64,000 nt of DNA from Hyphomonadaceae bacterium (GTDB lineage Bacteria > Pseudomonadota > Alphaproteobacteria > Caulobacterales > Hyphomonadaceae): assembly GCA_022844345.1 (NCBI GenBank), contig JALHLU010000001.1:186001-250000 (forward strand), given 5' to 3'. Every line of letters starts with the position of its first letter. Position 1 is the first letter of the stretch. Both the position numbers and the translations under genes were made by a program. The notes below the pieces were generated by a model. That model had not been told where the DNA came from. It made no database searches and saw nothing but the letters and a program-made list of their open reading frames with translations. Shown one piece after another: positions 1-64,000 of this stretch.

Positions 1-324
1 GGCGCAGAAGCCGATCGTCACGAACAGGACGATCCAGATGTACTGGTTTGTGAGGTCCGCCCACAGCAGCGTCCCCGACAGGATGCCCAGGAGGATGAGG
101 AAGCCGCCCATGGTGGGCGTGCCCTTCTTCGACTGGTGGCTTTCAGGCCCATCGGAGCGGATGGGCTGGCCCTTGCCCTGGCGCGCGCGCAGCCAGGCAA
201 TCATCGGCGCGCCGAAGAGCAGCGTCAGGATCAGGCCCGTCGCAAGGCCAAGCGCCACCCGGAAGGTGATGAAGCTGAACAGGTTCAAGTCGCCGCCATA
301 CGGCGACAGGAGGTGATACAGCAT
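1..324 (-). CDS. mraY: MraY, phospho-MurNAc-pentapeptide translocase (N-terminal part; cut by window edge)
   Basis: MraY transfers phospho-MurNAc-pentapeptide from UDP to undecaprenyl phosphate, making lipid I in the inner membrane. About 108 N-terminal residues are visible, starting [16 protein letters not shown]. They include a first membrane helix, a loop with the family-typical KKGTPTMGG motif, and a second hydrophobic helix at the window edge. The ATG at 324 lies one base beyond the murF stop, so it is very probably translated in the same operon. The rest of the gene lies to the left of the window. Confidence 0.93.
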
Positions 325-325
325 C

Positions 326-1753
326 TTAGGCCCCTGACGCCTTTTGCGGTCCTGCGGCAGTCTGGCTCATCTGCCGCAACGCCGATCCAACACGCGCCAT
401 GCCGGATGCATTCGAGCCTTTGATCAAGACCACGTCGCCCGGTTCTAACCAGCTTTTCACGACTTCCGCCGCTTCTGCCGGACCTGTGACATGAACGACT
501 CTGATGGATGCGTCACGCGCGCGCAGTTCGTCGGCAAGATGCTTCATCTCCTCGCCCGAAAGCACCGCGACCGAAGCCTTCGCGGAAAGAATTGCGCCGG
601 CAAGCCCGGCATGAAGCGCAGCGCTGCCCTCGCCGAGTTCCCGCATCTCGCCTAACGCAACGATCTTGCGTCCCGGCCTGCGAGCCAGACCTTCGATGGC
701 GGCGCGCATGGATTCCGGGTTGGCGTTGTAGGCGTCGTCGACCAGCGTCACTTCGCCACCCTGCAGCAGCGCGAGCGTCTCGGCGGTGCCGCGACCGGCA
801 GGAGGGGCATAGCCCGAAAGCGCTTCTGCCGCATGGCGCGGCGCGATGCCCGTGATGGCGGCGGCGATCAGCGCCAGCGCGGCGTTGGCGGCCCAGTGCT
901 CGCCCACGGCATCAAGACTGACCGTGACCTCCTCACCCATCACATCGATCGCAATGCGCGAGGTGTAGCCATCTGTTTCATAGGCGACCGGCGATGCGGC
1001 GTGCTTCTCGCGCGCGCCGCCATAGGTGAACACTTCGGCAGTCGGCTGCAGCTCCAGCGCCCGCCGCTTCAGCCGCTCGAAGAAATAGTCCTTTATGGGC
1101 AGGATGGCCGATCCGCCAGGAACGAGACCTGCGAAAATCTGGGACTTCTCATCCGCCACGCCCTCAAGCGAGCCCATGCCCTGGAGGTGGGCCGGCGCGA
1201 TGCGCGTGATCATGGCCAGGTGCGGACGCACCATGGCCGAGCGCGGGGCGATCTCGCCGGGCGTGTTCATGCCGATCTCGAAGATCGCACGCTCCGTCTC
1301 GCGGGCCATGCGGGCGAGCGTCAGCGGGACGCCCCAGTGATTGTTGAACGACTTGTCCGACCAGTGCGCCCGGCCAGCGGCGCGGAAGATTCGCGCCAGC
1401 ATTTCCTTCACGCTGGTCTTGCCGACCGAACCGGTGATCGCCGCGCAGGTAGCGCTGGTGCGCGCCCGCGCCGCAAGTCCAAGACGTTCGAGCGCGGGGA
1501 GAACGTCGTCCACCACCAGACCCGGCCGCCCTGCCAGCACATCGCGCGAGACAAAGGCTGCGCCCGCGCCGGCGGCGAAAGCGTTGTCCACAAAATCATG
1601 CCCGTCGCGCGCATCCTTCAGCGCAACGAACAGATCGCCCGGCGCAATCGAGCGCGTGTCGATAGACACCCCGTTGATCGCCCAGTCGCCATGGGCCTTG
1701 CCGCCGGTTGCGGCAGCGGCTTCGGCGGACGTCCAGAGAGGGGAATCAGCCAA
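326..1753 (-). CDS. murF: MurF, UDP-MurNAc-tripeptide--D-Ala-D-Ala ligase
   Basis: MurF adds D-Ala-D-Ala to UDP-MurNAc-tripeptide in the cytoplasm, the last soluble step before MraY. The ATP-binding motif [14 protein letters not shown] and the Mur ligase central and C-terminal domains are intact. An in-frame ATG at 1792 exists, but it overlaps murE by 47 bases and adds a stretch unlike MurF. I prefer the TTG at 1753: GGGAGG sits five bases upstream, the protein then begins (M)[12 protein letters not shown] as MurF proteins usually do, and the murE overlap shrinks to 8 bases. This gives 475 residues. Confidence 0.93.
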
Positions 1754-3203
1754 TCGCGCCTCCCACGTCCTTAAGCGCCTCGCGCGCCACATCGAAGTCC
1801 GAGAAGGGGATCGTGACCCCTTTCACAATTTGCCCGGTCTCGTGGCCCTTGCCCGCGATCAGCAGCGCGTCCCCGGCCTTGAGGCGGCGGACGCCTTCGT
1901 TGATGGCGGCGGCGCGATCGCCGATCTCGCTGGCATCTGGCGCACCCTTGCGGATCGCCGCGCGGATCAGCACGGGATCCTCGGAACGCGGATTATCGTC
2001 GGTGACGATCACTTCATCGGCAAGCCGCCGCGCGACATCGCCCATGATCGGGCGCTTGGTGGAATCGCGATCGCCGCCACATCCGAACACCACGATCAGT
2101 TTTCCCCTCACATGCGGCCGTGCTGCGCGCAGCAACACGTTCAACCCGTCCGGCGTATGGGCGTAGTCGACGAAAACCGGCGCCTTCGCCAGAGTCTGTC
2201 CGACTAGTTCGAGTCGGCCATGCACGCCCTTGAGGTTGGTCAACCCGTCGAGCACGGCATGGACATCATCACCCAGAGCCATGGCGATACCGGCGGCGCA
2301 AAGAGCGTTAAGCGCCTGGAATTCTCCGATCAGCGGCAGGTGGATCTTGCGTTCGTTTCCGGCGCCCCCACCCCACTGGATCACGAGATCCTGTCCCGTG
2401 CCGCGCGGCAGGGCTTCGGAAATGCGCAGGTCGCGGCCGCGCCAGCCAACCGTGAAGGTCTTGAGCCGGGCTTCACGCGCCACGGCCTCGAATGCTTCAA
2501 GCTCCGGACTGTCCGCGTTGACGATCGCCGGCGCGCCAGCGGGCAGCAATTCGGAGAACAGCTTCATCTTGGCGCGGCGGTAGTCGTCGAAGTCCTTGTG
2601 GTAGTCGAGATGGTCCTGCGTGAGATTGGTGAAGGCGCCTGCGGCCAGCTTCACGCCATGCAGGCGATACTGCGACAGGCCGTGGCTGGACGCTTCCATC
2701 GCCGCGTGCGTCACGCCCTCGCGCGCAAGATTGGCGAGCGTCTCGTGGATCGCCACCGGGTCGGGCGTCGTATGGCCAAGGTCCATCACGCCCGATGGAC
2801 CAATGGCGCCGAGCGTGCCCATCGATGCTGACTTGCGGCCCATGCTGGCCCACACCTGACGCAGGAAGTCGACCGTCGAGCTCTTGCCGTTAGTGCCGGT
2901 GACCGCAGCAATGATTCCCGGCTGCAGCGGGAAGAAGGCGGCGGCGGCCCTCGCCAGCACGAGGCGCGGCTCGGGGGCCTTCACGGCAGGGACGCCCCAC
3001 TCGCCCGCGCGGTCGTCCGTAAGCACGGCTGCAGCACCGGCCTTGATTGCGGTGTCGATATAGTCCCGACCATCCTTCGCCACGCCCTGCAGCGCCGCAA
3101 ACAGAAAGCCAGGCTTCACCTTGCGGCTGTCAGCCGTGATGCCGGCGATCTCGACGGAGCCAAGATCGGGCGCTAGATCCGGAACGAGTGCGGAAAGCTT
3201 CAT
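1746..3203 (-). CDS. murE: MurE, UDP-MurNAc-L-Ala-D-Glu--meso-diaminopimelate ligase
   Basis: MurE adds the third stem-peptide residue. The protein (485 residues) carries the P-loop VTGTNGKSSTVDFL and the motif DDNPRSEDP. DNPR is the signature that recognises meso-diaminopimelate rather than lysine, so the wall should be DAP-type as expected for a Gram-negative. The ATG at 3203 overlaps the ftsI stop in an ATGA arrangement, which indicates translational coupling inside the dcw operon. Full length with no disruption. Confidence 0.96.
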   Translation of the reverse strand: MKLSALVPDLAPDLGSVEIAGITADSRKVKPGFLFAALQGVAKDGRDYIDTAIKAGAAAVLTDDRAGEWGVPAVKAPEPRLVLARAAAAFFPLQPGIIAAVTGTNGKSSTVDFLRQVWASMGRKSASMGTLGAIGPSGVMDLGHTTPDPVAIHETLANLAREGVTHAAMEASSHGLSQYRLHGVKLAAGAFTNLTQDHLDYHKDFDDYRRAKMKLFSELLPAGAPAIVNADSPELEAFEAVAREARLKTFTVGWRGRDLRISEALPRGTGQDLVIQWGGGAGNERKIHLPLIGEFQALNALCAAGIAMALGDDVHAVLDGLTNLKGVHGRLELVGQTLAKAPVFVDYAHTPDGLNVLLRAARPHVRGKLIVVFGCGGDRDSTKRPIMGDVARRLADEVIVTDDNPRSEDPVLIRAAIRKGAPDASEIGDRAAAINEGVRRLKAGDALLIAGKGHETGQIVKGVTIPFSDFDVAREALKDVGGAIG

Positions 3204-4861
3204 TGCGCCACTCCTTCTGAGCGCGGGCCGTCTGATCCCTGAAGGCTCGCCGCCTTCACGGTTGGCGCGCCAAGCACAGGTTGCACGTCCAGGAGCGGGG
3301 CGGCGCGTGCGATCACATTGCCTGCGATCGTGGCCGCCGTCACCGACGCGGTTCGTATCGCCCCCGTTCTGGGTTGGGCCTCATCCAGGACGACAAGCAC
3401 GACGAATTGAGGGCGGGATGCAGGGAATACGGCGGCGAACGACGTGATATTCCGGTTTGGATCGTAACCGTCTGGCGTCGGCTTTTCGGCCGTTCCGGTC
3501 TTGCCCGCCACCTCATAGCCTTGCGCTTCGGCCAACTTGCCTGACCCTTCCACAACCGTCCGGCGCAGCATCGCAAGAACGGTCGCAGCCGTCTCGCGGC
3601 TCATCACGCGCTTGCGCTGAACGGTGGCCGGATCGACGGGCTCGAGGAAGGTGGGCGTCACCAGTTCCCCACCCGTCGCAAAGGGCGAGTAGGTCATGGC
3701 GAAGGCCAGCGGGCTCACCGAAATGCCGTGACCGAAGGCGACCGTGGCCATCGCCGTCTGGTCCCATTCGGCGGGCGTCAGGGGCGATGCGGTCTGCGGC
3801 CCTGTGATGGTGACGCCGCCAAGAAGGCCGAGGTCGCCGAGGAAGGTCTTCAGCTTTTCCGGCCCGATGCGCTGGGCGATCAACGCCGATCCGATGTTCG
3901 AGGAGTAGACGATAATGTCGCTTGCCGACACCGAGGACGCGTTTGCCAGCGGGTGAGGCTCGCGCACAACGGCGGACCCGATCCGGACAGGCGCCGAAAC
4001 GTTGAAACGGTCGGCGGTGGAAAGCTTGCCGGCTTCCAGCGCGGCGGCCACCGTCAGCGGCTTGTAGATCGAGCCAAGCTCCATGCGGGCGTTGATCGCG
4101 CGGTTGGTCTTTGCTTCAGGCGGCTCGTCGCCACGCTTGCGAGGATCCGAAGCCGGCCATGACGCGATGGCGCGCACGGCCCCCGTGTTCGCATCGATCA
4201 ACATGCCGGCAGCGCCCTGCATGTCGAATTGCTGGAATGCGGCCTCCAGTTCTTCCTCCAGCACGTACTGCGCGCTGGCGTCGATCGTGAGGCGCAGCGG
4301 GTCGCCGCCTGCCTTGAGGCGCGCGTCGTAGATCTTCTCGACACCTTCGAGGCCGGCGCCATCCACATTGGTGTAGCCCAGCAGATGGCCGGCCAGCGAT
4401 CCGTTCGGATAGACGCGCTGGGGCTCCTCGACAAAGCGCAGAGCCTCCATGCCGAGGTCTTTCACCGCGCGGCGCTCGCGCTCGGTGACGCCGCGGCGAA
4501 CCCAGACGAAGCGGCGCTTCTTGTCCGACAGGGTCTGCGCCAACTGCGTCGTATTGAGGTTCGGGAACACCGACTTCAGCGCGTCCACAACCTCGCCCAC
4601 ATCCCAGATGGCGCTCGGATCGGCCGCCAGCGACCAGCCCTGAAGCGTGGTGACCAGCAGCTGGCCATCGCGATCGACGATGTCGGCGCGGCGCACCTGT
4701 TCGACCACGGCTGCGCCATCGTCGTTGCGCTGCGGGCTGTTGAAAACGACCCACGCCGACCGGCCCACGATGACAACGAAAACCAGCGCCAGCGCCGCCG
4801 CAATCATGCGGACGCGACGCGGACCCCAAACGTCCTCGTATGGCGGATCAAGTACGCTCAT
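3200..4861 (-). CDS. ftsI: FtsI (PBP3), septal peptidoglycan transpeptidase
   Basis: Monofunctional class B penicillin-binding protein that crosslinks septal peptidoglycan with FtsW and FtsQLB. It has 553 residues: one N-terminal membrane helix (about residues 18-38), a dimerisation domain, then the transpeptidase domain. The three active-site motifs are visible: SxxK within GSIYKPLTVAAAL, SxN within VYSSNIGSALIA, and KTG within VAGKTGTAEKP. It overlaps both ftsL and murE by four bases. The gene order ftsL-ftsI-murE and the single N-terminal anchor separate it from the PBP2 gene at 19046-21049. Confidence 0.95.
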   Translation of the reverse strand: MSVLDPPYEDVWGPRRVRMIAAALALVFVVIVGRSAWVVFNSPQRNDDGAAVVEQVRRADIVDRDGQLLVTTLQGWSLAADPSAIWDVGEVVDALKSVFPNLNTTQLAQTLSDKKRRFVWVRRGVTERERRAVKDLGMEALRFVEEPQRVYPNGSLAGHLLGYTNVDGAGLEGVEKIYDARLKAGGDPLRLTIDASAQYVLEEELEAAFQQFDMQGAAGMLIDANTGAVRAIASWPASDPRKRGDEPPEAKTNRAINARMELGSIYKPLTVAAALEAGKLSTADRFNVSAPVRIGSAVVREPHPLANASSVSASDIIVYSSNIGSALIAQRIGPEKLKTFLGDLGLLGGVTITGPQTASPLTPAEWDQTAMATVAFGHGISVSPLAFAMTYSPFATGGELVTPTFLEPVDPATVQRKRVMSRETAATVLAMLRRTVVEGSGKLAEAQGYEVAGKTGTAEKPTPDGYDPNRNITSFAAVFPASRPQFVVLVVLDEAQPRTGAIRTASVTAATIAGNVIARAAPLLDVQPVLGAPTVKAASLQGSDGPRSEGVAQ

Positions 4862-5211
4862 TGCTGAGTGGGAGACACCGTGGAGGGGGCTTCAGGCGTA
4901 GCATCCGGCGCAGGCAGCGTGAGCCGCTCTTCGCCCAGACGCTGCTTCAGCGCCTCGGCGGCCACGTATTGCCCAGGCGATGCCTGCTCCAGCCCCAGGC
5001 GCTCGCGCGCGATCGGTCCGATGCGCTCGGGCCGCGTGAGATAGGCCTCCTCCGCCTTGAGCACGGCGATGTCCTTCTCGACTTTCACGGTTTCAGCCTT
5101 GAGTTCGTCGATACGCCCCTGCGTTTCCTCGGCGCCAAGCTTGGCGCGATAAACAGCAACGGCGAGCCCCGCGACGACGACCAGTCCACCGATGATGACG
5201 AAACGGTTCAT
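4858..5211 (-). CDS. ftsL: FtsL-like cell division protein
   Basis: Small bitopic divisome protein of 117 residues. A membrane helix spans about residues 4-22 and is followed by a charged heptad-like coiled coil (about 25-60), the standard FtsL architecture for pairing with FtsB in the FtsQLB complex. FtsL sequences diverge strongly, so identification rests on size, topology and its position between rsmH and ftsI. Both ends overlap their neighbours by four bases. A proline/threonine-rich tail (about 95-117) looks disordered. Confidence 0.85.
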   Translation of the reverse strand: MNRFVIIGGLVVVAGLAVAVYRAKLGAEETQGRIDELKAETVKVEKDIAVLKAEEAYLTRPERIGPIARERLGLEQASPGQYVAAEALKQRLGEERLTLPAPDATPEAPSTVSPTQQ

Positions 5212-6233
5212 TGCGCGGCTCCTTCAAGTTGTTTCAGCCCGGGCAGGCGCAGTCCTGCTTCCGGCGCGGCATTCCACGGCGGGGCGTCGGTGCGCAGCGC
5301 CCAGCGCAGGCGCGCCGAGCGTGCGCGCGGATTGGCGGCAAGCTCAGAAGCATCCGGTTCAGTCGCCTTGCGCTGGAGTAGTTCGAACGTGGGAGGCGCG
5401 CCGTGCGGAAGACCGGGGATGTGGCGCGAGGCGCCCGGATCATTGCCTGACCGCGCTCGCAGGAACAGCTTCACGATACGGTCTTCGATCGAATGGAATG
5501 TCACGATGGCAAGCCGTCCGCCGGGCTTGAGCACCCGCTCGCACGCGGCCAGCGCGCGCACGAGTTCGCCGGTCTCCTCGTTCACCCACATACGCAGAGC
5601 CTGGAAGCTGCGCGTTGCAGGATGCGTGGGCTTGCCGCGCCGGCCCCCGACAGAGCGCTCGATCTCGTCGGCGAGGTCGAGCGTCGTCTCGAACGGTTTG
5701 GAGCGGCGGCGCTGTACAATGAAGCGCGCGATACGGCGGGCGGCGGGCTCCTCGCCGAGAAAGTGGAAGATGTCGGCAAGTTCGCCCTCGGTGAGGCGGT
5801 TTACGGCGTCGGCGGCGCTCGGCCCCCTCTGCCCCATGCGCATGTCCAGCGGTCCATCGCGCATGAAAGAAAAACCGCGCTCGGCCTCGTCGATCTGGAA
5901 GGAGGAGACGCCAAGATCGAGCATCACGCCATCGACCTGCTCATGGCCGGCGGCGCGGACAATAGCCTCCAGTTCGCCGAAACGGCCCGGCGCGGGAACG
6001 AGGCGTGGGTCCTTGCCCGCATGCGCCCAGGCGCGCTCCATCGCCTCGGGGTCGCGGTCGATGGCGATCAGCTTGATGTTGGCGACAGCCAGCGCCGCGC
6101 GCGCATATCCGCCGCCGCCATAGGTGCCATCCACCATGACCGCGCCATCAACCGGCGCGAGCGCATGGATCACCTGTTCCGCAAGAACAGGAACATGCGT
6201 TCCGGCGTGGGGGGAGACGGGGCCTGAACTCAT
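5208..6233 (-). CDS. rsmH: RsmH (MraW), 16S rRNA m4C1402 methyltransferase
   Basis: SAM-dependent enzyme that N4-methylates C1402 in the decoding site of 16S rRNA. The 341-residue protein carries the SAM-binding region VDGTYGGGGYARAAL, the motif MLDLGVSSFQIDEAERGF, and the C-terminal AIVTFHSIEDRIVK. It is second in the dcw operon, overlapping mraZ and ftsL by four bases each. RsmH and MraZ are nearly always neighbours, which makes the call firm. Confidence 0.96.
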   Translation of the reverse strand: MSSGPVSPHAGTHVPVLAEQVIHALAPVDGAVMVDGTYGGGGYARAALAVANIKLIAIDRDPEAMERAWAHAGKDPRLVPAPGRFGELEAIVRAAGHEQVDGVMLDLGVSSFQIDEAERGFSFMRDGPLDMRMGQRGPSAADAVNRLTEGELADIFHFLGEEPAARRIARFIVQRRRSKPFETTLDLADEIERSVGGRRGKPTHPATRSFQALRMWVNEETGELVRALAACERVLKPGGRLAIVTFHSIEDRIVKLFLRARSGNDPGASRHIPGLPHGAPPTFELLQRKATEPDASELAANPRARSARLRWALRTDAPPWNAAPEAGLRLPGLKQLEGAAQ

Positions 6234-6694
6234 TCCTGCCCCACCGGTCCAGGGCGGCGGGGCTTGGCCTTGAGCAGGCCGAGGCTGTCGAGTGCGAGCG
6301 CGCGCATCTCGGCCTTCACGGCGTCATAGGCCGCAGGCTCCCAGATCTGGAAGCGGTCGCCCAGGCCGACAAAGCGCGCCTTGTCGGTAATCCCGGCGGT
6401 CGAGAGCAGTTCGGCGTCCAGCACGATCCTTCCACCCTCATCGAACTTGGCCTGGCGAGCCTCACCCATGATGTAGCCCGCCAGTGCGAAACGTCTTCTG
6501 TCCATCAGATCGATGTCGCCCATCGATTCCTCGAAGGCATCCATCAACGCCTGCCCGGCCCCCTCGACGCAGGGTTTGTCGAGCGACGGCCAGAGATAAA
6601 CGCTCTCCGCCCCGCCCAGCACCTTTCGAAAGGAAGCCGGGATGGACACCCGCTTCTTCGTGTCGACGCTGCTCTCGTAGGAGGAGAGAAACAT
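6230..6694 (-). CDS. mraZ: MraZ, transcriptional regulator of the dcw operon
   Basis: MraZ is a ring-forming DNA-binding protein with two AbrB-like folds per chain; in E. coli it represses its own operon. This 154-residue copy has the first repeat at about residues 11-27 (DTKKRVSIPASFRKVL) and the second at about 84-104 (DEGGRIVLDAELLSTAGI). In the first half the usual DxKGR is DTKKR, a modest change. It heads the dcw operon, and phased GGG-containing repeats lie about 75-125 bases upstream. Likely autoregulated through those repeats. Confidence 0.95.
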   Translation of the reverse strand: MFLSSYESSVDTKKRVSIPASFRKVLGGAESVYLWPSLDKPCVEGAGQALMDAFEESMGDIDLMDRRRFALAGYIMGEARQAKFDEGGRIVLDAELLSTAGITDKARFVGLGDRFQIWEPAAYDAVKAEMRALALDSLGLLKAKPRRPGPVGQE

Positions 6695-6770
6695 GCCCCT
6701 GATTGCCCGCTAACCGCCGCCCCCGGATGGGACCGCGTACCCAAAAACACGCGCCACAGAGCCCCTTCCG

Positions 6771-6820
6771 TGGAGTTTTAGGGGATAGCATGGGAGGGTA
6801 TGGGCAACAACGGGACATTA
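6771..6820 (-). promoter_or_regulatory. MraZ-box-like repeat array over the putative dcw promoter
   Basis: On the plus strand five GG-rich units start exactly 10 bases apart: TGGAG (6771), GGGGA (6781), TGGGA (6791), TGGGC (6801), CGGGA (6811). E. coli MraZ is known to bind TGGGN repeats with 5-base spacers, the same period. A candidate minus-strand promoter (TTGTTG at 6810-6805, 17-base spacer, TATCCC at 6787-6782) lies inside the array, so MraZ binding would cover it. Repeat phasing is direct observation; the promoter is inference. Confidence 0.65.
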
Positions 6821-6833
6821 GGTCGTCGTTAAC
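6818..6833 (+). promoter_or_regulatory. CtrA-like binding box upstream of mraZ
   Basis: TTAG, seven bases, then TTAAC: one mismatch from the CtrA consensus TTAA-N7-TTAAC. It abuts the upstream edge of the MraZ repeats and the putative -35 element of the dcw promoter. CtrA is the cell-cycle master regulator of Caulobacter and relatives and controls several division genes there. A single near-consensus site is suggestive only. Confidence 0.4.
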
Positions 6834-6881
6834 CATTGAGCGGAACAAACCAAGTAGATCAGTGAGTTCTATCGCCCTGAT

Positions 6882-6890
6882 TGTGGATAA
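6882..6890 (-). promoter_or_regulatory. Consensus DnaA box between rnpB and mraZ
   Basis: The minus strand reads TTATCCACA, the strict DnaA box. It lies about 60 bases upstream of the CtrA-like box in the rnpB-mraZ intergenic region. A weaker CTTTCCACA follows at 6969-6977 on the plus strand. There is no AT-rich unwinding region or cluster of boxes, so this is not an origin; it could be a DnaA-responsive promoter element or chance. Confidence 0.35.
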
Positions 6891-7004
6891 GTGGTTTACG
6901 ACGTGTGAATTCCCTGTCGCGGATGGCCGGAGTTACTGGCGTTTCTGGTGTGAACGACTGCGTCGCGTCTTTCCACAGGTATTGGATGACAGTAGCACGG
7001 GGAA

Positions 7005-7391
<387 letters not shown>

Positions 7392-7538
7392 TGAAATTGT
7401 ATCAGGCCCTGCCCGATTAGGCGATTCCAGTCGCTGGTGAGGCCGAAACGCCGCAGGACAGCAATAACTGCCTTTGGTCATGGCCTGTTCAGGTAGGCGC
7501 GTCTAATAAGCCTGCGCAACATTACCTGGAGGGTTTGC

Positions 7539-7862
7539 ATGATCCGGACGTCTGCTGTTCTTCTCGGCCTTGCGGTTCTCGCGGCCCCGGCGTTCGCAGA
7601 GCCTGGCCCGGCCGAAGGCGGCGCCCTCTATGACGTGCGCTGCAAGATGTGCCATTCGGGCGGCATCCCGACGGCTCCGGCGCAGGACAAGCTCGCCCTG
7701 CTCGACAACGACAAGATCGTCGACGTTCTCGCCAACCCGACCGGCATGATGGCCAGCGCCGTCGGCGGGCTCAGCGACGAAGACCGCCGCAACATTGCCG
7801 TGTACCTTACCGGCAAGACGATGCCGGCAAAGGGCGACCTGCCCGAGGTCAAGGCCAACTAG
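7539..7862 (+). CDS. Small secreted c-type cytochrome
   Basis: Periplasmic class I-type cytochrome c of 107 residues. A Sec signal (MIRTSAVLLGLAVLAAPAFA, cleavage after residue 20) is followed by the heme attachment motif CKMCH at 35-39. Met70 or Met71 in NPTGMM is the probable axial ligand, and the C-terminal helix GLSDEDRRNIAVYLTG is typical. GGAGGG lies seven bases before the ATG. An intrinsic terminator follows. The partner oxidoreductase is not evident; the next gene is of unknown function. Confidence 0.88.
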   Translation: MIRTSAVLLGLAVLAAPAFAEPGPAEGGALYDVRCKMCHSGGIPTAPAQDKLALLDNDKIVDVLANPTGMMASAVGGLSDEDRRNIAVYLTGKTMPAKGDLPEVKAN

Positions 7863-7898
7863 GCTTCGCAGCGATCCTTCAATTCACGCACTGGACAA

Positions 7899-7936
7899 TC
7901 CCGCGAAGGCAGACACCTTCGCGGGATGTTCTTTTT
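7899..7936 (+). terminator. Intrinsic terminator after the cytochrome gene
   Basis: An 11-bp perfect stem (7899-7909 with 7916-7926), a six-base loop and a T-rich tail ending in five Ts (7929-7936). It ends the cytochrome transcript. The last stem base is also the A of the ATG at 7926 that opens the next reading frame. Confidence 0.85.
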
Positions 7937-8804
7937 GCGCGCCCTGTCAGCCTCGCTGATCCTTGCCTTCGTGGCCTCTCCGGCGCAGGCGCAGGACTAT
8001 GCCCCGCCGAAGAACACGATGGGGCAACCCGATCTTGCCGGCCACTGGACCAATGCAAGCTCGACTGTGCTTGAACGCGATCCGCGCTTTGGCGACCGGC
8101 TGACGTTGAGCGAGGAGGAGGCTTCCGCCCTGCCCCGCGGGACCAACGCCATGACTGTAGGCGGCAAGGTGCGCACGTCATTTCTGGTCCTGCCCGCGGA
8201 TGGGCAGTTGCCTGATCTCACGCCGCAGGCGCGTGCGCAGCTCGAGGATCGCCGCGCATCATTTCCGCGCGGTCTTGGCTATGGCCGCGGCGACAATCCG
8301 GAATCAATGACCCATGCCGAGCGATGCCTGCGCGACTTCGGCTCGTCGCTTGGCCCCCCGATGATGCCGGTTGGCTACAACAACACCTATCAGATCGTGC
8401 AGACGCCCGATCACGTCATGATCCTCGTGGAGATGATCCACGACGCACGCATCATCCCCATCGGCGGCCAGCATCGCCCGCAGGCAATCCGGTCGTGGAT
8501 GGGCGATTCCATTGGCCGCTATGAAGGCGACACGCTCGTGATCGAGACAACGAATTTCCGCCCCGGCCTCGCCTTTCGCGGCGCGCCGGATGACATCACG
8601 CTGATCGAACGCTTCACGCGGGTCAGTGACAAGCAGATACTCTACAGCTTCGAGATAGATGAGCCCGGTGTTTTCACGGCGCCGATCCGCGCCGAGATTG
8701 CAATGAACGCAACGCGCGGGCCCGTGCTGGAATACGCCTGCCATGAGGGCAACTATTCCTTCGGCAACCAGCTGCAGACCCAACGGCTGGCTGAAGCGGA
8801 ATAG
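7926..8804 (+). CDS. Secreted protein of unknown function
   Basis: 292 residues with a Sec signal peptide (about residues 1-22, ending SPAQAQ). The mature part has the pattern GQPDLAGHWTNAS near its start and PQAIRSWMGDSIGRYEGDTLVIETTNF in the middle (about residues 190-216). I recognise this as a recurring uncharacterised secreted family in alphaproteobacteria and acidobacteria, but know no assigned activity. The ATG at 7926 overlaps the terminator stem; TTG at 7935 would give an equally good signal peptide and may be the true start. It converges on the M14 peptidase gene with three bases between stops. Confidence 0.75.
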   Translation: MFFLRALSASLILAFVASPAQAQDYAPPKNTMGQPDLAGHWTNASSTVLERDPRFGDRLTLSEEEASALPRGTNAMTVGGKVRTSFLVLPADGQLPDLTPQARAQLEDRRASFPRGLGYGRGDNPESMTHAERCLRDFGSSLGPPMMPVGYNNTYQIVQTPDHVMILVEMIHDARIIPIGGQHRPQAIRSWMGDSIGRYEGDTLVIETTNFRPGLAFRGAPDDITLIERFTRVSDKQILYSFEIDEPGVFTAPIRAEIAMNATRGPVLEYACHEGNYSFGNQLQTQRLAEAE

Positions 8805-8807
8805 CCG

Positions 8808-9968
8808 CTACTTCGCGAAATGTTCGATCAGGGCGTCAGCCGCAGCGGCGCCCAGCGCGCGCGCCTCTTGTGGCGAGATGTGATCCCAAAGCTCGACCGT
8901 GATGCCCGGCGCCTTCAGAACTTCAAGCGCCCAGCCCTTCGACGTGCCGCCATCGGGGTTGTGCGAGTAGGTCCATTCCGGCGGCGCCGGCAGGACACGA
9001 TCGAACGTCTCCTTCAACGCCGGCAGGAAGCCGATCGTCGGCGAGGGCGCATCAAGCGGAGGCGCATAGATGACTGTTCGATCCGTCGAATGGAAGTCCA
9101 TCATCGACACAACGCGCCGGCTGCCCGCCTGTTCGCGTATCCACCCGGAAAGCGCGCGCGTCTCGGGCTGGGTGAAGCCGCCCCAGTCGCGATTGAGGTC
9201 CATACCACCCGCATTGAGGCGCCAATGACCGCCATCGACGCCATCGGGATTCGGCATCGGCGCGAGGATGATCCGGTGGCGGCCGCGGAAGGTCAGCGCC
9301 TTGGTGTCGGAGCGGCCGACCAGGCGTTCGACAAAACCGCGAAACGCCTCCTGCCCCGTCGTTTCGGGCGGATGCTGCCGCGTGATCGCGACGACAGCAT
9401 CAATGCCGCCGCCACCGACAAATCCGATCAGCGGCCGCCCTTCAAGCGAGCGGCCATACTCGACCTCTGTAAACCCGGCTCCCATCAGCGCGCGGCGCGT
9501 CCAGTCGAGATTATCGCGCGCGGGCGACAACGGCTGTCCCGCGACCCAGGTGACGCCGGGCTTGATGTCGAACGAAATCCGCGCACGCGTCTTGCCCTCG
9601 TTGAGCTGCACTGCGCTGTCGGGCAGCACGGTCCAGCGCGCGCCATCCGTGCTGACAAACGGGCGGTAGCGGTGCGTATAGTCAGTGTAGTCGAGCGTGG
9701 TCACTAGATTGCGCGCCGTCTCGCTCGTGACGCGGAAGGCAAACCAGGGGCTGGGATTGATGCCTTCGACGAGCGCAGGCTCATGATCGACGGAGACAAC
9801 GACTGAACCATCCGGCGCGATAACACAGTCATGCCGGCCGGCAGCGGCAAAGTCGATGTCTATGGCGAAGCCGTGCGCGGTGCAGATGCCGCTGAGCGCC
9901 GATGGCCCCAACATTGAGCAGCCACCCAGCGCGAACATCGCTGCAATCGCAATTGCACGCTTCATCAC
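8808..9968 (-). CDS. M14-family zinc carboxypeptidase lipoprotein
   Basis: 386 residues. N-terminal lipoprotein signal with lipobox ALGGC (Cys17), so probably membrane-anchored in the periplasm. An all-beta N-terminal region (about 30-140) precedes the M14 catalytic domain. Zinc ligands His199 and Glu202 are in RQHPPE and His293 is in MDFHSTD; the substrate-binding LNAGGMDLNRDW spans 251-262 and the candidate catalytic Glu359 lies in GITVEL. The layout matches the cytosolic-carboxypeptidase-like/M14-6 branch, which trims peptides or peptidoglycan stems. The substrate cannot be read from sequence. Confidence 0.85.
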   Translation of the reverse strand: MMKRAIAIAAMFALGGCSMLGPSALSGICTAHGFAIDIDFAAAGRHDCVIAPDGSVVVSVDHEPALVEGINPSPWFAFRVTSETARNLVTTLDYTDYTHRYRPFVSTDGARWTVLPDSAVQLNEGKTRARISFDIKPGVTWVAGQPLSPARDNLDWTRRALMGAGFTEVEYGRSLEGRPLIGFVGGGGIDAVVAITRQHPPETTGQEAFRGFVERLVGRSDTKALTFRGRHRIILAPMPNPDGVDGGHWRLNAGGMDLNRDWGGFTQPETRALSGWIREQAGSRRVVSMMDFHSTDRTVIYAPPLDAPSPTIGFLPALKETFDRVLPAPPEWTYSHNPDGGTSKGWALEVLKAPGITVELWDHISPQEARALGAAAADALIEHFAK

Positions 9969-10054
9969 CGCCCCTCCGCAACTCGCCCTGAACGCGTACG
10001 GTTAGGGCCTAATCGCTCGTGGCGATAGGGGGGCGGATGAGGGGTGCGTGGGGT

Positions 10055-10666
10055 CTAGTTGCGGCGACCCACAGGCGCTGTGACTGTTTCCGTCACGAAG
10101 GCTGCGACTTCGTCGGCCACTTGCTGCGCAGCAAGCGCGAGTGCGGCGGCGCGCGCGCGGGGCGCCCGATCAGGGGGCGTACCGGCCGAAGAGAAGGTTT
10201 TCTGGGCGATGGCCCGGCGCGTTTCAGAATCCATGATGCTGACCTGCACTTCGACACGGACAGGCGTCGTCTCGCGTCCCGCTGATAGGTCCACGATGCG
10301 CCAGCGCACGTCGTAGTCCACTTCCGCGCCAAGCTGGCCAAGCACGGCCCGGCCAGGCCCCTGAGCCTGTGACAGCGCGTTGACCACGGCGCCCTGAAGA
10401 AGCTGCGGCGCTGCATCAGACCAGCGAACGTCGCCGAGATAGACGAGTTCCTGGTCGTCACGCACGGCGATGTCAGCGCCGGCAAAGGCGCGCCCGGCTT
10501 CCGGCGGGAACACCGCCACATCCGCCAGCAGCGGCGCGGTGGGCGCTTTGGCCCGGTCGGCCGGCAGCGATACCAGCGCAGACGGGACCATCTGCTCCGG
10601 CAGGATCGAGAGGCAGCCGGACGTCGCAAGGGCGGCGGCAAGCACGGCGATGATCTTCACGCGCAT
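10055..10666 (-). CDS. ABC-type transport auxiliary lipoprotein (MlaC/PqiC-like position)
   Basis: 203-residue lipoprotein (lipobox ATSGC, Cys18) of the ABC_trans_aux type, related in fold to PqiC. Such proteins accompany MCE systems and sit in the outer or inner membrane. It is last of four genes (permease, ATPase, MCE protein, lipoprotein), three bases after the MlaD-like gene. The C-terminal half is rich in charged helix (RAPRARAAALALAAQQVADEVAAF pattern). It probably serves the lipid transport machine encoded upstream. Confidence 0.82.
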   Translation of the reverse strand: MRVKIIAVLAAALATSGCLSILPEQMVPSALVSLPADRAKAPTAPLLADVAVFPPEAGRAFAGADIAVRDDQELVYLGDVRWSDAAPQLLQGAVVNALSQAQGPGRAVLGQLGAEVDYDVRWRIVDLSAGRETTPVRVEVQVSIMDSETRRAIAQKTFSSAGTPPDRAPRARAAALALAAQQVADEVAAFVTETVTAPVGRRN

Positions 10667-10669
10667 GAC

Positions 10670-11623
10670 TTAGCGCTCCACCGGTTGGGGCTGCTGATAA
10701 ACAAAGCGGCTGGGGTCCTGTTCGATTTGCGCGATCAGGGATTGCAGCTGGATGATCACGGACTGAACGTCCTGTGCGGTGTTGCCCACCTGGCGCAGCG
10801 CGCGGGAGGCTGAAGGGGTCAGCTGGGTGTTGATCTGATCGACGGCGACACCAACGCCCGCGAGCGTCGTGCGCGCCTGGTCCAGCAGCGGCTCGATCTT
10901 GTCGATTACTTCTGTTGCGTCAGTCGACAGCGTGGAGACGTCGCCGCTGATCGAGGCGGCCGCCTCCTCAATAGACCTGGCAGCTGTCTCGAGGGCGGCG
11001 ATGGTCGGGCCAAGCTGTGCAATGGCGACGTTCGCATTGTCCAGCAAACCGTCGTCTGCCGCGATCTTCGCGGCGGCGATGTCGAGGCTCTTCAGGGCAG
11101 AGGAGAAGTGCTGGAGGTTGTCCTCTGACAACATGTCATTGAGACGTTTGATGGTGTCCCCTGAAACGCCGAGAAGATCCTGTCCGCCCTGGAAGAGTTC
11201 GTCGACCAGCGTGCGGCTGGTGCGGATGCGCGGCGTGACGCCCGGCTCGGCCACAACCAGCGCGCTCTTCGGGTCGCCCGCAAGGATCTGGATGAAGGTG
11301 ACGCCTGTGATGCCCTGGAAGTTCAGCTGCGCTATGCTGTCGGTACGCACTGGCGTTTGAGATTCAATACGGATGTGCGCGATGACATTGTTGGGGTTGT
11401 CGCGATCCAGGCGAAGCGTCGTCACCTCGCCGACCTTGATGCCGTTGAAGCGGACCTCGCCGCCCTCGGAAAGGCCGTTCACCGGTCCTTCAAAAATGAC
11501 GTCATAGTCCGAATAGCTGCGGTTCAGCGGGTTGCCCGCGATCCATAACGTGAAGAGCGCCAGCGCTCCCGCCGCCAGGAGCACGAACGCTCCGATAAGC
11601 ACATAGTTGGCCTTGGTCTCCAT
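10670..11623 (-). CDS. MlaD-family MCE-domain protein
   Basis: 317 residues: an inner-membrane anchor (about residues 7-28), one MCE domain (about 38-115; LSEGGEVRFNGIKVGEVTTLRLD and ITGVTFIQI are characteristic), then a long helical region (about 140-300) that in homologues extends the MCE ring into the periplasm. It is the substrate-binding or channel part of an Mla-type phospholipid transporter. The gene sits between the ATPase and the auxiliary lipoprotein with three-base gaps, so expression is almost certainly shared. Confidence 0.92.
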   Translation of the reverse strand: METKANYVLIGAFVLLAAGALALFTLWIAGNPLNRSYSDYDVIFEGPVNGLSEGGEVRFNGIKVGEVTTLRLDRDNPNNVIAHIRIESQTPVRTDSIAQLNFQGITGVTFIQILAGDPKSALVVAEPGVTPRIRTSRTLVDELFQGGQDLLGVSGDTIKRLNDMLSEDNLQHFSSALKSLDIAAAKIAADDGLLDNANVAIAQLGPTIAALETAARSIEEAAASISGDVSTLSTDATEVIDKIEPLLDQARTTLAGVGVAVDQINTQLTPSASRALRQVGNTAQDVQSVIIQLQSLIAQIEQDPSRFVYQQPQPVER

Positions 11624-11626
11624 GGC

Positions 11627-12433
11627 TTATCTCACTGCCGCCCGGCCGCGCGGGCCAGAGAAGTATTCCTGAATCCAGGGATGCGGATTCTCCCGGACCT
11701 CATCCAGAGGTCCAATTGCAAGCACCTTGCCGTCGCTCAAGACTGCGACCCGGTCGCAGGTTGCCGCCAGCGTGTCGAGGTCATGGGTTACGAGAAACAC
11801 GGTTAAGCCCAGCGCGTTGCTCAGTGAACGCACAAGTTCGTCGAACTTTCCCGCGCCGATGGGATCGAGTCCGGCCGTGGGCTCGTCAAGGAACAGGAGC
11901 TCCGGATCCAGCGCCAGCGCCCGCGCCAGCGCCGCCCGCTTGCGCATCCCGCCCGACAGGTCCGATGGTCGCTTGGGCGCAGCCTCGAGTTCGAGCCCGG
12001 CGAGCCTGATCTTGAGGTCGGCCAGTTCGCGCATCAGGGGAGCAGGAATTCGCGTGTGCTCGACCATCGGCGCCATGACGTTCTCGCGCACGGTTAACGT
12101 CGAGAACAGCGCGCCATCCTGGAACATGACGCCCCAACGGCGCTCCACCTTGATCCGCTCCGCGCGCGACAGAGTGGTTATCTTCTGACCGAACACTTCG
12201 ATCTCGCCGGCATTGGGCGTGTGCAGCCCGACGATGGATCGCAGCAGCACGGACTTGCCGGTGCCGGAGCCGCCGATAACGCCGAGCACCTCGCCCTTGC
12301 GCATATCAAGGTCGAGGTCCTCGTGAACGGTCTTGGGGCCAAAGCGGTTGACGAGGCCGCGCACGCGCACGGCGATCTCGCCATTGGTGGGGCCGCCTGT
12401 CTCGCGGGCCGGAAGGGCGTCAGCGACGGTCAT
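11627..12433 (-). CDS. MlaF-like ABC transporter ATP-binding protein
   Basis: Cytoplasmic ATPase of the MCE transporter, 268 residues from the ATG at 12433. Walker A GGSGTGKS, signature LSGGMRKRAALARAL, Walker B LLFLDEPTAGLDP and the switch histidine (FLVTHD) are all present. A longer frame opens at 12568, but it would run 138 bases into the permease gene; the ATG at 12433 overlaps the permease stop as ATGA and is clearly the coupled start. Confidence 0.93.
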   Translation of the reverse strand: MTVADALPARETGGPTNGEIAVRVRGLVNRFGPKTVHEDLDLDMRKGEVLGVIGGSGTGKSVLLRSIVGLHTPNAGEIEVFGQKITTLSRAERIKVERRWGVMFQDGALFSTLTVRENVMAPMVEHTRIPAPLMRELADLKIRLAGLELEAAPKRPSDLSGGMRKRAALARALALDPELLFLDEPTAGLDPIGAGKFDELVRSLSNALGLTVFLVTHDLDTLAATCDRVAVLSDGKVLAIGPLDEVRENPHPWIQEYFSGPRGRAAVR

Positions 12434-13560
12434 ACGTTCAACATGTAGTAGAGGACTGCAAACATTGCATCGATGGCAATCACGAGGAAGATAGCCTGCA
12501 CGACCGCCGTGGTTGTGCGGCGGCCGAGCGAGACGACATCGCCTTCCACCAGAAGGCCTTGCCGGCAACCGACCATGGCGACCACGATGGCGAAGACAGG
12601 CGCCTTCGCAATGCCAACCCAGAAATGCCGCGGCGGCACGACTTCCTGGAAGCGTGAGAGGAACATCTGGGGCGATATGTCCATCGCGCTCCAGGCTGCG
12701 ACCATGCCGCCCGCGATGCCGGCGAGCGTTGCAGCGAAGGTCAGTAGCGGCGTCATCAGCAGGAGCGCTATGAGACGCGGGGCGACCAGCGCCTCCATCG
12801 GATCAAGCCCGATGGTGCGCATCGCGTCGATCTCCTGGCGCATCTTCATCGCGCCGATTTGCGCGGTGAAAGCGCTGTCGGTACGGCCCGCCAGCAGGAT
12901 AGCGGTGAGCACGGCGCCAAACTCGCGCAGCATTCCGATGGCGACGAGTTCCACCGTGAACACGGACGCGTTGAACATCGCCAGCAGGTTCGCGCCGATG
13001 AAGGCGATGACGAGGCCAATGAAGAAGGACAGGAAGCAGACGATGGGCAGCGCATCGAGCCCGGCGTCCTCCATCACGGCGACAACTGACTTCCACCGGA
13101 TGCGGCGCGGGTTCAACACGAGGCGCCACATCGTCGCCATGGTCTCGCCGATGAAGGACAGGAGGCCCGTGAACTCCGTCCACGCTTGCACGGCGCCGCG
13201 CCCCGCCCTGTCGAGCAGCGCGATCATGCCCGGCACGCGCGGCGGATCAGGGGGCGCTGCGGGGCTGGCCTTCCGTACACGGCCAAGCACGCGCACGATG
13301 GAGGGATGTTCGCCCTGGATAGTGATTGGGTCGTCGATGCCGTCGAGCGCACCGAATGCGCGATCGATCAGGTAGGCGCCCGATGTGTCGATCCGGCCGA
13401 GGCCGGAGACATCGAGGATCGCCTCTGGCGTGATCTTGGACTGGCGGAGCTTTTCCTCCACCTCGGCAACAGTAAACACCGTCCAGTCGCCAAAGATCGA
13501 CAGAACCTGCCGTCCGTCAGCGGCGGCATCCACCTGAAAACGTGTCGAACTGCTCGCCAT
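12430..13560 (-). CDS. MlaE-family permease fused to an N-terminal STAS domain
   Basis: 376 residues. Residues about 8-98 form a STAS domain (ILDVSGLGRIDTSGAYLIDRAFG is the MlaB-like core), and about 120-376 form the MlaE permease with around five membrane helices and the conserved REFGAVLTAILLAGRTDSAFTAQIG segment. In E. coli MlaB and MlaE are separate; here they are one chain, which explains the absence of an mlaB gene. First gene of the lipid transport operon. It transports phospholipid (direction unknown) across the inner membrane with the ATPase. Confidence 0.92.
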   Translation of the reverse strand: MASSSTRFQVDAAADGRQVLSIFGDWTVFTVAEVEEKLRQSKITPEAILDVSGLGRIDTSGAYLIDRAFGALDGIDDPITIQGEHPSIVRVLGRVRKASPAAPPDPPRVPGMIALLDRAGRGAVQAWTEFTGLLSFIGETMATMWRLVLNPRRIRWKSVVAVMEDAGLDALPIVCFLSFFIGLVIAFIGANLLAMFNASVFTVELVAIGMLREFGAVLTAILLAGRTDSAFTAQIGAMKMRQEIDAMRTIGLDPMEALVAPRLIALLLMTPLLTFAATLAGIAGGMVAAWSAMDISPQMFLSRFQEVVPPRHFWVGIAKAPVFAIVVAMVGCRQGLLVEGDVVSLGRRTTTAVVQAIFLVIAIDAMFAVLYYMLNV

Positions 13561-13708
13561 CGTCCGGTCTTACATGAAAACGTATAGGAAACATCAAACG
13601 CCCAGCCCCCGCGATGCGGTTCCCTTCAGGGTTGCACCCGCCCGTGAGGCGAACCATCGCGCAGGCGCGCGTTTACCTGCTAGAAAGCAACAAAGAGCTG
13701 GAGGAACC

Positions 13709-14104
13709 ATGCGCGCGATCGTGGTTGCGGCATCGCTGTTGGGTCTGTTGCTGGTCGCCGCGGGCGCGGGGGGCGGCCATGGCGTCGTGCCGGTTGAGGC
13801 CCTGAGCCGCTGGCAGTCGGCCTTCGTCTATGGCTTTGCGCACACATTGGCGGCGATCCTGGCGGCCGCCATGCCGTTCCGGCATGTGCTGCAGTATGTG
13901 GCTGCATGGTCGTTCGTCCTCAGCGTGGTGCTGTTCTCTGGCGTGCAGATCGCCAAGATCATGCTGGGCGGAATTGCGATGTCACCCACGCCGTTCGACC
14001 AGGTCAGCTTCCTGGTCCCCGCCGGCGGCGTTGCCTTCATCATGGGATGGCTGATGCTGGGGCTGTCGGCCCTGATGACGCGCAGCCGCCACAGTTTCGA
14101 GTAA
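13709..14104 (+). CDS. DUF423 family small membrane protein
   Basis: 131 residues, four predicted membrane helices, matching DUF423 (E. coli YgdD): an AHG-like turn after helix 1 (GGGHGVVPVEAL), a helix-2 HTLAAILAAAMP, then LFSGVQIAKIMLG and VPAGGVAFIMGWLMLG. Function unknown for the family. The frame is open from 13574, but only the ATG at 13709 has a ribosome site (GGAGG, five bases away) and starts directly at the first helix. Confidence 0.87.
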   Translation: MRAIVVAASLLGLLLVAAGAGGGHGVVPVEALSRWQSAFVYGFAHTLAAILAAAMPFRHVLQYVAAWSFVLSVVLFSGVQIAKIMLGGIAMSPTPFDQVSFLVPAGGVAFIMGWLMLGLSALMTRSRHSFE

Positions 14105-14109
14105 CGCGA

Positions 14110-14712
14110 CTAGCGGCTGATGGAGACCGGATCAGCTGCCTTTGTCGCAGCCAGCTGGTCTGCCACGCGGCGCGCACGTCCCAAGGCTTCGTCAAGCGGC
14201 GCGAGTTCCAGGGCGATCTGGTATTCGCTGGTCGAGCGCTTGTTCACCTGCACGAACGCATCCGAGAGCGAATCGCGCGCCTGGCGAGCATGAATCAGCG
14301 CGCGCTCGAATTCTGTGACGTCGGTGCTGGTCGGTTCCGCATCTTTCATGAGGTTTTCGGCAAGGCGGCTGAGCCCGTCAATTCCGGTCGCAGACGCCTT
14401 CATGTCGTTGCGGATTCGGGTGACCACCGCTGCAGGCGCGCCCTTATCGGCGCCAATCACGCGCCAGTAGGCGCCCAGGGTTGCATCCTTGCCGGCCAGC
14501 ATGTCGGCGATCGACGCGAGACTTGCCTCGCCCGTTGCAAGGCTTTTGTCCCGGGTTTGCCTGCAGAATTCTTCGGAAGGGCCCTGCAACGGCGAAACAT
14601 CGGCGATGAGGGAAATGTCGGCGCTCACCGGTTCGTAGAGCGCAACGGTTGTGCAGGCGGTCGCCGGGACCGCCATTGCGAATGGCACAAGGAGGAACCG
14701 CAAACGCGACAC
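14110..14712 (-). CDS. Putative lipoprotein of unknown function
   Basis: About 200 residues. The frame opens at 14781 (ATG), but the GTG at 14712 is preferred because it places a clean signal (SRLRFLLVPFAMAVPATAC) at the N-terminus, with Cys as probable lipidation site. The mature region is mostly helical, with charged amphipathic stretches near 95-200. I recognise no family. It converges on the DUF423 gene with five bases between stops. Confidence 0.65.
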   Translation of the reverse strand: MSRLRFLLVPFAMAVPATACTTVALYEPVSADISLIADVSPLQGPSEEFCRQTRDKSLATGEASLASIADMLAGKDATLGAYWRVIGADKGAPAAVVTRIRNDMKASATGIDGLSRLAENLMKDAEPTSTDVTEFERALIHARQARDSLSDAFVQVNKRSTSEYQIALELAPLDEALGRARRVADQLAATKAADPVSISR

Positions 14713-14829
14713 CGAACCTAACCCCGAAAGTTCGTTGCTTCTGAAATGGGTATAGATGCGTCGCACCCAAAAAACAAACATCGACTAGATTAGTTGACGC
14801 TATGTTGCCTGTCGGTAGATGAAGCATCA

Positions 14830-15801
14830 ATGAATGAAGACAGACCCCGCCGCTCGCTGTACCCACCCATCGAGCCTCGCAAGACTGGCCGGCTGGCCGT
14901 CAGCGCGTTGCACGAACTCTATTGGGAAGAGGGCGGACATCCCGATGGATTGCCCGTAATTGCGTTGCATGGCGGGCCCGGCGGCGGGTCCAGTCCTGAA
15001 ATGCGACGGTTCTTTGACCCTCGCCGTTACAGGATCATCATGTTCGACCAGCGGGGCTGCGGCCGGTCGACGCCCCATTCGGAACTGCGCGAGAACACGA
15101 CCTGGGACCTCGTCCGCGACATCGAGACGCTGCGCGCGCATCTCAGCGTCAAGAAGTGGGTTGTGTTCGGCGGATCATGGGGCTCGACCCTCGCCCTCGC
15201 CTACGCCGCCATGCACCGCAAGCAGGTGCTGGCCCTGCTGCTGCGCGGGATCTTCCTGCTGAAGGAAAGCGAGATCCGCTGGTTCTACCAGGACGGCGCC
15301 AGCAACCTCTTCCCGGACGCCTTCGACCGCTATGTCGCACCGATTCCGGAAAACGAGCGCGGCGACCTGCTGAAGGCTTTCTACAAACGCCTGACCGGCA
15401 AGAATGCTGCGGCCCGCGCTGAAGCCGCCGCCGCGTGGGCGCGCTGGGAAGGCGAGACGCTATCGATCCAGGGACCACGCCAACGCCCGCCGCGCTTTGA
15501 CGAAGCAGACTTCCTCGATGCGTTTGCGCGTATCGAGTGCCACTACTTCCACAACAAGGGCTTCTTCGATTCCGACGGCTGGCTGCTGGACCAGGCCGCA
15601 AAGTTCGGCGACCTGCCCGGCGTGATCGTACATGGCCGCTATGACGTGGTGACGCCGCTGTCGTCTGCGTGGGCGCTGAACAAGGCCTGGCCAAAGGCAA
15701 CGCTGAAGATCGTGCCGGACGCGGGGCATTCCTCGCTCGAGCCCGGCATTGTCAGCGAGCTGATCAAGGCCAGCGACGGGTTTGCCGAGAAGCTGGGTTA
15801 G
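14830..15801 (+). CDS. pip: Proline iminopeptidase (S33)
   Basis: Cytoplasmic alpha/beta hydrolase that removes N-terminal proline from peptides, 323 residues from the ATG at 14830. Oxyanion segment HGGPGGGSSPEM, the family marker DQRGCGRSTPH, nucleophile elbow GGSWGSTLALAYA, acidic residue in HGRYDVVTP and catalytic histidine in AGHSS are all present. The ATG at 14794 is in frame but would add residues unlike the family start. Single-gene unit. Confidence 0.93.
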   Translation: MNEDRPRRSLYPPIEPRKTGRLAVSALHELYWEEGGHPDGLPVIALHGGPGGGSSPEMRRFFDPRRYRIIMFDQRGCGRSTPHSELRENTTWDLVRDIETLRAHLSVKKWVVFGGSWGSTLALAYAAMHRKQVLALLLRGIFLLKESEIRWFYQDGASNLFPDAFDRYVAPIPENERGDLLKAFYKRLTGKNAAARAEAAAAWARWEGETLSIQGPRQRPPRFDEADFLDAFARIECHYFHNKGFFDSDGWLLDQAAKFGDLPGVIVHGRYDVVTPLSSAWALNKAWPKATLKIVPDAGHSSLEPGIVSELIKASDGFAEKLG

Positions 15802-15834
15802 CGCCAGACCATCGTCGCCGCTCCTCGCTCATCC

Positions 15835-15863
15835 TTGACCCCTATAACGTTATGCGTTACATT
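15835..15863 (+). promoter_or_regulatory. higBA promoter with palindromic operator
   Basis: TTGACC (15835-15840), 17 bases, TACATT (15858-15863). The spacer holds the perfect palindrome ATAACGTTAT (15844-15853) overlapped by TAACG-N5-CGTTA (15845-15859). The position between -35 and -10 is right for repression by the HigA antitoxin, as in other higBA operons. The toxin ATG is only six bases past the -10, so the real start site must be very close to it or the -10 differs. Confidence 0.55.
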
Positions 15864-15868
15864 TCGGA

Positions 15869-16150
15869 ATGATCCAGGGATTTGCTGACCCGGAAGCAGA
15901 GACAATCTGGTCCGGCGAGCGAAGCCGACGGCTGCCGCCGGACATACAGGCAGTCGCGCTCAGGAAGCTGCGTTTGCTGAATCAGGCGCGCACATTGAAC
16001 GACTTGCGCATTCCACCTGGCAACAGGCTCGAAGCATTGCGGGCCGATCGCGCCGGACAACACTCGATCCGGATAAACGACCAGTGGCGCATCTGTTTTG
16101 TGTGGACGGAAGGAGGACCAAACAATGTCGAAATCGTCGACTACCACTAG
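15869..16150 (+). CDS. higB: HigB toxin (RelE/ParE superfamily)
   Basis: 93-residue toxin of the HigB branch; relatives cleave mRNA on the ribosome. The conserved patterns IQGFADPEAETIW at the N-terminus, then RKLRLLNQA, DLRIPPGNRLEAL and HSIRINDQWRICFVW are all typical. Toxin precedes antitoxin, the order that defines higBA, and the two frames overlap by 26 bases. No truncation is seen, so the toxin should be active unless bound by HigA. Confidence 0.93.
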   Translation: MIQGFADPEAETIWSGERSRRLPPDIQAVALRKLRLLNQARTLNDLRIPPGNRLEALRADRAGQHSIRINDQWRICFVWTEGGPNNVEIVDYH

Positions 16151-16442
16151 GAGCCGGCTCCTGCCCAACCCGACACCGGGCGAGATTTTGCTGGAAGAGT
16201 TCCTCAAGCCGCTGGATCTCAGCCAGAACGAGCTCGCGCGCGCCATTCATGTGCCGCCGCGGCGGATCAACGAGATCGTGCTGGGCAAGCGCGCGGTCAC
16301 GGCGGACACGGACCTGCGCCTAGCCCGCTATTTCGGCATGTCAGAAGGGTTTTTCCTCGGACTTCAGGTCGATTACGATCTCATGCAGAAGCGCCGCGAA
16401 CTGGGGGCGGACCTCAAATCCATCCGCCCGCGCGCCGCATAA
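16125..16442 (+). CDS. higA: HigA antitoxin (XRE-type HTH)
   Basis: 105 residues with a helix-turn-helix (about 22-75: LSQNELARAIHVPPRRINEIVLGKRAV). It neutralises HigB and should repress the operon through the upstream palindrome. The ATG at 16125 is chosen over 16098 because AGGAGG lies nine bases upstream. The start lies inside higB, so translation of toxin and antitoxin is linked. Confidence 0.93.
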   Translation: MSKSSTTTRSRLLPNPTPGEILLEEFLKPLDLSQNELARAIHVPPRRINEIVLGKRAVTADTDLRLARYFGMSEGFFLGLQVDYDLMQKRRELGADLKSIRPRAA

Positions 16443-16457
16443 GGCGCAACATTGCCG

Positions 16458-17849
16458 TTAGTCCGTCGTCGTCAGCGCGCCTTCGACCATCGCGTCGAAC
16501 CCTGCCGCATCGAGTTTCTCGCGAATGCCCAGCACCAGGATCACGCCGATGGCGATGGGGATGACCCAGCGCACCAGCACGCTCCAGACGCGGAAGAAGG
16601 GCATGCCGAGTTCGGCCTGCATCATCTTCTTCTCAATTACCCAGCCTGCGAAGATCGCCATCAGGAAGCCGCCGATGGGCATCAGCAGGGAGGAGGCAAC
16701 GAAGTCGACGAAGGTGATGTATTCGTGGCTGAAGATGTAGCCGGCGCCGATGACGAACGCCGCAAAGCCCACGCCAAGCGCTGCGCCCCAGCGGGTGACG
16801 CCTGTGCGCTCGTCCAGCCAGGATACCGCCACTTCCATCAGCGAGATCGAGGACGCCAGCGCCGCAAACAGCGCCAGCAGGAAGAAAGCGCCGCCGACGA
16901 TATTCCCCAATGGCATCTGCGCCAGCCCGATCGGCAGGTTCACGAACAGCAGGCTGAAGCCAGCGTCCGGATCGCTGCCCACGGCAAAGACCAGCGAGAA
17001 CACGACAAGCGCCGCGACCAGCGCAACGAGCGTGTCGCTTGCCGCCACGATGGCGGATGAGCGCGGCACGTCTGCGTCCGTCTTGAGGTAGGCGCCGTAG
17101 GTGATCATCACGGCGGCGCCGACGCCGGTGGCGAAGAAGGACTGCGCCAGCGCATCAAGCAGCATGGAGAAGGAGAAATCCTCCGGCCGCACGCGGGTGA
17201 GGAAGGACACCGCCTCGCCGAAGGCGCCTTCGGCAATGGCAAAGCCCAGCAGGATCAGCAGCACCATCGCGAAGACGGGCATGAGGATGGAGGACGCGCG
17301 CTCGATCCCGCGCTTGACTCCACGTCCGACAACCGCGACCGCCGCCGCGATGAAGAGCCCGAGATAGACGAGCAGCATCGGCAGGTTGTCGCGCGAGGTC
17401 ACCGCCTCGAAGCGGGCCTGGGAATCCGCGAGCTGCGCGCCGTTGTCGCCGAATACTCCCGACAAGGCCATCGGCAGGTAGGCCATGAACCACGCAGAGA
17501 CCACGCAGTAGAAGGTGAGAATGAAGAAAGCGGCGAGCATGCCCAGCCAGGCCACCCCGCCCCACCACTCGCTCTTGCCCGAGGCGCGCGCCAGCGCCTG
17601 CACGCTTTCAACTGCGGAATGTCCAGAGCGGCGGCCAACGGCATACTCGGCCGCGAGGAGCGGGAAGGCGATCAGCGCGATACAGACGAGATAGGCGATC
17701 ACGAAGGCGCCGCCGCCGTTCTCGCCCGTCGTGTAGGTGAAGCGCCAGATATTGCCGAGGCCGACCGATGACCCCACCGCGGCCAGCACGAAGCCAAGCC
17801 GCGATGACCAGGTTTCGCTCTTGCGGTCGACCCGTCCGGCGATGGTCAT
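16458..17849 (-). CDS. Sodium-dependent NSS (SNF) family transporter
   Basis: 463-residue membrane protein of the LeuT-type neurotransmitter:sodium symporter family, with 11-12 hydrophobic segments. The TM1 signature GSSVGLGNIWRFTYTTG, which holds the sodium- and substrate-binding unwound region, is intact. Bacterial members mostly import amino acids. The substrate is not predictable from sequence. It is a single-gene unit; the stop lies 15 bases from the higA stop (convergent). Confidence 0.9.
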   Translation of the reverse strand: MTIAGRVDRKSETWSSRLGFVLAAVGSSVGLGNIWRFTYTTGENGGGAFVIAYLVCIALIAFPLLAAEYAVGRRSGHSAVESVQALARASGKSEWWGGVAWLGMLAAFFILTFYCVVSAWFMAYLPMALSGVFGDNGAQLADSQARFEAVTSRDNLPMLLVYLGLFIAAAVAVVGRGVKRGIERASSILMPVFAMVLLILLGFAIAEGAFGEAVSFLTRVRPEDFSFSMLLDALAQSFFATGVGAAVMITYGAYLKTDADVPRSSAIVAASDTLVALVAALVVFSLVFAVGSDPDAGFSLLFVNLPIGLAQMPLGNIVGGAFFLLALFAALASSISLMEVAVSWLDERTGVTRWGAALGVGFAAFVIGAGYIFSHEYITFVDFVASSLLMPIGGFLMAIFAGWVIEKKMMQAELGMPFFRVWSVLVRWVIPIAIGVILVLGIREKLDAAGFDAMVEGALTTTD

Positions 17850-17894
17850 GCGTCACTGCCCCTCAGCTTGGACCCTGCCCGGCCCAGGCCGGAA

Positions 17895-19049
17895 TCACAG
17901 GAACCCGCGAAGGGTCATATCGTTCGCGCGGTTGAGGTGTACAGCCATTAATAGCCCAAAACCTATCATGACGGTGACAATAGCCGTGCCGCCATACGAG
18001 ATCAGCGGCAAGGGTATGCCCACGACGGGCAGGAGGCCTATGACCATTCCGATGTTGATCGCGACGTAGAGCATCAGGGTCACCACGAAGCCTGATGCCG
18101 CGAGAGACCCGAACGAACTTCGCGATGCCCCCGCGATGATCATGCCCTGCACGATGGCGATGGCCCAGGCGGCCAGCAGGACGACAGCTCCGGCAAAGCC
18201 GAATTCTTCCGCGATGATCGTGAAAATGAAGTCGGTGTTCTGCTCGGGGATGTATTCGAGCTCCTTCTGGGCGCCTTCCATGAAGCCCTTGCCGGCAAGG
18301 CCGCCGGAACCGATGGCGATCAGTCCCTGCTGCAGCTGGTATCCGGCGCCAAGCGGATCAGCATCGGGATTGAACATCGTCATCACCCGCTCGCGCTGAT
18401 AGTCGTGCAGGCCGAAGAAATAGACCACCGGCGTAAGGGCGGCGACCAGGAGGAGGATCCCGCCCACCACGCGCAGACTGATGCCCGCGAAGAAGATAAC
18501 CCCGCAGCCAGCGCCCAGGATCATCAACGAGGTGCCAAGATCCGGCTGCACGAGCACGAAGCCGACGGGGATTGCGACCATCACGAAGGCGACAATGTGA
18601 ATCCAGAGTTCGGAGCGGCCAGCCGCGAACATCTGATGATAGAAACGCGCGAGCGCCAGCGGCACAGCGATCTTCATCAGCTCTGACGGTTGGAGCGTCA
18701 GCGGGCCGATCGTCAGCCAGCGCTGCGAGCCGTTGACCACATTGCCCGCCACCTCGACAAGCAGGAGCAGCACAAGACCGATGCCGTAGCCCGGATAGGC
18801 CAGCGCCGCCCACAGCCGCAAAGGCAGCAGTGCGACGGCCAGCATAACGCCCAGCATGAAGATGAAGCGCCACATGTGAGCGATCGCCATCGTGGCGTCG
18901 ATCTTCAGAAGACCCGTTTCAAGGTCGTGTGCACTCGATCCGGCAGAGAACAGGACAAGCGTTCCGAACACAGCCAGTGCAATGATCGTCAGCAGCAGAA
19001 ACCAGTGCAGCTGCGTCAGCTTGTAGAGGAGCGTGTCCTTCCGGATCAT
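17895..19049 (-). CDS. rodA: RodA, SEDS peptidoglycan glycosyltransferase
   Basis: Polymerises lipid II glycan strands in the elongasome together with PBP2. 384 residues, about ten membrane helices, and the conserved SEDS segments SQRWLTIGPLTLQPSELMKI and EFGFAGAVVLL plus PLPLISYGGTA near the C-terminus. Last gene of the mre operon, overlapping mrdA by four bases. Confidence 0.95.
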   Translation of the reverse strand: MIRKDTLLYKLTQLHWFLLLTIIALAVFGTLVLFSAGSSAHDLETGLLKIDATMAIAHMWRFIFMLGVMLAVALLPLRLWAALAYPGYGIGLVLLLLVEVAGNVVNGSQRWLTIGPLTLQPSELMKIAVPLALARFYHQMFAAGRSELWIHIVAFVMVAIPVGFVLVQPDLGTSLMILGAGCGVIFFAGISLRVVGGILLLVAALTPVVYFFGLHDYQRERVMTMFNPDADPLGAGYQLQQGLIAIGSGGLAGKGFMEGAQKELEYIPEQNTDFIFTIIAEEFGFAGAVVLLAAWAIAIVQGMIIAGASRSSFGSLAASGFVVTLMLYVAINIGMVIGLLPVVGIPLPLISYGGTAIVTVMIGFGLLMAVHLNRANDMTLRGFL

Positions 19050-21049
19050 GTCGGCTGCGCCGTCCCGTCAGCCGATGCGATATCGCGCGCTTTGGGCACG
19101 AAGGCCTTCTTGGCGCCTGGATCATAGCGAAGAGCGTGGGCAAGCAGGTCTTTCGCGATTGGCGCCGCGGTGGACGAGCCTGACACGCCGTGTTCGACCA
19201 CGACGGAAATTGCGTAGCGCGGATTTTCGGTTGGCGCGTAGGCGACGAACAGGGCGTGGTCACGCAAGCGCCAGGGTAGTTTGTCGTTTGATATCGCGCG
19301 TCCGCGCGCATCGCGCCGGCCCGAGAGGTCGATGACCTGCGCCGTGCCGGATTTGCCGGCCATGCGCGCGCCGGTATAGGGCGCGGGCAGCGTATTGTCG
19401 GGATCGAGCAGGCCCGAGCGCAGGGCCGTGCCGCCGCCTTCGGACGTCACGGCGAACATTCCGGCGCGAACCGCTTCGAGCACGCCCGGCTTGAACTCGC
19501 CCATCGGCACGATCGTGTTGTCCGGCACGCTCATACCGCTGACGACAATGTGCGGATCGGGCATGGCGGCGCCGCCTGCCACGCGCGCGGTCATCACGGC
19601 CAGCTCGAACGGGGTCGCCGTGACATAGCCCTGCCCGATGCCCGCACTGATCGTGTCGCCCGGATACCAGCGATCCTTGATGCGCGGGTGATTGAGCTTC
19701 CACTCATTGTTCGGCACGACGCCGGATTTGCCGCCCGTGAGGCCAAGCTCGTAGCGATGGCCGAGGCCGAAGCGCTTGGCGACCTTGGCGATCTCCTCGA
19801 TGCCCGTCTTTTCGGCGGCCCGATAGAAGTAGCAGTCGCACGACACCTGCAGGCCGCGGTGCATGTTCACCGTGCCGTGACCCTCGTGCTTCCAGCAGTT
19901 GTAGAAGCGATTATAGTACCAGGCCTTGCCCGGGCAGTGGACCGTTTCGTTCGGGGACATGGCGCCGGTTTCAAGCGCAGCTGCCGCAACCACCAGCTTG
20001 AAGGTCGAGCCCGGCGGATAAACGCCGTCATAGGCCTTGTGATAGAGCGGGTTGCGCTCGTCCTCGCGCAACGCCTTGTAAGGCGTGTTCGCAATGCCGC
20101 TGACGAAGAGATTTGGGTCCGGTGCGGGAGTAGACATCATGCAGATGACCTCGCCCGTGGCGATGTCGATCATCACGGCGCTGCCCGCTTCGGCGCCAAA
20201 GCGCTGGATCGCATAGTTCTGAAGTTCGGCATCCACCGACAGCACGACATCGACACCGGGCTTGCCGGCCAGGTCTTCGCTCGGCAGGCGGTCGATCACG
20301 CGGCCGGTGGCGTTCTGCAGCAGCCGCACCTTGCCTGGGTCGCCCTTCAGGGCCTGCTCGCCATAGGCCTCGATGCCCTGTTTGCCCACCCGCATGGCGG
20401 GATGCTTGTAGAGCCGGCGCACGGTGCCGACGCGCGCCTTGCCTTCGGGAGAATCCGCCGCCTGCCCGACACTGGCGAGCTCATGCTCGACCATGCGCTG
20501 GATGTCGGCCTCGTTGGCTTTCGCCACGTAGCCAATGGTGTGATAGAAGGCCGATTGCAGCGGATAGGATCGCAGCTCGCCAACCTCTGCGCTGATGCCA
20601 GCCAGTTCCGGCGCCATCACGTTGACCTGCGCGAACTCCTCCCAGGTGAGATCGTCGGCGATCAAGATATCGCGGTGGCCCGGCGGCGTCGTGGCGTCCT
20701 GCAGCAGCGTACGTTTCTTGGCTTCTGTCAGGCGCAGCAGGCGGCCAACCCGTTCGATCACGTCCGCAATCTCGTCGCGCGTCTTGCCGGCGACTTCGGG
20801 GCGCAGCGTGACGTAGAAGTTGCGCTTCGAGCTGGCGAGTTCGCGGCCGCTGCGGTCATAGATCGTGCCGCGATGCGGCGGCGCAGGTTCAAGCTTGATG
20901 CGCACCTCGCGCGCCTTGGTCTCGAATTCGGCCTGACGCAGCAGCTGCAGTTCCGCGAGCCGCGCGGTGAGACCGACGAGGACAACGCCGCCCGTGCCGA
21001 GGAAAATCATCCTGCGGGAGGGAAAAAGGTTTTTCCAGTCACGGTTCAT
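19046..21049 (-). CDS. mrdA: PBP2, elongation-specific peptidoglycan transpeptidase
   Basis: Class B penicillin-binding protein of 667 residues for lateral wall crosslinking. N-terminal membrane helix (about 13-33), pedestal region, then transpeptidase domain with SxxK in YPPGSTFKLV, SCD in LQVSCDCYFYR (the usual PBP2 variant of SxN) and KSG in AGKSGTAQV. Overlaps mreD and rodA by four bases each, so the stoichiometry of the elongasome is likely set by coupled translation. Confidence 0.95.
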   Translation of the reverse strand: MNRDWKNLFPSRRMIFLGTGGVVLVGLTARLAELQLLRQAEFETKAREVRIKLEPAPPHRGTIYDRSGRELASSKRNFYVTLRPEVAGKTRDEIADVIERVGRLLRLTEAKKRTLLQDATTPPGHRDILIADDLTWEEFAQVNVMAPELAGISAEVGELRSYPLQSAFYHTIGYVAKANEADIQRMVEHELASVGQAADSPEGKARVGTVRRLYKHPAMRVGKQGIEAYGEQALKGDPGKVRLLQNATGRVIDRLPSEDLAGKPGVDVVLSVDAELQNYAIQRFGAEAGSAVMIDIATGEVICMMSTPAPDPNLFVSGIANTPYKALREDERNPLYHKAYDGVYPPGSTFKLVVAAAALETGAMSPNETVHCPGKAWYYNRFYNCWKHEGHGTVNMHRGLQVSCDCYFYRAAEKTGIEEIAKVAKRFGLGHRYELGLTGGKSGVVPNNEWKLNHPRIKDRWYPGDTISAGIGQGYVTATPFELAVMTARVAGGAAMPDPHIVVSGMSVPDNTIVPMGEFKPGVLEAVRAGMFAVTSEGGGTALRSGLLDPDNTLPAPYTGARMAGKSGTAQVIDLSGRRDARGRAISNDKLPWRLRDHALFVAYAPTENPRYAISVVVEHGVSGSSTAAPIAKDLLAHALRYDPGAKKAFVPKARDIASADGTAQPT

Positions 21050-21534
21050 CGTCTGGCCACCCTGATGCTGGCCGGCAGGATCAAGAAACGGACGACAGGA
21101 TACAGAAGCGCCGTCATTATGAAATCACCCGTTAGCGCGTTTCGCGCAAATCCGGGATGGCCGGCGATGCTTCCCGCAATGGTGAGCGCGAGGCTGACCA
21201 CGATGAAACCGCCCAGCAGCGAAATGATCTCGGCGCTGATGACGCGGATCGGCGGCTGACGATCCCAGGCGACAAGCGCTACCGCATACGCGGCCAGAAG
21301 CGCCATCGGCCAGGCGCCGATGGGAGCCTCGCCCATATAGTCCATGGCTAGGCCGAGCAGGATCAGGCAGCCAGCGACCCAAATCGACAGCCCGAAGGAG
21401 GCAAGCGTCGCGGTCAGCCACAGGCCCGCAATGGGCCACCACGCACCCGACATGCCTACCTTCATGCCGTAGGCCGTGACCATCGCCGCGACCGCCGTAA
21501 GCATCAATACCCAGAGCCGCCAGGCCACCGTCAC
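21046..21534 (-). CDS. mreD: MreD, rod shape-determining membrane protein
   Basis: 162 residues with about five membrane helices and little polar sequence. MreD joins MreC and the MreB filament to RodA/PBP2. The sequence is weakly conserved as usual; the assignment rests on size, topology and position between mreC and mrdA, with four-base overlaps on both sides. Confidence 0.9.
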   Translation of the reverse strand: MTVAWRLWVLMLTAVAAMVTAYGMKVGMSGAWWPIAGLWLTATLASFGLSIWVAGCLILLGLAMDYMGEAPIGAWPMALLAAYAVALVAWDRQPPIRVISAEIISLLGGFIVVSLALTIAGSIAGHPGFARNALTGDFIMTALLYPVVRFLILPASIRVARR

Positions 21535-22520
21535 TGGGCGCCCCCCTGCCCGGCGGGAGGCGGCGGGGCAGCCGGCGGCGTGACGCCGGCGACCGCCGGC
21601 GAGGTGGTCGCGACCGGGGCCAGTTGGATGCCGACAGTACGAAGTGTGGGTTCGGTGTTTTCCTGCGGCAGACCTTCACCGAGGCGCGGCGCGGTTTCCG
21701 GCGAGGCGAAATCGGGCGGGGGCACAAGGCGCACGAAATCAACGCTGCCCTGGTCGATGGCCAGGTCGAGCCGCCATTCATCGCCGACCTTGCGGGCGGT
21801 TCCGACGCGCACGCCGAGCGGCATCTTGCCATCATCGCCCGACGTGACCCAGATCTCGCCGGGTACGATTTTGTCGGGCGTTTCCGGCTCGATCAGGCGG
21901 GCGCCGGTTCCATTGTCGCCCACAAGCAGGGCCCGGTCGCCCGAGCGCGTGCCCATAACCGGAATACGGCTGGCGAAGTCGGTCAGCATCAGGATGCGGG
22001 AGGTGTATTCGCCCACGCGGACGACACGCCCCACAAGACCGTTCTCGTTGACCACGGCAAAGCCCTCGCGAACGCCGTTGGCTGCGCCGGCATTGGCGAT
22101 CCGGCTGGCGGAGAACGGTCCGGTCTCTTCGGCCACGACGCGCGCCGTCACCGACTGGCCCTGCGTTTCGCCGACAAGGTCGAGGAGCCGCTCATAGCGC
22201 TCCATGCGGATCGCCATGGTCTCGGCGAGATCTTTCCAGCGCGTCAGGTCACGAACCTGCGCTTCAAGCTCTGCGATGCGCGCCTTGTCTTCCTCGCTGC
22301 CGCCAAGACCGAACAGGGACCAGCTGGTCACGCCCGATGCGAAGGTGGCGAGGCTGGCGGTGGTTCCATCCATTGAGCGGCGCGAGGCATCAATGCCCGA
22401 ACGGACGGCGGACGAGGTCTGGATTGCAAGCACGCCGACCATCGACAGGCCAAGCCCGACGACAACCGCCCGCGCGCCGGGGCGCGGTACACCGGATCGT
22501 CTGTGACCATACCAGGCCAT
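21531..22520 (-). CDS. mreC: MreC, rod shape-determining protein
   Basis: 329-residue bitopic periplasmic scaffold. A membrane helix (about 18-38) is followed by a coiled coil (about 75-112) and the two beta-barrel domains (ARVVAEETGPFSASRIANAGAANGV, then GLVGRVVRVGEYTSRILMLTD, are characteristic). The last 45 residues are rich in proline and alanine and probably disordered. Overlaps mreD by four bases; 51 bases separate it from mreB. Confidence 0.95.
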   Translation of the reverse strand: MAWYGHRRSGVPRPGARAVVVGLGLSMVGVLAIQTSSAVRSGIDASRRSMDGTTASLATFASGVTSWSLFGLGGSEEDKARIAELEAQVRDLTRWKDLAETMAIRMERYERLLDLVGETQGQSVTARVVAEETGPFSASRIANAGAANGVREGFAVVNENGLVGRVVRVGEYTSRILMLTDFASRIPVMGTRSGDRALLVGDNGTGARLIEPETPDKIVPGEIWVTSGDDGKMPLGVRVGTARKVGDEWRLDLAIDQGSVDFVRLVPPPDFASPETAPRLGEGLPQENTEPTLRTVGIQLAPVATTSPAVAGVTPPAAPPPPAGQGGAQ

Positions 22521-22571
22521 CGTGGCTCCTCGCGGACATCGCCGTCCTGCGCTTCAACCAGAGGAAGGCGA

Positions 22572-23654
<1,083 letters not shown>

Positions 23655-23686
23655 CTATCGCTCCCCGTACCCTTCCTCGCGTTTCG

Positions 23687-23715
23687 AAATCCCTAACGCA
23701 AGGGGCCGCTGTCAA
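23687..23715 (-). promoter_or_regulatory. Possible mreB promoter in the mreB-MFS intergenic region
   Basis: A perfect TTGACA lies at 23715-23710 on the minus strand, 17 bases from a poor -10 (GGATTT, 23692-23687), about 75 bases before mreB. The whole divergent gap (23613-23959) holds no other recognisable element, and I found no ribosome site or promoter for the MFS gene on the plus strand. Confidence 0.35.
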
Positions 23716-23959
23716 TATAGATTGATGCAGACGGTACGGAGCGTATCGCCGCCGTTTTGGGCAGGCAATGCGCGCCTGACTCTGCGACCTTAGGACGAAT
23801 CCGGCGCCGTGACGCCCAGATTTCAGGCGCAGAACACGGGACGAACCGTACCCCGGCCAGTTTTCCTGAACTTTGGCCCGGCCCCTTGCCAGACCACCCG
23901 GCGCAACGCCAAGACTTGCCTCGCTCCATGACCCGACAGCCCCGCCCTCCTCAGCCGAC

Positions 23960-25615
23960 ATGACAGACACCCACGCTGCGGCCGAACCCGGACATTCCGG
24001 ACCCGGAAGGTTTGCCGCTTTCGGGCACCGGTCCTTCGTACTTTATTTCCTGGCCCGGCTGTCCACGACCTTCGGGGCGCAGATCCTGTCGGTCGCCGTG
24101 ATCTGGCACATCTACGACCTGACCAAGTCGGCGCTGTTCACGGGACTGGTGGGGTTGGTCCAGTTCCTTCCCCTCGCCCTGCTGGTGCTGGTGACTGGAA
24201 CGGTTGCGGATCAATTCGGCCGCAGGATGATCATGGGGCTGTCGATCGTGCTGGCGGCCGCTTGCGGGCTGGCCATGCTGGCGGCAAGCGTTCTGATGCC
24301 GGAGTTCCGGCATGGTCCATCGCACGAGGGCGCGATCATCCGTCCGGCTGAGGTGAGCTCGCTGGCAGGCGCGCCGGTCGTCGGGCCGTTCGACACCCCG
24401 GAGCCTGTAGAATTGGGCAGCCGGCTTTCGTTTCGGCTTCCGGCCGGGACCTTTACCGACCCGGACGGCGATACGTTGACATATTCGGCGGCGATGGCGA
24501 CGGGCGCGCCGCTCCCGCCCTGGCTCAGTTTCGATCCCGCAACGCAAACGCTGTCGGGCGTTGCCGGATTCGAGGATCGCGGAACGGTTCCGGTAAGGAT
24601 CACGGCGGTCGATCCCACAGGCGCAAGCGCAAGCGCGGACATCCGGGTGCATGCCGTCCAGTACACCGCAGCCTATGTGATGCTTGGCATCCTGGTGGTG
24701 TTCGGCATTGCGCGCGCCTTCCTTGGACCGGCCTCGTCCTCGCTGGTGGTCTCGCTGGTGCCGACCAAGGATTTCGCGAACGCCGTGACCTGGAACTCGT
24801 CGGCCTGGCAGGCGGCGACCATTGTCGGCCCGGCGGCCGGGGGGCTGCTGGTCGGACTCGCCCCGGATGTCGCGTATGGAACCGCGTTCGCATTCATGAG
24901 CCTGGGCGCGTTGCTCGTTTTCGTGATCCCCAGACCGCCCAAGGCGCCGCCGAAGGAACGCCCCACCCTCTCGAACATGCTCGACGGGTTCCGCTTCATC
25001 TGGAAGCAGAAGATCATTCTGGGAGCTGTCTCGCTCGACCTTTTCGCCGTGCTGATGGGCGGCGTGATCGCGTTGCTCCCGATCTATGCCGAGGAAGTGC
25101 TGAAGCTGGGACCGGCGGGCCTGGGCTGGCTCCGCGCGGCGCCGGGGATCGGCGCGATCTCTGTGGCCATCCTGCTCGCGAGCTTCCCGATCAGGGACCA
25201 TGCCGGGCACATCATGTTTGTCTGCGTCGCGCTGTTCGGCGCATTCACGGTGGTGTTCGGACTTTCGACTGTGGCGTGGCTGTCGATACTCGCGCTGATC
25301 CTGCTGGGTGCGGCCGACATGGTGAGCGTGGTGGTGCGCGAGACGCTGCTGCAGCTGTGGACGCCGGATGATGTGCGCGGGCGGGTGAATGCGGTGAACT
25401 CGGTGTTCGTGTCGGCCTCGAACGAGCTGGGCGAATTCCGCGCGGGCACGATGGCGCATGTGATCGGCGTGGGCGCTGTGGGCGCGGTGCCGGCGGTTGT
25501 TCTTGGCGGCGCTGGCGCCATTGTGGTGGCGGGCGCGTGGGCGTGGATGTTCCCGCAACTGCGCAAGGCGCGGCGGCTGGATGGGTCCGACGTCGAACTG
25601 CCGAAGCAGGGGTGA
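23960..25615 (+). CDS. MFS exporter with a cadherin/Ig-like domain inserted in its TM3-TM4 loop
   Basis: 551 residues from the ATG at 23960. The frame is open from 23873; no start has a good ribosome site. It is a major facilitator of the EntS-like branch (motif A as ADQFGRRMIMG, residues 83-93). TM1 to TM3 span about 25-112. Then about 120 residues (24299-24658) interrupt the transporter before TM4 at about 237. Residues 138-233 fit the dystroglycan-type cadherin/He_PIG fold: FTDPDGDTLTYSA, LPPWLSFDPATQTLSG, ITAVDPTGASASADI. Since motif A is cytoplasmic, this loop faces the periplasm. TM4-TM12 follow normally. Substrate unknown. It is followed directly by the EVE gene. Confidence 0.85.
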   Translation: MTDTHAAAEPGHSGPGRFAAFGHRSFVLYFLARLSTTFGAQILSVAVIWHIYDLTKSALFTGLVGLVQFLPLALLVLVTGTVADQFGRRMIMGLSIVLAAACGLAMLAASVLMPEFRHGPSHEGAIIRPAEVSSLAGAPVVGPFDTPEPVELGSRLSFRLPAGTFTDPDGDTLTYSAAMATGAPLPPWLSFDPATQTLSGVAGFEDRGTVPVRITAVDPTGASASADIRVHAVQYTAAYVMLGILVVFGIARAFLGPASSSLVVSLVPTKDFANAVTWNSSAWQAATIVGPAAGGLLVGLAPDVAYGTAFAFMSLGALLVFVIPRPPKAPPKERPTLSNMLDGFRFIWKQKIILGAVSLDLFAVLMGGVIALLPIYAEEVLKLGPAGLGWLRAAPGIGAISVAILLASFPIRDHAGHIMFVCVALFGAFTVVFGLSTVAWLSILALILLGAADMVSVVVRETLLQLWTPDDVRGRVNAVNSVFVSASNELGEFRAGTMAHVIGVGAVGAVPAVVLGGAGAIVVAGAWAWMFPQLRKARRLDGSDVELPKQG

Positions 25616-25620
25616 TGGTG

Positions 25621-26040
25621 ATGGCATACTGGCTGGTGAAATCGGAGCCGGACGTTTTCTCGTGGGATGACCTCGTGAAGGCGGGCAAGAGCGGCACGGC
25701 GTGGACCGGCGTGCGCAATCATGGCGCGAAGCTGCACCTGATGGCGATGAGACAAGGCGAGCGCGTGCTCTACTATCACTCGAACGCTGACAAAGCGGTG
25801 GTGGGCATCGCCGAGGTGGTGAAGACTGCCTATCCCGATCCGACAGCGACGAGCGGGCCGTGGGTGTCGCCGGATATCCGCGCCGTCGAGAAGCTGAAGA
25901 CGCCAGTGGCGCTGGCCGACGCAAAGCATGATCCGGTGCTGAAGGACATGGTGCTGGTGAACAACACGCGGCTATCCGTGCAGCCCGTGACCGAGGCGGA
26001 GTGGAAGCACATGTGCAAGCTGGGCGGCGTTAAAACCTGA
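25621..26040 (+). CDS. EVE domain protein
   Basis: 139-residue single-domain EVE protein (PUA-like fold), beginning MAYWLVKSEPDVFSWDDL as in the YTH-related bacterial family; conserved WTGVRNHGAKLHLMAMRQGERVLYYHS and VVGIAEVV follow. EVE domains bind modified nucleobases and are often linked to restriction of modified DNA, though solitary copies like this are common chromosomal genes. The ATGs at 25615 and 25621 are both possible; the first overlaps the MFS stop. Its 3' end overlaps the convergent ABC-F gene by 11 bases. Confidence 0.9.
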   Translation: MAYWLVKSEPDVFSWDDLVKAGKSGTAWTGVRNHGAKLHLMAMRQGERVLYYHSNADKAVVGIAEVVKTAYPDPTATSGPWVSPDIRAVEKLKTPVALADAKHDPVLKDMVLVNNTRLSVQPVTEAEWKHMCKLGGVKT

Positions 26041-27607
26041 TCTCCCGCGTGCAGCCGATCGCCTCGATGAACACCGGATCGTGGCTGACCACGATCAGCG
26101 CGCCGTCATAGGCAATGAGCGCCTGTTCGATCACCTCGATTGAATCGATGTCGAGGTGGTTGGTTGGCTCGTCCAGCAGCAGGAGTTGCGGCGGCGTTGC
26201 GCTGGCCAGCAGTATGGACATCGAGACGCGAAGGCGCTCGCCACCGGACAATGTGCCAACGACCTGGTGGGCCTTCTTGTTGCGGAAGGCGAAGCGGGCG
26301 AGCGCGGCGTAGGCGGCGTTGTCATCAAGCTCCGGGTTTGCGGCGCGCATGTTCTGGAGCAGCGTAAGCCCATCATCGAGCGTGTCGGCGTGCTGGTCGA
26401 GCATGGCGATGCGGCCGTCGAGACGGCGGATCGTTCCTGAGGCGGGCGCGCGCTCCCCGGTGATCAGCTTCAGCAGTGTGGATTTGCCCGCACCATTGCC
26501 GCCGGCGATGTGGATGCGTTCAGGGCCGGTGACCTTGAAAGTTAGCGGGCCGAACAGGATGCGGCCGCCTGCTTCTGCGGTCACATCCTCGAACTGCAGC
26601 ACGAGTTTCTGCGAGGGAAGGTTCACGCTGGGCGCGACGACGTTGAGCGGCACGAGGACTTCAAACTTCGCCTTGGCTTCGTCGAGCGCTTCGTTGGCCG
26701 CGGAGAGCTGGCGGTCGGCGAGGCGGTTGGCGGCGCCTTGCGAAGCTTCGGCGCGCTCCTGCTTGAAGTCGAGCATCATCTTGCTCTGGCCGGCTGTGGC
26801 GCGCCCTGCCTTGCCCGCGGCGTCCTTGCGCTGCTTCATCTCGCGCTGCAGCTGCACCTGATCCTTCACGCGCCGCAGGTCGACTTCCGCCTTGTCGAGC
26901 GCGCCGGCCGCCGCAGCCCGGCGGGCTTCGCGCGCCTCTGCGAAGGCTGACCAGCCGCCGCCGAAGACGGTGACGCCGATGGGCGTCAGTTCGACGATGC
27001 GATCGACATGCTCCAGCAGGTCGCGATCGTGGCTGGCGACGAGAGCGGCGCCGCGCCAGTCGTCGATGAGGGCGAGGATTGCCGCGCGGCCCGGGCCGTC
27101 GAGATTGTTGGTGGGTTCGTCGAGGAGGAGGATGTCGGGCGCTTCCAGCCAGAGGCGGGCGACCGCGATGCGCGTGCGTTCTCCGCCGCTGAAGCCGCTG
27201 ATGGTGCGGGTAAGATCGCGTTCAGGGAGGTCCACCTTGGCCAGTGTTTCGGCAATGCGGTGTTCGAGTGTCCAGTCGGCTTCAGCCATGTCGTCGGCAG
27301 AGCCTTCTCCGCGTTCGAGGCGTGCGAGACGCGCGAGACCATCGGCGACGCCGAGGGCCTCAGCCAGTGTGATCGTGTCGTCAGGCCAGCGCTGCGCCAG
27401 CTCGCCGACAGTACCGGCGATGGTGATGGAGCCGGACGCGGGTTCGCCCTGCCCTGCGATCAGCGTCAGGAGCGTGGATTTGCCCGAACCGTTGCGGCCG
27501 ACGAGGCCAACGCGTTCGGGGCCGATGGTGAGCGTGAGATCTTCGAACAGCGTGCGGTCGCCGGGCGTTTTGGCGGCGACGCAGTCGAACGTGATTGAGG
27601 GAAACAT
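26030..27607 (-). CDS. ABC-F family ATPase
   Basis: 525 residues with two ATP-binding cassettes and no membrane segment. Cassette 1: Walker A VGRNGSGKSTLL, signature FSGGERTRIAVARL, Walker B ILLLDEPTNNLD. Cassette 2: GGNGAGKSTLL, LSGGERLRVSMSIL, LLLLDEPTNHLD. A charged linker of about 80 residues lies between them (about 235-320). ABC-F proteins act on the ribosome as translation factors or antibiotic-protection proteins; which applies here is unclear. The ATG at 27607 gives the normal start MFPSITFD; 27616 is an alternative. Confidence 0.92.
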   Translation of the reverse strand: MFPSITFDCVAAKTPGDRTLFEDLTLTIGPERVGLVGRNGSGKSTLLTLIAGQGEPASGSITIAGTVGELAQRWPDDTITLAEALGVADGLARLARLERGEGSADDMAEADWTLEHRIAETLAKVDLPERDLTRTISGFSGGERTRIAVARLWLEAPDILLLDEPTNNLDGPGRAAILALIDDWRGAALVASHDRDLLEHVDRIVELTPIGVTVFGGGWSAFAEAREARRAAAAGALDKAEVDLRRVKDQVQLQREMKQRKDAAGKAGRATAGQSKMMLDFKQERAEASQGAANRLADRQLSAANEALDEAKAKFEVLVPLNVVAPSVNLPSQKLVLQFEDVTAEAGGRILFGPLTFKVTGPERIHIAGGNGAGKSTLLKLITGERAPASGTIRRLDGRIAMLDQHADTLDDGLTLLQNMRAANPELDDNAAYAALARFAFRNKKAHQVVGTLSGGERLRVSMSILLASATPPQLLLLDEPTNHLDIDSIEVIEQALIAYDGALIVVSHDPVFIEAIGCTREIRF

Positions 27608-27616
27608 GAGGGGCAC

Positions 27617-28128
27617 TTGAAGTGAAGTACACGGGAAGCTGGCGTGGAAACGACGCGCGGGATCAGGCGGGTTTCGACGGCTTCATGTGCGTGGCCTCCA
27701 AGGATGCGGGGTATCTGGTGGAGCGCGAGTGGAATGTCAATGTTTGGGGCGCGGCGGCCACACGCGCTGAAAGCTCCACGGAGCCGAAGCGCCTGGAGTT
27801 TCGCGGTGATTTTGCCTTCCCGAAACGGTGGAGGGCTGGGGACGCGGGATGACCCGCTGATTTTAGTCCGTAGTCTGTCGTCCGTAGTCCGGTTCGCGGA
27901 GTCCCGCGTCCCCGCGAGCGGGTTACCCCGTTCGCATCGCCCCGCCCTACAGGTTTCTGCAGAAGCCCTCCATGCGGAGCGACATGTGCATATTGCGCTT
28001 ACTCGTGAGGGGGTGTGGTGAGATTGCGGGCTTCCTACAGCGGATTTTGCGTAGTGGGTTGAGAGTGCTCGCGAAGATTCTGCAGGCGCCACATTTCATT
28101 CGACCGAATTGAACAATCACTGGTTGTT
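27617..28128. other. Intergenic region without a supported gene
   Basis: About 510 bases between the ABC-F start and the palindromic element. Short reading frames here have no ribosome sites or recognisable products. The only structure seen is a direct repeat GTCCGTAGTC at 27866-27875 and 27880-27889 (14-base period) followed by a GC-rich stretch (27895-27960). I see no tRNA or terminator. Confidence 0.6.
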
Positions 28129-28226
28129 ATCCCGGCCGGAGTGCGAAGCAAGTCGAGCCGGGACCCATCGAGAGCTCGTCGTGGCGGAGGAATGAGTCCC
28201 GGACAGCGTTTGCGCGCTTCCGGGAT
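28129..28226. repeat. Paired-hairpin palindromic intergenic element
   Basis: Two stem-loops built from the same TCCCGG arms: TCCCGGC (28130-28136) with GCCGGGA (28157-28163), and TCCCGGA (28197-28203) with TCCGGGA (28219-28225). The outer ends ATCCCGG and CCGGGAT are also inverted. The pattern resembles dispersed REP-like palindromes I know from alphaproteobacterial genomes. It sits 20 bases after the leuA stop, so it could also protect or end the leuA transcript; there is no T-run. Confidence 0.5.
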
Positions 28227-28245
28227 GACAGTCGTTGTCTGTCTA

Positions 28246-29805
28246 TCAGGCCGCTGCGCCCGTCGCCTTCGCCCTGCGCACGTCGAGCTTGTTCAGCGCG
28301 TGCACATACGCGCGGGCGGAGGCGACGAGGGTGTCGGGGTCGCTGGCCTTGCCGGTGGCGACGAGGCCCTGTTCGGCGAGGCGGACGGAGACTGTGGCTT
28401 GCGCGTCGGTGCCTTCGGTGACGGCGCTGACCTGGTAGAGTTCGAGGACGGCCGTGTGCGGGCAGAGCTGGCGGATGCCGTTGAAGACGGCGTCGACCGG
28501 GCCGTTGCCTGTAGCGTTGGCGGCGCGCGGCTCGCCATCGACGATCAGTTCGAGTTCGGCGGATTGCGGACCGTCCGTGCCAGCGACGACTTTCAGGCGC
28601 TTGAGCGTGATGCGTTCCTGCTTGCCGGCCATCTGTTCGTCGACGAGGGCGATGATGTCTTCATCGAACACATGCTTCTTCTTGTCGGCGAGATCCTTGA
28701 AGCGCTTGAACGCGTCGTTGAGGGCGCCGGCTTCGAGCACGTAGCCCAGCGATTCCAGCTTGTCGCGGAAGGCGTTGCGGCCGGAGAGCTTGCCCATGAT
28801 CAGCGAGGTGGAGGGCACGCCCACATCCTCTGGCTTCATGATCTCGTAGGTCTCGCGGTTCTTAAGCATGCCATCCTGGTGGATGCCGCTTTCGTGCGCA
28901 AAGGCGTTCTTGCCGACGATGGCCTTGTTGTACTGCACCGGGAAGCCGGTGATGGACGACACCATCTTGGAGGCACGGCTGAGCTTCGGCGTCACCACCT
29001 CGGTGTAGAACGGCAGTGAGTCGCCGCGGACTTTCAGCGCCATAACGCATTCTTCCAGCGCGGCGTTGCCGGCGCGCTCGCCCATGCCGTTGATGGCGCA
29101 CTCGATCTGGCGCGCGCCATTGATGACGCCCGCCAGCGAATTGGCGACGGCGAGGCCCAGGTCGTTGTGGCAGTGGGTGGACCAGATGACCTTGTCCGAG
29201 TCCGGGATGTTCTCGATCAGGCGGCGGAACAGCTCGCCATATTCGGCGGGGTGAGAGTAGCCGACCGTGTCTGGGACGTTGATGACGGTGGCTCCGGAGT
29301 GGATCGCGACTTCGATCGCCTTGCACAGGAAATCGAACTCGGTGCGGGTTGCGTCTTCAGCCGACCATTCAACATCGCCGGCGTATTTGCGGCTGTGCGT
29401 GACGGAGGCGCCAATGGCTTCGAGCACGGCGTTGGGGCCCATCTTCAGCTTGTGCTTCATGTGCACGGGGCTGGTGGAAATGAAGGTGTGGATGCGCGGG
29501 TTCTTCGCCTTGCGGAGGGCCTCCCCTGCCTTGTCGATGTCGGTGAGCGTCGAGCGCGCCAGCGTGCAGATCGACATGTCCTTGGCCAGTTCGGCGATCT
29601 GGGAGACGCACTGGAAGTCGCCTTCGGAAGAAGCGGCGAAGCCCGCTTCGCAGACATCGACCTTCATCTCCTGCAACAGTTCGGCGAGTTCCAGCTTCTC
29701 GCGCAGGGTCATCGAGGCGCCGGGCGACTGTTCGCCATCGCGCATCGTCGTGTCGAAGATGAATACGCGGTCTTTGCCAGAATTTGTGGTCGAGGGGGTG
29801 GTCAT
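28246..29805 (-). CDS. leuA: LeuA, 2-isopropylmalate synthase
   Basis: Condenses acetyl-CoA with 2-oxoisovalerate, the first committed step of leucine synthesis. 519 residues: a TIM-barrel domain (about 12-280) with DTTMRDGEQSPGASM and metal-binding STHCHNDLGLAVANSLAG, linker, then the C-terminal allosteric dimer domain (about 375-510) where leucine feeds back. AGGAC lies eight bases before the ATG. A 156-base transcribed leader with a leucine-rich peptide precedes the gene, so transcription is probably attenuated by leucine supply. Confidence 0.96.
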   Translation of the reverse strand: MTTPSTTNSGKDRVFIFDTTMRDGEQSPGASMTLREKLELAELLQEMKVDVCEAGFAASSEGDFQCVSQIAELAKDMSICTLARSTLTDIDKAGEALRKAKNPRIHTFISTSPVHMKHKLKMGPNAVLEAIGASVTHSRKYAGDVEWSAEDATRTEFDFLCKAIEVAIHSGATVINVPDTVGYSHPAEYGELFRRLIENIPDSDKVIWSTHCHNDLGLAVANSLAGVINGARQIECAINGMGERAGNAALEECVMALKVRGDSLPFYTEVVTPKLSRASKMVSSITGFPVQYNKAIVGKNAFAHESGIHQDGMLKNRETYEIMKPEDVGVPSTSLIMGKLSGRNAFRDKLESLGYVLEAGALNDAFKRFKDLADKKKHVFDEDIIALVDEQMAGKQERITLKRLKVVAGTDGPQSAELELIVDGEPRAANATGNGPVDAVFNGIRQLCPHTAVLELYQVSAVTEGTDAQATVSVRLAEQGLVATGKASDPDTLVASARAYVHALNKLDVRRAKATGAAA

Positions 29806-29889
29806 CGGGGACGTCCTGTCAGGGCTTCTGTCGGAGGGCGGGTAGCTAGTGCACCCCCTGGACGCGCGACCCGCGGACCTAGGCCCGGA
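29806..29889 (-). promoter_or_regulatory. leuA leader, post-peptide segment
   Basis: RNA between the leader-peptide stop and leuA. CCAGGGG (29861-29855) can pair with CCCCTGG inside the peptide gene (29908-29902), competing with the stem described under the leader peptide. No U-run follows, so a classic intrinsic terminator is not visible; Rho-dependent or translational control is possible. Confidence 0.45.
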
Positions 29890-29961
29890 TCACGAACGCG
29901 CCCAGGGGCTGCTAAGCAGCCCCGGCAGGGAAAGAAGAAGGGTGAGCCCCTGTTTGCGCAT
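29890..29961 (-). CDS. leuL: Leucine leader peptide of leuA
   Basis: A 23-residue frame (ATG at 29961, TGA at 29892-29890) with seven leucines, including LLL at 8-10 and LL at 15-16, then serines and WARS. The coding part contains a perfect stem GGGGCTGC/GCAGCCCC (29923-29916 with 29912-29905), and CAGGGGCT (29952-29945) can pair with the same right arm, so two folds are exclusive. This is how leucine attenuators are built. The -10 of the putative promoter ends seven bases before the ATG, so translation may be leaderless. Too short for ordinary gene callers. Confidence 0.78.
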   Translation of the reverse strand: MRKQGLTLLLSLPGLLSSPWARS

Positions 29962-29967
29962 GCAACT

Positions 29968-29996
29968 TCTATCGTTCCGCTTGTGGATTGCGTCAA
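29968..29996 (-). promoter_or_regulatory. leuA promoter
   Basis: TTGACG (29996-29991), 17-base spacer, GATAGA (29973-29968) on the minus strand. A start about seven bases further coincides with the leader-peptide ATG. Confidence 0.6.
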
Positions 29997-30067
29997 GCGA
30001 CAGGAAATTGTGCCATGGGCTGGCGGGGCTTGAGGCAGGTTCGTGCCTAGACGAAGAACGGGGTGGA

Positions 30068-30808
30068 TTAATCCTGCGGCGCGGGGTCTTCCGGTTTCTG
30101 CAGGTCGGGCTCGCCCTGCACCGCCCGGCGGGCGGCCAGCGCGACCGAGATCCAGATCGCGACGACGGCGATGACGATGCCGATGGCGAGCGCGATGCCG
30201 CCGCCCATGGCGGACAGGACCGACTGGCCGAGGAGCGCGACGATGAGGATTTTCGGGATCGAGCCGACGATGACGCCGGCGGTGTAGCGCCAGAAATTCG
30301 CCTGGCTGGCGCCGAAGGCCATGTTGACCACGACCGCAGGCGCGGTGGGCACCGAACGGACGATGAGGCTGGCGAGGAAATCGTTCCGGCCGATGAAGCG
30401 CGAGAGGCGGTTCACGGTTTCGCCGCCATAACGGCGGACCAGGTCCGAGCCGCCCATGCGGCCCATCGCGAAATGGATCCAGGCGGCGATGACCGTGCCG
30501 ATCATCGCATAGGTGCAGCCGAGCCACGGACCAAAGGCGACAACGGCGGCGGCGAAGAGCACGAATTGCGGGGCCGCAATGAAGCTGGTGACAACGAAAA
30601 GCAAGACCGTCATCGGCAGGCCCCACGGTCCGGTGCGGAGGGAGGCCAGGTGTTCGTCCATATGGTCGGCGAGGCCGGTGAGGCTGGCGATCACGGCCAT
30701 GGCGATGACCCCCGCCAGAAGCGCAAGCGACACCCAGATGGTGCGCCAGGCGGCGGAGTCCATGTTGTTGATGAAGGCGAAGAGCTGCTTCATGAGGGGG
30801 CGAGACAT
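30068..30808 (-). CDS. TVP38/VTT (DedA-like) family membrane protein
   Basis: 246 residues from the ATG at 30808 (30793 also possible; the frame opens earlier at 30955). About six hydrophobic segments, with the VTT-type core TSFIAAPQFVLFAAAVVAFGPWLG and the conserved FLASLIVRSVPTAPAVVVNMAFGAS followed by FWRYTAGVIVGSIPKILIV. Relatives act as lipid scramblases or flippases in the inner membrane. The C-terminal 25 residues are charged. It is divergent from the phosphodiesterase gene at 30935. Confidence 0.85.
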   Translation of the reverse strand: MSRPLMKQLFAFINNMDSAAWRTIWVSLALLAGVIAMAVIASLTGLADHMDEHLASLRTGPWGLPMTVLLFVVTSFIAAPQFVLFAAAVVAFGPWLGCTYAMIGTVIAAWIHFAMGRMGGSDLVRRYGGETVNRLSRFIGRNDFLASLIVRSVPTAPAVVVNMAFGASQANFWRYTAGVIVGSIPKILIVALLGQSVLSAMGGGIALAIGIVIAVVAIWISVALAARRAVQGEPDLQKPEDPAPQD

Positions 30809-30934
30809 GCGGCGCCGGTTTCGCGACGTCAAGAATCCGTGACGGTTCGTGAGGTATGCCCTCTCGACAGCCGCAGCGGGGATGGCCAAGGTCGCGCCGC
30901 ACGTTGCCGCCGTCTGGAAACGCCGCAGGGACAT

Positions 30935-31996
30935 ATGATTCACATGATGAAACACGCACGAATTCTCGCCGCTTTCGCCCTTGCGCCGGTTCTGGCGCTT
31001 TCAGCCTGTGACACCATGGCGCCGGGGCCGGCCGACGCGGCCGGGGGGGCATCGGCGGGCGGGGGGTGGGTTTACCCCAGCCTGGGCCGCGAGAGGCCGC
31101 TGGTGATCGGCCACCGGGGCGCCTCTGGCGACGTGCCGGAGCATACGCTGGAAAGCTATCAGCGCGCATTGAACGATGGCGCGGATTGCATCGAGCCGGA
31201 CCTCGTGATGACGAAGGACAATGTGCTGGTCGCGCGGCATGACCTTTACCTGTCGACGACCACCAACATCGCTTCGAAGCCGGAGTTCGCCAATCGCAAG
31301 CGCAAGACGGACGATCCGGACTACGGCACGCGCAACGACTGGTGGGTTGAGGATTTCACGCTGGCGGAGATCAAGTCGCTTCGCGCCGTGCAGCCCTTCC
31401 CCGGCCGGCCGAAAGTCTATGACGGGCTTTACCAGGTGCCGACGTTTGACGAGGTTCTGATGCTGGCCAAGTCGCGTGTGACGGTGGCGAGCAATCCGGT
31501 GTGCGTCTATCCGGAAGCCAAGGCGCCGGCGCACCATGCGAAGCTGGGCAAGCCGGACATGGGAGACGAAATCCTCGCCGCCCTTGGCCGCCACGGTATG
31601 GCAGGCAAGGGCTCGCGCGTGTTCATCCAGGCGTTCGAGCCGGACTTCATCAAGGCGCTGAACGCCAAGACGGAGCTGCCGGTTGTGATGCTGATCGGCG
31701 ACAAGGCGGCGTATGACGCCATCATGGCGCGGCCGGATGCGCCGTTCTGGGATGGGCTTGGGCCCAACACCGGTCTGCTGATCGGTCCGGACGGCAAGTC
31801 GACGGGCGTGGTGGAAGCAAGCCATGCAAAGGGCATTCCGGTTCACCCGTGGACGTTCCGTGATGACCAGCCGGTGAATGGCGAACCGATCGAGACGACC
31901 TTGCGCAAGTACCTGGCGCTTGGGATCGATGGATTCTTCACCGACTTCCCGATCACCGGCTATCGCGTGCGCAACGAGGCCCAGTTCAAGCCGTAA
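30935..31996 (+). CDS. glpQ: Glycerophosphodiester phosphodiesterase lipoprotein
   Basis: 353 residues with a lipobox (LALSAC near residue 25), so membrane-anchored in the periplasm. The GDPD catalytic block IGHRGASGDVPEHT...DCIEPDLVMTKDNVLVARHD is present, as are FIQAFEPDF and the C-terminal GIDGFFTDFP. It hydrolyses glycerophosphodiesters to glycerol-3-phosphate. The open frame extends far upstream (to 29849), but AGGG lies eight bases before the ATG at 30935, and the signal peptide begins there. Confidence 0.92.
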   Translation: MIHMMKHARILAAFALAPVLALSACDTMAPGPADAAGGASAGGGWVYPSLGRERPLVIGHRGASGDVPEHTLESYQRALNDGADCIEPDLVMTKDNVLVARHDLYLSTTTNIASKPEFANRKRKTDDPDYGTRNDWWVEDFTLAEIKSLRAVQPFPGRPKVYDGLYQVPTFDEVLMLAKSRVTVASNPVCVYPEAKAPAHHAKLGKPDMGDEILAALGRHGMAGKGSRVFIQAFEPDFIKALNAKTELPVVMLIGDKAAYDAIMARPDAPFWDGLGPNTGLLIGPDGKSTGVVEASHAKGIPVHPWTFRDDQPVNGEPIETTLRKYLALGIDGFFTDFPITGYRVRNEAQFKP

Positions 31997-32084
31997 GTAG
32001 CTACCGCTACGGCATCACTTCCGATGCAGGCGTTGGCGCACTAGGCTCTGCCCGAGCGGCGATACAGCCGGACGGGAGAGCGCG

Positions 32085-33569
32085 ATGAACAATAGCAGCA
32101 TGATCCGCAGCAGCCTTCTGGCATTTGCCAGCGTGCTTGTGCTCGCGTCCTGTGGCCCGACGGAGCCGGCGGCGACTACGCCCGCAGCGCCGGAGGCCGC
32201 CGATCTTTCGGTGCAGCCCGAAGAGCGTACCGCACTGGACGAATATGTCGCTAAGGCGGATCCAGCCTACAAGTGGGAGTTGATCGGCACGTATCCGGGC
32301 GATGGGCAGACAACCTATGTGCTTGAGATGACGTCGCAGACCTGGCGCACCGAGGCGGACGTGGACAAACCAGTGTGGACGCACTGGATGACCATCGTGA
32401 AGCCCGACGTGGTGAAGCACGACAAGGCGTTGCTGTTCATCTGGCAGGGGGACAATACGGACCCGGCGCCGGTGAAGGCGCAGGATCGTTCGATCCGGAT
32501 TGCGAAGGAGACGGGGTCGGTCGTCGCAGAGGTGGGCATGGTTCCCAACCAGCCGCTGCGTTTTACTGATTCATCCGACACGCCGCGATGGGAAGACGAC
32601 ATCATCGCTTACACCCGCGTGAAGCACTTCAGCACCAAGGATGATGAATGGCTGGTGCGCCTTGCCATGGTGAAATCAGGCGTGCGCGCACTGGACGCGA
32701 CGCAGGAGTTCATGAAGTCGGACGCGGGCGGCGGAGTGGACATCAAGGAGTTCGTCGTTTCGGGCGCATCCAAGCGGGGCTGGACGACGTGGCTGGTCGG
32801 CGCGGTGGACGATCGCGTGATCGGCATAATTCCGACCGTGATCGATGCGCTGAATTCGGAGGAGATCACCAAGCAGCATTTCGAGATGCTGGGCTTCTTT
32901 GCGCCGTCGCTGGAGGATTACGTCAATCACGGACTGTTCCCGCACAAGATCGGCACGCCGGAATACCAGGCAGTGCTGGGCATCGAGGACCCGTACAACT
33001 ATCGGGAGCGGGCGCGGCTTTCGATTCCGAAATTCATCGTGAATGCTTCGGGGGACCAGTACTTCCTGCCTGACAATTCGCGCTTCTATTACGATGCGCT
33101 GCCGCAGGAGAAGCGGCTGCGCTATGTCGAGAATGCGGCGCACAACCTGCGAGGATCGGATGCGCAGGATTCGATGCTGGCCTGGTACAATTCGGTGATC
33201 ACGGGCGGCAAGCGGCCGGATTACATCTGGAACAAGGTGGATGTGAACGGCATCGCCTTCCGGCCGATCGAGACGCCGAAGGCGGTGCGGCTGTGGCAGG
33301 CGCACAATCCCAAGGCGCGCGATTTCCGCATGGAGGCCGTGGGGCCAATCTATACCTCGACCGTTCTGCAGCCGCAGGATGACGGAACCTACTTCGCGCA
33401 GGTTCCGATGCCGACGGAAGGCTATACCGCCTTCTTCGTCGAGGCTGAGTGGGAGAGCGGGATTGCATCCGCGCCGTTCAAATTCACCACCGAGGTGAGC
33501 GTCATCCCCGACACCAAGCCGTACAAGTGGGAAGATGCTGCGGCGAAATATGCGGAAACGAAGAAGTAG
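32085..33569 (+). CDS. PhoPQ-activated pathogenicity-related (PqaA-like) lipoprotein
   Basis: 494 residues with a lipoprotein signal (lipobox VLASC, Cys near 23) and a proline/alanine-rich linker. The body matches the PhoPQ_related family: DEYVAKADPAYKWELI, the alpha/beta-hydrolase elbow VSGASKRGWTTWL (nucleophile Ser), and the DRVIGIIPTVIDALN segment. The biochemical activity of this family is unproven; an esterase or peptidase is likely. GGGAGAG lies just before the ATG. Single-gene unit on the plus strand, with no PhoPQ genes nearby. Confidence 0.88.
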   Translation: MNNSSMIRSSLLAFASVLVLASCGPTEPAATTPAAPEAADLSVQPEERTALDEYVAKADPAYKWELIGTYPGDGQTTYVLEMTSQTWRTEADVDKPVWTHWMTIVKPDVVKHDKALLFIWQGDNTDPAPVKAQDRSIRIAKETGSVVAEVGMVPNQPLRFTDSSDTPRWEDDIIAYTRVKHFSTKDDEWLVRLAMVKSGVRALDATQEFMKSDAGGGVDIKEFVVSGASKRGWTTWLVGAVDDRVIGIIPTVIDALNSEEITKQHFEMLGFFAPSLEDYVNHGLFPHKIGTPEYQAVLGIEDPYNYRERARLSIPKFIVNASGDQYFLPDNSRFYYDALPQEKRLRYVENAAHNLRGSDAQDSMLAWYNSVITGGKRPDYIWNKVDVNGIAFRPIETPKAVRLWQAHNPKARDFRMEAVGPIYTSTVLQPQDDGTYFAQVPMPTEGYTAFFVEAEWESGIASAPFKFTTEVSVIPDTKPYKWEDAAAKYAETKK

Positions 33570-33593
33570 AGCAGTGAGCTCGCCCGCGTGCTT

Positions 33594-34166
33594 TCAGTTG
33601 CGCATCGCCTTGCGCCTGGAGATCGCGGGCAAGGCGCGGCGGTAGCTGTTCACGGCGACGCCTAGGCCGATGGGTTGGGAGCCCACGTGCTCGAAGGCCT
33701 GGCTCGCCTCGACTTCTGCGAAGAGCGGGCGGCCGCGGCCGAGCGCGATGGGGACGACGGCGAGCTCCACCATGTCGATCAGGTTGTGCCGAAGGAAGCT
33801 GCCGGCTGTGACGCCGCCGCCGAACAGCCAGATGTCTGTGTCGAGATCCTGCGCGGCCATGCGCGCACGCAGCGCAGCGAGGCCTTCGGCGGGATCGCCG
33901 GCGTGGGTGTGGACGGTCTGCGGCCCCTGCCACACAGGGCGTGATGTCATCACGAGCGCGGGCGTCTTGCCCCACATCCAGCCGCCCATGCCGATTGCCT
34001 GGTCATAGGTAGAGCGGCCGACGATGATGCCGCCGATCTGTTGCATCCACGGGCCGATGAAGCCCATGGCGACCTTGCCGAAGGGTGCGAGCCATTCATG
34101 CCCGCCATCAGGCGGGGCGATGAAGCCGTCGAGTGAGACGGCCACGTGATAGCGGACGAGATGCAT
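33594..34166 (-). CDS. Dihydrofolate reductase-like (RibD C-terminal) family protein
   Basis: 190 residues. Opens with YHVAVSLDGFIAPPDGGHEWL, the hallmark of stand-alone RibD_C/YyaP proteins, and has the NADPH-binding IWLFGGGVTAGSFL with LGRGRPLFAEVE. These enzymes are NAD(P)H-dependent reductases with DHFR fold; the substrate of this group is unknown. It converges with the PqaA-like gene and is divergent from the small membrane protein. Confidence 0.88.
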   Translation of the reverse strand: MHLVRYHVAVSLDGFIAPPDGGHEWLAPFGKVAMGFIGPWMQQIGGIIVGRSTYDQAIGMGGWMWGKTPALVMTSRPVWQGPQTVHTHAGDPAEGLAALRARMAAQDLDTDIWLFGGGVTAGSFLRHNLIDMVELAVVPIALGRGRPLFAEVEASQAFEHVGSQPIGLGVAVNSYRRALPAISRRKAMRN

Positions 34167-34328
34167 GCGCCCCTCTGCACAGTGATGGGCATGTACGCAG
34201 GGGCGTGCTGACAGCGAGGTGTCAGCAGAGGACTGCTGGTGGCGTTACCCTGCCCGGCTTGTGGTTGACCTGGGTCAGGCGCAGGCTGCGCACGGACGGC
34301 AAGCTTGGCTGCAGGAAAGGCGCGACAC

Positions 34329-34523
34329 ATGTCCGACATGCCGAAAAAGATACGTATCGAGCAGCAAGGCGGGGTTGGCCTGATCTGGTTCATCGGGTGG
34401 CTGTTCACTATCGGCTACGCCAAGCTGAACTTCTGGGGTGGCCTCGCGGCGATCCTCGTGTGGCCGTACTATCTTGGCGACCACATGGCGGCGGGCGCCG
34501 CCCTTCCCCCACCCCGGGGTTGA
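34329..34523 (+). CDS. Small membrane protein, function unknown
   Basis: 64 residues with two short hydrophobic segments (GLIWFIGWLFTIGYAKL and GGLAAILVWPYYLG). I recognise the pattern KIRIEQQGG...WFIGWLFTIG...WPYYLG as a conserved small hypothetical family in proteobacteria. Start at 34329 gives MSDMPKK; the frame is open from 34305. No named function. Confidence 0.72.
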   Translation: MSDMPKKIRIEQQGGVGLIWFIGWLFTIGYAKLNFWGGLAAILVWPYYLGDHMAAGAALPPPRG

Positions 34524-34530
34524 AGGCTGA

Positions 34531-34563
34531 AAACAAACGGGCCGCGGAGTGATCCGCGGCCCG
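34531..34563 (-). terminator. hppA intrinsic terminator (bidirectional)
   Basis: An 11-bp perfect GC stem (34538-34548 with 34553-34563), four-base loop. On the minus strand it is followed by TTTGTTTT, ending the hppA transcript. In the plus direction it is followed by CTGCATTTT and may also end the small membrane protein transcript. Confidence 0.85.
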
Positions 34564-34588
34564 CTGCATTTTCAGAGGATCAACAAGC

Positions 34589-36787
34589 CTAGGCGGCGTT
34601 GCCAGCCATGGCCGCCAGCATCAGCAGGGCGACGATGTTGGTGATCTTGATCATCGGGTTCACGGCGGGGCCCGCCGTGTCCTTGTAGGGGTCGCCGACG
34701 GTGTCGCCGGTGACGGAGGCCTTGTGGGCGTCCGAACCCTTCTTGTGAACGACGCCGTCCTTGTCGCGGAAGCCATCCTCGAACGACTTCTTGGCGTTGT
34801 CCCACGCGCCGCCGCCCGAGGTCATCGAGATGGCGACGAACAGACCGGTGACGATGACGCCCATCAGCATGGCGCCGACGGCCGAGAGAGCCTGGCCGAC
34901 GGCCGTGGCCTGTTCGAGGCCCTGACCAGCGCCAATGCCCCAGATGACAGCGAACAGCACGATCGGCGACAGCACCGGCAGCAGCGAGGGGACGATCATC
35001 TCCTTGATCGCGGCCTTGGTGAGCATGTCGACGGCGCGGCCGTAATCAGGCTTGGCCGAGTAGTCCATGATGCCCGGGATTTCGCGGAACTGGCGACGGA
35101 CCTCTTCCACGACCGCTTGCGCGGCGCGGCCGACGGCCATCATCGACATGCCGCCGAACAGGAACGGCAGGAGGCCGCCGAACAGCAGGCCAACCACGAC
35201 GTAGGGGTTGGACAGCGAGAAGTCCGCCTCGACGCCATAGAGCAGCGATCCCTGCACAGCGCTTTCGGCGAAGTGCGTGAGGTCTTCCGTGAAGGCGGCG
35301 AACAGCACGAGAGCGCCAAGACCGGCGGAGCCGATAGCGTAGCCTTTCGTGACGGCTTTCGTTGTGTTCCCGACGGCGTCGAGCGTGTCGGTGGTTTCAC
35401 GAACCGAGTCATCGAGGCCCGCCATTTCGGCAATGCCGCCGGCGTTGTCGGTGACCGGGCCGAAGGCGTCGAGCGCCACGACCATGCCGGCGAGCGCCAG
35501 CATCGTGGTGACGGCGATGCCGATGCCGATCAGGCCGCCCATCGAGTAGGTGAAGATGATGCCCGCGATGATGATCACGGCCGGGACGGCGCACGCCTCG
35601 AGCGAGACGGCGAGACCCTGGATCACGTTGGTGCCGTGGCCCGACACCGAAGCCTGGGCGATGGACCGGACCGGGCGATAGCCGACGCCAGTGTAGTATT
35701 CCGTGATCCAGATGATGAGGCCAGTCACGACGAGGCCTGCAACACCGCACCAGAACAGGTTCATGGCGGGGATGGCGGTGCCGAGCGTATCCGACATCGT
35801 GACCGTGGTGGCCATCGGATCGCCGAGCGCCAGCCAGATCGCGCCGTAGAGCGCGGGAACGGAGAGCACGGCTGAGGCGATGAAGCCCTTGTAGAGGGCG
35901 CCCATCACGTTGCGCGAGTTCGGCGTGAGACGCACGAAGAACGTGCCGATGATCGAGGTGACGATGCAGACGCCCGCGATGGTGAGCGGCAGCATCATCA
36001 TGCCGGACTGGGCATCGCCAGCGAACTGGATCGAGGCAAGAACCATGGTGGCGACGATGGTCACCGCGTAGGTTTCGAACAGGTCGGCCGCCATGCCGGC
36101 GCAATCGCCGACGTTGTCGCCCACGTTATCGGCGATGGTGGCGGGGTTGCGCGGATCATCTTCGGGAATTCCGGCTTCGACCTTGCCCACCATGTCGCCG
36201 CCGACGTCGGCGCCCTTGGTGAAGATGCCGCCGCCGAGACGGGCGAAGATGGAGATCAGCGACGCGCCGAGGCCGAGGGCGACCATGGCGTTGACCACGG
36301 TGCGGTCGCCCGGCGGGAGACCGAGGCCGACCGTCAGCAGGGCGTAGTAGCCGCCAAGGCCGATGATCGCGAGGCCGACAACGAGCATGCCGGTGACGGC
36401 GCCCGACTGGAAGGCGACGCTCAGACCCTGGGCGAGGCCCTTGGAGGAGGCTTCAGTGGTGCGGACGTTGGCCTGCACCGAGATCTTCATGCCGATATAG
36501 CCGGCCGCGCCCGAGAGGATCGCGCCGATCAGGAAGCCGACGGGGGCCTGCCAGTTCATGAAGAAGATGGCGACCAGCACCACGACGACGGCACCGATCA
36601 TGGCGATCGTGCGATACTGGCGGTTGAGGTAGGCGTTGGCGCCTTCCTGAATCGCTTTTGCGATTTCCTGCATCTTGGCGTTGCCGGTCGGCAGGGCCAT
36701 GAGGCGCTGGGTTGTGATCACGCCATAAGCAACCGCGATTGCGCCTGCGATTATGGGAAGCCATAGCGAAAGTTCGCTCATCGTCAT
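34589..36787 (-). CDS. hppA: K+-independent H+-translocating membrane pyrophosphatase
   Basis: 732 residues with about 16 membrane helices. It couples pyrophosphate hydrolysis to proton export. The catalytic block [22 protein letters not shown] and [11 protein letters not shown] (residues 194-231) is complete, as are the second DNAGG and third metal-binding blocks. [10 protein letters not shown] (473-482) has Lys477 where K+-dependent enzymes have Ala, which marks the K+-independent type. Two small hairpins (36821-36841 and 36849-36867) lie in the 5' leader. Confidence 0.95.
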
Positions 36788-36920
36788 CCTCTATCAGGTT
36801 GAAAATGGACGACTTCCCGCGCAACTCCCCCAGAGAGTTGCGGTTGGCCCGCCCGCAAGGTGGGCGGAACATGCCGATATTTCCATGCTGGCGCAATACA
36901 CTTCGGGTACGCTTCGATCG

Positions 36921-37619
36921 TCAGATTGCCGTAGCGGAATCGGAGTTAAATGGCAGTTTCAAGACGCTTACCCGCGCGTCGACGGCGCAGCCGAGCGAGG
37001 CGGCGGCGCTGGCGACGTCGGCTGTGACAGTGGTCAGGCCCGGCCGGCGGTTGATCAGGGCTGTCATCAGGCTGCAGTCGGCCGACATGTCGTGCTTGGA
37101 GGCGCCGGGCGGCATGTCGTCGGACCAGTAGTGCGGCGCGCCGCCGGTGAAGAAGGTGAAACCGGTGATGCCGATCCGGGCGGGTTCGAGGATCCGCGAC
37201 AGCAGGTGCACGCCGTAGATGCCGGTAGTTGCCCCCGTAGCGTGCGCAAGGTCCCTGCCCGTCAGATCCGGCGCGTAGGTGTGCAGCACGTCGGCGTCGC
37301 CAACCCAGGCTTCGAAGTCAGCGGCGGCGCCGCGCCGCGTGAGCGAAGAAATCACCAGCACCAGCCTGCAACCGAGGCCATCGAGCGCCGGCCATTTGCG
37401 CGCCTCGACATAGGGGTTGGTCACGAGGATATCGGTGCGTGATCCCAGGTCCGCCTCGAACCCGCGTGTACGCGCTTCGTTGAAGCGAACGACAACGTCG
37501 AAGCCATCTATCCAGGCGCCGAGGCGCTGGTTGCGCAGGCTTCCGGCGTTGCCGACGAAGACGACGGACCGGCCGATGGGAAAGCGGTTGACGAGATCGA
37601 ATGGCGCAACGAGTCTCAT
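36921..37619 (-). CDS. GT29-like (sialyltransferase-type) glycosyltransferase
   Basis: 232 residues. The N-terminal half matches sialylmotif L: VVFVGNAGSLRNQRLGAWID, GFDVVVRFNEART and GFEADLGSRTDI (about residues 19-63). A motif-S-like segment follows (ATTGIYGVHLLSRILEP, about 130-146) and a VS-like KHDMSAD where the usual H-x4-E reads H-x4-D-like. GT29 enzymes transfer CMP-sialic acid or related sugars; bacterial members are uncommon and unstudied here. No sugar-nucleotide synthesis gene is adjacent. Divergent from the EamA gene. Confidence 0.75.
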   Translation of the reverse strand: MRLVAPFDLVNRFPIGRSVVFVGNAGSLRNQRLGAWIDGFDVVVRFNEARTRGFEADLGSRTDILVTNPYVEARKWPALDGLGCRLVLVISSLTRRGAAADFEAWVGDADVLHTYAPDLTGRDLAHATGATTGIYGVHLLSRILEPARIGITGFTFFTGGAPHYWSDDMPPGASKHDMSADCSLMTALINRRPGLTTVTADVASAAASLGCAVDARVSVLKLPFNSDSATAI

Positions 37620-37836
37620 GCCGCTGACGCCTCGTCGCGTTCCATCTGCTCGCGGATCTTGCGGGCGTGGCCGTAGCCAAAGTTAAGGACGCCGGATTTC
37701 AGTTTCGTCCTCCCCGGAGTCGCGTGTCCCAATGATGGACCGAGGCGGGCATGCTTATCCGATTGGAGCGACGGCGCAATTGGGACGCCGCAATCAGGGC
37801 CATTGCACGCCTTGCACGCGCATGCTGGAAGGGCGG

Positions 37837-38742
37837 ATGCCGAGCGCCTCCCCATCAAATCTTATCAGCCGGACGCCACCCATTTTGATCGCCGTTGTCG
37901 GCGTGATGCTGGGGTGCATCATGGACGCGATGGTGAAGACGCTGGGGGCGGCTTATGGCGTCGTGCTGATCGCGACGGGCCGGTATGTTTTTGGCGCATT
38001 GTTTTCAGGCGCAGCAGTGGCGGTGGCGCGGGCGCGGTTGCCGGGAGCGGCGGGGATGCGGCGGCACGCGTTGCGCGCGGTGATCATCGCGGTCTGCTCG
38101 CTTCTGTTCTTCAACTGCCTGTCGATCCTGCCGATCGCGGAGGCGACGGTGCTGATCTTTTGCGCGCCGTTGATGATCGCACCGCTGGCGCGGCTGATCC
38201 TGGGGGAGCGTGTACGGGCAATGGCGGGGGTGGCTCTGGTCATCGGCTTTGCCGGGATGATTGTAACCGTGCAGGGCGCGGAAGACGCTGGCGACACTGC
38301 ACGGCGGCTGGAGGGTGTGCTGTCCGGCGTGTTTGCGGCGGCGCTCTATGCGCTGTCGATGGTTTTGCTGCGTCAGCTGGCGCGCAATGACAGCGCGGTG
38401 ACGACAGCTTTCCTGAGCAACCTTTTCCCGGCGGTTTACCTGCTTCCGTTTGCGTTGTGGCTTGGGGTGGCGCCGCAGCCGGCAGACCTGCCGCTGTTTG
38501 CGCTGACGGGGCTTACGGGTTTTGCGATGTGGTTCATGCTTACAGCTGCGTATGCGCGGGCGCCGGCGCAGAGCGTTGCGCCAGCGGAATATACGGCCCT
38601 GATCTGGAGCGCCCTGCTCGGCATCGTGTTCTTCGCCGAGACGCCGCGCTGGGAGGTCTGGACCGGGGCCGGCGTGATCGTGCTGGCAGTTATGCTTGCC
38701 GCGTGGGACAGCCGCCGCGCGCAGCAGAGGGCGGCAGCCTGA
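37837..38742 (+). CDS. EamA/DMT family transporter
   Basis: 301 residues, ten hydrophobic helices in two EamA repeats, with LSILPIAEATVLIFCAPLMIAPLARLILGERV in the first and the matching GFAMWFMLTAAYARAPAQSVAPAEYTALIWSALLGI in the second. Such proteins export metabolites or amino acids. The ATG at 37837 has GGAAGGG five to nine bases upstream; earlier in-frame ATGs (37732, 37822) lack one. Confidence 0.88.
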   Translation: MPSASPSNLISRTPPILIAVVGVMLGCIMDAMVKTLGAAYGVVLIATGRYVFGALFSGAAVAVARARLPGAAGMRRHALRAVIIAVCSLLFFNCLSILPIAEATVLIFCAPLMIAPLARLILGERVRAMAGVALVIGFAGMIVTVQGAEDAGDTARRLEGVLSGVFAAALYALSMVLLRQLARNDSAVTTAFLSNLFPAVYLLPFALWLGVAPQPADLPLFALTGLTGFAMWFMLTAAYARAPAQSVAPAEYTALIWSALLGIVFFAETPRWEVWTGAGVIVLAVMLAAWDSRRAQQRAAA

Positions 38743-38828
38743 TCAGCCGATCAGGTCGCTTGCCCGGGAACGAAAATTCCAGCAGCTTTCGCCCACTGAC
38801 CCCGCAGGGTCGGGAAATGGGGAGACAC

Positions 38829-39488
38829 ATGAAGCGCATTTTTGCCATGGCCGCACTGGCGGCCGGTTCGGGACTTGCTGCGGGCGCGGCCGACGCGCAG
38901 ATGGCCATCAGCGGCAGCGTCGGCACGACGGGCGCGACGGTCGAGGCGAAGGTCAAGGTTGCGCCGATCATCGCGCTGCGCGGGGGCTACAACTATTTCC
39001 AGTACGAAGCCGACGACACCTATGACGACATCGCCTATGCAGGCGATCTCGATCTTTCGACGGCGGGCGCGTTTGTGGATCTGCATCCGTTCGGCAACGC
39101 GTTCATGCTGACGGGCGGCGCCTATTTCGGCAAGAAGACACTCGACCTGTTCGCGACGCCGACGGCCAATGTGGAGATCGGCAGCCAGACCTATACGCCC
39201 GCGCAGGTGGGCACGCTGAACCTGACTGGCGACCTGGAAGACACTGCGCCATTCGTGGGGCTTGGCTGGGACTCCAGCTTCGACACCAAGGGGCTGACCT
39301 TCCGTTTCATCGCCGGCGCCATGTTCACGGGGACGCCGGACGTAAACCTCACGGCCACCGGCGGGACGTTGACGAATGATCCGGCGTTCCAGACGCAGCT
39401 GGCTGCGGAAGAGCAGAACCTGCAGGATGATATCGACGACTATGAAATCTTTCCGGTGGTCCAGCTCGGCTTGGCGCTGTCGTTCTAG
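38829..39488 (+). CDS. Small outer-membrane beta-barrel protein
   Basis: 219 residues: signal peptide (about 1-23, ADA-Q), then alternating strands with aromatic girdles (GGYNYFQYEADDTYDD, AFMLTGGAYFGKKTLD, DTAPFVGLGWDSSFD) and a C-terminal strand ending VVQLGLALSF, the Phe-terminated BAM signal. Probably an eight-strand barrel like OmpW/OmpA-type small porins or adhesion factors. GGGGAGA precedes the ATG, and a strong terminator follows. Confidence 0.82.
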   Translation: MKRIFAMAALAAGSGLAAGAADAQMAISGSVGTTGATVEAKVKVAPIIALRGGYNYFQYEADDTYDDIAYAGDLDLSTAGAFVDLHPFGNAFMLTGGAYFGKKTLDLFATPTANVEIGSQTYTPAQVGTLNLTGDLEDTAPFVGLGWDSSFDTKGLTFRFIAGAMFTGTPDVNLTATGGTLTNDPAFQTQLAAEEQNLQDDIDDYEIFPVVQLGLALSF

Positions 39489-39515
39489 ATCGAGCCGCAA
39501 TCATCCTGAAACGAA

Positions 39516-39551
39516 AGCGCCCCGCGGTTGATGCCGCGGGGCGCTTATTTG
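39516..39551 (+). terminator. Intrinsic terminator after the outer-membrane protein
   Basis: 13-bp perfect stem (39516-39528 with 39535-39547), six-base loop, T-containing tail. It also faces the convergent DUF3617 gene. Confidence 0.85.
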
Positions 39552-39570
39552 TTTGGAGGGATGCGCCAGC

Positions 39571-40056
39571 TTACTGCGCGCCGGGATTTTCCTTCAGAAA
39601 GCGCTCCGTCTCCTTGGCGACTTCATCCGGCGTGCAGGCGCCCTGGTAGGTGGCCTGCGCCTTCATCGAGAAGCCGACCGGGATCGGGCCGAGATTGGCT
39701 GAACCCTTGGCGTGGATGGTCATCGACTTGTCGGTGTGCAGCAGCGTGGCGTCGGCCGTGCCAGTCGTCTTGCCGTTGCAGATCAGCTTGAACAGGAAGC
39801 CGCCCTTGATGGCGCGGACGTTGTCGACCGAGCAGCCCTTCTCAAGGTCGCTGGCCAGCTTGGACAGCGTGATCTTCGATTTCTGCGGGATGAGGCACTC
39901 AAGGTTTTCCTCCTTGAGCGGCACGCCAGCGAGGCTGGTTTCCTGCATCCACTTGTATTTGCCGGGGGCGACCTGGACCGAGCCATCCTTCAGCGTGTCG
40001 GCGGTGGCGCCACACACGGCGAGCAGCGCGACGCCAGCGGTGATCAGAAGCCTCAT
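39571..40056 (-). CDS. DUF3617 family secreted protein
   Basis: 161 residues with a signal peptide (MRLLITAGVALLAVCGATA). The pattern VAPGKYKWMQETSLAGVPL...ECLIPQKSKITLSKLA...CSVDNVRAIKGGFLFKLICNG is that of DUF3617, small periplasmic proteins of unknown role with paired cysteines. The open frame starts at 40200, but GAGGAG lies just before the ATG at 40056. Confidence 0.85.
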   Translation of the reverse strand: MRLLITAGVALLAVCGATADTLKDGSVQVAPGKYKWMQETSLAGVPLKEENLECLIPQKSKITLSKLASDLEKGCSVDNVRAIKGGFLFKLICNGKTTGTADATLLHTDKSMTIHAKGSANLGPIPVGFSMKAQATYQGACTPDEVAKETERFLKENPGAQ

Positions 40057-40196
40057 CTCAAATCTCCTCGAACCTGAATCCGGCAACCCGAACCCTGCTG
40101 CGCTGGCCGCTGTTGATCTAGCCGGGCGCTCGCGAACATGAATGCCGGGTCCCACATGAACGCGGCCCGAATGAGGCGGCCGCGAAGCCGTCACAT

Positions 40197-40895
40197 TCAC
40201 GCCGCACGGTAGCCACGGACGGGCAGAACCGCCATCAGCAGCGCGCCCGCGATGTAGCCGCCAAGGTGCGCTTCCCAGCTGATGAGCATGCCGAGGGCGT
40301 AAGGCGCCACAACAACAAGCAGCACGTTGATCATGGCGAAGACCGCGCTGAACGTAACGAACTCGCGGGCCCAGAGCGGGCGCTTGCCGCCACGCGGGTC
40401 GAGCAGGAAGGCGGCCGCCATCAGGCCGGACGTTCCGCCCGAGGCGCCGATCAGGAAGGGCGCGTTGGCGTCAGCGAGCGCCAGGTAAAGCGCCGAGCCG
40501 CCCACGACGGAACCGACGAACAACAGCATCCAGAAGCCCCAGCCGCGCACATCGTTGCCGAGCGCGCGGGCGACCGGCGTGCCGAAGGCGAGCAGCATCA
40601 GCGAATTGATAATCACGTGCGTCCAGTCGACGTGCAGTAGCGCGGTGGAAACCAGCGTGATCAGGCCGGAGATGTGATCGGGGTAGACTTCGGGTGAGCC
40701 GGCCGGCGCCCAGAAGCGGAAGGGGGCGATGGCATAGTCCCACATGATCCGGTCCTGGTCGTCGCCGGACGAAAAGGTGACAAGCGCGTGCAGCACGACC
40801 AGGAGCGCCGACATCAGGATGACGAGCAACGGCGCGTTGATGATGGGCTGGCGCGGTCCAGCATTCGAACGTGGAGGGTTGAGCTGATCTGGCAT
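40197..40895 (-). CDS. Rhomboid family intramembrane serine protease
   Basis: 232 residues, about six membrane helices. HVDWTHVIINSLMLLAFG holds the HxxxN-type region, GASGGTSGLMAA supplies the GxSG nucleophile serine, and AHLGGYIAG supplies the catalytic histidine. The protein cleaves transmembrane helices of unknown substrates. It starts downstream of the GNAT gene in the same direction. Confidence 0.88.
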   Translation of the reverse strand: MPDQLNPPRSNAGPRQPIINAPLLVILMSALLVVLHALVTFSSGDDQDRIMWDYAIAPFRFWAPAGSPEVYPDHISGLITLVSTALLHVDWTHVIINSLMLLAFGTPVARALGNDVRGWGFWMLLFVGSVVGGSALYLALADANAPFLIGASGGTSGLMAAAFLLDPRGGKRPLWAREFVTFSAVFAMINVLLVVVAPYALGMLISWEAHLGGYIAGALLMAVLPVRGYRAA

Positions 40896-40943
40896 AAAGC
40901 GAACATGGAGGCTGGGCGCGCCGGGGGCAATGGGTAGAACGGG

Positions 40944-41477
40944 CTAGAGCCCCTTCCCCATGCGGACGCCGGGGACGTCTATGCCGTCTTTCGAGGCGGC
41001 GGTTATACGTTCGATGTCGTGGTAGCCGCAGGCGCGATAGAGCGGCTCACCGGACATCGTAGCCATGAGTTCCACGGCCTTGAAGCCGGCCTCGCGGGCG
41101 GCGTTCTCGCAGATCTGGAGGATCAGGCGGCCAACGCCCCGGCGGGCGAAGTCCGGATGCGTATACATGGCGCGGATGCGGGCGGCGTCCTTGCCCATGT
41201 CGAGCAGGGCCGCGTTGCGCTGGGACGTGGAATGGTCGCCGCCATAGAGCGTGGCGCGCCGGGACCAGCCGCCGCAGCCGGCCAGCCTGCCCTCGTCTTC
41301 CACCAGAAAATATGTGCGGTCGGCGATCAGCTGGGTGTCGAGGCCCATGATGGATTTCGAGAGCTCGACCTGTCCGGGATCGAGGAAGACCTTCAGGTGC
41401 TCGGCGATGGCGACATCCATCAGGGCCCGGACGGCGGGCAGGTCGGCTTCGGTGGCGAGGCGGTGAGTGAAGGCCAT
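40944..41477 (-). CDS. GNAT family N-acetyltransferase
   Basis: 177 residues with the acetyl-CoA-binding block MYTHPDFARRGVGRLILQICENAAREAGFKAVEL and the preceding FLVEDEGRLAGCGGW strand. Substrate unknown. It is 48 bases upstream of rhomboid on the same strand and divergent from the methyltransferase gene. Confidence 0.88.
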   Translation of the reverse strand: MAFTHRLATEADLPAVRALMDVAIAEHLKVFLDPGQVELSKSIMGLDTQLIADRTYFLVEDEGRLAGCGGWSRRATLYGGDHSTSQRNAALLDMGKDAARIRAMYTHPDFARRGVGRLILQICENAAREAGFKAVELMATMSGEPLYRACGYHDIERITAASKDGIDVPGVRMGKGL

Positions 41478-41581
41478 GGCGGACCCGAACGCTGCGTTAT
41501 CCCGGCAACCTCGTATCGAGGGCCTGCTTGTTGTCGAGGATGAAATGCTGAATATGCCCTCGGGAAACGAGGCAACGATTC

Positions 41582-42184
41582 ATGTTCAGGCAGGAAGCGG
41601 CATGGATTGCCGCGCGGATCGCAGCGCTCGACCCGGCGGATGTCGGCACGGTCGCCAATATCGGATCATCGACCCTGCAGTTTCGCACCCAGCGGCAGCC
41701 ATGGGTGGACGCCGAGCTGTTCGCGCCGCTGCGGACGCGGGGCGTGCCGGTGGTGCATGTCGACCTCAAGGCGGAAGAAGGGGTGGACCTGATCGGCGAC
41801 ATATTGAGCGAGGATGGCTATGCCGCCGTAAAGGCGTACCGGCCGCGAACGGTCCTGCTGTGCAACATTCTCGAGCATGTCCACGAGCCGGACCGGATGA
41901 CGCGGCGGGCCTTCGACCTGGTTGAGCCGGGCGGTCGGCTGATCGTATCGGTGCCGCGCAGCTATCCGCACCACCGCGACCCGTTCGACACGATGTACCG
42001 GCCAACCCCGCAGGAAGTCGCAGCGCTGGTGCCGGAGGCGCAGATGGCGGAGGGCGAGATCCTGCCGACCGAGTATCACTGGCACGACATCTGGCGAAAT
42101 CCGAAGAAGCTGCAGCGCAAGCGCGCCCTCTGGCTGTTCGTGAAGTACAAGGTGACGATGGTGGTGCTCGCGAAGGCGGCCTAG
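41582..42184 (+). CDS. Probable class I SAM-dependent methyltransferase
   Basis: 200 residues. Motif I-like VANIGSSTLQFR, an acidic end of strand 2 (VPVVHVDLKAEEGVDL), motif IV-like VLLCNILEHVHEPD and VEPGGRLIVSVPRSYPHHRDP together resemble Methyltransf_11-type enzymes that act on glycans or lipids. Motif I (GSS) is less glycine-rich than usual. Target unknown. Confidence 0.72.
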   Translation: MFRQEAAWIAARIAALDPADVGTVANIGSSTLQFRTQRQPWVDAELFAPLRTRGVPVVHVDLKAEEGVDLIGDILSEDGYAAVKAYRPRTVLLCNILEHVHEPDRMTRRAFDLVEPGGRLIVSVPRSYPHHRDPFDTMYRPTPQEVAALVPEAQMAEGEILPTEYHWHDIWRNPKKLQRKRALWLFVKYKVTMVVLAKAA

Positions 42185-42195
42185 CGAAAACGACG

Positions 42196-42223
42196 GAGGG
42201 CCCGCCGTTGAAGGCAGGCCCTC
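42196..42223 (-). terminator. ilvC terminator (bidirectional)
   Basis: GAGGGCC (42196-42202) pairs with GGCCCTC (42217-42223), extended inward by GCC/GGC across one mismatch; six-base loop. On the minus strand it is followed by CGTCGTTTT. It also ends the methyltransferase transcript from the other side. Confidence 0.7.
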
Positions 42224-42254
42224 GTTTGCATTTCTCGCCGGGGGAGCCCCGAGC

Positions 42255-43274
42255 CTAGTTCCGCTTGCGGTCGACGAGGCGGTTGGATTTCGACCACTGC
42301 ATCATGCCGCGAAGCTTCTCGCCGACTTCCTCGATCGGATGATTGCTCATCTTGTTGCGCATGGCCTGGAAGGACGGCGCGCCGGCCTGGTTCTCGAGCA
42401 CCCAGTCGCGGGCGAAGCGGCCGGACTGGATATCGTCCAGCACCTTCTTCATCGCAGCCTTCGTATCGGACGTGATGATGCGCGGGCCGGTGACGTATTC
42501 ACCGAACTCGGCGGTGTTGGAGATCGAGTAGTTCATGTTGGCGATGCCGCCTTCGTAGATGAGGTCCACGATCAGCTTCACTTCGTGGAGGCATTCGAAG
42601 TAGGCCATCTCCGGCGCGTAGCCAGCTTCGACCAGGGTTTCGTAGCCGGCCTTGATCAGTTCAACGAGGCCGCCGCAGAGCACGGCCTGTTCGCCGAACA
42701 GATCGGTTTCGGTCTCTTCGCGGAACGAGGTCTGGATGACGCCGGCGCGGGTGTTGCCGATAGCTTTCGAGTAGGAGAGCGCCACAGCCTGCGCGACGCC
42801 GGTGGCGTCCTGATGGATGGCGATGAGGCCCGGCAGGCCGCGGCCCTGCGTGTATTGATTGCGCAGCGTGTGGCCGGGACCCTTGGGCGCCGAGAGCGAC
42901 ACGTCCATGTCGGCGCGCGGCTTGATGAGGCCGTAGTGGATGTTGAAGCCGTGGCCGAACATCAGGTGCTGGCCCTTGCGGGTGTGCGGCTCAATCTCGT
43001 TGGCGTACATCACGGCCTGCTTTTCGTCAGGCGTGAGGATCATCATCACGTCAGCCCATTTGGCGGCCTCGGTGGGCGTGACCACTTTCAAGCCCTCCTG
43101 CTCGGCCTTGGGCTTCGAGGCTGAGTTGGGCTGCAGGCCGACGACTAGATCCTTTACGCCGGACTCGCGCAGGTTGAGCGCGTGGGCATGGCCCTGGCTG
43201 CCATAGCCAATGACGGCGACCTTCTTCGACTGGATGATGCCAATGTCGGCGTCGGCTTCGTAGTAGACTTTCAT
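42255..43274 (-). CDS. ilvC: IlvC, class I ketol-acid reductoisomerase
   Basis: 339 residues (short, class I) for the second common step of isoleucine and valine synthesis. N-terminal NADPH-binding [17 protein letters not shown] and the C-terminal knotted domain with the metal ligands in [16 protein letters not shown] and [13 protein letters not shown] are intact. It is separate from ilvBN, with a convergent plus-strand gene between them, so it has its own promoter. I see no attenuator in its 180-base upstream region. Confidence 0.96.
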
Positions 43275-43456
43275 GGCGGTCTCACCTTCAGAACTCGCCG
43301 GTCAATACGTGAACGGCAGGCTTCCGCAAGTCGCAATCCACCTCGGGAAATCAAGGCAAAGAGCTGCGCATTAGCCCTTCCGGCGGGTCGCATTTCACTT
43401 TGGTGGCCTGCCTATTGCAAGGTTTTCCCCCAAAGTGATGCGGGGAAAGCTCTGTC

Positions 43457-45100
43457 GTGACCCAGGATAATACGCTTCCGGCGGTCGGACGGTCGCTTCT
43501 GTCGCGCACTTTGGGGCTTCCGCACGATGCACTCACCGTCGCTTTTGCGTGCGTAGCGGTGCTCGCGGCCCTGCGGTTCTTGGTTTTCTTTCCGTTGGCG
43601 CAAGGCGAGTTTGGCTATGCCGCCTGGGTTGAGGACGACTTCTTTTACTACGCAGTAATTGCCCAGAACCTTGCCGATACCGGACAATCGACGTTCGACG
43701 GCGTGACCCTTTCCAATGGCTACCACCCGCTCTGGATGCTGGTCTGCACTGCGCTCGCCGCTGTCTTCGACATCCACTCGCCGGGGTTTTTCATCGCCAT
43801 CTTCGTAGTTCAGACGCTGCTGGTGGTGGCGGGCGTGTGGGCGTTTACGGCGCTGGGACGCAAAGCGGTCAGCGCAGGGTTTCTTGGGCAGGCAGCACTG
43901 ACGGTTGGCTCAACCGTTTACGGCGTCTGCCTGACGATATGGGCCGCGAACGGAATGGAAGTCGCCCTGCTCGCGCCCCTCACGCCCATGCTGCTCCTTT
44001 CGGCCTGGAAGTTCTGTGAGAATCCCGACCTGCGCGGGGCCTTCATCGCGGCGGCGCTTCTGTGCGCGAACATCCTTTCCAGGTTGGACATGGTCATCGT
44101 GTTCGCCCCGCTTGGCCTGGGGATCCTGGTCCTTCTGCTCCGCCGTCAGGGCCTGGCCGCGGTGCTGAAGCTTTCTCCGGCGCTTGCGGCGTTTATCCCG
44201 CTGGCGATCTATCTGATCATCAACGTTGCGGTGTTCGGCAGCGCGATGCCGATCTCGGGCCAGGCAAAGCGCCTTATGGTTGAGGGTGCGCAGTTCGGAT
44301 TCTCGGCGAAATCCATCCAGTCATTTTTCGCCACACCAAACCTCAACTTCTACATTTCTCCGGTCGGCGTAACGCTGGTGACGATCGCCGGCGCCGCTGC
44401 TGTGCTTGCCATCAAACGCCTGCGCTCCACGTGGGCGGGGACGGGGTTCCTGCTGCTGGTTCTCGGTGTCGCCCTTTTCTATGAGCAGGCTGCGGTGACC
44501 AGCGACTGGAAGCTGTGGCCCTGGTATTTCTTTCCGCTGATGTTCACTGCCGGGATCGGCGCCAGCATCCTGACCGAAGTGGCGCTGAAGCAGACGCCCT
44601 TGAAGGCAATGCCCGCCGCCGTCTGGCTTGCGCCGGTGCTGTGCGGCCTGCTTGTGGGGTTTGCGCTGAAGGCAAACACATGGCTGATCAATAGTCCGCC
44701 GTCCGTGAGCAATGCCCTCTACACGCGCGCCTTGCCTCTGCGCGAATTCGCGCTGGCCAACCCGGGACGCTATGCGATCGGCGATGGCGGCGGGGCGGCG
44801 GGCTTTCTGATCCCCGGCGCGATCACGCAGCTGGAGGGCCTCGTCAATGACGAGCACTATCTTGAAGAGCTGAAAGCTGGGGGGTCGCTCTACGCGTCCC
44901 TGAAGCGGCAGAATATCGACTACTACATCACGTCGCTCGACTACGCCGAAGGCGCGGGATGCGTCGACCTGGTCGAGCCTGTTCAGGGCGGGCCGCGGGT
45001 ATCGCGCATCAAGGAAACGGCTTGTGAAAAGCCGATCTTCACCAACCGCACGGACTGGATCCAGTCCCAGGTGTGGGATGTGCGTGACGGCCTGAACTAG
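43457..45100 (+). CDS. Polytopic membrane protein, probable GT-C glycosyltransferase
   Basis: 547 residues, about ten to eleven membrane helices and a soluble C-terminal region (about 430-547). The first periplasmic loop reads WVEDDFFYYAVIAQNLADTGQSTFDG and SNGYHPLWMLV, the acidic DD motif and fold typical of GT-C lipid-linked sugar transferases (PMT/ArnT type). Neither donor nor acceptor is known. It is convergent with the lipoprotein gene. Confidence 0.75.
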   Translation: MTQDNTLPAVGRSLLSRTLGLPHDALTVAFACVAVLAALRFLVFFPLAQGEFGYAAWVEDDFFYYAVIAQNLADTGQSTFDGVTLSNGYHPLWMLVCTALAAVFDIHSPGFFIAIFVVQTLLVVAGVWAFTALGRKAVSAGFLGQAALTVGSTVYGVCLTIWAANGMEVALLAPLTPMLLLSAWKFCENPDLRGAFIAAALLCANILSRLDMVIVFAPLGLGILVLLLRRQGLAAVLKLSPALAAFIPLAIYLIINVAVFGSAMPISGQAKRLMVEGAQFGFSAKSIQSFFATPNLNFYISPVGVTLVTIAGAAAVLAIKRLRSTWAGTGFLLLVLGVALFYEQAAVTSDWKLWPWYFFPLMFTAGIGASILTEVALKQTPLKAMPAAVWLAPVLCGLLVGFALKANTWLINSPPSVSNALYTRALPLREFALANPGRYAIGDGGGAAGFLIPGAITQLEGLVNDEHYLEELKAGGSLYASLKRQNIDYYITSLDYAEGAGCVDLVEPVQGGPRVSRIKETACEKPIFTNRTDWIQSQVWDVRDGLN

Positions 45101-45118
45101 AAACCGCTTACCGCTTGC

Positions 45119-45643
45119 TCAGCCCGGACGGCCTTCGGGGTCGGGTTCGGTGATCTGGGGGCCGGGGTCGGGAACGCTCATGTCCATCGTGGCCTTGAGA
45201 TCGCCCGCGGCGTCCTTGCCCCAGACGGTGACATAGCGGCCCTTCTCGATCTCCTGGCCGCCGGAGCTGATCACATAGAGGCCGGTGGTGACGGCAAGAT
45301 CGCCCGAGGCCGAGCCGTGGCCGCCATCGGGCGTCCAGTTGACCATGAAGCCGGGGGGCGAGCCTTCGAAGCCGGCGGCGATGGCTTCGGCGCCCTGCAC
45401 CACTGCGCCCGGCTGCAGGAACTTCGAATCCGTCGCGTGCATGTATTTGAGGAAGGCGGCCTTGAGGCCTTCGGCCTTCGCCATGGCGGCAAAGTCGCGA
45501 TCGGCCTGCATGGCGGCTTCGAGCGTGGCTTCAGGTGTAGTCTTCACATGGACGTCGACGCCAACGCCGACTTCCCCGGAACAGGCGACGACCAGCGACA
45601 GCAGCACAGCGCCGAATGCGTAGCGATACGGATTGCGTTTCAT
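45119..45643 (-). CDS. NTF2/DUF4440-like lipoprotein
   Basis: 174 residues with lipobox LVVAC (Cys21). The mature region (about 40-160) has the SnoaL/DUF4440 pattern: ADRDFAAMAKAEGLKAAFLKYMHATD at the start and RYVTVWGKDAAGDLKATMDMS near the end. Such domains bind small molecules or act as accessory subunits. It overlaps ilvN by four bases as the last gene of the ilvBN transcript. Confidence 0.78.
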   Translation of the reverse strand: MKRNPYRYAFGAVLLSLVVACSGEVGVGVDVHVKTTPEATLEAAMQADRDFAAMAKAEGLKAAFLKYMHATDSKFLQPGAVVQGAEAIAAGFEGSPPGFMVNWTPDGGHGSASGDLAVTTGLYVISSGGQEIEKGRYVTVWGKDAAGDLKATMDMSVPDPGPQITEPDPEGRPG

Positions 45644-46227
45644 CCTGCCTTCTCCTTCCCTCGTTGGATGCTGAGCACGCCTGTGCGCGAGACCTCGACG
45701 AGGCCGAGGGGGCGCATGAGCTCGACGAACTGGTCGATCTTCTGGCTGGCGCCGGTGAGTTCGAAGATGAAGCTCTCGTTCGTGGTGTCGATCACGTGGG
45801 CGCGGAAGATTTCGGAGATGCGCAAGGATTCCACGCGCTTCTCCCCCGTGCCGGCGACCTTCACGAGGGCGAGTTCGCGCTCGATGCCCCCGGTGGAGTT
45901 GGTGACGTCGATCACCTTGGCGACGGGCACAAGTCGAAGAAGCTGCTGCTCGATCTGTTCGAGGACGTGGTTGGTGCCCGAGGTGACGATGGTGATGCGC
46001 GACTGGTGCGCGTTGCGATCGATCTCGGCGACCGTGAGCGATTCAATGTTGTAGCCGCGCGCGGCAAACAGGCCGACGACTCGGGCGAGCACGCCCGGTT
46101 CGTTATCGACGATGCAGGCGAGCGTGCGCCGCTCGATCAGCTCGGTCGAGGGCGTCATGTCATAGGCGGAGGCGGGATCCTCGCGGCCATTCTTCGGCGA
46201 CAGGCGGGCGCGGGGCGCACGGGACAT
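45640..46227 (-). CDS. ilvN: IlvN, acetolactate synthase regulatory subunit
   Basis: 195-residue small subunit that confers valine feedback on IlvB. The N-terminal ACT domain (about 28-100: ACIVDNEPGVLARVVGLFAARGYNIESLTVA) and the C-terminal ALS_ss_C domain are complete. Usually ilvN directly follows ilvB; here two unrelated genes separate them. Its start overlaps the upstream hypothetical gene as TGATG. Confidence 0.95.
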   Translation of the reverse strand: MSRAPRARLSPKNGREDPASAYDMTPSTELIERRTLACIVDNEPGVLARVVGLFAARGYNIESLTVAEIDRNAHQSRITIVTSGTNHVLEQIEQQLLRLVPVAKVIDVTNSTGGIERELALVKVAGTGEKRVESLRISEIFRAHVIDTTNESFIFELTGASQKIDQFVELMRPLGLVEVSRTGVLSIQRGKEKAG

Positions 46228-46778
46228 CAGGTGACCTCCTTCAGTTTCTCGCCGCGGCGGACGGGATCGACCGCCTGGAACACTTCGGCCATGAACTTGC
46301 GGCGCTGTACCGTGAGCCCGGCGATTGCATCACGATCCGGGCCGGGCGAATAGCCGGACTTGTCGACCAGCGTGTAGGCGTCAACCAGCGTATCAAGCGC
46401 GGGGTGGCGGCGGCCCTGGAAGCCAGCTTCCTTGTCCTTGCCATAGTCGCCATCTTCGCGATTGGGGAAAAACAAGCGACCGCGATCTATGAGTGCGGAA
46501 AGCTGGGCGCGCACGGCGGAGCGCCGGCTGGGGAATTCCGGGTCGCTATAGGAGACGCCCTTCTCCGCAACCATTTCCTGCGCGGCGGCCAGCAGCGCGA
46601 TCACTTCGTCGGACCAGCGGATAATGTCGCTGTCGTGCGCCATCTTCATGGCGACGGCGTTGCGTTTTTCCTGCCGGTCGACCAGCCGCATGTTGAGAAT
46701 GAAGGAGGCAAGCGCCAGCACAGCCGAGCCGATGGCAAGCCAGTGTTCGATCCCGAGGCTGTCGAAGAATTCCTGCAT
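46227..46778 (-). CDS. Hypothetical membrane-anchored protein inside the ilv operon
   Basis: 183 residues. A single membrane helix (about 14-32) followed by a basic, helical cytoplasmic-type region (VDRQEKRNAVAMKMAHDSDIIRWSDEVIALLAAAQEMV) and FFPNREDGDYGKDKEAGFQGRRHPALD. I recognise this style from small uncharacterised proteobacterial membrane proteins but know no function. It is coupled to ilvN by a TGATG overlap. Confidence 0.78.
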   Translation of the reverse strand: MQEFFDSLGIEHWLAIGSAVLALASFILNMRLVDRQEKRNAVAMKMAHDSDIIRWSDEVIALLAAAQEMVAEKGVSYSDPEFPSRRSAVRAQLSALIDRGRLFFPNREDGDYGKDKEAGFQGRRHPALDTLVDAYTLVDKSGYSPGPDRDAIAGLTVQRRKFMAEVFQAVDPVRRGEKLKEVT

Positions 46779-46791
46779 GGTGTCCTCTCGC

Positions 46792-47343
46792 CTATGGCTT
46801 CATGCGGTCGGCGCCGCAAGCATCGTGGGTGGACGTCGGAATGGCGTAGGCCTGCCACACGACCGGACCCGCTGCTGCGCCGACGCCGGCAGAGTCGACT
46901 ACGGCCTGCAGACGATCGGTGAGCACAGATAGGACCGCGACTTCGGCGCAATCTGTTCCGGCACGCGGACGCTCGAAGTAATGTTGATCGCCCTGCAACC
47001 GGACGAAATTCCAACCTGCATCCGAGATCGCCACAAACACCCCGGCATCAAGTTCGCCGCTCACGACATCCTCCGACTGGAACAGAAGACAGGTCATCTT
47101 CGGCGGATTATTGTAGTCGGCAGCGATGACGGTTTCGCAGCTTTCGATCACGCGAACACCCATCGGCGGCACGATTCCGATGACGCTCGGCAGCGCGGCG
47201 TCCGCGCCAAGAGGATCGCCGCCGGCAAGCTCGCCTGGCGGAAGGCCGGCCTCGGCTTGCGCAGGCGGCGCGCCCTCAAGCGCCGGGGGCGGCGGCTCGC
47301 AGGCAGCGAGCGCAAGTACAAGAATAGAGAAAAAGCGCTTCAT
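46792..47343 (-). CDS. Hypothetical lipoprotein inside the ilv operon
   Basis: 183 residues: lipobox LALAAC (Cys15), a long proline/alanine-rich linker (16-50), then a compact domain with four cysteines (CETVIAADYNNPPKMTCLLF and two later). No family recognised. It lies 90 bases after ilvB and 13 before the next gene in the same direction. Confidence 0.72.
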   Translation of the reverse strand: MKRFFSILVLALAACEPPPPALEGAPPAQAEAGLPPGELAGGDPLGADAALPSVIGIVPPMGVRVIESCETVIAADYNNPPKMTCLLFQSEDVVSGELDAGVFVAISDAGWNFVRLQGDQHYFERPRAGTDCAEVAVLSVLTDRLQAVVDSAGVGAAAGPVVWQAYAIPTSTHDACGADRMKP

Positions 47344-47433
47344 GCGGTCATCATCCTGCCCCGCTGCATGCCATCGGCAGGCGGACCAATGGTCAGGACT
47401 ATCACAGCCTCGGCGCCCATCGCGTCTTCCCGC

Positions 47434-49209
47434 CTAGACCAGCATCTTACCGGCCTCGCCGATTTCGTCGCCGGTGATCTTGCCGAGGATCATCTCGTTA
47501 TGGGCGGCGCCCGAGGGGATCATCGGGAAGCAGTTCTCGGCCTTTTCGACGCGGCAATCGAACAGCACGGGCTTGGGCGTGTTGATCATTTCGAGGATGG
47601 CGTCGTCCAGCTTCGCCGGATCATCGCAGCGGATGCCGTGGCAGCCATAAGCCTCCGCCAGCTTCACGAAATCCGGCAGAGCGTCCGAATACGAGTGGGA
47701 GTAGCGCTCGCCATGCAACAGCTGCTGCCACTGGCGCACCATGCCCATCCATTCGTTGTTCAGGATGAAAATCTTCACCGGCAACTCATGCTGGATGGCG
47801 CAGGACATTTCCTGCATCGTCATCTGCACCGAGGCATCGCCCGCGATGTCGATGACGAGGGCATTGGGATGGGCCGCCTGCACGCCGATGGCGGCGGGGA
47901 GACCATAGCCCATCGTGCCGAGGCCGCCCGACGTCATCCAGCGGTTGGGCTGGTCGAAGTGGAAGAACTGGGCGGCCCACATCTGGTGCTGGCCAACCTC
48001 CGTGGTGATGTAGACGTCCTTGTCGCGCGTGAGCGCATAGAGACGTTCAATCGCATATTGTGGTTTGATGAGCGTCTTTGAGTTCGGATAGGCGAAGCCC
48101 TTGCGCTCGCGCCAGGCGTCGATCTGCGCCCACCACGCCTTGAGGTCCGGCGCCTTGCCGTCCTTCCTCGACCACGTCTTGAGCAACTCGGCGAGCGCCT
48201 TGCCGCAGTCCGCAACGATGGGAACATCGACGCGAACGTTCTTGTTGATCGACGACGGATCGATGTCGATGTGGATTTTCTTCGAGCCGGGCGAGAAGGC
48301 GTCGAGGCGGCCCGTGACACGATCATCGAAGCGCGCGCCGACGCACAGCATCACGTCGCAATCGTGCATGGCGTTGTTGCTCTCGAACGAGCCATGCATG
48401 CCGACCATGCCGAGCCACTGCTTGTCTGACGCCGGGAATGCGCCGAGGCCCATCAGCGTCGAGGTGACCGGCCAGCCGGTGGCCTTCGCCAGCGCGCGCA
48501 GCGCTTCGGATGCGGCGGGACCGGAGTTGATCACGCCGCCGCCGGAATAGATGATCGGGCGCTGGGCGCCCGCCATGATGGCGACAGCTTCCTCGATCCG
48601 CTTGTCCTGCGGCTCTGTGCGCGGATGATAGGTGCGGTGTTCGATGGCCTTGGGGCCGACATAGCGGCCCTTGGCGAACTGAACGTTCTTCGGGATGTCG
48701 ATCACCACGGGACCTGGGCGACCGGTAGTGGCGATGTAGAATGCCTCGTGGATAACACGTGCGAGGTCGTTCACGTCGCGGACGAGATAGTTGTGCTTGG
48801 TGCAGGCGCGCGTGATGCCGACGGTGTCGGCCTCCTGGAAGGCATCCGTGCCGATCAGGTGGGTGGGCACCTGGCCAGTGATGACGACCATGGGGATCGA
48901 ATCCATCAGCGCGTCCGTGATCGGCGTCACCATGTTGGTGGCGCCGGGGCCGGAGGTGGCGAGCGCAACGCCGCACTTGCCGGTGGAGCGGGCATAGCCT
49001 TCGGCCATGTGGCCGGCGCCCTGCTCGTGCCGCACGAGGATGTGGCGGACCTGCTGTTGCGCGTAGATCGCATCGTAGATCGGAAGGACCGCCCCGCCGG
49101 GATAGCCGAAGATCGTGTCCACGCCCTGGTCGGCGAGCGCACGGAGGACGATCTCGGCGCCCGTCAGCGTTTCGGTGGCCTGGCTTTCCATCTTGCTGTT
49201 TCCGTCCAT
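47434..49209 (-). CDS. ilvB: IlvB, acetolactate synthase catalytic subunit
   Basis: 591 residues from the ATG at 49209 (49191 is also plausible). TPP-dependent enzyme for the first step of valine and isoleucine synthesis. N-terminal catalytic glutamate in VRHEQGAGHMAEGYAR, GPGATNMVTPITDALMDS, and the TPP/Mg motif DIAGDASVQMTMQEMSCAIQHELPVKIFILNNEW. The frame is open upstream to 49395, but that part overlaps the terminator and leader and encodes a non-family basic stretch, so it is leader RNA. Confidence 0.95.
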   Translation of the reverse strand: MDGNSKMESQATETLTGAEIVLRALADQGVDTIFGYPGGAVLPIYDAIYAQQQVRHILVRHEQGAGHMAEGYARSTGKCGVALATSGPGATNMVTPITDALMDSIPMVVITGQVPTHLIGTDAFQEADTVGITRACTKHNYLVRDVNDLARVIHEAFYIATTGRPGPVVIDIPKNVQFAKGRYVGPKAIEHRTYHPRTEPQDKRIEEAVAIMAGAQRPIIYSGGGVINSGPAASEALRALAKATGWPVTSTLMGLGAFPASDKQWLGMVGMHGSFESNNAMHDCDVMLCVGARFDDRVTGRLDAFSPGSKKIHIDIDPSSINKNVRVDVPIVADCGKALAELLKTWSRKDGKAPDLKAWWAQIDAWRERKGFAYPNSKTLIKPQYAIERLYALTRDKDVYITTEVGQHQMWAAQFFHFDQPNRWMTSGGLGTMGYGLPAAIGVQAAHPNALVIDIAGDASVQMTMQEMSCAIQHELPVKIFILNNEWMGMVRQWQQLLHGERYSHSYSDALPDFVKLAEAYGCHGIRCDDPAKLDDAILEMINTPKPVLFDCRVEKAENCFPMIPSGAAHNEMILGKITGDEIGEAGKMLV

Positions 49210-49270
49210 CTTCGCCGCTCGTCCGTCTGTGTGGGCTTTCTGTGGGGCCCTTGGTTGAAAAGTACGTGGG

Positions 49271-49300
49271 GAAAAAGAAAAAGGGCCACGTGGGCCCTTT
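49271..49300 (-). terminator. Attenuator terminator upstream of ilvB
   Basis: AAAGGGCC (minus strand, 49300-49293) pairs with GGCCCTTT (49287-49280), five-base loop, then TTTCTTTTT. It sits inside the ilvB leader about 60 bases before the gene, so readthrough must be regulated. A second stem lies just upstream in the leader: CTCGCCG with CGGCGAG enclosing CCCGGT/ACCGGG. Confidence 0.85.
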
Positions 49301-49331
49301 GGTGTGCGTCTCGCCGTTCGGTCCCGGTGAA

Positions 49332-49388
49332 TTACCGGGCCGGCGGCGAGCCAGTTACGCGTACGAGAGCCATGCGGCGCTCGGACAT
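49332..49388 (-). CDS. Short ilvB leader peptide candidate
   Basis: An 18-residue frame (MSERRMALVRVTGSPPAR) with GGGAGA eight bases before its ATG. It contains Leu8, Val9 and Val11, and its 3' end enters the leader stem ending at the TAA. The run of control codons is short compared with enteric ivbL, so its role in attenuation is plausible but unproven. Confidence 0.5.
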   Translation of the reverse strand: MSERRMALVRVTGSPPAR

Positions 49389-49420
49389 GGGTCATTCTCC
49401 CAAGTTCACTATGGAAAAGG

Positions 49421-49449
49421 CCAATACCGTTTCACGCGCGGAGCGTCAA
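49421..49449 (-). promoter_or_regulatory. ilvB promoter
   Basis: TTGACG (49449-49444), 17-base spacer, TATTGG (49426-49421) on the minus strand. It lies upstream of the leader peptide and terminator. Confidence 0.55.
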
Positions 49450-49507
49450 CGGGGCCGGACGGGCAAGATTTGACCTGCCGACAGCCAGAAACGGGCTTGG
49501 CGCCGTC

Positions 49508-49596
49508 CGTTACACTACACGAATGGTTCGTGTAGTGTAACGCTCGCAAAAGCCTCCCGGGGCTTTACACTACGGGAGTAGTTCGTGTAGTGTAAA
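49508..49596 (+). promoter_or_regulatory. Twin palindromic operators before the nucleotidyltransferase
   Basis: Palindrome 1 (49508-49542) has perfect 16-base arms (CGTTACACTACACGAA) around TGG. Palindrome 2 (49564-49596) keeps the perfect outer arms TTTACACTAC/GTAGTGTAAA with an imperfect core. Centres are 55 bases apart. All four half-sites share TTACACTAC. The last half-site ends three bases before the ATG, where a ribosome site would lie, so binding could block both transcription and translation. No regulator gene is adjacent. Confidence 0.75.
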
Positions 49597-49599
49597 TCT

Positions 49600-50877
49600 A
49601 TGAAGGCCCTGCCCGCCACACTTCAGACGACCTATGCAAACCTGTTGCAGGCGCACCTGAACAGGCCGTCCTTTGAATTCGAAGGAGCGCCGTTCACGCG
49701 CAAGATCAGCGGCAAGACGTATTGGTACGCCAACCACCGCACGGCGCCGGGAGCGGCGCTGAAGCAGCGCTACCTTGGGCCGGACACGGACGATATGCGC
49801 CTACGCATCGAGACGATGCAGGCACAACGCCAAAGCCAAGCGGACTTTCGTCAACACGCCTCCAGCCTCGTGGCGCAACTTCGCGCGGGGGGGATTTCGG
49901 GGCCGGACCGCAAGACAGGCCCCATGCTTCGCACGCTGGCGAACAGCGGCGTATTCCGCCTGGGCGGCACCCTCGTTGGTACGCATGCCTTCCGGCACTA
50001 CGACCTTACACTGGGTGTGCATTTGTCGGATGGCTCAGGCTGGGCGACGCAGACAGACGATATCGACATAGCTGGCTTCGAGAAGCTTTCGATGGCGATC
50101 GAGGATTCGGCCGACCCTGATCTTGCCGAAGGTCTGGCGCACCTCGGCTTTCAGCGCCGCCCCACCGTTGGGCGTAAGCCATCGACGAGTTGGATACTGC
50201 CTGATGCAAGCTATGCGATCGACTTTCTGACGCCGTCATTCGATGACGATGAGAAACCCGTCGAATTGCCTGCGCTGAAGATGTGGGCGCAGAGCCTGCA
50301 TTTCCTGAACTATCTGATCGCGGATCCCATCGACGCCGTGACGCCGTACATGGAAGGGCTGCTGGTAAAGATACCGCGGCCCGAGCGGTTCGCGGTTCAC
50401 AAGCTGATCATCTCGCAGCGCCGGAAGGGCGCTCGCGCGAAGCCGCGCAAGGATATCGAGCAAGCGCGCGCCATCATCTGGGCAATGGCGGAGGATCAGC
50501 CTTACGCGATTCACAACGCGATTGCAGAGGCGGATGAGAAAGGTCCAGCGTGGCGGAAGGCGCTGGATCAGGCGCTGTCCATTACATTTGAGGCCGTCGC
50601 ACCGATCTACAACTTTGATCGCGATATAATCCGCTTTCCCGGAAAAGTACTCGGCGAAACTCGTCCTCGTCTGTTCGAGATTAGTGGCGAGGCGCTAGAC
50701 GATCACTTCGACGGAAACCGAGGCGAATTGAATGAGCGGCACGAGCCAGCGATCCGCAACCATTCAGCAATCGAAGCCGCCATGCAGTGGAAATTTCGTC
50801 GCGATCCGTCGCCATCTACCCTTCTAACTTCGGCGGATGTGGATCAGTGGCAGATCGAAAAGCGAAAGGCGCGCTAA
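49600..50877 (+). CDS. GSU2403-type nucleotidyltransferase (NTP_transf_8)
   Basis: 425 residues. The N-terminal region KISGKTYWYANHRTAPGAALKQRYLGPDTDD is the family mark. The nucleotidyltransferase core has GVFRLGGTLVGTHAF (117-130), an acidic pair in TDDIDIAG (Asp154, Asp156) and a third Asp208 in SYAIDFLTP; VHKLI follows at 266-270. All catalytic acids appear present. The C-terminal half (about 290-425) is helical and not recognised. Members of this family sit in accessory or toxin-like contexts, but the biochemical target is unknown. No classic ribosome site. The stop overlaps miaA by four bases on the opposite strand. Confidence 0.85.
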   Translation: MKALPATLQTTYANLLQAHLNRPSFEFEGAPFTRKISGKTYWYANHRTAPGAALKQRYLGPDTDDMRLRIETMQAQRQSQADFRQHASSLVAQLRAGGISGPDRKTGPMLRTLANSGVFRLGGTLVGTHAFRHYDLTLGVHLSDGSGWATQTDDIDIAGFEKLSMAIEDSADPDLAEGLAHLGFQRRPTVGRKPSTSWILPDASYAIDFLTPSFDDDEKPVELPALKMWAQSLHFLNYLIADPIDAVTPYMEGLLVKIPRPERFAVHKLIISQRRKGARAKPRKDIEQARAIIWAMAEDQPYAIHNAIAEADEKGPAWRKALDQALSITFEAVAPIYNFDRDIIRFPGKVLGETRPRLFEISGEALDDHFDGNRGELNERHEPAIRNHSAIEAAMQWKFRRDPSPSTLLTSADVDQWQIEKRKAR

Positions 50878-51800
50878 CCCGCCCCCACCTCTTCCCACAG
50901 ATCCGCGATGACGCGGGTGCGGACGTCGAGGCGTTCGGAGGGGATGCGGGGCCAGAGGGTGAACTGGTGGGCGATCCAGGTCATCTGGCGTTTGGCGTAG
51001 CGGCGCGTGTCGCGCTTGCAGCGTTCGACGGCGTCCTCAAGAGACATGCGTCCCTCGAAGTAGTCGCAGAAGCCGGGCATGCCGTGTGCGCGCATGGAGG
51101 GACAGTCGCGTTCGAGACCGCGGGCCCATAGCGCGCGCGCTTCGTCCAGGGCGCCGGCCTTCATCATCGCGTCCACCCGGGCGTCGATACGGCCGTAGAT
51201 TGTCTCGCGCGGCGGGGTCAGCGTGACGCCGGCCCAGCTTCCGGCCGGAAGGATGGGCGTCGCCGCGCCGTGGAAATGCGAGAGCGGATGGCCGGTCGCC
51301 AGCAGCACTTCGAGCGCGCGGGCGATGCGCTGGCGGTCGCCCGCTTCGATGCGCTGGGCCGTGATGGGATCGCGCGCTTGTATTTCGGCCCATGCGCCGG
51401 GCAGGTCATTGGCGACGCGATCACGCGCCTCGCGCCTCAAGCGGTCGTCGATAGCGGGGATTTCCGACAGGCCTTCGGTGAGGGCCGTGAGGTAGAGCCC
51501 CGTGCCGCCGACCACGATGGGAACTTTCCCGGCGGCGGAGATTCGCGTGATTTCGGCTGCGGCCTCCCTGGACCAGTCGCCGGTGGAATGGCGCACGGAC
51601 GCATCGACATGACCGAACAGGTGGTGCGGTGCTGCGGCGAGTTCTTCGGCATCGGGCCGGGCGGTCAATATACTGAGATCGCGATAGCACTGCATGGCGT
51701 CAGCGTTGACGATCTCGCCATCAAGCCGGTGCGCCAGCGCGATCGCCAGCTTGGTCTTGCCGCTGGCGGTAGGCCCATGAATGAGAATCGCCGGACGCAT
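50874..51800 (-). CDS. miaA: MiaA, tRNA dimethylallyltransferase
   Basis: 308 residues from the ATG at 51800 (an in-frame ATG at 51812 is less likely). It prenylates A37 of tRNAs that read UNN codons. P-loop GPTASGKTKLAIALAHRL, DAMQCYRDLSILTARPD and the PIVVGGTGLYLTALTEGL block are complete; the C-terminal RRYAKRQMTW is also typical. Confidence 0.95.
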   Translation of the reverse strand: MRPAILIHGPTASGKTKLAIALAHRLDGEIVNADAMQCYRDLSILTARPDAEELAAAPHHLFGHVDASVRHSTGDWSREAAAEITRISAAGKVPIVVGGTGLYLTALTEGLSEIPAIDDRLRREARDRVANDLPGAWAEIQARDPITAQRIEAGDRQRIARALEVLLATGHPLSHFHGAATPILPAGSWAGVTLTPPRETIYGRIDARVDAMMKAGALDEARALWARGLERDCPSMRAHGMPGFCDYFEGRMSLEDAVERCKRDTRRYAKRQMTWIAHQFTLWPRIPSERLDVRTRVIADLWEEVGAG

Positions 51801-51914
51801 ATGCGTATTCAATATCAGACTTTACTGCCCCACCTCGGGCGGGCGCAGTTTGCGCATGACCGCCGCGCCTGTTACAGCGCTGGCCCGCCCTAACCTGACC
51901 CGGCGCGCCCGTCC

Positions 51915-52796
51915 ATGACTGAAGTCCTGACCCTTGTTTCACAGGCCGCCGATGTCGCGCCGCTGGCGAACCGCGCGCCCGGCGGCGTGGGCCATGTGAC
52001 GGACAGGTCAAGCGGCGGCTGGCGCATTGCGGAACGGGCTGTGGACGCCGATGCGGGACTGGTTCCCTGGCTGGAGCAACAGGCTATGGCGCATGGTGTG
52101 GATTGGGCGATTACGCCCAGGGCCAACCGCAGGAAGCGCCTCCTGATTTCGGACATGGACTCGACCATCATCGGGCAGGAGTGCCTCGACGAGCTGGCGG
52201 ACTTTGCGGGACTGAAGGCGGAGGTGTCCGCCATCACAGAGCGGGCGATGCGCGGCGAGCTGGATTTCGAGGGCGCCCTCACCCAGCGCGTGGCGATGCT
52301 GAAGGGGCTGGGGCTGGAGGCGCTGGCGGCGTGCCATGAAGAGCGCGTGCGGCTGAACCCCGGCGCGCGCGAGCTGGTGGAGACGATGAAAGCGCATGGC
52401 GCGCGCTGCGTGCTGGTGTCCGGCGGGTTCCGCTATTTCACTTCCCGCGTGGCGGCGATGGCGGGCTTCGAGGCGGATCGCGCAAACACGCTGATCGACG
52501 ATGGCGCGAAGCTGACTGGCGAAGTGGGCCGGCCTATCCTGGGGCGGGAGGCGAAGCTGGCGGCGCTGCTTGAGGAGACTGCGTCACTCGGCGGGAATGC
52601 GGATGATGCGCTGGCGATGGGCGATGGGGCGAATGATCTCGATATGATCAAGGCCGCTGGGCTGGGCGTGGCCTACAAGGCGAAGCCCGTCGTGGCGGCA
52701 CAGACGCGGGCGCGGATCGAGCATACCGACCTGCGCGCGGCGCTGTTCTTCCAGGGATACGGCGTTGGCGAGCTTATCTGCGGTCCCAGCGCCTAG
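51915..52796 (+). CDS. serB: SerB, phosphoserine phosphatase
   Basis: 293 residues, HAD family. It makes serine from phosphoserine. The nucleophile block SDMDSTIIGQECLDELADF, motif II LVSGGF, and MGDGANDLDMIKAAG are intact. An N-terminal region of about 75 residues precedes the HAD domain, as in many SerB proteins with a degenerate ACT-like part. It overlaps the degP-like gene by four bases at the convergent ends. Confidence 0.94.
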   Translation: MTEVLTLVSQAADVAPLANRAPGGVGHVTDRSSGGWRIAERAVDADAGLVPWLEQQAMAHGVDWAITPRANRRKRLLISDMDSTIIGQECLDELADFAGLKAEVSAITERAMRGELDFEGALTQRVAMLKGLGLEALAACHEERVRLNPGARELVETMKAHGARCVLVSGGFRYFTSRVAAMAGFEADRANTLIDDGAKLTGEVGRPILGREAKLAALLEETASLGGNADDALAMGDGANDLDMIKAAGLGVAYKAKPVVAAQTRARIEHTDLRAALFFQGYGVGELICGPSA

Positions 52797-54295
52797 CGCG
52801 CGCGCACAGCCACGTAGAAGACTTCGTCTTCACCCCAGAGCTGAAGCAGAACGGGCTTGCCGGCGGCTTTGGCGGCTTCGGCAGCGGCGATGGCCTGTTC
52901 GGGGGACGAGACGGGCTGGAAGTGCACTTCCGTCACCACGGAGCCGAGAGGGATCTTGCCGAGCGCGTCCGAGCCGCCCTCGACCGATTGGACCAGAACG
53001 CCACGCACCGAAGCGGGAATGTTGCGGCGGCGGCGGTCGCCATCCTCGATGGCCTTGAACTGGATACCGAGAATGTTCGTGAGTTCGCGCACGACGTCAG
53101 GCTCGTCCTCGCGCGCGGCGCTGGCGGCCGAGCCCGGCGCAAGCTTGACGGTTGCTGTCGCCTGCTTGCCGTTACGCAGATAGCGGACCGAAATCTCTGT
53201 TCCCACCTGGGTAACGCCCATGATGCGGAACAGGTCGCGGCTTTCCTTGATCGGCTGGTTGTTGAGCGCGGTGATCAGGTCGCCCTTCTTCAGGCCGGCA
53301 GATGCAGCAGCGCCGCCTTCGGCGACGGACGTGATGATGGCGCCCTGCGGGTTGGAGAGACCGTAGGCTTCGGCGATGGCCTGGTCGACCGGGCGGGCGG
53401 TGAGGCCCATCGTGCCGCGGCGGGTTTCGCCGAATTCGCGCAACTGGTCGACAACGACCTTGGCGAAATTGGCGGGCACAGAGAAGCCGACGCCGACGGA
53501 GCCGCCAGCTTCACCCGGCGAGATGATCGCCGTGTTGACGCCGATGACTTCGCCGCGAAGGTTGAACAGCGGACCACCAGAGTTTCCCTTGTTGATGGCC
53601 GCGTCGGTCTGGATGAAATCGTCGAAAGAGCCCGCGCCGATGTCGCGCGCGCGGGCCGAGATGATGCCGGCGGTGACTGTGCCGCCAAGGCCGAACGGGT
53701 TGCCGATGGCGACGACCCACTGGCCTACGTCAGCCTGATCCGAATTGCCCCACGGAACAGCCGTCAGCGGCGTGCGGGGTTCGACCTTGAGCAGTGCAAG
53801 GTCCACATCCTCATCCGTGCCGATCAGCTTGGCGGCGAGCACCGAGCCGTCGGACATCACAACGTCGATCTCGTCGGCGCCTTCGATGACGTGGTTATTG
53901 GTGACGACATAGCCCGTGGCGTCGATGACGAAGCCCGAACCCAGCGAGGACTGGCGGCGCACCCCGCCCTGGCCGCGGCCGAGCAGATCGTTGAACTCGT
54001 TCAGCGGTGAATTGGGGCCGAAGGCCGGGAGACCGCCGCGGGCCACCGTCTGCCGGGTGGCGATGTTGACCACGGAGGGCATCAGCGACCGGGCAAGGCC
54101 CGAAAAATCCTCTCCCATCACGGGACGGCCGGCGATGGCCGGGCCAGCGGGGCCACTGGGCTGCGCAATGGCGTGGGGCGGCGCCTCCATCTTGAGGAGA
54201 GCCGGGGCGAAGAAGGCGCCAGCGACGGCGGCGACCGCCAGAACCGGAACGCCGACCTTGATCAGGAGGGACCGCAACTGAGGCTTGGCGGACAT
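52793..54295 (-). CDS. degP: DegP/HtrA-type periplasmic serine protease (Do family)
   Basis: 500 residues. The N-terminal membrane or signal segment (about 10-28) leads to a trypsin-like domain with His in VVTNNHVIEG, Asp in DVDLALLKVEP and Ser in NKGNSGGPLFNL. Two PDZ domains follow (about 300-390 and 410-495). It degrades or refolds misfolded envelope proteins. The frame is open from 54475; the ATG at 54295 starts the normal MSAKPQLRSLL. degP, degQ and mucD variants cannot be separated from sequence alone. Confidence 0.9.
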   Translation of the reverse strand: MSAKPQLRSLLIKVGVPVLAVAAVAGAFFAPALLKMEAPPHAIAQPSGPAGPAIAGRPVMGEDFSGLARSLMPSVVNIATRQTVARGGLPAFGPNSPLNEFNDLLGRGQGGVRRQSSLGSGFVIDATGYVVTNNHVIEGADEIDVVMSDGSVLAAKLIGTDEDVDLALLKVEPRTPLTAVPWGNSDQADVGQWVVAIGNPFGLGGTVTAGIISARARDIGAGSFDDFIQTDAAINKGNSGGPLFNLRGEVIGVNTAIISPGEAGGSVGVGFSVPANFAKVVVDQLREFGETRRGTMGLTARPVDQAIAEAYGLSNPQGAIITSVAEGGAAASAGLKKGDLITALNNQPIKESRDLFRIMGVTQVGTEISVRYLRNGKQATATVKLAPGSAASAAREDEPDVVRELTNILGIQFKAIEDGDRRRRNIPASVRGVLVQSVEGGSDALGKIPLGSVVTEVHFQPVSSPEQAIAAAEAAKAAGKPVLLQLWGEDEVFYVAVRAR

Positions 54296-54497
54296 ACTTA
54301 CGAGGCTCCCGGTCAGCAGCCCGCTCGGGCTGGCAATACATGCGGACACTGGCGCTAAAGACGCCGCGCCGCAAGGCGAGGCAAGCACGGACACACCCTC
54401 GCAATACGCAACATTCGCAGCAAAATGCGGAACAATGATGGCCGAAGGGCCGTCACAAGGGTGTGTGGCTGTCACGCCGGCCGGAGCCGGCCCGCGA

Positions 54498-56684
54498 TCA
54501 GGCGGTGCGCGCGGCGGGCGAACCGGCCTGCGCTGGCGCGTCGAGGCCCATCACCTTGTACATCCTGGCGATCAGCTCCCGCTGGTCGACCGGCTTGGAG
54601 ACGTAGTCGGTCATGCCAAGCGCGAGGTATTTTTCGCGATCCCCGCCCATCGCGTCGGCCGTGAGCGCGATGACGGGCAGGTTGGCCCAGCGGGGATTGG
54701 CGCGGAGACGCTGGATGGCTTCCTTGCCGTCCATGACAGGCATGTGGACATCAAGCAGCACGATGTCGAATTCGCCCTGGGCGATCTTGTCGAGCGCCTC
54801 CTTGCCGTTGGTCGCCTCGGCAATGTCGCAACCCTGGGGCGCAAGGAAGAGCTTGATCACCTGGCGGTTGATCGCGTTGTCATCGGTCAGCAGCACGCGC
54901 AGGCCGCGCAGCGACCGCTTGGCCGGCTCGAGCGCTCTTGTGGGCTCCGCCTTGGCGGGAGCTTCGGGCAGCGCTTCAGTGGCGCGGAAGGTCAGGCGGA
55001 AGGTGGAGCCGCGGCCCTCTTCGGAGGTGACGGTGATGTCGCCGCCCATCATGCGGGCCAGTTGGCGCGAGATCGCAAGACCAAGGCCCGATCCGCCGAA
55101 CTTGCGGGTTGTGGCGCCATCTGCCTGGGTGAAGACCGTAAACAGGCGGCCGACCGTTTCCTGGTCCATGCCGATGCCGGTGTCCGAAACATCGACCGCG
55201 ACCATGTACTGGCCGTCGCCCTGGCGCGTGGCGGAGATGGCGACTTCGACGCGTCCCTGCCCCGTGAACTTGATGGCGTTGGACAGGAGGTTGGAGACGC
55301 ACTGGCGGACGCGGGTTGGATCGTAAGTGAGGCGCTGGGGGAAGTTGGAGTCGTAGCGCACAAAGAGATCGAGGCCCTTTTCCTCGGCCGTCGCCTGGAA
55401 CAGCTGGCGCGTGCGCTTGATAGTGTGCAGGAAGTCGCCGGCCACGCAGGAAATCTCGAGTTTGCCCGCTTCGATCTTGGTGAGATCGAGCACATCGTTC
55501 AGCAGCGCCATCAGCGACTTGCCGGAATCGAGGATGACGCCGACCTTGTCCTTCTGCGCCGGGTTGAGGCCATCGCCTTCGAGCGCCTGGGCCATGCCGA
55601 GGACGCCGTTCAGCGGCGTGCGGATCTCGTGGCTCATATTGGCGAGGAACTGCGATTTGGCGGTCGAGTTGGCTTCTGCCGACTCCTTGGCGGCGCGCAG
55701 CTCGGCCTCCAGGGCCTTCCAGCGTGACAGGTTGACGATGATACCGATCACGCAACGCCTCGAAGGATCGTCTGCGTGAAGCACCCGCGAGCGCATCTGG
55801 ACCCAGACGTACTGGCCGCTGGCGGTGCGAAGCCGGATCTCCTGATCCGTCGCATCGATTCGTCCGGCCCGAACCCCCCTGATCCGCTCTGAGCCAAGCG
55901 GCACGTCGTCGGGATGGGTCCGCTCGGTGAGTGTCCAAAGCGGCGACTTGACAGATTCAATGCCGAGAAGAGCCGCGAAGGTTTCGTCGGGGTGGAACGT
56001 GAGGGGGTCGAGACCAATCTCGAAATATCCGTCGCCCGTGGACGACACCACGAATTCCAGCTTCTTGCGCGCCGACTGGCTTGCGTCGATTGCGCGGCTC
56101 AGCTGCCGGCTCGACTGCGAGGCAGACCAGGCAGCCTGCGCGATGCAAACGACCGTGCCCAAAGCCGTCACCGATGAAGCCAATGGGGTCAGCCCGGGAA
56201 GATGCATCCAGATCGTGTGGAGCATCATGTACAGGAGCGCGATCACCGGCACGCTGACGGTGAGCACGAGAGCCCAGATCGAGTTCTGGCGGTTGAAGAC
56301 CGCGTAGATGGCGGATGTGGTCGAGGTCGCCACAGCGATGACGACAGCGGCGGGATCGCCGGTCGAATAGAGGGAGAGCGCCAACACCGCCCACGTCACG
56401 TAGGAAACCATGCCGGCGATCGTACCTGGAACGTTTGAACGGTCCTGGGCCGCCAGCGCGCGTCCGACCAGCACGTCCGTAGCGGCCATGGACGCGATGG
56501 CCACAACGACGAACGTCGCCGTGAACTGCCATCCGAGGAAGTAGTTCACATGGGGAGCTGCAAACAGCGCCAGGACGGAGACAACAACGATGCCGCTCTT
56601 GTCCGCCGGCGCCCAGACTTCCCGCCTGAGCCACCCCGCCAACTTTTGACCTGCCCCCACCGGTCTTTCCAAGAGTCGCCCCAA
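54498..56684 (-). CDS. Hybrid sensor histidine kinase with PAS and receiver domains
   Basis: 728 residues: about six membrane helices (30-185), a PAS domain (about 205-320), HisKA with His352 in SHEIRTPLNG, HATPase with NLLSNAIKFTG (465-475), DTGIGM (501-506) and GGSGLGLAIS (530-539), and a C-terminal receiver (about 596-712) with phospho-acceptor Asp645 in LLDVHMPVMDG. No separate response regulator gene lies nearby; phosphate may pass to a histidine phosphotransferase elsewhere. The signal is unknown. Confidence 0.92.
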   Translation of the reverse strand: MGRLLERPVGAGQKLAGWLRREVWAPADKSGIVVVSVLALFAAPHVNYFLGWQFTATFVVVAIASMAATDVLVGRALAAQDRSNVPGTIAGMVSYVTWAVLALSLYSTGDPAAVVIAVATSTTSAIYAVFNRQNSIWALVLTVSVPVIALLYMMLHTIWMHLPGLTPLASSVTALGTVVCIAQAAWSASQSSRQLSRAIDASQSARKKLEFVVSSTGDGYFEIGLDPLTFHPDETFAALLGIESVKSPLWTLTERTHPDDVPLGSERIRGVRAGRIDATDQEIRLRTASGQYVWVQMRSRVLHADDPSRRCVIGIIVNLSRWKALEAELRAAKESAEANSTAKSQFLANMSHEIRTPLNGVLGMAQALEGDGLNPAQKDKVGVILDSGKSLMALLNDVLDLTKIEAGKLEISCVAGDFLHTIKRTRQLFQATAEEKGLDLFVRYDSNFPQRLTYDPTRVRQCVSNLLSNAIKFTGQGRVEVAISATRQGDGQYMVAVDVSDTGIGMDQETVGRLFTVFTQADGATTRKFGGSGLGLAISRQLARMMGGDITVTSEEGRGSTFRLTFRATEALPEAPAKAEPTRALEPAKRSLRGLRVLLTDDNAINRQVIKLFLAPQGCDIAEATNGKEALDKIAQGEFDIVLLDVHMPVMDGKEAIQRLRANPRWANLPVIALTADAMGGDREKYLALGMTDYVSKPVDQRELIARMYKVMGLDAPAQAGSPAARTA

Positions 56685-56888
56685 TGCGTGTGCTGACGAA
56701 TGCTTATCGCGAGCCGGAAAAATAGCCCAAAGCTGTTAAGGACACGTGCAAGGCCGGAACGTTCGAACGGCAGCGGCGGCGCATTGGCAGCGTTGTCTCA
56801 AGCTTAACGAATTTCGCAAGCATGGCGCGCGGCGAATCTGGCTCTCTTCGGCGCGGCCTGTTAGGTGAAGGGCAAGAAGAGGTTTCTC

Positions 56889-59798
56889 ATGCCCGTGTTG
56901 CGCCCCGTCGATGCATCCAGCCATGTCTATCTGATCGACGCGTCGGGGTTCATTTTCCGCGCCTATCACGCCCTGCCCCAGCTGACGCGCAAGTCGGACG
57001 GGCTGCCGGTGGGAGCGATCTCCGGCTTCTGCAACATGCTGTGGAAGGTGCTGGAGGACCTGAAGGCTGGCGAGCAGCCAACGCACTTTGCCTGCATTTT
57101 CGATGCTGGCGCGATCACATTCCGGAACGAACTTTATGATCAGTACAAGGCGCAGCGGCCCGATCCGCCAGAGGATCTGATTCCGCAGTTTCCGCTGGTG
57201 CGCCGCGCCGCGATCGCTTTCGGGCAACCGGCGCTGGAGATGAAGGGGTTCGAGGCGGATGACCTGATCGCCACCTATTCACGCCAGGCGGCGGCAAAGG
57301 GCGCGCGCGTATCGATCGTCTCGGCGGATAAGGACCTGATGCAGTTGATCAACGATCAGATCTGCATGCTCGACACGGTGAAGGATCGCAGGATCTGCGC
57401 GCCGGAAGTGTTCGAAAAGTTCGGCGTGACGCCCGACAAGGTGATCGATGTGCAGGCGCTGTGCGGCGACAGCATTGATAACGTGCCGGGCGTGCCGGGA
57501 ATAGGCATCAAGACGGCGGCGCTGTTGATCCAGGAGTATGGCGATCTCGAAACGCTTCTCTCTCGCGCCTCGGAAATCAAGCAGCCCAAGCGCCGGGAGT
57601 CGCTGATCGAACATGCGGACAAGGCGCGCCTCTCGAAAGTTCTCGTGACGCTGAAAGATGATGTGCCGGTTGAGGTGCCGCTGGAAGAGCTGGGCGTGTC
57701 CGATCCCGACCCGGCCCCCCTGCTCGCCTTCCTGCAGGAGATGGAGTTCAGGACGCTGACCACACGCGTCTCGCAGACGCTTGGTGTTGCGGGCGCTCCG
57801 CCGCCGTCCTCCTCTGCAGGCGGGGCGGCGCTGGCGAATGCGCTGGCCGCCGAGAAGGGCAATGGCGGGGCAAGGCCCACGGCAACCGCCGCCAATGGTG
57901 CGCCAGGCGAGAGCTCTGCTCCCGTTGCAGCAGAGAATGCGCCGTTCAACCTCGACGCCTACGAGACCGTGACCACGGTGGAGCGGCTGGCCGAATGGAT
58001 CGTCTCGGCGCGGCGGCAGGGCTTTGTGGCGGTGGACACGGAAACAGACGGGCTCAATCCGGTAAGCGCCTCGCTGGTTGGCGTTTCGATGGCGCTGGAA
58101 GCGGGTAAGGGCTGCTACATACCGCTCGCACACGGGTCGAACAGGACCGATCTCCTGTCCGAGGAACGGCCACAGCAGATCGAGATGGCGACAGCAATCG
58201 TCCTGCTGAAGCCGCTGCTTGAGGACCCGTCGGTTCTGAAGATCGGGCAGAACATCAAGTACGACATTTCGATCTTCCGTGGTGTTGGCGTCGAGGTAGC
58301 GCCCATCGATGACACCATGCTGCTATCGTTCGTGCTTGAGGCGGGCCAGCACAATCACGGCATGGACGAGCTGTCGCAACTGCATCTCGGGCACACGCCG
58401 GTTCCGATCAAGGAGCTGATCGGCACGGGGAAATCGCAGATCACGTTCGACCAGACGCCCATCGACAAGGCGACGCGCTATGCCGCCGAGGACGCAGACG
58501 TCACGCTCAGGCTATGGGAGCGGTTGAAGCCGCGCTTGTCGAACGAAGGCGTTGCGACTGTCTATGAGACGATGGACCGGCCTCTGGTCCATGTCGTGTC
58601 GGCGATGGAGCGGGCGGGCGTTTTGGTGGATCGCGAGCGGCTGTCGCGCCTCTCCGGAGAATTCGCGCAACGCATGGCGGCGCTGGAGGACGAGGCGCAC
58701 AAGCTGGCCGGGCGTCCGTTCAACCTGGGCAGCCCCAAGCAGGTGGGTGAAATCCTTTTCGACGAGATGAAGCTGGGCGATGTGGTCGGTGCCAAACGCA
58801 CCAAGACGGGCGCGTGGGCGACGGGCGCCGATGCGCTGGAGGACCTTGCGGCCTATGGCCATGAATTACCGAAAGTGCTGCTCGACTGGCGCATGCTGTC
58901 CAAGCTGCGCTCGACCTATACCGAGACGCTCAGCGAGGCGATCGACAGGAATACCGGGCGTGTCCACACATCCTATTCGCTGGCGGGCGCGCAAACGGGG
59001 CGCTTGGCATCGACCGATCCCAACCTGCAGAACATCCCAATCCGTACGGAAGAAGGCCGCAAGATCCGCGAGGCGTTCATCGCCGCGCCGGGCAATGTTC
59101 TGCTCTCAGCCGACTACTCGCAGATCGAGCTTCGCCTGCTCGCACATGTTGCGGATATTCCGAGCCTGCGGCAGGCCTTCCATGATGGCATCGACATCCA
59201 TGCGATGACGGCGAGCGAGATGTTCGGCGTGCCCGTGAAAGGCATGGACCCGATGATCCGCCGCAACGCCAAGGCGATCAATTTCGGCATCATCTACGGC
59301 ATTTCGGGCTTCGGTCTTGCGCGGCAGCTTTCCATCCCGCGAGAAGAAGCCGCCGCCTACATCAAGAAGTACTTCCAGAAATTCCCGGGCATCCAGGACT
59401 ATATGGAGCAGTACCGCGCCTTCGGCCGCGAGCATGGCTATGTCGAGACCATCTTCGGCCGCAAGGTGTGGCTGCCGCAGATCAAATCGCCCAACGGCGC
59501 CGAGCGCTCATTCGGAGAACGCCAGGCGATCAACGCGCCGTTGCAGGGCTCGGCGGCTGACATCATCAAACGCGCGATGATCCGCATGCCCAAGGCGCTC
59601 GAGGATGCAGGGCTCCAGGCGAAGATGCTGCTGCAGGTGCATGACGAACTGGTGTTCGAGTGCCCGGAGAAGGAAGCGCAGGCGTTGACCGAAGTGGCGG
59701 CCAGGGTGATGTCGAACGCGCCCCACCCTGTCGTGCAGATGAAAGTACCGCTGGTGGTGGAGGCGAAGTCGGCGAGGTCTTGGGCGGAGGCGCACTGA
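56889..59798 (+). CDS. polA: DNA polymerase I
   Basis: 969 residues (an ATG at 56865 is also in frame; AAGAGG upstream of 56889 favours it). The 5'-3' exonuclease domain (about 1-290, SADKDLMQLI) precedes the 3'-5' exonuclease domain, where FVAVDTETDG keeps the catalytic DxE, so proofreading should be active. The polymerase domain has LLSADYSQIELRLLAHVA, RRNAKAINFGIIYGISGFGLA and LQVHDELVFECP. Used in Okazaki fragment processing and repair. Confidence 0.97.
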   Translation: MPVLRPVDASSHVYLIDASGFIFRAYHALPQLTRKSDGLPVGAISGFCNMLWKVLEDLKAGEQPTHFACIFDAGAITFRNELYDQYKAQRPDPPEDLIPQFPLVRRAAIAFGQPALEMKGFEADDLIATYSRQAAAKGARVSIVSADKDLMQLINDQICMLDTVKDRRICAPEVFEKFGVTPDKVIDVQALCGDSIDNVPGVPGIGIKTAALLIQEYGDLETLLSRASEIKQPKRRESLIEHADKARLSKVLVTLKDDVPVEVPLEELGVSDPDPAPLLAFLQEMEFRTLTTRVSQTLGVAGAPPPSSSAGGAALANALAAEKGNGGARPTATAANGAPGESSAPVAAENAPFNLDAYETVTTVERLAEWIVSARRQGFVAVDTETDGLNPVSASLVGVSMALEAGKGCYIPLAHGSNRTDLLSEERPQQIEMATAIVLLKPLLEDPSVLKIGQNIKYDISIFRGVGVEVAPIDDTMLLSFVLEAGQHNHGMDELSQLHLGHTPVPIKELIGTGKSQITFDQTPIDKATRYAAEDADVTLRLWERLKPRLSNEGVATVYETMDRPLVHVVSAMERAGVLVDRERLSRLSGEFAQRMAALEDEAHKLAGRPFNLGSPKQVGEILFDEMKLGDVVGAKRTKTGAWATGADALEDLAAYGHELPKVLLDWRMLSKLRSTYTETLSEAIDRNTGRVHTSYSLAGAQTGRLASTDPNLQNIPIRTEEGRKIREAFIAAPGNVLLSADYSQIELRLLAHVADIPSLRQAFHDGIDIHAMTASEMFGVPVKGMDPMIRRNAKAINFGIIYGISGFGLARQLSIPREEAAAYIKKYFQKFPGIQDYMEQYRAFGREHGYVETIFGRKVWLPQIKSPNGAERSFGERQAINAPLQGSAADIIKRAMIRMPKALEDAGLQAKMLLQVHDELVFECPEKEAQALTEVAARVMSNAPHPVVQMKVPLVVEAKSARSWAEAH

Positions 59799-60247
59799 TG
59801 CCCCTCTCCCCCGCCGATCTCCGCTTCATCACGCTCTCTTTCGAGGAGGCGAAACGCTCGCTTGAGCAGGGCGGGCTTCCCATTGGCTCGGCGCTCGCAC
59901 GGGGCGAGCAGCTGTTCGCATCAGGCCACAACCAGCGTGTGCAGCAGGGCGATCCGGTTGCGCATGGGGAGATGGATTGCCTGCGCAAGGCGGGGCGGCA
60001 GCTGACCTATCGCGACACGACGCTGTATACGTCGCTGTCGCCGTGCATGATGTGTTCGGGCACGATTGTGCAGTTCAAGATCCCGCGCGTGGTGATCAAC
60101 GACACTGTGAATTTCGGGGGCAATGAGGCGTTCCTGCGCGGCCATGGGGTCGAGGTGATTGACGCTGCGCACCCTGCCTCGATTCAACAGATGCGCGATT
60201 TCATCGCGGCCAATCCGGTCCTGTGGAACGAAGACATCATGGAATAG
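59798..60247 (+). CDS. Cytosine/nucleoside deaminase-like protein
   Basis: 149 residues. Zinc site: HGEMDCLRKAGR and LSPCMMCSGTIVQ provide His, catalytic Glu and the two Cys ligands. The sequence resembles yeast-type cytosine deaminase (VINDTVNFGGNEAFLRGHGVEV). The usual HAE is HGE here. It starts on the last base of the polA stop (TGATG), so it is translationally coupled to polA. Exact substrate is uncertain. Confidence 0.85.
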   Translation: MPLSPADLRFITLSFEEAKRSLEQGGLPIGSALARGEQLFASGHNQRVQQGDPVAHGEMDCLRKAGRQLTYRDTTLYTSLSPCMMCSGTIVQFKIPRVVINDTVNFGGNEAFLRGHGVEVIDAAHPASIQQMRDFIAANPVLWNEDIME

Positions 60248-60324
60248 CCCGGATTTCGGAGGGTTTACGGGTCGCTTCCTTCACCAGACTTGGCTAAACA
60301 GGCGGCCCTTCAGAAGAGACGCCT

Positions 60325-61194
60325 ATGGCCCGCAAGACCACCAAGACCCCGAAGAAATCCGCCAAGCCGGCCCATATCGCCGGGACGCTTACCAAGGCCG
60401 ACATTCCGGAACTGGCGGGCGGCAAGGGCGCAAACGCGCCGCAGATGGCGTCCCCCACCTATCGGCTGGCGGCGCTGGACCAGGAGTACATCTTGAGTGA
60501 CAGCCAGCGCGGCCTGCGCTTCATGCTGGAATACAACAAGGCCGAAGAGGCGCTGGACCGCTGGGGCGTGCGATCGACCATCGTCGTGTTCGGCTCGGCG
60601 CGGTTCAGCGAGAAGGGCTCGGCTGATCACCGCCGCTGGTACAATGACGCGCGCAGGTTCGCGCAGATCGTCTCCGAGAAAGGCGGCGCAAAGCTTCGCA
60701 ACAGCCATCCGCGTGACAACGTGATCGCGACCGGCGGCGGACCGGGCATCATGGAAGCCGCCAATCGTGGCGCGCATGACGTTGGCGCGCCGTCGATCGG
60801 CTACAACATCACCCTGCCGATGGAGCAGGAGCCCAACGCTTTCTCGACACCGGACCTGACGTTGCGCTTCCACTATTTCGCGATGCGCAAGATGCACTTT
60901 GCGATGCGCGCGAACGCCTTGGTCGTGTTCCCCGGCGGCGTCGGCACGTTTGACGAACTGTTTGAAATCCTCGCCCTGCGCCAGACCGGCAAGGCGCCCC
61001 CGATCCCGATCGTGCTTTATGACCGCGCGTTCTGGGAAGAGGTGATCAACTTCAACGCACTGGTGAAGCACGGCGTCATCTCGAAAGTGGACGAGACGCT
61101 GTTCACCTATGCCGAAACCCCCGAGCAGGCCTGGAAACAGTGCGTCGATGGCGGGGTGATGACGCGCTGGCTGCAGGAACAGCACACGAGCTGA
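60325..61194 (+). CDS. LOG family (lysine decarboxylase-like) protein
   Basis: 289 residues. GGGPGIMEAANRGA and FPGGVGTFDELFEILALRQTG form the PGGxGTxxE catalytic site of LOG/TIGR00730 proteins, which release free cytokinin-like bases from nucleotide monophosphates. A lysine-rich N-terminal tail (about 1-45) is extra and looks disordered. 77 bases separate it from the deaminase gene. Confidence 0.9.
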   Translation: MARKTTKTPKKSAKPAHIAGTLTKADIPELAGGKGANAPQMASPTYRLAALDQEYILSDSQRGLRFMLEYNKAEEALDRWGVRSTIVVFGSARFSEKGSADHRRWYNDARRFAQIVSEKGGAKLRNSHPRDNVIATGGGPGIMEAANRGAHDVGAPSIGYNITLPMEQEPNAFSTPDLTLRFHYFAMRKMHFAMRANALVVFPGGVGTFDELFEILALRQTGKAPPIPIVLYDRAFWEEVINFNALVKHGVISKVDETLFTYAETPEQAWKQCVDGGVMTRWLQEQHTS

Positions 61195-61201
61195 GCCGGC
61201 G

Positions 61202-62413
61202 CTACGCGAACAGGCCGTGGAACATGGGCCTCACAAAAAGGTCCACCGCGTTCTCCGCGTTGACGCCATTGGCCCATCCCTTGAGCTGGGCTGCCGAGCT
61301 GACCGTGACCATCAGCATCTCGCCGGCGATGCGCGCGTCGCACAGGCGCCCCGAACCATCGAGCTGGGCGTCTGTCGCCATATCGGCGAAACGCATCACC
61401 ACCTGCGCCATCTGGCGCTGCATGGTTTCGCGCTGGGCAATGTCCACTGACATCAGGGCCGAGTTTCGCAGCAATGGACCCGCAGGCGTCTGCTGGCGGC
61501 GGACGAGCGCTGACACGGCGGCGTAGGCCTGGGCAAGGCCTGCGCTTTCGGTTGCGACAGCCTGTCTCTGCGCATCCTGCAAAAGGCCAAGCGTGCGATT
61601 GAAGCAGGCCACGACAAGGTCGCCCTTGCCTTCGACGTGGTGATAGAAGGCGCCCTTGGTGCGGTTCAGCTCGGCGGCGATGCGTTCGACGGATGCGCCG
61701 CGATAGCCCTGCTCGTTGATCAGCCGCGTCGCTGCGAGAAGGAAGCTCTCCAGCGAGCTCTGACGCGGCGCTTGCGTGGCTTCCTCAGGGGCTGGCTCGG
61801 GCAGCCCTTGCCCCGGCGCGGCGAGCCCGTTGAAGAGAATGTCGAGAAACATCCGCTCAACACGCTCCATGGATTCGACGGGATATGATGGGAGCCAGAA
61901 CACCGAGCGGATCAGCTGCGCTAGGAGGAAATGCGCGCGGGCGTTGAGGACGAGGCGGTGCTCGTACGTGTCGTCCGGGGATTGCATGATAGCGCGCACC
62001 GTGCGGAACAGATCCGCATAACGCGGCCAGACCTCTGCGGCGTGCTGCTCGTTCAATGAGCGCATGTCGCCGAAGATCATGACCTCTGGACTGGCGCCCG
62101 TGCGGATGCTGCGGCGCATGTCGAAGTATTCGCGCACCAGGCAGCGCACGCGCTCTTCGCGGTTGTCGCCTTCGCGAGCGCGCTCGAAGCGTACGGCGTG
62201 CGCGGCGATGGACTGCTGGAATGCGGCGGCGACAAGGTCTTCCTTGCGGCGGAAGTAATGGCGGATGCTGGTGAGGTTCATGCCCGCGTCGCGGCCGATA
62301 TCCTCAAGCGTGGCGCCGCGCACGCCGAGCGTGTTGAACTGGCGCGCCGCCGTCTGGATGATCTGCTCGCGTTTCTGCGCGTAGCGGGCCGTCTGAGGAC
62401 GATCCACTTCCAT
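61202..62413 (-). CDS. Tandem TetR-type regulator with two DNA-binding domains
   Basis: 403 residues from the ATG at 62413. Two TetR N-terminal HTH domains: residues about 15-60 (REQIIQTAARQFNTLGVRGATLEDIGRDAG...RHYFRRKEDL) and about 222-268 (LESFLLAATRLINEQGYRGASVERIAAELN...YHHVEGKGDL). Each is followed by its own ligand-binding-type helical region, so this is a fused pair rather than a partial duplication. A perfect palindrome lies about 100 bases upstream and suggests autoregulation. Ligand unknown. Confidence 0.88.
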   Translation of the reverse strand: MEVDRPQTARYAQKREQIIQTAARQFNTLGVRGATLEDIGRDAGMNLTSIRHYFRRKEDLVAAAFQQSIAAHAVRFERAREGDNREERVRCLVREYFDMRRSIRTGASPEVMIFGDMRSLNEQHAAEVWPRYADLFRTVRAIMQSPDDTYEHRLVLNARAHFLLAQLIRSVFWLPSYPVESMERVERMFLDILFNGLAAPGQGLPEPAPEEATQAPRQSSLESFLLAATRLINEQGYRGASVERIAAELNRTKGAFYHHVEGKGDLVVACFNRTLGLLQDAQRQAVATESAGLAQAYAAVSALVRRQQTPAGPLLRNSALMSVDIAQRETMQRQMAQVVMRFADMATDAQLDGSGRLCDARIAGEMLMVTVSSAAQLKGWANGVNAENAVDLFVRPMFHGLFA

Positions 62414-62514
62414 CGCGTGTTCGGAGAGTTCAGCCCTGCTCACGCGTGCACCTGTCACCAGCCACCCTCCGGACGTGAAATGCGGCCGCGAGAGCAAAAC
62501 GTCGCCCGGGGCCT

Positions 62515-62538
62515 TTTGAAGTCTAGATAGACTTCAAA
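62515..62538 (-). promoter_or_regulatory. Palindromic operator upstream of the tandem TetR gene
   Basis: Perfect inverted repeat of 11-base arms (TTTGAAGTCTA and its reverse complement) around a 2-base centre. Located between the lipoprotein stop and the regulator start, it is the obvious site for autorepression. Confidence 0.7.
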
Positions 62539-62616
62539 CTACGGATGGTTCTAGCGCAAGGTTGACTCTTTCGGAATTCCGCGATGCAGGCCCGGCGATG
62601 GAGGCTGACGCTGACG

Positions 62617-63846
62617 TCAGCGGATACGGGCGTCCGGCGCCCTCAGGAACTCGTCGGACTGGGCCAACAGGTAGAGCTGGTTCAACAGCGAGAGAACATT
62701 GCCCGTGACGTCTTTCGGACCGCTCTCCTCATCTCCCATTTGCGGCGCGATGAAATAGACGCGGCCGGCATGCTCCACACGCACGGCGAAGGCGCGCTCG
62801 GCGCGTTCGGCATAGGTCTGGAACAGGATCACATTGCCGGCGACCGTCGGCGTTTCTTCGGTACCGTTGCGTAGCGTTTCGCCGAGGAAATAGATCATGT
62901 CGTCGAAAGAGCGCGTGCGGATCGTCGCAAGCGGAGCGCCGGAGCGCACGTCCACGAAGCCCCAGGCGGGGATCACAGGATCGCAAAGCAGCAGGCGGCG
63001 GTTGAACCTGTCCGGCGCAATCACGGCTTCGCCCGGCCGCGCGGCGCGGTCGTCATCCGCGAGCACGAGTTGACGGCCGGTGAGGGTTTCGACAGTGCGG
63101 ATCGTGTCGCCCATGCTGCCGCCGCGTCCGCCATCGACGGCCGAGGCGCCGCCAAGCGTCTCGCGCAGATAGACCGGGTCATACGGCGTGCAGCTGCGAT
63201 CATCGAGCGACGGCGCAGGCATCGGCCCGAACACAACGTCGCCGCGCTTGGCGGCGTCGATGATGGCGACATAGCGCTTGAGGTTGGCGGCGTCCGACGC
63301 CGACGGTGCGGTGGAAAACTCGTCGCCATCGATATACCAGGGCTGGGCGTCGCCAGCGAACGTGACTGCGTCGACAAAGAGCCACATCAGCGTCTCGCGT
63401 GGCCAGCCCGCCAGCCAGTAGCTCTGCAGCATGTCAGGCTGGATCGGCTTCAGCAGGCCTTGCGTGCTTTCATTGTTCGAGAACGGGTTGACCGAGTACT
63501 CCGCATTGGCGGACTCGTTGCGCGATATGCTGGCGGACGAGTTCGCAAACGGCAGCGGCGCGTTGCCCAGACCAAGCGGCCCGAGCGAGGCCGATCCGTT
63601 GAGCGACAGGGTCGGGTTCGATTTGATGCCCGACAGGGTGGTGTAGTTGGTCGGCCAGCGATCGCGCGCGCGCAACACGTTTACGGCGATGATGGCCGTC
63701 ATGGCGCGCGTATGCGCCTCGTTCAGCGTGGCGGCGTTGTCCTCGATGTTCTCGGCAAGGCCGGTGGCTCCAAGGTCGCTCACGATAGCGCAGCCCTGCA
63801 TGCACAGCGCGCCCAGCGCCAGACCCGCAACCTTCAGGATATCCAT
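62617..63846 (-). CDS. Lipoprotein of unknown function
   Basis: 409 residues. Lipoprotein-type signal with MQGC near residue 19. An asparagine/serine-rich middle section (about 70-120: NPTLSLNGSASLG, PFANSSASISRNESANAEYSVNPF) may form beta structure, followed by LLKPIQPDMLQSYWLAGWPRETLMWLFVDAV and a mixed C-terminal domain. No family recognised. The start at 63846 has GGAAG six bases upstream; a frame opens at 63888. It is upstream of the TetR gene with about 200 bases between them. Confidence 0.75.
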   Translation of the reverse strand: MDILKVAGLALGALCMQGCAIVSDLGATGLAENIEDNAATLNEAHTRAMTAIIAVNVLRARDRWPTNYTTLSGIKSNPTLSLNGSASLGPLGLGNAPLPFANSSASISRNESANAEYSVNPFSNNESTQGLLKPIQPDMLQSYWLAGWPRETLMWLFVDAVTFAGDAQPWYIDGDEFSTAPSASDAANLKRYVAIIDAAKRGDVVFGPMPAPSLDDRSCTPYDPVYLRETLGGASAVDGGRGGSMGDTIRTVETLTGRQLVLADDDRAARPGEAVIAPDRFNRRLLLCDPVIPAWGFVDVRSGAPLATIRTRSFDDMIYFLGETLRNGTEETPTVAGNVILFQTYAERAERAFAVRVEHAGRVYFIAPQMGDEESGPKDVTGNVLSLLNQLYLLAQSDEFLRAPDARIR

Positions 63847-64000
63847 CACTTCCGACCCCTCGCGCAACCTGAATACCGCCCTGCACACAAGAAGCGCCCC
63901 TCATCGCCGGTCAAGCGAATGCAGGCATCAGGCGACCCTCTGACTTGGTAAGCGCGAACAGGCGGGAAAACGGGTCAGCGACCCCGGTCAGGGTTTGGGG
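63847..64000. other. Window end; no gene visible
   Basis: Upstream region of the lipoprotein gene. I see no recognisable promoter, terminator or RNA gene in the last 154 bases. Confidence 0.5.

Follow-up and report, generated by a model that had tools for sequence, protein, structure and literature searches.

The window, by which we mean the whole stretch of 64,000 nucleotides of a Hyphomonadaceae contig that was analysed, contains on its plus strand a gene for a predicted exporter (ATG at 23960, stop ending at 25615) with a folded domain inserted in its transport core. The features on which the analysis is based are the following:

23960..25615, plus strand: MFS_3-family exporter gene, 551 aa, with 12 TM helices and one inserted domain (Pfam, AF2 model, PDB matches)
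24197..24235, plus strand: motif A, residues 80-92, in the TM2-TM3 loop, marker of the cytoplasmic side (sequence)
24296..24400, plus strand: probably flexible linker at the N-terminal side of the insert, residues 113-147 (pLDDT below 50 at 119-155; 23/35 identical to L022)
24401..24652, plus strand: He_PIG / dystroglycan-type cadherin-like beta-sandwich, residues 148-231
24665..24757, plus strand: TM4, residues 236-266, about four residues past the last strand (secondary structure of the full-chain model)
24851..24871, plus strand: TM5-TM6 periplasmic loop, residues 298-304, shortened by the loss of 24 residues (fixed-anchor length comparison)
19046..23642, minus strand: mreB-mreC-mreD-mrdA operon, divergent from the exporter, conserved neighbour (tblastn synteny; MreC by Pfam, the other three being what we take to be mrdA, mreD and mreB)
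25621..26040, plus strand: EVE-domain gene directly 3' of the exporter, conserved neighbour (Pfam EVE 2.3e-42)

The exporter and its inserted domain

The protein matches the Pfam families MFS_3 (PF05977; 6.6e-30, above the gathering score), MFS_1 (1e-23) and, over residues 149-228, He_PIG (1.4e-15). Its fold is that of a 12-TM MFS transporter, the helix count being our own reading of the AF2 model, and structure matches of this model in the PDB are NorA and VMAT2. No NCBIfam model scored above its cut-off. The closest ones, which are the nearest named transporter models on the MFS_3 branch, are TIGR00900 (129.3 bits, cut-off 319.6) and EntS (122.9 bits, cut-off 324). Both assignments were rejected because the scores lie far under the curated cut-offs, the insert possibly depressing them, and the EntS substrate would not be transferable to this exporter on such a likeness.

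Compared with insert-free orthologues, the extra segment comprises residues 113-235 (nt 24296-24664). The insert that a previous sequence-only reading had placed at 24299..24658 is thus real and lies inside the measured borders. The dystroglycan-type cadherin/He_PIG fold claimed for it is also borne out, since the insert alone scores 61.9 bits against Pfam He_PIG PF05345 (8.3e-17; cut-off 24), with 58.0 bits for the whole protein, and the domain modelled by itself reaches a pLDDT of 94.5. Its beta-sandwich superposes on dystroglycan domains, and a PDB sequence search with the insert gives dystroglycan as a weak match (E 0.049). The full-chain AF2 model is of moderate quality (mean pLDDT 67.2, with values below 50 at residues 119-155 and 231-233). 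It places TM3 at residues 88-112, seven strands between 148 and 231 and TM4 at 236-266, confirming that the transporter is split between TM3 and TM4, and the structure-prediction check proposed in that reading therefore leaves it standing. In the MFS architecture, TM3-TM4 is the junction of the N-terminal bundle that joins its two three-helix repeats, equivalent to TM9-TM10 in the C-terminal bundle.

Motif A is cytoplasmic in MFS proteins. It is kept here, with A83, D84, R88 and R89 invariant in 12 aligned orthologues, at residues 80-92 rather than at the 83-93 first given, and the transport core as a whole is conserved in comparison with siblings. The K+R and D+E counts are 4 and 1 in the TM6-TM7 loop, 5 and 3 at the C-terminus, and 7 and 14 in the insert. 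This charge bias, together with motif A taken as cytoplasmic, fits the periplasmic side already claimed for the insert. DxNDN and NDxP are the inter-repeat linker motifs of calcium-linked cadherin repeats. Neither has a match in residues 113-236 of the two proteins known to carry the insert, and the identity of a calcium-linked cadherin repeat was rejected for it on these motifs. NDxP was seen in 10 of 20 other He_PIG domain copies (alignments A2 and A3, trimmed at borders of our own choice).

Inheritance of the gene and changes in its loops

An insert-bearing orthologue, 89% identical over residues 4-551, occurs in the Hyphomonadaceae MAG UBA7672 (L022). The homologue and neighbour comparison suggested earlier thus found the same insert, junctions and neighbours in a separate assembly, which excludes a chimera at the junctions. 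With the gene order equal in both assemblies and the frame open without stops in both, the probability that the insert is a chimeric assembly or a frame artefact is practically nil.

Within the genus, the exporter is present in 14 of 15 genomes (absent from G010), with the insert in 2 and without it in 12. In the gene tree, the two carriers group together (100/100) on a long stem branch (0.097), nested within an 11-row clade of support 97/98; L003 is placed nearest to them with weak support (86/63). We take the exporter to be a vertically inherited, single-copy Hyphomonadaceae gene. The order mrdA-mreD-mreC-mreB / MFS / EVE / ABC-F / leuA is common to 10 of 11 loci, within locus reach; in the L030 locus ABC-F was not found and the rest of the order matches. 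From the nesting and the conserved gene order, the domain entered a resident gene, and the gene did not come with the domain. The gain presumably took place in the common ancestor of the two species. In all family loci that reach that far, the exporter is found beside mreB-mreC-mreD-mrdA and the EVE gene (19046-26040 in the window), and in Paracoccaceae (L032) the MFS gene alone is in common. A cell-wall role deduced from the mreBCD-mrdA neighbourhood was rejected, as insert-free relatives have the identical order.

The TM5-TM6 loop differs as well. Between fixed anchors there are 10 residues in both carriers, 34 in 10/12 insert-free congeners and 24 in 2/12; for other rows the spacing is 34 (L013), 23 (L012) and 10 (L015, L017, L018, L020 and L032). 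The extension in the insert-free rows L003-L011, L013 and L014 makes their loop 24 residues longer than that of outgroup rows, and an intermediate form is seen in L012, L016 and L019. In view of the nesting of the pair in the gene tree, 24 TM5-TM6 residues were lost on the same branch on which the domain was gained. A link between the two changes is suggestive; with only two carrier genomes, each of them happened a single time, so that it may be chance. Nine siblings have 303 invariant core positions in common, six of which are changed in both carriers (110, 240, 298, 301, 303 and 380). By the model, all six are at periplasmic helix ends; five of them lie next to the indels, the places most prone to misalignment. 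Four other sibling pairs, not all sisters, show 3, 2, 1 and 1 differing positions of 295-306, and with the helix limits as we read them these also occur away from the periplasmic face. The higher count in the carriers is not remarkable in view of their longer stem branch.

The insert is under purifying selection, weaker than that on the core. Between the carriers, dN is 0.166, dS 1.046 and dN/dS 0.159 for the insert, whereas the rest of the exporter gives 0.036, 0.568 and 0.064; the amino acid identities are 77% in the insert and 94% in the flanks. Such selection may serve merely to keep the fold soluble. The conserved end is the one on the TM4 side, as identity to L022 is 23/35 in the N-linker, 41/55 in residues 148-202 and 30/33 in residues 203-235. 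The higher dS and the lower GC3 of the insert (0.75, flanks 0.85) would fit either a foreign origin or a different codon constraint.

Relatives of the domain and search for other carriers

The insert is the sole He_PIG match in its source genome, and 15 of 105 Hyphomonadaceae genomes have a relative of it. Outside the carriers (G000 and G008), the family has 30 matches, of which 21, from 6 genomes, lie in frames of 2,024-5,051 aa, and the other 9 occur one to a frame, in 493-541-aa proteins that are for the most part CCP_MauG-type lipoproteins, with one sulfatase. The former agree with the earlier statement that these domains normally occur as repeats in large surface adhesins, and the latter do not. 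Each of the nine small frames was read individually and none is an MFS protein. The best family relatives, a 4,766-aa frame (G097) and a 2,024-aa frame (G023), are 47% identical to the insert. The He_PIG repeats of giant adhesin-type proteins thus belong to the same domain family, but they form arrays, whereas the exporter, a polytopic membrane protein, has just one copy, with no NDxP or DxNDN.

One He_PIG domain is combined with a di-haem cytochrome c peroxidase (CCP_MauG) in the Hyphomonadaceae lipoproteins L040-L044, L051 and L062, and with a sulfatase in the lipoprotein L045; these calls come from Pfam on L040 and L045, the others being assigned by resemblance to L040. Other alphaproteobacteria (L080, L081, L082, L083, L084, L085, L086, L087 and L089) have TolC-like outer-membrane efflux lipoproteins with one He_PIG near the C-terminus. 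Pfam on three of them gave OEP plus He_PIG in L080 and L086, and He_PIG without OEP in L083. Hence, this domain is found in the outer-membrane component of export systems as well.

At higher ranks, matches were found in 90 of 398 genomes of the order, 54 of 385 of the class and 106 of 398 of the phylum. Among the order matches listed, the 500-620-aa frames are those of the two carriers and a four-repeat frame of G370; the best phylum relative among the matches listed is an array in a 2,765-aa frame (G1082; 41-48%). We inspected 35 small-frame stretches from the order, class and phylum matches listed (17 + 7 + 11) and found no further MFS protein with He_PIG: 31/35 match the insert, each frame with at most one crude hydropathy segment, and the same test gives 9 segments for the window exporter. 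L091 and L092 are MFS orthologues without the insert, and L120 and L121 have no match to it by the crude frame test. Among plasmids, 211 records match and none covers 80% of the query, with no full-length insert-bearing relative. The insert-bearing MFS protein is thus shown to be rare, and we do not claim uniqueness. Judging from similarity, a single repeat of an adhesin-type gene is the likely source of the insert, the donor gene itself not being found in the genus to phylum surveys. Viral-contig loci (L097-L107) were used solely as depth for the domain model, from which L099, L101, L102, L105 and L106 (repeats or near-repeats) and the weaker domain matches of L097 and L103 were left out. L079 was dropped as a relative for its weak match over 26 profile positions only.

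Possible role of the insert and comparison with known systems

In our opinion, the best explanation, to which we give about an even chance, is that a resident MFS_3 exporter gained one folded He_PIG domain in its TM3-TM4 periplasmic loop as an accessory module and, on the same branch, lost a 24-residue TM5-TM6 periplasmic stretch, with a presumably unchanged transport cycle. Since a very short link joins it to TM4 and a linker some 35 residues long joins it to TM3, the domain probably lies above the periplasmic opening of the N-terminal half. It might dock a periplasmic protein or glycan, replace the lost stretch at the periplasmic gate, or both. The docking to a periplasmic partner, the peptidoglycan or an outer-membrane channel put forward in the earlier reading is likewise conjectural. 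The exchange of loops speaks for some connection with gating, and a domain that is solitary and folds separately speaks for docking. Neither a partner nor a substrate nor a co-inherited gene was found.

Alternatively, the domain could be an internal structural or allosteric part that replaces the lost stretch in keeping the outward-open state stable or in gating it, with no partner involved. The loss on the same branch, the five pair-specific core changes beside the indels and the short, conserved link to TM4 argue for this, as does the extracellular helical hairpin needed for efflux in QacA (PMC10425836). Yet the domain and the lost stretch occupy different loops and are unlike in size and probably also in fold, the event is a single one (n = 1) and the role of the stretch in siblings is putative, which makes this possible but rather improbable in our judgement. 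We consider it unlikely that the insert is a tolerated passenger, that is, an in-frame piece of a He_PIG adhesin in a permissive loop that folds and does nothing more. Its rarity, faster evolution than the flanks and lower GC3 and the unchanged transport core would be expected from a passenger; but its dN/dS of 0.16 is well below 1 with the fold residues kept, it survived one speciation, and the TM5-TM6 loop was altered on the same branch. A lectin-like tether, in which the domain would anchor the exporter by binding peptidoglycan or another periplasmic polysaccharide, has still less to commend it and seems to us quite unlikely, as the calcium linker motifs are absent, no carbohydrate-site residues were identified and the mreBCD neighbourhood is identical in insert-free relatives.

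Under the accessory-domain explanation, the insert is a rare natural case of a transporter gaining an outward-facing domain while another loop shrank. Moreover, it is recent enough for insert-free sister species to exist, which provides a natural before-and-after pair. Near-identical exporters with and without the domain offer a test of harmless insertion at three-helix-repeat junctions, of partner recruitment and of a gating change. A bolder and rather doubtful proposal is that the exporter swapped a TM5-TM6 cap for a TM3-TM4 cadherin-like domain and became partner-docked or domain-gated, with three-helix-repeat junctions being general entry points for domains.

Among bacterial exporters, QacA (DHA2 MFS efflux) likewise has an extra non-cytoplasmic loop element affecting efflux, EL7, and PMC10425836 reports that activity returns when a hairpin together with EL1 is grafted in from relatives; but EL7 is a helical hairpin between TM13 and TM14, whereas the insert described here is a folded soluble domain. 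According to PMC10576003, Rv1410/MHAS2168 with the lipoprotein LprG is another bacterial MFS case, its extension into the periplasm being proposed to act together with a partner there, although this extension consists of TM11-TM12 helix extensions, with no inserted domain, and serves mycobacterial lipid export.

The closest parallel is provided by PepT1 and PepT2 (SLC15, POT family). According to PMC4597091, two Ig-like domains are lodged in their TM9-TM10 connection, where the C-terminal bundle has the junction between its triple-helix repeats, and they were the first MFS transporters shown with a folded domain inside the core; SLC22 is named there as a further family with a domain of similar size. 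Trypsin has been proposed as docking partner, PepT2 without its domains keeps its KM, and for PepT1, unlike PepT2, stable expression was obtained with the wild type alone and with none of the forms altered in the domain (same source). According to PMC8565842, they are the only known ones with a TM9-TM10 domain, and the domains sit with the C-bundle, interaction with the N-bundle not being observed. These inserts temper the earlier statement that there was no described example, which still holds for bacteria inasmuch as no bacterial MFS protein with such a folded insert was found in the open-licence literature. In both cases a folded beta-sandwich lies inside an otherwise ordinary 12-TM core, on the non-cytoplasmic side and at a repeat junction, the site being TM3-TM4 here and TM9-TM10 there. 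PepT1 and PepT2 are eukaryotic importers with two tandem Ig-like domains in the C-terminal half, whereas the present protein is a predicted bacterial exporter with one cadherin-like He_PIG domain in the N-terminal half. With different MFS families and different domain families, the latter compared by name, the inserts are most likely convergent. The exporter is thus analogous to PepT in placement and, by its model, in fold class, and would be no relative of it. MFS transporters with a folded domain in the core are rare, and this exporter adds a bacterial case at the pseudo-symmetric site of the PepT insertion.
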